Below are positions 1-28,655 of a stretch of 28,655 nt of DNA, piece after piece. The first letter of the stretch is position 1; the number at the start of each line of letters is the position of its first letter. Below the pieces are notes generated by a model that was given only the letters and a program-made list of their open reading frames with translations, made no database searches and was not told the origin of the DNA. The DNA comes from Oehlia diaphana. Lineage: Eukaryota > Glomeromycota > Glomeromycetes > Glomerales > Glomeraceae. The position numbers were made by a program, and so were the translations under genes. The DNA is taken from contig QZLH01000678.1 in assembly GCA_003833135.1 (NCBI GenBank), positions 29,449 to 58,103 of the forward strand, given 5' to 3'.

Positions 1-20
1 CAAAAAAAAAAAAAAAAAAA

Positions 21-265
21 AATATTATACGAAAATGTAACGAAAAACAGGATGCGAATTTTTTGTTATGTTAAATCAACCTGAACTAAAAATTCACAAT
101 TCAGAATTTTCATAAATAACAATCTATAAATAGTAAAAAAAATATTATACGAAAATGTAACGAAAAACAGGATGCGAATTTTTTGTTATGTTAAATCAAC
201 CTGAACTAAAAATTCACAATTCAGCATGAAAAGAATTTTCATAAATAACAATCTATAAATAGTAA
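21..265. repeat. Tandem repeat, 120-bp unit, two copies
   Basis: The block starting at 21 recurs at 141, an offset of exactly 120. The copies are nearly identical through the run ending in aattcacaattcag. The second copy then carries 10 extra bases (catgaaaaga) before both resume with attttcataaataacaatc. The left edge is an A-tract at the window border, so more copies may lie outside. No coding sense is seen. Confidence 0.9.
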
Positions 266-906
266 CTTTAAATCTAAAATTAAATAAGATGAGAAATAAA
301 ATTTATTATGAAATTCGCACCAATTTCACGGTTATTTTGTATCATATTTCAGTACTTTTGAGCTAAAAAAAAAAAAAAAAATTAATTGAATAAATCATAT
401 AATTATATTTTTTCGAAAAATTATTAAATAAAATTATTGGTAACTTCGGGTAGTATATAGGTTTGGGACATCAAAATAACGTGGGTCCATGAGTCCATTC
501 CAATATACTGTTTAATCTTTATAAAAAGTTTTTTTTTTTTAAGTATGATCTATTTAAGGAATAGTCTTGTCCCCGGGTAAATTGGTGTAACAAATATGGA
601 ATTTGATTTACTGATCAAATAACGATAGCAAAATATGCAGGGTCAGTTTATATGTCGTGAGTCATAAAACTTATTTAAATTGAAATGTTATTTTACTCGT
701 TTAAGCCACGAGACCATGGGAATATAATAAATCAATAAAGGAATAAAGGATTATTTTTCACATGAAAAAGGAAAATATATAAGCACCCTTTCGTCATGGG
801 ATTAACGAATGGCGTTCACATATATTATGTATTATATATTGTTTCTGATTATCAAATCAAATAATAAATCTTGAACCTGAACGGAAATGGAAACTATGAA
901 ATAATA

Positions 907-1553
907 ATGTCTTCCTCCTTTTCTTCCTTACCCTCCACTGAGGAAATCGAAAAAATAACAGATACTAGAGACTTAATTTATCGTTTGAAACAATCTAACT
1001 TGGGATTAACCGAAAATGATTTCGAAGTTCTCAAATACCATAAAATTATTGGTCGAACTTTTCTCATGTTAACGGAAGAAAAACTTGAAAATCGTGGTGA
1101 AAAATTGGGACCATCTTTAAACATCGCGTATTCGGTTAATAAGATTCTAGAACAAGATACGATAAGTGAGTAATTATGATATTGTCCATTTGCATCGTTG
1201 ATGAATATTGATTATTTATGATATTTATACTAGCTTCAAAATCTTCCAAACATAAGAAACGTAATATAGAAGATGACCTTGATGATATTGATATACTCCG
1301 TGAAGAATTTAGAGAAATTGTAGAGGAAAAATTTAAAACTACGACCGGATTAACTACAAAAATCAATTATTCATTATTACTTAAAGATGTTCATAGCGTG
1401 TGCGGTGAGGATACTATTAGTGGAACAACTCTTAGAGACTTTTTTTTAAATAATACAAATCTCTCTAAGCATACGTATCCAATAGTTCGACAATGGGTTG
1501 AACACAAAAAAAGAATTTACAGTAATAAATATAAAGCGTATACTTTTCATTAA
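907..1553 (+). CDS. SAM-domain protein, two exons
   Basis: Exon 1 is 907-1165 and exon 2 is 1234-1553. The 68-bp intron (1166-1233) begins GTGAGT and ends CTAG, and it joins in phase 1 to give an uninterrupted 192-residue protein. An in-frame TTG lies upstream at 871, but the ATG at 907 is the natural eukaryotic start. Residues ~13-80 look like a sterile alpha motif: a short helical domain with TRDLIYRLKQ, LTENDFEVLKYHKI and LTEEKLENRGEKLGP, the usual order of SAM helices ending in the G-x-x-LG-type turn. A charged stretch follows (KHKKRNIEDDLDDIDI), then a helix-rich tail. SAM domains mediate protein-protein or RNA contacts. Genes of this build are numerous in Rhizophagus, but the partner is unknown. 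The tail (GTTLRDFF, IVRQWVEHKK) resembles tails of other Rhizophagus SAM proteins. Structure and splicing are seen; the family call is by pattern recognition. Confidence 0.72.
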
Positions 1554-3472
1554 TTCTGTAGTTTATTTCATCTGTAGTATAAATAGTTTTTTTAATGAAC
1601 CTCCATCATGTAATAATAAAAATAATAATAAATTTTCCATAAATTTCATAAATTTGTATTTCATTCAGGTAATTTAACATTTCTTTAACCTCTCTCGTCT
1701 TGTTTGTGCATATTAATTACAAAATTGTCAATGTAAGGTCGGAAAATTTCACATTTTATTTAAATAATAGTTTACAAATTATACTATAAAAATATACGTG
1801 ACGTGAATTAGTTTAAAAAAAGGACGGAAATTATTTTATTTATTAGCTGCACTAAATGACGTGGAAGGTTCTTCTCGGTTCTGTTTCGGTTCCTTTTCGG
1901 TTCCGTGTAGAACATTATTAAAAAAATCTTTGTTTCGTTATTAAGTAATAGTGAGTCTTGATCTACGCTAATTTGATGTTTTTCGAATCAATCGGTTCGA
2001 TTTGATGTTAGAACAGTTCTCAAAGTGTTCCAACCTCAGCCCTTACTAGGTTTCAGAACCTACTCGGAATCGTACCCCCCTATCCCTAGCTGCAATTAAG
2101 GTTTCTTTTTACAAAATTGGTGATTTTAAATCTAGTGGATTGGTTCCGCCTTAAAAAATCCGTAAATATCGAACAGATGCTTCTGTTAAATTAGGATATA
2201 ATTATCCTGGGCGAAGCGAAGAACTAGATATTATTTAAATTTTGTGATTCTTCTCTGTCTACTACGTGATCGTCTGTCTACTCCGAATTTACCGTTGTAA
2301 TGAAAAAACGGTCAAATTATTCAAAGGAAATAATTACTTTTGTACAGAACTACTTCAATATATGTATAAAAAAAAATAAAGTATGGTAGTTAAGACAAAC
2401 AAGAAAATTTTGTTATACTTATTAACTCCTGTCCTATCGGGATTGTTTCTTGACAGTTAAATTTTGAGTATTAGAAGTAGGCGCCATTAATTTTGAAATT
2501 TCGTGTCACGAAAAATAAAAAGTTAATAGATTTCAGGTGAAAGTTGATTTTATAAAACAATAACTTATATATTTCTTCATTTTTTTTTTTATTAAGAGTT
2601 TAAAAATTCAATCTACGGTAATGCCGATTATGAATAATTAAGATTATAATTATAATTATTCCTTTTTCGTGTTCTTTTTTTTTAAAGAATAATAAATCGA
2701 ATAGATAACTGATTTTATAAATTTTTAGTGATATTACAAAAATATCTCAGAATTAAGAGACGTGCAAAATTCGGTTGTGTATTATGTTTATCCAAAAAAT
2801 TAAAAAATTACACTTTATCAGGAATAATTAATTACGCATTAATTTATTCCGATACTGTTATGAACTGAACTTATAAATCAGATAATTACTATTTGCAATA
2901 TTTTGAACAAGTCCGCACATCCCAAAAGTTATTTAGTATCAAGTGTCAAATGTTGCCCGCGTGACTTATTAATATTATCAACGATTCATATTAGCCAAAA
3001 TTAAAATTTTCGGTAATATTCACTGTAAATATATTTTTTAAATTTTATAATTTATTATTAGAATTTTTACTACAAATAGACTTTAAATTTATATAATTAG
3101 CTTATAAGTTAAGCCTATTTGAGACGAGACAAAAGTTAATTTAAAAAAACGTGCATTACAAGTACTAATGGGCTCAAAATTTTTAATTTAAAATTTGTCT
3201 CGTATATTGCTCAATTACAAACTGATTTTTATTTATATAAAGTAATGATAACTCTATAATCAGTGTTGAACAAAAAATACATATACTTAAAAATATATGA
3301 AAAAATAATAAATAAAAAAGTAAATCAAAATATATTTTATCATTTTCGATGACAACCTATGAATATTTTAATTACTATGAAGTTAGAAAGGTTAATAATA
3401 AATATTACTATTAATGAAATCACATTCACATTTAATTAAACTTACGTTTATTCATACAGTAAGATTCAATAT
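1554..3472. other. Gene-free AT-rich spacer
   Basis: No convincing coding exon was found. It holds an 11-bp minisatellite (1866-1908) and scattered A/T runs. A less AT-rich patch (~1860-2230) contains phrases such as gggcgaagcgaagaactag and may be a decayed transposon. From ~3190 onward the sequence is shared with 11689 onward, which marks the edge of the kinase-gene duplication. Confidence 0.6.
1866..1908. repeat. 11-bp tandem repeat, about four copies
   Basis: Successive units cggttctgttt, cggttcctttt and cggttccgtgt begin at 1876, 1887 and 1898. A weaker unit (aggttcttct-like) precedes them. The core cggttc is conserved in three units. Confidence 0.75.
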
Positions 3473-5127
3473 TCAATCAATTCTAAATGATTCATAATCA
3501 TTACTATTGTCTGACTTTAGAACATTTTCTGTAAATAATTAGTAATTGATATAAATAACTTTGATAGATAGCCAAGTAAATTAGTTTATTATAGTTAAAT
3601 TATGTTAATTTAAATACCTGGATATTTTTTGCTTGATATATTTTCATATTCATTATAATAATCATGAGAATTCTTTGGTTCAGGAAGATTTTTATAATTA
3701 AATGGTATACTTTTATAAATAGCTTCAGGATGCTTTTTATTTTTCATAGATGAAATATTAAGTAATGATTTATTAATTTTTTCAACTTCTTCAATTTGTT
3801 CGATTAATTCCGTTCGAGTTGATTCTTCTTGATTCTTTTCATTCTTTTTGTAATACTTATTATATTCTTCTTGCCATCTATGAAATGTTCTTGTAAGTTC
3901 TCTTATGTCTGGTCGTTTTAATGGATCTGCATCCAAACATCTTTTAATTAAATGCAAAATTATTTGAGGTACTTTAATATCAAATTCGGGTCTTAGTCCT
4001 TCACAAATATTTATTGCTAAAAAACCGTTATGAGCAATATTATAATATGGAGACAATTCTGAAATTACTACATATATAATTATGCCAAAACTGTAAATAT
4101 CAGATGCTTGAGTGTAATCTCCTCCTCTTAAAATTTCAGGTGCCAAATAAGATACAACACCATACTTTTCTTCCTTACCATTATAATTTGCTGGTTTACA
4201 TAATCCCATATCAGTTATACATGGGGTTGAATCACATACTATATTTCCAACATGCAAGTCTCGATGAATTAATCTTTTACCATGAATTTTAAGAAGTCCA
4301 CTTGAAATACTCTTTAAAATATCAAATTTAGATTTCCACATCTGCAAATTCAAATCCAAATTCACTTGAGGCCATTTATCTATTTTATATTTTTTATTCA
4401 TATCTTTTCTTTTTTCGTTCAAATAATTTTGTAGATTCCCCCTTTTAGCATAATTCATAACCATAATATAATTTTTTGTTTCAGGATGTAAAGATATTCC
4501 ATAACATCTAATAATTTGTAACGGTGCCTTGACTCTATGTATTCTTAAATGGATTGTAATCTAATTATCGTAAAAAATTAATTAATAAAAACAATAATTT
4601 TAAAACATAATTAAAATATACAGTATAAATTATACCTCATTAATAAATTCCATTGTAATATTTTGTGATTTATTTAAACTTTTAAGAGCAACAGGTTTAC
4701 TTTTATTAAGTCTACTCCATTGATTCTTATCCATATCCCAATGTGAAATATAACCATCTTTCCATGTTGCTTTATGAACTTCACCAAATCCACCTTCTGC
4801 AATAAATACAGGTTTATTAAATCTATTATATGGTATCCACTCTAATATTTGACAACAATTTTTTGCTGATAATTGAGTATTTTGAATGAATTTATCAATT
4901 TTATCATTACAACTAGTCCATTTATCAAAATTTTGTTGAAATCTTTTTGAATTACAAGTTTGACACCAATTCTTTCCTGTAGTTATTTCATTACATTCCT
5001 TACATCTTCCATATCTTTCCTCATTATTTTTTGAAATACAACTCCCACAATATTTACTTTTTGTATCACTTATTTGTTTGCATCGAACGCATTCGTATAT
5101 TAGTTCTTTTCCATCTAATGGATACAT
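3473..5127 (-). CDS. Protein kinase with N-terminal cysteine-rich region, three exons
   Basis: Exons on the minus strand are 5127-4636, 4560-3618 and 3528-3473. Introns are 4635-4561 (GTATAA...TTAG, phase 0) and 3617-3529 (GTATTT...ACAG, phase 1). The spliced product is 496 residues. Residues ~10-60 hold paired cysteines (CVRC, YCGSC, CKEC, WCQTC), a likely zinc-binding region. QQNFDKW and IDKFIQ follow, a linker typical of the expanded Rhizophagus kinases. The kinase core shows a glycine loop IAEGGFGEV, a VALK lysine, the catalytic HRDLHVGN, DMG in place of DFG, APE in SYLAPEI, and SDIYSFG. All residues needed for phosphotransfer are present, so it is probably active; DMG retains the metal-binding Asp. 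The last exon supplies only ~18 acidic residues. It was inferred from phase and splice sites and resembles the C-termini of sister genes. A broken full-length copy lies at 11689-13715. Substrate unknown; signalling role inferred. Confidence 0.88.
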
Positions 5128-6256
5128 AACAAAAATTTTATTGTTAAAAATCTTTTTATTTTGTAAATTTAAAATTTTTGTTGAAAATAATGGAACGATT
5201 TGGTAAGTTTATACAGTACTGTACTTCAGATGATCGACATGATCATGAGGGTTGTGCAATATCAATATCACATGCAATCTATACCATTTTTTCCAAGATA
5301 ATAAAGATAGTTACACTACCTCATTTTAATAATTAATAACAGTTACACATACCTTTACAATATAGCAAAAATGAACCTTTAACAAGATTAATAGAAAACT
5401 CATTCGGGATTAGAGTTACAAGCCCTTTTTTTTTTAGCAAGAATCAAAATAAAAATAAAAGAATAAGGTAATGGTCTCATTCATCAAAACATTTTGGCGA
5501 AAAATCATTATATAGCCAATGAAAATGATCATTATTTATTATCAATCAAATTATTTGCCGCTTTCAATTGAAGTTTGATCGTTTAACACAAAATTTCTAA
5601 GCCACGCCGATCATAATTTTTTCTCTCATACTATTTTTAATAAAACATTAATTATTTTTTTTTTTTGGTTGATCCGATAAATAGACTCTTTACATACTGT
5701 AACTCTGAATTCGAAGTTTTATTACTAAAAATAATTTAGTATATTTACTGCTTAACTTTGATATTACACTTTAGATCACACTTTTAGATCACAGAACACA
5801 CTTCGATCACAATTCCTCTGTAACGCTAAAATGACACTGTAAGTACTAATAAAAAACTTTTGTTGTATTTAAAGACAATAATTAAGACTTTTAAAGTTAT
5901 ATATCATATTTATTTGTAAAAAATTGTTTTTAGACGCTTAATAAAGATACTAATAATCATATTTAATTTATTTTTTAACTATAGACGATAAAAACAAGTC
6001 AAGAGTACGTATTATTAGTAGTTTTATAGGTTTTGTTGCATATTTGCTAATATGTAATAATTATGTACTGAAACTTTTTTTTTAATTAATCTATGCATTT
6101 TTATTAACTAAAAGTATACCCGGGTATGATATGTGGTTAGAATTACGCCCAATTTTTTCATGTTCCACATACCTCGGTTATAGTTCAATTTTTAAAATAG
6201 AAAAATTAATTTATACCCTGAGTATTTTACTATTTGAATAAAGAATTTTTCTAACT
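5128..6256. other. Spacer upstream of the kinase gene
   Basis: No coding region is supported. It must contain the promoter of the minus-strand kinase gene starting at 5127, but no single element can be named with confidence. A short tandem phrase (cactttagatcaca, then cttttagatcaca) is seen near 5765-5792. Confidence 0.5.
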
Positions 6257-6356
6257 ATCACCAGGGGGTGATGATCACTGGTGACTGAAATTAAAATAAT
6301 ATAGTGCCGATAAAAATTAATAATTCTGGCCAACGTTGATGATCACCCTCGGTGAT
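6257..6356. mobile_element. ~100-bp MITE-like element with palindromic ends
   Basis: The left end (6257-6278) is atcacc-aggg-ggtgat-gatcac. The right end, read inverted from 6356 to 6335, is atcacc-gag-ggtgat-catcaac. Each end is thus itself a small hairpin (atcacc/ggtgat), and the two ends are inverted copies of each other around ~56 AT-rich bases. No clear target duplication is visible, so the family is unknown. Confidence 0.55.
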
Positions 6357-6398
6357 TTGAAGTAAAAAACTTGAATAAATAACATCACACGAAATTTT

Positions 6399-6690
6399 AT
6401 TGCTAAATTTTCATCATGATTTACTTCATGATATGGCGGCAATCCAGAAATTATTTCATACATAATTATTATCCAAAACTATAAATATCAGATGCCTTGG
6501 TATAATTTAGGTTCGTAAAATTTCAGGTGCAACATAAGGTAAAATGCCATAGACATTATTTTCTGATGTATTGTAAGATTGCAGGTTTACATAATCCCAT
6601 GTCGGTTATAATAGTATTATATTTGAGCTTTAATAAATTCCTAATATGTAAATCTTGATGAATTAATTAACTTCGGTAAATGGATAATCT
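6399..6690 (-). pseudogene. Kinase C-lobe fragment, heavily decayed
   Basis: Aligns by eye, on the same strand, with about 4012-4290 of the intact kinase gene. Shared words are ctataaatatcagatgcc (SDIYSFG region), aaaatttcaggtgc (APE region), ataatcccatgtcggtta (the DMG region) and cttgatgaatta (HRD region). Several indels and stops break every frame. N-lobe and tail are missing. It is a relic of the same family and carries no product. Confidence 0.75.
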
Positions 6691-7305
6691 TACCATTCAG
6701 GGTTAATTTATGAACCACAGTGAGTATTAGGTTACCCACACTTTGTACTCATGATTAGTTTGTTAACTCAAAATATAAAGTATTTTTTTTTAAGAGAAAC
6801 CAATACTGATATTACAATATGTCAATTTAAGCCATACTATTTACAATAAATTTATCATACTGACAAAAGCTGATTTATTTTATCATATAATAATATATCA
6901 ATCAAAGTCATATTACATGTTCTTTGTTAATTATATGAGTCAATATTTCACCATACAGTTAGTATTTGTGATAAGTATATCTCAAATTGACATATAGACG
7001 TCAAAGTCTATTATAGTCAATCATAGTCAATATGAACAAGCATTATTATAATGAAACATAATATAAAATAAAAAAATAAACCATCTTTTTGTCAGTTGGA
7101 CCCACTATTACAAAAAAAAAATAAACTTGAATTTTTTTAGTTTGTTATTTTTTGCAATAATGAGTCAAATTGACAATTAATTTTGCATTAATATATCAGT
7201 ACAAGTCATATTATTTTTTGTATTTAAGATGTCTAATTTCTCAACTTATTTTTTTTTATAAATTTATATCTTTTGATTAAAAAAATAATTAATAAACTAA
7301 TCATC
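6691..7305. other. AT-rich spacer with an inverted repeat remnant
   Basis: No gene seen. Positions 6718-6744 (gtgagtattaggttacccac) read inverted resemble 7578-7603 in the first intron of the next gene. This suggests scattered copies of one small element. A diverged word (taatatatca...aagtcatatta) occurs near 6890 and again near 7190. The promoter of the next gene should lie here. Confidence 0.45.
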
Positions 7306-7897
7306 ATGAGTACAGGTGAAAATTATATTGGTTATGAAGCTCTTGTTTATTACTTAAATGAAACAATAAATTTGTCATACCATGGATTTTTGACACTTAA
7401 CCAAAATATTATTATTGCTTCATTAGCTCAACTAACTACTAACTCTTCATTAACATCAGCCAAGTGGCAAAGCTTTAATATTACTTGGAGTAAACGCTTT
7501 TTGTATAAAGCAAAAGATTTATTGGATTCAAATACTTTTATTGAATTAAAAAAAAAGGTATGTTTTGTTTTTATTTTGCAAAGGGTGGGTAACTCCTAAT
7601 ACTCTGCGTAGTCACTTTGTGAGAATTACTGGTCTCGTTCGCTTGGTAACCACTCCAGGCTCTCATTCCAGGCACCCTAACTTTGTTGTTAGTAAAGTCT
7701 GCTAATTCTGGAGGAGGAATTGGCTATGTTCCTTCTTTACTACTAAATAAAAATTTAGCATACAATTAACAACATGCTTTCTCATAATAGGTAAATACAG
7801 AATACTCACAACGTAAGAAAGAGTTGCAAATATTCTGGCAAGAAGTTATTAAGGAATACAAAGAAAGTCAAAAAGAAAATAATTTTACCACTGATAC
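7306..7897 (+). CDS. 5' part of a transposon-split gene (N-terminus of bromodomain/PD-(D/E)XK protein)
   Basis: The start is the ATG at 7306 (MSTGENYIGYEALV). An in-frame TTG exists at 7273 but is unlikely. Exon 1 (7306-7557) encodes 84 mostly helical residues and ends before a GTATGT donor at 7558. Two acceptors are possible. The cag at 7798-7800 keeps one open frame to the transposon at 7898. The tag ending at 7790 gives a more protein-like start of exon 2 (KKELQIFWQEVIKEYK) but hits a stop at 7881; a single-base indel in the A-run at 7860-7863 would reconcile the two. The intron (~235-243 bp) is long for this genome and contains less AT-rich sequence, perhaps an inserted element. No domain is recognised in this part. 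The reading frame at the break equals that of the piece starting at 9040, so both belong to one gene. Confidence 0.55.
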
Positions 7898-9038
7898 AGT
7901 AGTGGCGGAAAAAAATGGCACTTAGTTTTTTTTATTTAATTTTATAAGGAAGTGCTTAATCAATGTAGAAATTAATATATAATCAATTAAAATGTATACT
8001 TTAAGTTTACTTAAAGCTTTGAAATATAATAGCTTAATAAATTTTTTTATAAATTTGAAATTTTTGTTAAAAAAATTAAATGCCAAATTTAAGGCGATTA
8101 AAAATATCTGAACGCCATTTTTAAATAAAATTAAGAAGAAATTCACATTCTAAACATATTTTTGACTCTTAAGAAAAACTGTTTGTCTGACCATGAAATA
8201 TATACTATTAAACTTTTATGGTTATTAGTTTATTACTTACTGATATATTGAGAAAAATATAAATTGAATTATATTTACACAACTGCTTATATGTTAAAAT
8301 TAAATTAAGAAATTTATACATTCTAAATGTACTTTTGACCCTTAAATAAAATTGTTCGTCTGGTTATGAAATATATAACGTTAAATTTTCGTTAAAATTT
8401 GTTTGATACTTACGGAGATATTAAGCAAAACATAATAAAATTATTTTAAATTATACTTGCTTTTTTTGAAAAATTATTTTATTTACATTTTGTTTAATAT
8501 CTTGGTGAGTATCAAACCAATTATTATGAAAATTGAATAGTATATATTTCATAATCAGACGAATAACTTTGTTTAAGGGTCAAAGGTATGTTTAGAATAT
8601 AGATGTTTCTTAATTTATTTTAAGAAGACATTCGGATCTAGTATTTAATTTATATGTAAAATTTATAAAACAAGAAATTTTTTTAAATTTTCATTACTTT
8701 TTTATATAAAAGAATTAAAAAAAACTTTTTATAATATTTATAATGGATTAATAAATAATTTTATAAGATTATTTATTATAATTTTTAATAAAAATATTTA
8801 AAATTTGTTTTAAATTCGCTTTATATTTATTAAAGTCTTTTCTTCTCATTTTACTTAAATTTCAAAATTTTTTTTTAAAAAATTAAACAATATTTTATCA
8901 AATATTATTAAGTAAATTTATTTACTATATATTTAAGAATATATGTACAAAATTTCAGATCATTTAAGCTATTTTTTAAAGTTTTTTATTGATTATAAAA
9001 TTAAAGAATAAAAGTGCCAGTTTTTTCCGCCACTACTG
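7898..9038. mobile_element. 1,141-bp non-autonomous TA-flanked DNA transposon
   Basis: The left end CAGTAGTGGCGGAAAAAA-TGGCACTT (7898 on) and the right end read inverted from 9038 match for ~26 bases with about one difference, and similarity continues loosely to ~50 bases (TTTAATTTTATAA). TA flanks both sides (7896-7897, 9039-9040), the target duplication of Tc1/mariner-type elements. The interior is very AT-rich and encodes no transposase. It contains two direct and one inverted copy of a ~130-bp block. Removing the element plus one TA gives a continuous codon series in the host gene. It is therefore a real insertion and probably recent, given the well-matched ends. Confidence 0.88.
8124..8624. 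repeat. Internal direct and inverted repeats of the transposon
   Basis: A ~135-bp block (key words acattctaaa, tttgacccttaa, tcgtctg-ttatgaaatatata, gtttgatactta, gatatta) occurs at 8124-8257 and 8298-8434 in direct order. It occurs inverted at 8484-8624. The second and third copies face each other around ~50 bases and could form a long cruciform or hairpin RNA. Confidence 0.8.
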
Positions 9039-9039
9039 T

Positions 9040-10269
9040 ACATCTATTCCAAAAAAGTCAGTTAAACATTCTGAACCATTACAACAAGATGCATCTTTAC
9101 TTTCAAAAAAAACAATTAAATCTGAACAACTAGATTTATCTAAAAAAAATATTAAATTTACTAAATTCTGTTACGATATATTTCATGAACTTGAAAATGA
9201 ATCTTATGCTAATTTATTTTCTGAAAAGAATATTAAAAATAAGGTTATAAAGCATCCAATGGACCTACTTACTATAAAATTAAAATTAGAAAATAATCAA
9301 TACTCAAGTTTAAAAGAATTTGAAAAAGATATTCGTTTAATGTTTCGTAATTGTTATACATATAATGATGTTAAAAGTAAAGAATATTGTTCAGGTGAAA
9401 AATTAGAATCTATTTTTAATGAAAAATGGAATGAAAAAATTATTCTTCAAGATAGACAAACAAGAGAACTGAAAAGAATAAGAGATAATGATACTGATGA
9501 TGGTGCAGATCAATTTTGGAAGAAACAAAGACAAATTTTAGAACAAAATAAAAATAATTTAGTATATAGACAGGTTATTAATGATGCACTTCTTGTTGCT
9601 TCAGCATATGAAAGCCTTGTTGTAGGTAATATTATACCTTTTATTGAAATTTTAAAGACCTTTCTATTAACAAGATCAAGGATGTCTTTATCTTCAGCAA
9701 ATGAATCCATGCTTCAGGCAATTGTTGAAAGTCTTCTACCATTAAAATATCGTATTCCAGAGCTTTCATTAGTAATGGATGGTAAAAAGCTAAAGGGATC
9801 AGGTCGCTTTGGATATTCAGATATTTTTGTTTTGAAAGGAATAGGAGATAATTATATTAGTTTAGAATTAAAATATATACCATTAACTGGTTTAATAAAA
9901 AATCAGAAAGTTAAATATGGTGCAAATGAATTAGAAAAATTAGACAAAATCCTTGAAAAGGAAGATGAAGAAATTTTATTAAAAAGACCATATACATATT
10001 GGTCTAAAGAGTATAAAAGAACAAACCAAACAACTATAGGTGAGGTATTGAATGGTGGTATAAGTCAACTGAAATCATATATGAATACAATCTCAAAAGG
10101 AAGGGTTGCTGATTACTTTAGCTCAGGAATATTTGATAAACGTGTTAAAGTAGTTGAATCAAATCCTAATAAATTGAAAGGATTTGTCATCTTAGTAATT
10201 GGTTTCCAACGTATATTATGGAAACCTGTTGATGAAGTAATATCAAATTATACATATAATATAATTTAA
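9040..10269 (+). CDS. 3' part of the split gene: bromodomain plus PD-(D/E)XK nuclease-like domain
   Basis: Open from inside the transposon to a TAA at 10267-10269. The first ATG is deep in the bromodomain (HPMDLL), so this part lacks its own start and belongs with 7306-7897. A lysine-rich linker is followed by a bromodomain at ~9160-9435: FCYDIFHELE, HPMDLLTIKLKLEN, YSSLKEFEKDIRLMFRNC and YTYND, whose Asn is the expected acetyl-lysine contact. The C-terminal half has a restriction-endonuclease-like core: GSGRFGYSDIFVLKG, then LELKY (D...ExK pattern), followed by GGISQLKSYMNTI and KGFVILVIGFQ. The nuclease metal ligands appear intact. Bromodomains read acetylated histones. A reader joined to a nuclease-like domain suggests chromatin targeting of DNA cleavage, or a domesticated or effector-like protein; this is inference. 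Full ancestral length is ~530 residues. Confidence 0.72.
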   Translation, partial: TSIPKKSVKHSEPLQQDASLLSKKTIKSEQLDLSKKNIKFTKFCYDIFHELENESYANLFSEKNIKNKVIKHPMDLLTIKLKLENNQYSSLKEFEKDIRLMFRNCYTYNDVKSKEYCSGEKLESIFNEKWNEKIILQDRQTRELKRIRDNDTDDGADQFWKKQRQILEQNKNNLVYRQVINDALLVASAYESLVVGNIIPFIEILKTFLLTRSRMSLSSANESMLQAIVESLLPLKYRIPELSLVMDGKKLKGSGRFGYSDIFVLKGIGDNYISLELKYIPLTGLIKNQKVKYGANELEKLDKILEKEDEEILLKRPYTYWSKEYKRTNQTTIGEVLNGGISQLKSYMNTISKGRVADYFSSGIFDKRVKVVESNPNKLKGFVILVIGFQRILWKPVDEVISNYTYNII

Positions 10270-10685
10270 GGTTTAGCAATAGCAGTAATATTATAACAAA
10301 TATAAATAAAGTTATTATGTAAAAATATTAATTCATATATTTATTAACACTACAATATCAATTTAGATATTCATAATATTCTATATTAATACATACTGTT
10401 TAAGAAAACTAATGCAACAAATAGAATATTAAATTGTGATGCTTAAAATGAAATTTTAAAGACACTACAAAATGAAATTAGAGGTAATAGTATATGTGCC
10501 CAAAGTTAGAAAGCCATTCTTCATAAACATATAAGTAATAATAATAATAAAACTTTAGCACAATATTTCACAATAAAAAATTTATGGACAATATACTAGT
10601 ATGTGATTCAGTAACATTGTTGTCAGAATTTAAAATAAATATTTAATAACAAGTAAATGTTTAACAAGATAGGGCTTCTACTAAT

Positions 10686-10689
<4 letters not shown>
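10270..10689. other. 3' flank of the bromodomain gene
   Basis: AT-rich, with no coding exon. Several AATAAA-like words follow the stop (for example aaataaag near 10303-10310) and could serve as polyadenylation signals. Nothing else is recognised. Confidence 0.4.
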
Positions 10690-10728
<39 letters not shown>

Positions 10729-10739
10729 AAAAAAAAAAG

Positions 10740-10786
<47 letters not shown>
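10690..10786. repeat. Long poly-A tract
   Basis: About 95 bases, almost all A, broken only by taaaaaaaaaagaagt near the middle. It could be a retroposon tail, a slippage expansion or a sequencing artefact. No retroelement body is seen on its left side. Confidence 0.9.
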
Positions 10787-10787
<1 letters not shown>

Positions 10788-11688
10788 ATATAAATAAATT
10801 AAAATAAAAAATTTTAGTTTTAAACCATGAAAATAAAAATATTTTAAGAATTTTTTGCAAGCAATATTATTATGATTTATTGTCAGAAAGATGTAATTGA
10901 AAAAAAAATATTATAATATTTTCATATTATGCAATATATTTATTGAATGTATTATTATATATTCATTGTAAAAAATATTTATATATGCATTTTACGCTTA
11001 AAATTTTACGTTAAAAGTTTGTCATGATAATTAATTTGTATTTTTTCTAATTATCTGAAGGAGGCAACTTTGCGTATTAAACTTATAGAAACCTCCTACG
11101 TACAGCTATTAATAAAAAATTTGAAAGTCTCCTTGCCATTTATATATGTTTCGGGGTCTTACTTGACCATTATAGAAATGGGAAATCCAGTTCTCTAATT
11201 AATTTACTATGTTATTGATTACGCAAATCCGTCGATATGTTAAAATTTTATATATACGATATATATCGCATTTTGATTGGTCATTGTCAGAGGACTATTT
11301 TTTTTTGACTACACGTAAATAAATAAATAATGAAATAAATATAAAATTTTAGTCTTATAAATTGATTGATTTTTAAAACTTGCTACTTTCTAAGATGGTC
11401 ACTTAAAGCCTGCATTATATATTATATCAGTTTGGTTTTAATTGTAGAATCATTTATAAATCATATTGAATTTATTGAAAATTTTTTTCATCATTTTTAA
11501 TACCAATAATGTTTACACTTTATCCATTATTACTATTATATAAAATGAAAATGTAGTCGTACATGTATATTAATTTATGATTTTATTTATTCTCAATAGC
11601 AAAGAATATGTATTATAAATTTTAAATTATATTTTTATGAATGATCTCTAATTAAACAAACTGATTGTTATCCATATGTATAATAATA
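10787..11688. other. AT-rich spacer
   Basis: No gene seen. The only less AT-rich patch (~11055-11175) contains gaggcaactttgcg and tttcggggtcttacttgacc without recognisable coding sense. Confidence 0.45.
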
Positions 11689-12183
11689 AATATATTGCTC
11701 AATTATAAACTGATTTATTATATATGAAAAGATAAGTTTGCATCATGCCACCCAATAAATCAGTGTTAAACAAACTAGTAAATGTACTTTCTATATATTA
11801 TATAAACCTCTCGAAACCGAAAAAACATATATGTAAATAATGAATAAAATAAATAAAGATAGTAGCCTATGAATATTTTGATTATAATAATTTATTATTT
11901 TAATTATTGATGGATTAAACGCACTTTTGTTCGTAAATTAATCAAATCGCTACAGTCAGATTTTAGAGACTTCCTGTAAATGATTAACAGTTAATATAAA
12001 TAACCTGGCAAGTAAACAAGTAAATGAAGATCAAATTATTACCCGAATATTTTACGGTCGATATATTATCATATATTTTATAGTAATTATCAGAATTCTT
12101 ATAGTTCATAAAGATTTTGAAGTTAAAGTGGGCTGCTTTTATAAACAGCTTCAGGATGTATTATATTTGTTAAAGATGCATAG

Positions 12184-12419
12184 AATGTCCGGAAATTGCA
12201 GTCAAAAACGTCCGGAAAATGTTCATTTATCTGGAATATGTCCGGAATATTGCAATATTCCGGACGTTGGAAAATTTCATTTTTCCAGAAAATGTCTAGA
12301 AAATGTCTAGGAGGGTTCAGGTCTAGCGTCTAGAAAGTGTACGGACTATTGTAATTTTCTGGACGTTTTCCGGACACACGGACATTTTCGGATGTTTTTA
12401 GCTACAATTACTGGACATT
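12184..12419. mobile_element. ~236-bp MITE rich in TCCGGA
   Basis: The left end aatgtccggaaattgcagtc (12184 on) and the right end read inverted from 12419 (aatgtccagtaattgtagct) match over ~38 bases with several differences. The element sits inside the kinase pseudogene, whose sequence resumes on both sides. It contains repeated gtccgga words and a perfect 26-bp palindrome. No protein is encoded; the short open frame through it is a chance product. Confidence 0.78.
12240..12265. repeat. Perfect 26-bp palindrome
   Basis: The half gtccggaatattg is followed directly by its exact reverse complement. It lies inside the TCCGGA-rich MITE and could form a cruciform. Confidence 0.9.
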
Positions 12420-12849
12420 TTTTTTTAATAGGGATGAATCATCAGTTGATGAAATATTATTAGTTTTTCTGCTTCTTCAATCGATTAATTAATTCTGTAT
12501 TGATTAATTCTGGTTGTTCATTCATGTACAGCGCCTAACAAAATCTTTTAACCATTCTTGAAAGATCTTTTGCATACGTTCGATTTGATGGGTTATCTAA
12601 TCAGCTTTTAAATCTCGATGAATTATATCTTTAATATGAATTTTCCTAAGCCCAAGTGAATATGGAATAAAATATCTTATGTCTCCATATCCACAAACTC
12701 AAATTACTTTTATTCAACATTGTTTTTTCATTGTTCAATGAATTTCTTTAATAATTTGATCTGATATCTTATATTCATGAACTTAGATGGTATATTGTAA
12801 CCTAATTAATTTATCAACAAAACCAGTGTATGATTTTCAAACTTAAACA

Positions 12850-13322
12850 TGTGTGCGAATGGCGCACACCGTATGTGGGATCATGTGCGGAAATTGTGAT
12901 TGGTAGTGTGAAATTTCGCGATACATGAATGATTTTTTAATGGTGCGCAAAAAAAATTTATCACCGTATTATGTAAATTTAGTTACTAAGTTTTTTTAAA
13001 AAAGAAGAAGCGCAATGTAATAATTATAGTTTTACAATACTTTTATTTTTCTTACAAAATTGAATGTTCTTTATTAATTGAAAATGATAATCTCATAGTG
13101 CAAAATTGTGCGCAAATGTGCGGAATATGTGCGGAACTGTGGTGGAACTGTGCGGTTTGTGCAACTGTGCAGAAATTGTGCGAAATTGTGCGCAACTGTA
13201 TGGGGTGTGCAAAATTGTGCGCAGTGCGGAATTGCGCATACTTTATTTAAAAGGGTAATGTGTGCGGAAAATCATCAGTCATATGCAAGCGCACACTTCC
13301 GCACTCCCAAAATCACACACTG
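12850..13322. mobile_element. Inserted element built on TGTGCG repeats
   Basis: Interrupts the intron 1 position of the kinase pseudogene. The left edge is a small hairpin (gtgtgcg-aatgg-cgcacac). The right edge carries gcgcacac and cacacactg, roughly inverted relative to the left. Between them, 13105-13240 is a degenerate array of tgtgcgg(a)a(a)ctg-like units of ~10-13 bp. The sequence is clearly less AT-rich than its surroundings. No transposase. The edges are approximate. Confidence 0.6.
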
Positions 13323-13938
13323 AACAAAATTTTAATTTTAAAATTTAATAAATCAGTTAACTAACATGATATAATTAAGATAACTCATTAATAAATTCCA
13401 ATGAAACATTTTGTGAATTACTCAAAATTTTTAAGAGCTACAAACATACCATCACTATGACTTTTCCGCCGATGGTATCTCGAAATATAGCCACTATTCC
13501 AACTTGCTCTATATATCTTTCCAAATCCACCTGCGATATATTTAGAATTTTATATTTGGAAATTATTTTTTGTGTTTTGAATGAACTTATCAATGTCATC
13601 ATTACTACTAGTCCGATTATAAAAATTTTATTGAATTATAAGATTGACACCCTGTATATTTTGGTAACATGTTCCGTGTTTTGGCTCTTTTTCATCTAAT
13701 TGATCCATTTCACAAATTAAATATTCGGTAAATTTTGATACCCATAGATTTCGATAAATAAATGTAACAATGTCAATAGATAGACGTATTTACATCTTAA
13801 TAATTGACATGACTCTTATGACAAGGATCATGCTTTTGACAGTGTACCATTCTTTCTAATATTTATCTCTTTATTAATAATAATATTATTATTATTTGTT
13901 TATAGAAAGCTTATTCAGGTTAAGAGTTTAAGCTTTTT

Positions 13939-14644
13939 ATGGAAAGGATCGGTAGGAATAAGACAAATCATGTTGATGCTAGTAACAGGGGTAAAATTCT
14001 AGTGCGAGAAAATTTATTAAGGGTATCGTTCAAGTTATGTAAAATATACATTTAATTTTTATTTTTATTTTTGCAAAGAAATTTTTTTTTTTTTTTTTTA
14101 GCGGCAAAAGGAAAAAGAAAGAAATATGTATCACTCCATTCATCCATAGATTATCATAAATCATTAATTTCCATAAGTGGCGAATCTTTATGGCCCTCCG
14201 TAAGCATGAAAAGAATATACATAAATTATTTTTCGAATATTTATTTTTGTTATAATCAAATAACCATTTTTACATATGCAATGATAACTTTTATATATTC
14301 GGATGTATAAAAGTGGTCATTTGAATATGTAAAATGTATATTCAAATAATAATTTATGTGTATTCTTTTTGTGCTTACGGCGGGTCATACAAAAATGAAA
14401 TTATACCGGAATTGTGTGATACGGAATATATTAAAACGCATATAATATATACAGAACGTTATCATTTCCTTTTTTATAGGGAAATCCAAATGATCGGCAT
14501 AATTTATAAGCTGCACAAATCTCAGCCAAAAAACAAGTCAATTGGGTGCTAAAAAATTCCGGGTTTGTACTTCTTCAGCGATCTGATAAATTACTTGTCA
14601 AATATGGAAATATAACAAATGTGTTCCACTTATCAACACAGTAA
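13939..14644 (+). pseudogene. Small multi-exon gene of unknown function, with an in-frame stop
   Basis: Exon 1 (13939-14038) starts at an ATG with an upstream in-frame stop and reads MERIGRNKTNHVDASNRG. Intron 1 (14039-14101, GTAAAA...TTTTTAG) joins in phase 1 to exon 2 (14102-14199: KGKRKKYVSLHSSIDY, SLISISGESLWPS). That exon ends at a good GTAAGC donor. The acceptor tttttatag (14478-14479) continues in phase 0 with GNPNDRHNL, then a TAA at 14507. The same frame stays open and protein-like to 14644 (KKQVNWVLKNSGFVLLQRSD). Either the TAA is a disabling change, or a short exon in the 280-bp intron alters the phase. A complete product would be ~120 basic residues. No family is recognised. The exon model rests on phase agreement and coding-like composition only. 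Confidence 0.42.
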
Positions 14645-14828
14645 CAAAAATTTTCTTTTTTATATTTCCATTAGGGTCACAAAATCTTTATATTATGAAA
14701 TTTGGCATATTATGAATCAACGCCAATATTAATCAACTCCAAAAGAATAACATATATAAGTGGTGAATTTAATCTCTCCTCCAAAAAATTAAATTCCTTT
14801 TGTAAGATAACACAGTCGAAAAAGGAAA

Positions 14829-15422
14829 ATGACCATACAAGACAATAGCAAGAAGAATTACGTTGCTGATAAAACTCTCAACAATAACTACATCACTAAA
14901 GTTCTAGCAACCGGTCCTGTTCTAGAGGAGCAACGGGCTACATTTAGTAATCTGTTCACGCGATCTTTTTCCCATGCATACCGTGATTTTCAACTTGACC
15001 TACTTAACCTACCGCAGGAACAAACTTTGAGTTCATATCTTGAGCATTCCTTTAATGCTACTTGGTCTCTAATACAATCGGGAAAACTACAATTATGGGT
15101 CGAGGTTTCTAGAGACTCTTCGGAACTTGTGGTTGGTTTCATATGTGTCCAAACAAAAGACGATGTGTGTTATATCGAGCAGTTTGTAGTTCATCCAGAT
15201 TTCCAACGCATTAAGATCGGTTCGAATCTCATCAAAGCGGTTGAAGAGCGTTACCGTCTCATCTGGCTACATGCGCGTCATATTAATGAGGTTGCAATTT
15301 CATTCTACACGCGAAATGGCTTTATTCGCTCAGATGCTGATGACGGTGATATGGCGTATCCCATTGAGTTTCCCTCACGTTCTTCAAAAGATTTTATGCT
15401 GATGAAAAAAGTGATATCTTAA
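14829..15422 (+). CDS. GNAT-family N-acetyltransferase
   Basis: Single exon, 197 residues, with a good start context (aaaATGa). It follows a variable N-terminus of ~70 residues. The GNAT fold is visible: β4 in CYIEQFVVHPDFQRIKIG, where QRIKIGS is the acetyl-CoA pyrophosphate loop (Q/R-x-x-G-x-G/A type; the last position here is Ser), helix α3 in NLIKAVEE, and motif B NEVAISFYTRNGF, the usual N-x-x-A-x-x-F-Y-x-x-x-G-F signature. It transfers an acetyl group from acetyl-CoA to an amine; the substrate cannot be told. The gene is markedly less AT-rich than its surroundings, lacks introns and uses codons with more G/C. This fits either a conserved housekeeping gene or acquisition from bacteria. 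There is no sign of decay. Confidence 0.88.
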   Translation: MTIQDNSKKNYVADKTLNNNYITKVLATGPVLEEQRATFSNLFTRSFSHAYRDFQLDLLNLPQEQTLSSYLEHSFNATWSLIQSGKLQLWVEVSRDSSELVVGFICVQTKDDVCYIEQFVVHPDFQRIKIGSNLIKAVEERYRLIWLHARHINEVAISFYTRNGFIRSDADDGDMAYPIEFPSRSSKDFMLMKKVIS

Positions 15423-15923
15423 TAACGAATAAAAGATTTATTAGTATTAGATTATCGATTTTCAAAAAATTGAATTTGATGAGTAATAGTTTTATTTAAG
15501 TATAATTAGTATGATAATATGTAACGTATTTTGTATATTTTAATTAAATGTAGTTGAAATTCTTTTTTTTACTTTAAATTGGGAAATAAACAAACATTAT
15601 TAAAAAAAATCTTTTCATTTTATTTTAAGAAACTTCTTAATTTCTCAATACTAATTCATTGTTTTTCAGGACATTTTTTCAATGTTTAAAGTTTCAAGAT
15701 ACACAAATTACTTTGGTGATGAACTGGATATATTTAAGTAATTATCCACCAAACCTAATATTTATTATTCATTACTCATTTTCTTTGTATTTAAATGTTT
15801 TTCAGACTTGATTTGTACCGTTATAAAATTTATTGATAAGTTTGTTATTGAATTGCAACTTAAATTCTTTAAGATTATAGATTACTAGGTGTGAGGTTTT
15901 TTGGTTTAGAGAAAAAAAAAAGA
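15423..15923. other. 3' flank of the acetyltransferase gene
   Basis: AT-rich and without a gene. An AATAAA-type signal is present soon after the stop (gaataaaag, 15427 on) and a second, gaaataaac, near 15583. Confidence 0.4.
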
Positions 15924-15925
15924 TA

Positions 15926-16099
15926 CAGTTCACCCCTCTATAGTGAATTTTTATATAGTGAATAACTTGCTATAATGAAGAAAAACTCAGGTACAGATTT
16001 TTTATATATATAATAAAATGACCCTCAGTATAGTGAATTTCTCACTATAACGAATTTTAATCTTCAGCCTATAGGATTCACTATAGTGAGGGTGAACTG
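15926..16099. mobile_element. 174-bp pogo-like MITE
   Basis: The left end cagttcacccctctatagtg and the right end read inverted from 16099 (cagttcaccctcactatagtg) are the same for ~25 bases apart from small differences, and both lead into gaat. TA flanks both sides (15924-15925, 16100-16101). CAGT...CCTCTATA-type ends with a TA target are characteristic of pogo/Tigger-like elements. The interior has more tatagtgaat repeats and no coding capacity. Confidence 0.88.
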
Positions 16100-16340
16100 T
16101 AAACACAGAAAATTAACTGGCTAATTTTGAAATTTAGGAATAACCTTCAAACAATTTAAAAAGATTAAACTAGATACCCAATACAAGAATATGAGAGGTT
16201 TATATAGATAAAATCACATTTATGTTTCAATTTAGTACGATCAGCTGATTTTTTGACCAAATGAATTTATTTTTATTTTTATTTTTATTAATGGGTTCCA
16301 GTTAGAAATCTAACATGGACGCGATTATAAGTAGAAAATT

Positions 16341-16412
16341 ACATATAAGTCAAAATTGACAAAAATACTAACTAAACTACACGCGAAAATAATCTACTCA
16401 AACCGGTGGGCA
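16341..16412 (+). repeat. 72-bp repeat, left of the gap
   Basis: Identical to 16973-17044 base for base. It ends exactly where the N run begins. Confidence 0.95.
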
Positions 16413-16972
16413 NNNNNNNNNNNNNNNNNNNNNNNNNNNNNNNNNNNNNNNNNNNNNNNNNNNNNNNNNNNNNNNNNNNNNNNNNNNNNNNNNNNNNNNN
16501 NNNNNNNNNNNNNNNNNNNNNNNNNNNNNNNNNNNNNNNNNNNNNNNNNNNNNNNNNNNNNNNNNNNNNNNNNNNNNNNNNNNNNNNNNNNNNNNNNNNN
16601 NNNNNNNNNNNNNNNNNNNNNNNNNNNNNNNNNNNNNNNNNNNNNNNNNNNNNNNNNNNNNNNNNNNNNNNNNNNNNNNNNNNNNNNNNNNNNNNNNNNN
16701 NNNNNNNNNNNNNNNNNNNNNNNNNNNNNNNNNNNNNNNNNNNNNNNNNNNNNNNNNNNNNNNNNNNNNNNNNNNNNNNNNNNNNNNNNNNNNNNNNNNN
16801 NNNNNNNNNNNNNNNNNNNNNNNNNNNNNNNNNNNNNNNNNNNNNNNNNNNNNNNNNNNNNNNNNNNNNNNNNNNNNNNNNNNNNNNNNNNNNNNNNNNN
16901 NNNNNNNNNNNNNNNNNNNNNNNNNNNNNNNNNNNNNNNNNNNNNNNNNNNNNNNNNNNNNNNNNNNNNNNN
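16413..16972. other. Assembly gap, 560 N
   Basis: An uninterrupted run of 560 N. The 72 bases before it are repeated exactly at its right edge. Either the gap spans a tandem repeat, or it is a false gap created by overlapping contig ends. Reading frames through it are meaningless. Confidence 0.98.
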
Positions 16973-17044
16973 ACATATAAGTCAAAATTGACAAAAATAC
17001 TAACTAAACTACACGCGAAAATAATCTACTCAAACCGGTGGGCA
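16973..17044 (+). repeat. 72-bp repeat, right of the gap
   Basis: Identical to 16341-16412. It begins at the first base after the N run. Confidence 0.95.
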
Positions 17045-18111
17045 TTTACAGGAATAAGGTACAATATAAAGAAATAAAATTAAATCCCTATGACACATAA
17101 ACCAATAAAGCCACTACCTCCCATACACTCACTTAGGTAAACCCAAGTTTTGGTAAGTTGAAGCCACCAAATGAATTTATTGAATTTATTATAATTCCTA
17201 CAGAAATTTTATTACCTTTTTTAGATACTGGCTGACGTTATCATAAATTCCGGCCCCCCAAAATGCGTTTTTCTGCCATACCTTTTATCATAACGTGGGC
17301 GCAAATGCCACGTGATTTGTGGCGTCTATAATTTTGATGTTACACATAACATTTATCTTAAAAAAAAAACGAGTACAAAAAAAAAAGGTAAAAAAGAATG
17401 ATATTTTTTTCTTAGAATTTATTATAAAATTTATTTATTACTTTTACAATAAGAACATTTATTAAAAAAATAACGCTTTTTAATAAACAAATAAACAAAC
17501 ACTATTTAAAAAATCTAGGAAAAAATGAATTACTCCATGTAACATTTCACGTTATCATGCTCAACATTGTAAGCCAATGATGTTGCAAATTTTGACGTGC
17601 AATAAATGTTAAAAATGATAGAGTCTTTAACCCCCTAACCAATTAAAATAAAAATAAATGTTTTCAATAGATTGTTCCATGAAGATTTTTGTGTCAAGAA
17701 GTAAATAATACGGAAAACGGAGGAAGATGCTGGAATGAAAGAAAGCGAAGAAGAAGTAATGACAGAAGAGATAGTAAAGTTCAAGTATTAATATATGAAC
17801 TAAGTAACGAAAGAGAAAGTAATGATAGAATGATGGAGGAAGAGGCTAATCCAGTTTCGGCTAAAAATTTTGATCAGATTTTTATATACTAACGAAAAAG
17901 GTCGTCGCAGTAGAACGTTGATTTTAAAAAAATTAAATTTTTTATAATATATTTTTTTCTCGGTTTTTTTTTTATTATTTTTTTTTGCTAATTATTCGGT
18001 TTATTATTTTTTTTTTAATTTCATTTTTCACCTTTTAAGTTTGGATCAGACCAGAACTGCTAGAATAAAGATTTATAAAAAAAAATATCCAGCCAAAAAA
18101 ATATAAGTATT
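17045..18111. other. Spacer with an uncertain short open frame
   Basis: Mostly AT-rich with T-runs. Positions 17689-17892 are open for 67 codons on the plus strand and rich in Arg, Glu, Asn and Ser. The GA-rich base composition alone explains this, so no gene is called. A patch near 17240-17330 (ccggccccccaaaatgcg, gtgggcgcaaatgccacgtg) is less AT-rich and may be transposon debris. Confidence 0.4.
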
Positions 18112-18187
18112 ATTTATTTCATGGGGAATAATAGGGTATTTTTCCCGAAGGGAAAAATCCTAGTGTTTCCCTTCAAATGAAATAAAT
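18112..18187. repeat. 76-bp fold-back element
   Basis: The outer arms atttatttcat (18112-18122) and atgaaataaat (18177-18187) are perfect inverted copies. Inner pairs are gggaa/ttccc and tttttccc-gaa-gggaaaaa (18139-18157). The whole stretch can fold into one nested hairpin. It looks like a tiny fold-back MITE. Confidence 0.75.
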
Positions 18188-18648
18188 GGGTAATCCCCCG
18201 GAGCGTGTCACTCATTAAATATGTGATTAACTATTTTAAACTATTTAACTATTTTAAACTAAAATTAGAGATTTCCAGAAATAAATAAACGAAGTTAAGA
18301 TTTATAAACTCGGCCAGTCACTCGCAATTTTCAATTAGTATAATTAGTATGAAGGAAATCAATTTAATTAACAATTTGGTTTTGCCACCTTTTCACGTGA
18401 TTCGATTAAATTAGCATGACGTAAGTATCGATCATCTCTTATTCTAACGTTGTTTTCGTTGTTTTTATTAATTTTTTTTTTTTGTAGGTGCTTTCTTATC
18501 TTGACTTTGGGGCTTCTGGTAATTTTTTTTTTAACATTCATATTTTTTTTGTTAATTAACATTAACTCTCTCTTTAATCCTTTCAGCTTTTAATGGCTTT
18601 AGATTTTGGTATCAGGGTCCAAGTAAATGATAAGTTAAAACACTTTGG
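18188..18648. other. Spacer without a supported gene
   Basis: A minus-strand open frame of 64 codons (18368-18562) is Lys/Asn/Arg-rich and driven by T-runs. It shows no recognisable domain and is not called. Confidence 0.35.
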
Positions 18649-19560
18649 TTGGGATTTTTTTTTGTGATTTCATATTCAATTTCATTTCTTTATTTCGTTT
18701 TGGGCTTCACCTTTTTTGTTTCATTTTTCACTTCATCTTTTATCACCCTTACATCCCTTATTGTTTCTTTTCATCGTCCTTTCACCTTTCATCGTTCTTT
18801 TCATTCCTCTTTCATTTCTAATTATTCTTTTCATTCCCCTTTCATTTTCCATCATTCTTTTTATTCTCCTTTCGTTCGTCATCATTCTTTTTATCTCCTT
18901 TCGTCCTTTATCAATTTATTTATCATCTTTTCGTCTCCTATCACTCTTTTCCCTTTAATTCCCCATCATTCTTTACACCATACTTTGGTTCTTATCATTA
19001 TTTTCATTTATTCTTTCATCTTCCATCATTATTTCCATTCCCATTATCTTTTCGTCTCCTACCTTTCTTTTTGTCACCTTTTCATTTCTCATCGTTCTTT
19101 TTGCTTCCCTTTCATCCTTTATAATCATTTTTCATTTTCTTTTTATGTTTCTTCATCTTTATCATTTATGACCTTTTTTTTCGTTCCTTCTCCTTTCTTT
19201 CGTTTCTCATTATTACCTCTTCTCCTTTCTTTTGATCCCCATCATCATCTCTCATCATCATCTTTTCTCCTTCCTTTTGATCCCATCATCATCTCTCATC
19301 ATCATCTCCTCTCCTTTCTTTTGATCTCTATATTCATCTCTTCCCTTTCTCATCATCCTTCCTCTACTTTCTTTTGTTCATCATCATCCTTCTCTCTTTT
19401 TTCGATTCCCTTTTATCCATTTATTCTCCCTTAATCTCTTTTCACACCTATTCCTTTCTTTTCTTTCCTTTCTTACTTTACTTTATCCCTTTTTACATCT
19501 TTTCATTATTTATTATGTTTTTTATTTTTTACCATTATTTCTTTTTTATTACATTTTTTT
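18649..19560 (+). repeat. ~0.9-kb polypyrimidine tract with degenerate ~30-bp repeats
   Basis: The plus strand is almost entirely C and T, with recurring catcattctttt, tcctttcatt and cttttgatccc words. Loose units of ~30 bp occur near 18780-18900 and of ~50-60 bp near 19205-19330. The 261-codon open frame (18649-19434) is an artefact of the lack of purines: its product is only Phe/Ser/His/Leu/Ile. The opposite strand is GA-rich. Confidence 0.85.
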
Positions 19561-19932
19561 AGTTATTTTTTTTTACCATTGTAATTTGTTGTTAGATGCT
19601 ATTGTGTTTATTACGTATTGTTAAAAATAAATAATGTTTGGCTTTTAAATTCATCTATAACATATATTTAGCTATTATTTTTGCGAAAAATTTTTTTTAT
19701 GCCAATATGCCAATCAAATTTTTGCTTTAAATCACGTGATATGGGTGAATTATATAATCAATACTTATTTTAATATTTATTAATCAATATTATTTTTCAC
19801 TCGCCAAATTATGAGTAATTAAGTAATTAAGAGCTCTGAATCAATATTACAATTGTTGTTATTACTTATTCTAAATTCATCACAAGAAGCTTGACTATCG
19901 TAAATAATTAATTCATTGCAAGACTCTTGACT
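19561..19932. other. Spacer downstream of a kinase relic
   Basis: AT-rich. Nothing is supported here. Confidence 0.4.
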
Positions 19933-20345
19933 TCATTTAACAAATAATTCATTATTTACCATAGGAAGCAATCTGCTGGTGTATACGGTCTCTGAATGTA
20001 TTTTGAGCTTTGATAGCTCCTTTATCGTACTATTATTTTTATCAGCTTTGCTCCATACATCATCACCTTCAAAAATACCAATCAACCATTTCTCTATTTC
20101 GCTTACAATATTTGCAATATTTGGCCTTTCATTTTGATTTTCATGCCAGCATTTTTGCATCAGCTCTTTATAACATTCAGGGGTTCCTTCGATGATTTCT
20201 GGATGAGATCCATCAGACCATCACAGATCTGAAGTGCAAGGTTGAGATTATGTGGAATGTTAGGGAAAGGTCGATGACCTGAACATGATTATTCCAAAAC
20301 TATAAATATCAGACGTCTGGGTGAACGGAGTAGATTGTCTTAGGA
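19933..20345 (-). pseudogene. Kinase C-lobe relic with frameshift, 5' part lost
   Basis: Reading from 20345 leftward: LRQSTPFTQTSDIYSFGIIM (activation-segment end and helix F), then FPNIPHNLNLALQICDGL, a frame break near 20205-20220 caused by a short insertion, then YKELMQKCWHENQNERPN (helix I arginine region) and a 60-residue tail ending at 19933. About ten residues after GIIM are also missing. HRD, DFG and the whole N-lobe are absent. The break at 20345 coincides with a 58-bp palindrome formed from kinase sequence. It belongs to a different subgroup from the copy at 3473-5127 (PFTQTSD versus DYTQASD). Confidence 0.82.
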
Positions 20346-20388
20346 TATAATAATATATTAATATATTATTATGTCCTAAGACAATCTA
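20331..20388. repeat. 58-bp near-perfect palindrome at the kinase breakpoint
   Basis: The left half tagattgtcttaggatataa... and the right half ...tcctaagacaatcta are inverted copies over 29 bases with one mismatch. The outer 15 bases of the left arm are kinase coding sequence, so the right arm is an inverted copy of that coding end. Confidence 0.93.
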
Positions 20389-20408
20389 CTTATACCAGAC
20401 TAATATGT

Positions 20409-20540
20409 CCTAGGACGTTATAATCTATTAATTAATACGTTCTAGGACATTATAATCTATTAATTAATACGTTCTAAGACATTATAATCCATTAATTAAT
20501 ACGTTTTAGGACATTATAATCTATTGACTAATATGTCCTA
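20409..20540. repeat. 32-bp tandem repeat, about four copies
   Basis: The word taatctatt and its variants start at 20421, 20453, 20485 and 20517, a strict 32-base period. Each unit holds gt(t)ctaggac and the self-complementary attaattaat. The array begins just after the palindrome and shares its tcctaagac word. Confidence 0.92.
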
Positions 20541-20654
20541 AAGATGGATCTGCTTTCCCTCTCTGTGACTTATTGGTCAGTAAATATGGATGAGGTGCGC
20601 GCCTATTTTGTTGCCTTTCAAAATACTGAAGTGGTGTAAAAAAAGGTGACGGGT

Positions 20655-20897
20655 GGTGCAGTAAATTCGTGATTAATTTTGGCCAGTATTATACTATAAT
20701 TTTGGCCGATCTTTTAGGAATGTGATTTTAGGTTCCAGCTTAGCAACACGATAGCGCCATAATGGTGTCATAGAACCGTCATGGAACTGGCAGGGAACTA
20801 GAATGGTTCTATTAGTTGGTGCCAAATCATTATATCTAAAGTTTTGGCCAAATTTGTGGAATAGTTCTGGCTGAAATGATTGTTAATTTACTGCACC
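20655..20897. mobile_element. MITE-like element with GGTGCAGTAAATT ends
   Basis: ggtgcagtaaatt at 20655 recurs inverted (aatttactgcacc) ending at 20897. Similarity extends loosely inward (tgattaattttggccag versus aatcatttcagccag). A second inverted end (aatttactgcgcc) lies at 21166-21178, so the element may be nested or partly duplicated. No coding capacity. Confidence 0.6.
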
Positions 20898-21137
20898 TAA
20901 AGTTTTTAATCAATCATGTGATACTTTACGCATATATTATTTGGAGAATCATATGATAGTGATCCCAGAGGGCTTGGCGTCAGATGACATTCAGCACAGT
21001 GTCAATTCTATTCAAATTATTGTATCCAAAAATCTGGCCAAAATTATGGTATAGTGTTGACCGAAATGATTGCATATATTGTCAGGAGAATCATATGATA
21101 GTGATTCCAGAGGGCTTAGAATCAGATGACATTCAGC
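20823..21137 (+). repeat. Diverged direct duplication, one copy 48 bp shorter
   Basis: Copy 1 is 20823-20995 and copy 2 is 21013-21137. Shared words include ctggc-gaaatgattg and ggagaatcatatgatagtga. The offset is 190 before and 142 after position 20883. Copy 2 therefore lacks the 48 bases 20883-20930, which include one transposon end. Confidence 0.85.
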
Positions 21138-21448
21138 GAAAATATGTGCAATATTAGGTGATTGTAATTTACTGCGCCTTGAGTTTCAGGCACTTTCTCA
21201 GCACTTTCTCACAACTTTCGAGGGACCATGTCCGAGTTATTTGACTACTGGGATGCCAGCCGATTTTTAGGCACATGATTTGAGAGATTGAAGCCAGTAC
21301 TATTTGATTGTTAAAAAATGCGTCATCATGCAATCCTATTTGCTACCGGTATATTGGTGGGATGTTGTAAGTACTTCCGAGACCCGATCATAGTCTAAAC
21401 TGGGTTGAGGTAGTGTGTATGCTAATTTTTTTGAGTGTTACTAGTGAT
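21138..21448. other. Spacer before the hairpin cluster
   Basis: Less AT-rich than average. No gene is seen; probably transposon debris. Confidence 0.35.
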
Positions 21449-21500
21449 AGGGTAGTCTTCTTCCATTTTTATATTATATAATTTTGAAGAAGACTACCCT
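21449..21500. repeat. Hairpin 1: 15-bp perfect arms, 22-base spacer
   Basis: Arms agggtagtcttcttc (21449-21463) and gaagaagactaccct (21486-21500) pair perfectly. The 22-base spacer is pure A/T except the first base. It is preceded by ctagtgat. Decayed half-copies with the same lead-in lie at ~21713-21740 and ~21855-21900. Confidence 0.95.
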
Positions 21501-21537
21501 AGATGTCATATCATACCCGAGTACATGACTAGAAAAC

Positions 21538-21585
21538 TGAAGTCTTCTTCCAATATTTTATATAAAGATTCTGAAGAAGACTTCA
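21538..21585. repeat. Hairpin 2: 13-bp perfect arms, 22-base spacer
   Basis: Arms tgaagtcttcttc and gaagaagacttca; the spacer is caatattttatataaagatt plus ct. Preceded by ctagaaaac. After one mismatch four more A/T pairs extend the stem. Confidence 0.95.
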
Positions 21586-21981
21586 TTTTTAGATACATAT
21601 CCGCTTTTCTTTCATTTACGATTTGCTACTCAGGTCTAAATATCTAATATTTGTTGTATATATCTGGATCTATACTAGCTTACTCTAAATACCTACATAT
21701 ACCCAGATACATACTAGTAATAGGGTAGTCTTATTCCAAGTATGATGATTTTACGTCCCAAAGTTCAAAATATTTAAGCGCATTTATATTGTATTTCTGG
21801 CATGTTTCCAGCCATATTTGAGTCAAAGGAAATATACCACTTACCTGAATTCATACTAGTGATAGGGTAGCCAAGTGCCAATATTTCTGAAGAAGCCTTT
21901 ATATCATACCCGGATGCATATCTAGGAAGGATAAGTCACAGAGGCTATATCCACATATACCTGAGTACATATCTAGAAAAG

Positions 21982-22029
21982 TGTAGCCTTCTGCCAATAT
22001 TTTATATAATGATTACGCAGAAGGCTACA
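21982..22029. repeat. Hairpin 3: arms with compensatory changes
   Basis: Arms tgtagccttctgc and gcagaaggctaca pair perfectly around 22 bases (caatattttatataatgatt plus ac). Compared with hairpin 2, three positions differ and each is matched on the other arm. Preceded by atatctagaaaag. Confidence 0.95.
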
Positions 22030-22066
22030 AAGTGTCCACATACATCCGAATACATATCTAGAAAAG

Positions 22067-22114
22067 TGAAGTCTTCTTCCAATATTTTATGTAAAGATTA
22101 CGAAGAAGACTTCA
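22067..22114. repeat. Hairpin 4: 13-bp perfect arms, 22-base spacer
   Basis: Arms are identical to hairpin 2 and the spacer is caatattttatgtaaagatt plus ac. Preceded by atatctagaaaag. It ends ~140 bases before the start of the primase-helicase reading frame. Confidence 0.95.
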
Positions 22115-22253
22115 TTTTTAGATGTATATCTGAATGTCTTTCTTTTATGATTTGCTGATTAAGTTTGCTATTCCTTCTTTTTTGCATCTATCAAAAAAAT
22201 ATTTAAACATTTCGAAAGTATATTGGAGTATATAAAGTTTTACCTACTGACAA

Positions 22254-25200
22254 CATGCATACAGGCAGCATACCCCAACTACTTTTAACCAAAGTCGTAT
22301 AACTGGCCCTCTCACCCACTACAACGGTGCTGACCCTGATGAATATTTAAGTAACTCAAGCAGTTGTACTGATAATAGATCTGACTTTGGGTCAGATAAT
22401 TATAATAATTATGAGTCTAATTAGGAGTCAAATAATGAAGAAGCTCTCTGCGTCTCAACCAGTATTACCAAAACTCCATCAATTCAACTACCAAATAAAG
22501 AAGAGCAAAAGGTTAATACATCATATACTTTAAGGCAGAAAAAGTTTAATGATAAATTTTCTCCTAAGGATTTGATAAATGAAATTCGAAAAATAGCCTC
22601 TTCACCGCCTAGAGATATGTCAAATGATAAGGGTTCATTATATTGTCTTTCTATCTATTCATTCCTTTTTCTGAATGAAAAAGGGTCTAATTTATATAAT
22701 GCTTATGATCGGGATGAAGTGAAAAATAAATTGGTTATTAAAATTAACCAAGATGGTAATCGGGCCCTGAAGTTTTCTGTTGCAAATGATATTTCTGAAG
22801 TATATGGCTTGCCTGGGATCAATGAATGTATTAATGGTCAAAAACCTTTAAGAGCTGTGATCGATATAGATGCTTTACAAGAAGATATGGAAGCAAATGA
22901 AATTAAAGCACAAGAAGTATTCATTTGAATCTTTTTATTTTTCATAAGAGCTTTGTATCGAATTCTTGATTGTAGCTGGGAAGATATTCTCAGAGGATTG
23001 GTAATCGCTACATCATCCGACCCTAGCAAGTGTAGCTACCATATTTTATATGCACTGGCCCTTCTCATTGATCATCACGAACTCAAAGCATTTACTGAAT
23101 TAGTATATACCATATCTGGTGAAAAATTTAGCAAGTATATTGATCGAGAGTTACCTGATCAGAATTTTAATTTTCACCTAATTGGTTCAGCAAAAAAAGG
23201 TCATGTGAAGCGCATCCTGTTATCTTCAATAACTAATGGCTGGAATGAACTTGATCTTGCTAGAATTCAACTGCCTTCTAATTTAGGACTTGAAGTGAGA
23301 CCTAGAATGCTTAGTATAGAAAAAAATAATAATCTGCTAAGAATATTTGTGAGTTTGGATATATTACAAAAATACGCAGAATTAGTTTTACAAAAGCATT
23401 CCAGCTGTCTTAGGGATTGGACTATCGAAGAAAAGGACTCAGGAAACTTCATATATTTTAACCAAAAAGCTCCATTAGAATGTCTACTTTGCAAACGTAT
23501 ACATGACAAGGATCAGTGATGGTTTGGCCATGTATATACTAGTAGTGGTGAATTCATCATAAAATGTTTTTAGCAAAATAGTGATGAATGCGGGGAAGTT
23601 TTGAATGTGACCCATCTATTGCAGAAAAAATTCAGCAAGAAAATAAAAATTTATCTCCCACCTCTCACAGGATAAAAGGTCCAGGTTTTCCTAAAGTCTT
23701 CGTAAAAATGCCATCTTGGGTTAAGTATAATAAAACCTTTACAGCGACAGAAACATATAAGGAGAGATATGTAAGACTATTACCCAATGAAGGTGATATT
23801 TATGTGGGTTCACTTTGGGAAACAGGAAAAACATATGCTCTAGAGCATCTTACTATATCTAAGAATGTGAATTTGCAAGTATTATCTACGTGCCACTCCT
23901 ATTCGAATGCTGTTACTACCAGACTTAATCTTAAGTCATACTGCAATATCGATGGTAATATAAATCTACCTGATCATAAGAGGGTAGTATGCCAGATAGA
24001 AAGCTTACATCATATTACCAATAATTGTAAATGTAATAAAAAATGCAAATGCTCTCCAATCTAATACGATTTGTGGCTTGATAAAATAGTATCTATAATT
24101 GCTCAGGCATAAAGTCATTTGGCGGAACAATTGATAGAAAAATTGTATAAACTAATTCAAGAAGTGAGGCGTATTATCATCATGAATAATGATCTTACCG
24201 ATCTTAATATCAAATGGATAAAGTCTCTTCGTAAGGATAGACCATTCGCTATTATTTATAATACTTACCAGCCTCAGAATGGTAAAACATTCCACTTGGC
24301 TCCTAATAAAGAAACTGTGTTAGCCGAACTCTAGGATTGGGCCAAGAAAATATCTTCACTACCTTTTGAGAATTGGAAAAGTGCTTCACTTATCTGTCAT
24401 CTCAAAAAGGACATACAAGGGATTGTTCGTGCTCTTAAGACTAGTTTTCCAGAATTACGAATCAAGGAATATCATGGTAAATCTAATTTGGTAGAAAAGG
24501 CTCATAACTTCAGCAACGTAGAAGAATCATGGAAAGATGTAGACCTAGTTGCCTATACTAGTACTCTAAAGATAGGAGTGTCTTACACCAATCCTAAGTT
24601 TGAACAAGCATTCTGCATCTTTAACAGTTATATAGAAATGAATGCTAAAATGAATCAGATGTTATTCTACATGTGATGTATTAATGATTATATATGTCAT
24701 ATCGAGCAAAGATCTTCTAACGTTCCATTATAGAAAAGGGGCTATTTCAGTGGTTATTAAATGCTAAACGTGAATGTCTCCTCTGAGAACTTCAGAATAG
24801 AGGAGTATTTCCAGATATAGACTCTATTATCTGGAGTAAGGATGTACTGACTGTTCAATTGTGAGTAGCCTATATGTTGGAAAAATTCTGTTCCCGGTGT
24901 TTATTTAGTTGGAGAATGGTCAATTTTCTTAGAGAGGTGGGTATGATAATTTCCATCATAGAACCCATTCCTAAGTCTGAAGAAAATATATTATCGCAAG
25001 TGGTAAAAGCAAATTGCACTATTGTTAAAGCAGAGGAGATATCAGATATATCTAACGCTACTGTTGTCAATCACGAAACTGCTGAATTTTTAGAGAATAA
25101 GCCAAAGAAGACCTTAGAAGAAATGCGATCTCTAGACTGGCATCATATTGTAGACTATTATGAGATTTCGCCTGAATCATTGACCGAAGATTTTATCTTG

Positions 25201-25876
25201 AAGTACAGAAATTATAATCATATGAAATGGTTCAGAACTTATAGATAATTATGAGATGCGAGTACTAACAATGAAATGGCCATTGAAGCTATCACTTGTA
25301 AAGATTACAGGAAAGACAGACTTACAACTACCATCCGAGCTGAGAGGCATCGAATTTGTCTGGAGTTACTAAGAAATTGTACACCTGCTATAGATATCAA
25401 CGATAGAATATGATATAAAGCTAATGATGTTAAAACATGTATTGATTCTCCTGAATCAATATCATGTCTCCAGAATTTAGTTTCCAAAATGGCTAGAGTA
25501 TTTGACAATACAGATGCATCACGTAGTGCTAAAAAATCAGGATTAAGAACAGTTCGAGCAAAACTCGGGTTACTGAATTCAGCACTATATGCAATATATG
25601 GATTGAAATTTAAGGCTGTGGATAAGAATCAAAGACATTATCATCTGGTTGGTTTGTTTGATAGTAAGAGTGCATCCAAGTTTCCTTCATATCAAACAGG
25701 AGAAGAAATTTATTGGGAAAATGGTAAAGATATTCGGTATAGTTATAGTAAGCTCTTACCTGATGAATTATTAATGGGAAATCACTTGGGGTAAACAAAC
25801 TAAAGACATCCCTAGTTCTAATATTAATACTGCGCCAATTGCAGAAGAAATTCAAGATTTATTTGATATGTGTTAG
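22254..25876 (+). pseudogene. Decayed primase (AEP type) and origin-binding-protein-like helicase
   Basis: A ~1,200-codon coding trace on one strand. It starts with a polar, acidic ~100-residue leader (22254-22560). A primase-like part follows, with a D-x-D motif (AVIDIDA, ~22855) and SSDPSKCSYHIL (~23013), matching the catalytic and phosphate-contact motifs of archaeo-eukaryotic primases. CLLCKRIH (~23482) is a likely zinc site, as in herpes/pox-type primases. A helicase part then shows ETGKT in a Walker A context (~23820), where the usual first Gly of GTGKT is replaced, and CNCKCNKKCKC-like cysteines near 24027. IIIMNNDLTDLNIKWI lies near 24170, VAYTSTLKIGVSYTNPKFE near 24550, and a long C-terminal part runs to a TAG at 25874. 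The helicase resembles origin-binding proteins of the UL9 type. In-frame stops lie at 22422, 22926, 23517, 23571, 24062, 24110, 24332, 24674, 24784, 24862, 25246, 25252 and 25411, with frame shifts near 23600, 24735 and 25785. Not functional. Confidence 0.8.
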
Positions 25877-25918
25877 AATACTAATCTATTATAAAACAAT
25901 GTATATATACTTTTGAGA

Positions 25919-25966
25919 TGAAGTCTTCTTCCATATTTTATATAATAATTTCTGAAGAAGACTTCA
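25919..25966. repeat. Hairpin 5, downstream of the primase-helicase
   Basis: Arms tgaagtcttcttc and gaagaagacttca, identical to hairpins 2 and 4, around 22 bases (catattttatataataattt plus ct). It begins 43 bases after the end of the coding trace. A half-decayed copy follows at ~25990-26035 (acagaaggcttca only) and another at ~26090-26115 (aggcttctgcc only). Confidence 0.95.
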
Positions 25967-26217
25967 TTACATCCTGGCCAATGATTAGTACCTGGAATTA
26001 TATTTTTTATATAATAATTCCACAGAAGGCTTCATCCATCAGTATATATTATTAAAAAAATATCTTCATTCTTTGTACTTCTGAGTTATAGGCTTCTGCC
26101 AAATTTATATAATAACTGACTAATGAGAAATAATATATTTTTTCTTACTCCTCGGTAGATAATTCAGAAGGGATGTTACCAAAGGTAATAATTCTGGGTT
26201 GAAGTGAAACGAGGGCC

Positions 26218-26439
26218 TCAATCAAATAATTCTAGCCCAAAGTCTTTCTCATCTGATGATTCATAGATTTCTGTGGATTGATGGGCTTCAATCGATAATT
26301 TATAGGCCACTGCAGGTTGAAGAGCCTCATCCAATAATTCAGATGTCTTTGCGGGTTGAAGTGCCTCAGCTCCATACTTTTGTCTCATCTGATAATTTAA
26401 CGAATAAAATCTGGCTGAGTGTTTGGGACAACATCCCAT
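26218..26439 (-). CDS. Possible fragment with 13-residue tandem repeats
   Basis: A minus-strand open frame of 73 codons, starting MGCCPKHSARFYSLNYQMRQ. It holds three perfectly spaced 13-residue units, EALQPAKTSELLD, EALQPAVAYKLSI and EAHQSTEIYESSD, followed by a further E. A 39-base period is visible in the DNA (ggttgaag at 26315 and 26354). The frame closes at 26218, but similar sequence (gggttgaag) continues at ~26198. It is probably a piece of a larger repeat protein of a type I associate with Rhizophagus; no function is known. It may equally be a non-coding 39-bp minisatellite. The opposite-strand frame (26256-26441) is a shadow. Confidence 0.35.
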   Translation of the reverse strand: MGCCPKHSARFYSLNYQMRQKYGAEALQPAKTSELLDEALQPAVAYKLSIEAHQSTEIYESSDEKDFGLELFD

Positions 26440-26501
26440 AGTAGAATCTGTAAATTTGATATGACCACTAATAAGACATCATTTTCTTTTCATAATTTTT
26501 C

Positions 26502-27179
26502 ATGCAATTTTCAGTGCTTCGTACAGCCAGTAATGTGAGTAGTAACCCTCCTACAAATAGTACCATTTCTCTTGATATGTGGGCAAGTAACACGATTCAT
26601 GTAAGTATTTTAGGATATAAAAGCCTTTTTCACTTTTAATTTTATAATAAAATATGTATTTAAATTATTCGGTATTAAGTTAAGTCATAAATGACTTTTC
26701 ATACTAACACTACGGATATGTTAACACAGCTGATAGATAAAGTTCACGAAAAAATATATAACTCCAAATCTAATCGCATGATAGTTATAAATGGGCTAGT
26801 ATATCGTAAATTGCTATTCGAAGTCTATATACATTGGAGAGAAGAAAGGCTTTTGATTCTGCCTTTACATGAATTACCAATACTAAGAAGATATCTTTCT
26901 TTCATTTCCTACCGTATTTGGGGTATCATATCAGAAAAAAGTTTACTAGCAGTGGTTAACGAAAAAATAAGCCTATTGCAGATTTTACTTAAAGCTAATT
27001 GGCACAATTTTACTTTATATCAACTATTAAAATTATGCTGAAAGCGTAGAGAGACAAAAGTTTGGAGAAATGACATATTTATGAAATTCCTCCATCATCC
27101 GAATCTAACTCCTTCAAAATATAGACCAAGTACTTTATATGATGCATTTACCAAGACAAATATTTTAGAACCAGAATAA
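26502..27179 (+). pseudogene. Two-exon gene relic of unknown function
   Basis: Exon 1 (26502-26600) starts MQFSVLRTASNVSS and ends at a strong GTAAGT donor. An acceptor acacag (ending 26729) continues in phase 0 with LIDKVHEKIYNSKSNRMIVI. Alternatively, translation begins at the ATG at 26691 without this intron. The frame runs to a TGA at 27039 and then stays open with coding-like text (KRRETKVWRNDIF, HHPNLTPSKYRPSTLYDAF) to a TAA at 27177. The TGA therefore looks like a disabling change. Aromatic- and leucine-rich middle part (VYRKLLFEVYIHWREERLL); no domain recognised. It lies ~620 bases after the primase-helicase trace on the same strand and could be a companion gene of that element. Confidence 0.42.
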
Positions 27180-27495
27180 ATATTAGCTCTAGTGTGAGCA
27201 TTTTACTAAATGTGATTATAATACAAATTTATTCATAACCTTGGAATGGGTTCCATGATTATATATTTTTTTTTTGCATATCCTATCTACTCACAATTTT
27301 CAAATATATATAAAAGATATCCCAGCTGGAACTCATGGCCTCATAGAGAACCCGCAATAAGTTATAATAATCTTTTTGTCCACCGACCATGGTGTAATGA
27401 ATTGTTGGAATAAAAATTTTCAAATTGAACTTTTTTGTACATAATATAAAATTAGTACGTTTTAATATTCTTGACTATAGTGTCATAAAAACAAT
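27180..27495. other. Spacer between two relics
   Basis: AT-rich. Nothing recognised. Confidence 0.35.
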
Positions 27496-27852
27496 ATGGC
27501 AAAAGTAGCTACAGATTTCATGAAACACCATAAATGGACCTCTGAAACTCTATCATCTGAACTAGCTAAATACATAGAGAAAATTAACAAAAGTTTGAAA
27601 GATGATCACAAGGTAAGATCCAATGCTAAAACGCATTTTTGACAATTAGGGCTTACTAAAAAACAAGTAGAAGTTTTCATTCCTATTTGACCTTCTGGAA
27701 AGCGTGAAGAAGGTAGGGATACTGTTAATAAAATTGCCCAAGAAATTGTGGATAATAATTATTTGTCTGAGAAAATAAAACAAATTTCATATGATTTGGG
27801 TAGTTTCACACCTAATCCAGTCACAAGAAGTTCCCGGCTTACTTTATTGTGA
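27496..27852 (+). pseudogene. Relic of an unknown gene with three in-frame TGA codons
   Basis: From the ATG at 27496 the frame reads MAKVATDFMKHHKWTSETL, then IEKINKSLKDDHK, TGA at 27640, LGLTKKQVEVF, TGA at 27688, KREEGRDTVNKIAQEIVDNN, and TGA at 27850. The text between the stops is coherent and coding-like. A further stretch in another frame (27864-28010: DRGADHSKREATK) may be its continuation after a frameshift. All three stops are TGA, as expected if CGA codons lost their CpG. Family unknown. A GTAAGA donor-like word at 27613 has no sensible partner. Confidence 0.45.
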
Positions 27853-28005
27853 AAAAAGTTACAGGATCGTGGAGCTGATCATTCCAAAAGAGAAGCGACC
27901 AAAATTCCACACATTACTACAGAATCGAATGAAATTCAAGCACACCAGCATATATTTGACATTAAGAAATTATATAGTGCGAAAAGTTGCGCAAGTTTAC
28001 ACATC

Positions 28006-28285
28006 ATAATATTTCGTAAGTTTCCAGACCTGCCACAAGTTTGCATAAGCGTAATATTTCGTAACTTTTTAAAATATTTCAAAATATTATGATATGCAAA
28101 GCTTCATAATTTTACGATTTGTAATATTCCGTAATTTTGTGGTTCACAATATTTTGTAATTTTATATAATATTTTGTAAGTTTTCAGATCTGCACAAGTT
28201 TGCGTAAACATAATATTTTGTAACTTTTTAAAATATTTCAAAATTCTATGATGCGTAATGCTCCATAATTTGATGATTCGTAATA
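28006..28285. repeat. Diverged ~120-bp direct repeat, 160-base offset
   Basis: The block starting aatatttcgtaagttt-ccag near 28008 recurs near 28168 (aatattttgtaagttt-tcag). Both contain aactttttaaaatatttcaaaat. Many of the differences are C/T or G/A at CG positions. The copies are joined by further gtaatat(t)tcgtaa words. Confidence 0.85.
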
Positions 28286-28655
28286 TAGAAAACCTAATGT
28301 TAATGTTGATTAGCATTTTATTCTGTGATTTACATAACGTAATATTTCATAATGTTTCAAAATATTTTGATAAATAATACTTCATTTTCTTTACTATAAG
28401 TTTATATAATGTATGTTTTATTAGATATAATTTTATTAAACCATAAAAAATTACAGGTATTTATTAATATATACAGAATATATAAAAGTAAAAAAAAGAG
28501 TAAAGAGTAACAATATTATTAGACATAAAAAGAAAAGAAACAGCTATAGTAACGTTAGTATTAGATATAAAGATAAAAGAAATATTGTTATTATTGTTAG
28601 TATTAAGGTAAAAAGAGTTAAAGAAACAGTAAAAGAAGTAAAAGAAACATGGATA
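28286..28655. other. AT-rich end of window with purine-rich tail
   Basis: No gene. From ~28485 to the end the plus strand is dominated by A and G with gtaaaagaa- and aaagaaac-like words, a low-complexity tract that continues beyond the window. Confidence 0.5.

Follow-up and report, generated by a model that had tools for sequence, protein, structure and literature searches.

The window, a stretch of 28,655 nucleotides that sits on contig C674 of the Oehlia diaphana genome, contains an element running from 20329 to about 27960, so that the unit of 21449-25966 delimited by a first-pass annotation has to be extended on both sides. At its left end, where homology between copies starts, lies a type 1 terminal palindrome (20329..20390) whose arms are 97% complementary and which is of the same type on contigs C649, C1073 and C991; as judged by eye, it interrupts a kinase-like gene. 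Downstream of it, and on the forward strand, follow 32-bp tandem repeats with GTCCTAGGAC-like palindromic half-sites (20401..20540), a leader of which pieces are common to many copies (20599..21447), the decayed gene A, which combines a predicted primase with a UL9-like helicase (22255..25876), the trace of gene C, from an uncharacterised family of about 170 amino acids (26691..27210), and the relic of the N-terminal part of a tyrosine-recombinase-like gene of type 1 (YR; 27490..27960), which is 77% identical over 157 residues to an open copy of 369 amino acids on C649. The terminal palindrome and the tyrosine-recombinase-like gene had both been missed in the first pass.

Genes and ends of the element

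The start and stop of gene A were placed by eye and its frame, broken by stops, was read as pieces; since the copy in the window is decayed, it cannot be expected to work. An open relative of 1110 amino acids exists in the same genome, on C649; an open relative from this genome is 100% identical over 96% of the length to protein P0001 of Rhizophagus clarus. Against the Pfam family Herpes_ori_bp (PF02399), a piece from the window scores 18 bits (E 8.2e-4), under the cut-off of 20, and an intact copy elsewhere in the genome scores 58.6 bits (E 4.4e-16), above it; the match spans profile positions 69-215 of 820 only, which is a helicase stretch. All 13 aligned relatives match this family, and when a profile of these 13 proteins was compared with solved structures the best four were UL9 (E 2.7e-5 to 9.1e-5). 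Judged by its sequence, the helicase part is of the UL9 type. The C-terminal origin-binding domain of UL9, which falls outside the Pfam match, was not recognised in the gene A protein, and the RVKNL motif of UL9, named in the excerpt of PMC12543377, is absent from the 1110-aa frame of C649. The protein may possibly carry a diverged UL9-like C-terminal domain.

Archaeo-eukaryotic primases of the herpes- and pox-like kind carry a DxD motif, an sxH motif and a Cys/His zinc motif. In five proteins, including two distant ones from metagenomes, D106, D108, C312, C315 and H319 are invariant, and the histidine of sxH is variable, being N in P0003. The gene A family itself has no Pfam primase match; one of the distant metagenome proteins matches Herpes_UL52 with E 0.0094, below the cut-off. 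The primase part is a prediction, assigned from conserved residues without a family match; of the first-pass proposal of a primase and a UL9-type helicase in one gene, the helicase is borne out by Pfam and by solved structures. The AlphaFold model of the protein is poor (pLDDT 40). A homologue search, in which only candidates sharing most words were scored, gave 101 hits; those with a readable name and organism all come from what we take to be Glomeromycotina, and no organism is given for two distant hits and a few nearer ones. In the public records of several Glomeromycotina genera, the family goes only by 'hypothetical' or 'replication origin-binding'.

The catalytic set of tyrosine recombinases is R-K-(H/K)xxR-(H/W)-Y. 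Among 14 aligned YR proteins, by an assignment made by eye, R201 is present in 12, R303 and Y343 in at least 90% and H314 in all; the YR protein has no Pfam family match and no sequence relative in the PDB, and its AlphaFold model, likewise poor (pLDDT 59), gave weak structural hits that include Cre and protelomerases. Gene C has neither a Pfam match above the cut-off nor a PHROG match. The genes follow one another in the order gene A, gene C, YR gene. On the 12 contigs where gene A and the YR gene occur together, three of them with distant copies of gene A (C75, C1144 and C1230), the two are on the same strand with YR downstream (12/12), and a further 23 contigs carry members of the YR family but no gene A match. 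The ORFs scanned, a subset of all ORFs, include no recognised DNA polymerase and no recognised major capsid or packaging gene. The first-pass description of a decayed mobile or virus-derived element is borne out as regards mobility, by the many copies; on the viral side, a single scan of viral_contigs found no relative.

The left end is visible in ten copies, in which homology starts at a palindrome of 46-64 bp beside unrelated DNA. The palindrome is whole in nine of them (not all perfect) and halved in C454, and in C1073 it interrupts a gene with an RRM domain. Type 1 ends, with GTCCTAGGAC-like repeats, are those of the window and the three contigs named above; type 2 ends, with TACCACnnTATAATCT-like repeats, are found in C1537, C737, C40, C55, C1507 and C454. 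Both ends could be assigned a type in five copies (the right side of C737 from the start of the YR gene only): three type 1 ends go with a type 1 YR and two type 2 ends with a type 2 YR. The helicase tree mixes the types, joining C649 (type 1) to C1537 (type 2) and C1073 (type 1) to C771 (type 2) with supports of 0.94 and 0.98, and the tree of gene C places C1073 together with C1150 (type 2; support 1.0); the point at which the types switch lies near 27449 of the window. YR type and terminal repeats therefore change together, against the helicase tree, a lead that comes from five copies.

In Rhizophagus irregularis C2, the YR protein with locus tag 796938 and the gene A protein tagged 796941 are on contigs reported as 8309 bases, and in R. 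diaphanus the gene A protein tagged 773621 and the YR relative tagged 773623 are on contigs reported as 37100 bases; from the equal sizes and the tags, we infer that each pair shares one contig. A gene A protein and a gene C protein of R. diaphanus, both on contigs reported as 20358 bases, probably also lie on one, to judge from the equal size.

Hairpins in the window and across the genome

Gene A is flanked by five intact hairpins on the forward strand, four upstream and one downstream, as the first pass had described. The upstream ones are hairpin 1 (21448..21501; arms of 16 bp), hairpin 2 (21533..21590; arms of 18 bp with one mismatch), hairpin 3 (21982..22029; arms of 13 bp, both of which depart, jointly, from the arms of the other hairpins) and hairpin 4 (22062..22119; arms of 18 bp with one mismatch). 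With the start and stop of gene A placed by eye, the upstream hairpins lie about 135 bp ahead of the gene and hairpin 5 (25918..25967; arms of 14 bp) about 40 bp behind it, and decayed hairpins, recognised by eye only, lie near 21720, 21865, 26000 and 26090. A scan of 20300-26100 returned the five hairpins, and 100 dinucleotide-preserving shuffles of this stretch returned none of that class with any spacer from 18 to 26. The spacer of 22 bases claimed at the outset is found in all five; the arms, given there as 13-15 bp, measure 13-18 bp.

Across the 108.8 Mb of genome searched, a strict hairpin pattern that permitted spacers of 16-26 bases occurs at 40 places and its reversed control at none; the spacer is 22 in 37 of the 40 and 21 in the other three. 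Searches of the genome gave 33 matches to the gene A piece 22929-23519 and, with the open frame of C649 (1110 aa) as query, 43 on 28 contigs; close copies, with at least 57% identity in the best piece, lie on 20 contigs. By their coordinates, 23 of the 40 strict hairpins have a gene A match no more than about 1 kb away; they are on 12 of these 20 contigs. Adding the weaker hairpins in the fetched stretches, which exclude C1497 and C1274, raises this to 15 of the 20 (C40, C771 and C55 are gained), and the gene A fragments C101, C607 and C1264 have no hairpin, even a weak one. Hairpins flank gene A on either side in five copies (C649, C674, C1537, C1073 and C737); they are found downstream only in C1150 and upstream only in C1233 and C454, the gene end being missing in C454. 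The arrays hold up to four members, and in copies with the gene the orientation of the spacer relative to gene A is identical on both sides. The hairpins thus travel together with the primase-helicase gene: the search for arm-22-arm sites beside primase-helicase copies that the first-pass annotation had suggested confirms the link, the hairpins of this genome being neither an unlinked scatter nor absent at other copies of the gene.

The other 17 strict hairpins are spread over 13 contigs on which the gene A protein has no match. A search with the DNA of 20599-22928, the counts from which are lower bounds, found the element leader outside the array on at least eight of the 13 (C59, C105, C349, C376, C1276, C1523, C1593 and C1664), with DNA from the first part of gene A also retained on C349 and C376, and longer stretches of the array on C207 and C221; among the matches listed, C222 and C33 have pieces of 120-195 bp only and C1411 has no element piece. 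These contigs look like truncated or gene-less derivatives of the element.

Eight loci with distant gene A copies (29-50% identity to the piece 22929-23519) were also looked at. Four of them, C1104, C1144, C1327 and C75, have hairpins of their own; their identities are 33-40% with the window piece as query and, for the first pieces, 35-37% with the 1110-aa query. Here the arms begin with GGTAG or TGGTA and the AT-rich spacers measure 33-44 bp, their core resembling TATATATTATT in three loci and being TATATAATT in C1104, and the hairpins stand some 690-870 bp ahead of the same codon, a place similar to that in the close copies; the expectation from shuffles is 0.05-0.1 per locus. C1230, C668, C795 and C1283 lack a hairpin of this kind; any inverted repeats there are unrelated.

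To follow the arms, we chose hairpins by the spacer motif alone in 19 fetched stretches, which gave 47 hits. In 44 of these, at least 9 of the 13 arm positions are paired, the remaining three being outside the class and left out of the shuffle. Mean pairing in the 44 is 11.98, against 9.47 with shuffled partners and a maximum of 10.39 in 2000 shuffles, in a test that ignores the relatedness of the copies and is of a kind that related copies inflate. One arm position is T-A, G-C or C-G and is paired in 34 of 35 cases, in a set itself picked by pairing. The hairpin arms covary; template-switch repair of imperfect palindromes can also yield or keep matched arm changes. The arms differ even within a single element, which is odd for one strict binding site.

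Candidate origins and competing explanations

The locus is best read as a mobile replicon in integrated form, with an origin logic like that of UL9 systems and without a recognised capsid gene. None of the papers searched describes such an element, in agreement with the earlier remark that the unit is not described from these fungi. With moderate confidence, we propose that the hairpins are the replication origins of a multi-copy element integrated in the fungal chromosome. By analogy with OriS, its own predicted primase-helicase would bind both inverted arms, the AT-rich spacer would be distorted or opened by the helicase, and DNA synthesis would be primed by the element's own primase domain, using a host polymerase; the predicted tyrosine recombinase would act at the left palindrome and the half-site repeats, integrating and excising the element. 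The proposal builds on what is observed, namely an element family with its left end, the linkage of hairpins and gene, a near-fixed spacer, covarying arms, a UL9-type helicase domain and a constant order of helicase and YR; from these we infer that the arms are protein sites with the helicase as their binder, that opening starts replication, and that YR is active. A wider idea, that these elements form a new class of eukaryotic integrative replicon, capsid-less and with UL9-type origins, in which an integration module (YR with the matching terminal palindrome and half-site repeats) is swapped independently of the replication module, is one that we advance tentatively and with some doubt; YR might even act like a protelomerase, resolving the terminal palindrome to give a hairpin end.

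Were the hairpins instead regulatory sites of gene A, acting as dyad operators on its upstream side and as an RNA hairpin at the 3' end on the other, their distances from the gene in the window, about 135 bp from its start and about 40 bp from its stop, would be as expected, and so would the TATA-like core of the spacer, although this core was part of the search patterns and its frequency is therefore no independent evidence. Such a role sits poorly with arrays of up to four in which form and orientation do not change from one side of the gene to the other, and the arm mismatches at the inner 14 pairs, 9 G-T against 15 A-C, show no excess of the wobble that would be tolerable in a sense RNA stem; we regard it as rather unlikely. 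Recombinases, too, use inverted sites, and with YR and gene A in one element the hairpins could be accessory or resolution sites for the tyrosine-recombinase-like protein. We consider this improbable, given that the same hairpin class occurs with either YR type and either terminal repeat, that the terminal palindromes and the arrays of half-sites suit such a role better, and that the core sites of recombinases have spacers of 6-8 bp, against 22 here.

Small self-multiplying palindromic repeats that came to lie in the element by chance would account for the 17 of 40 strict hairpins that are not beside a gene A match, and for C222, C33 and C1411, with their short pieces or none among the matches listed. 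The further element sequence on at least ten of the 13 gene-less contigs, the 23 of 40 hairpins close to gene A and the different hairpins at a similar place by distant gene copies make this very improbable. It could also be speculated that the copies are dispersed remains of a large DNA virus that had integrated, as UL9-like helicases fused to primases are known from such viruses. The 1.5-Mb asfarvirus-like region in R. irregularis described in the excerpt of PMC10640383 would point the same way. We give this explanation hardly any credence, because all ten copies in which the left end can be seen begin with the palindrome, or half of it, beside unrelated DNA, because the scan of viral_contigs found no relative, and because the D5 primase/helicase and superfamily II helicase markers were, according to the same excerpt, not detected in the five strains of PMC10640383.

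Significance and relation to known systems

If the origin proposal is true, fungi harbour a UL9-type origin system outside any virus particle, and a gene family recorded as 'hypothetical' or 'replication origin-binding' gains a mechanism. The joint change of YR and terminal repeats makes the integration site of the elements testable, and the different arms in the same layout beside distant gene copies open the co-evolution of protein and site to comparison.

Starships have a DUF3435 captain as their first gene, and we rejected this class since the one YR protein scanned has no DUF3435 match and YR lies downstream of gene A. Cryptons code for a recombinase alone and are ruled out because a helicase gene precedes YR on the same strand wherever the two share a contig (12/12); like them, the element is a fungal DNA element with a predicted tyrosine recombinase, to which it adds replication genes and hairpin arrays. 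Cryptons have been reported from R. irregularis in the excerpt of PMC11075540, which also states that about two-thirds of the transposable elements of this species were unclassified before recent curation, which leaves room for elements of this kind to have escaped notice. Among the closest known systems are also the protelomerases (telomere resolvases), such as TelA or that of phage N15. The nearest elements to use tyrosine recombinases and primase-helicases are the Polinton-like viruses of cryptophytes, integrated DNA elements as well, of which some have a tyrosine recombinase and some a fusion of primase and superfamily 2 helicase (Prim-S2H), the excerpt of PMC12220804 not stating that the two share one element. 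They code for a capsid, whereas no capsid gene was recognised among the ORFs scanned in the fungal element, and the origin-like hairpins and the one-sided terminal palindrome belong to the latter and are not mentioned for Polinton-like viruses in that excerpt.

In OriS of HSV, according to the excerpt of PMC12543377, the OBP binds inverted boxes around an AT-rich spacer, which influences complex formation, and a 6-bp deletion there abolishes replication. Unlike UL9, the element protein has a predicted primase domain and no recognised UL9 C-terminal domain, and unlike OriS, the element has different arms, a spacer of 22 and several hairpins each, and is multi-copy in a fungal genome. Like the HSV system as that excerpt presents it, the element combines an SF2 helicase of the same Pfam family with inverted sites flanking an AT-rich spacer.

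Palindromes at the left end and elsewhere

The left end of the mobile element is marked by a terminal palindrome of 46-64 bp that is confined to this one end (window 20329-20390; loci L037, L039, L042, L044, L051 and L052), occurs in two sequence types and is followed by tandem half-sites. The type 2 palindrome was also found at sites with no element piece among the pieces listed. Arrays of AAACCGTTTCGCAAC-like palindromic units at L049, L051 and L052 (contigs C222, C55 and C40) seem unrelated to the element carrying the hairpins and the primase-helicase gene.

Neighbouring genes and open frames

In three copies, protease-like and F-box-LRR genes follow the tyrosine-recombinase-like gene (L053, 8170-9533; L038/L054, past 10853), and these could be either element cargo or a favoured neighbourhood. 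The window itself holds an open frame at 18634-19434, with Ser/Phe/His-rich low-complexity repeats and a strong strand skew, and one of 429 aa at 8980-10269, judged by eye to be bromodomain-like and then nuclease-like.

Copies lacking the primase-helicase gene

Five contigs (C1593, C1664, C1276, C1523 and C59) carry leader sequence of the element, which in the window lies ahead of the first hairpin, together with hairpins, but no match to the primase-helicase gene; they are possibly non-autonomous derivatives that retain the hairpins.
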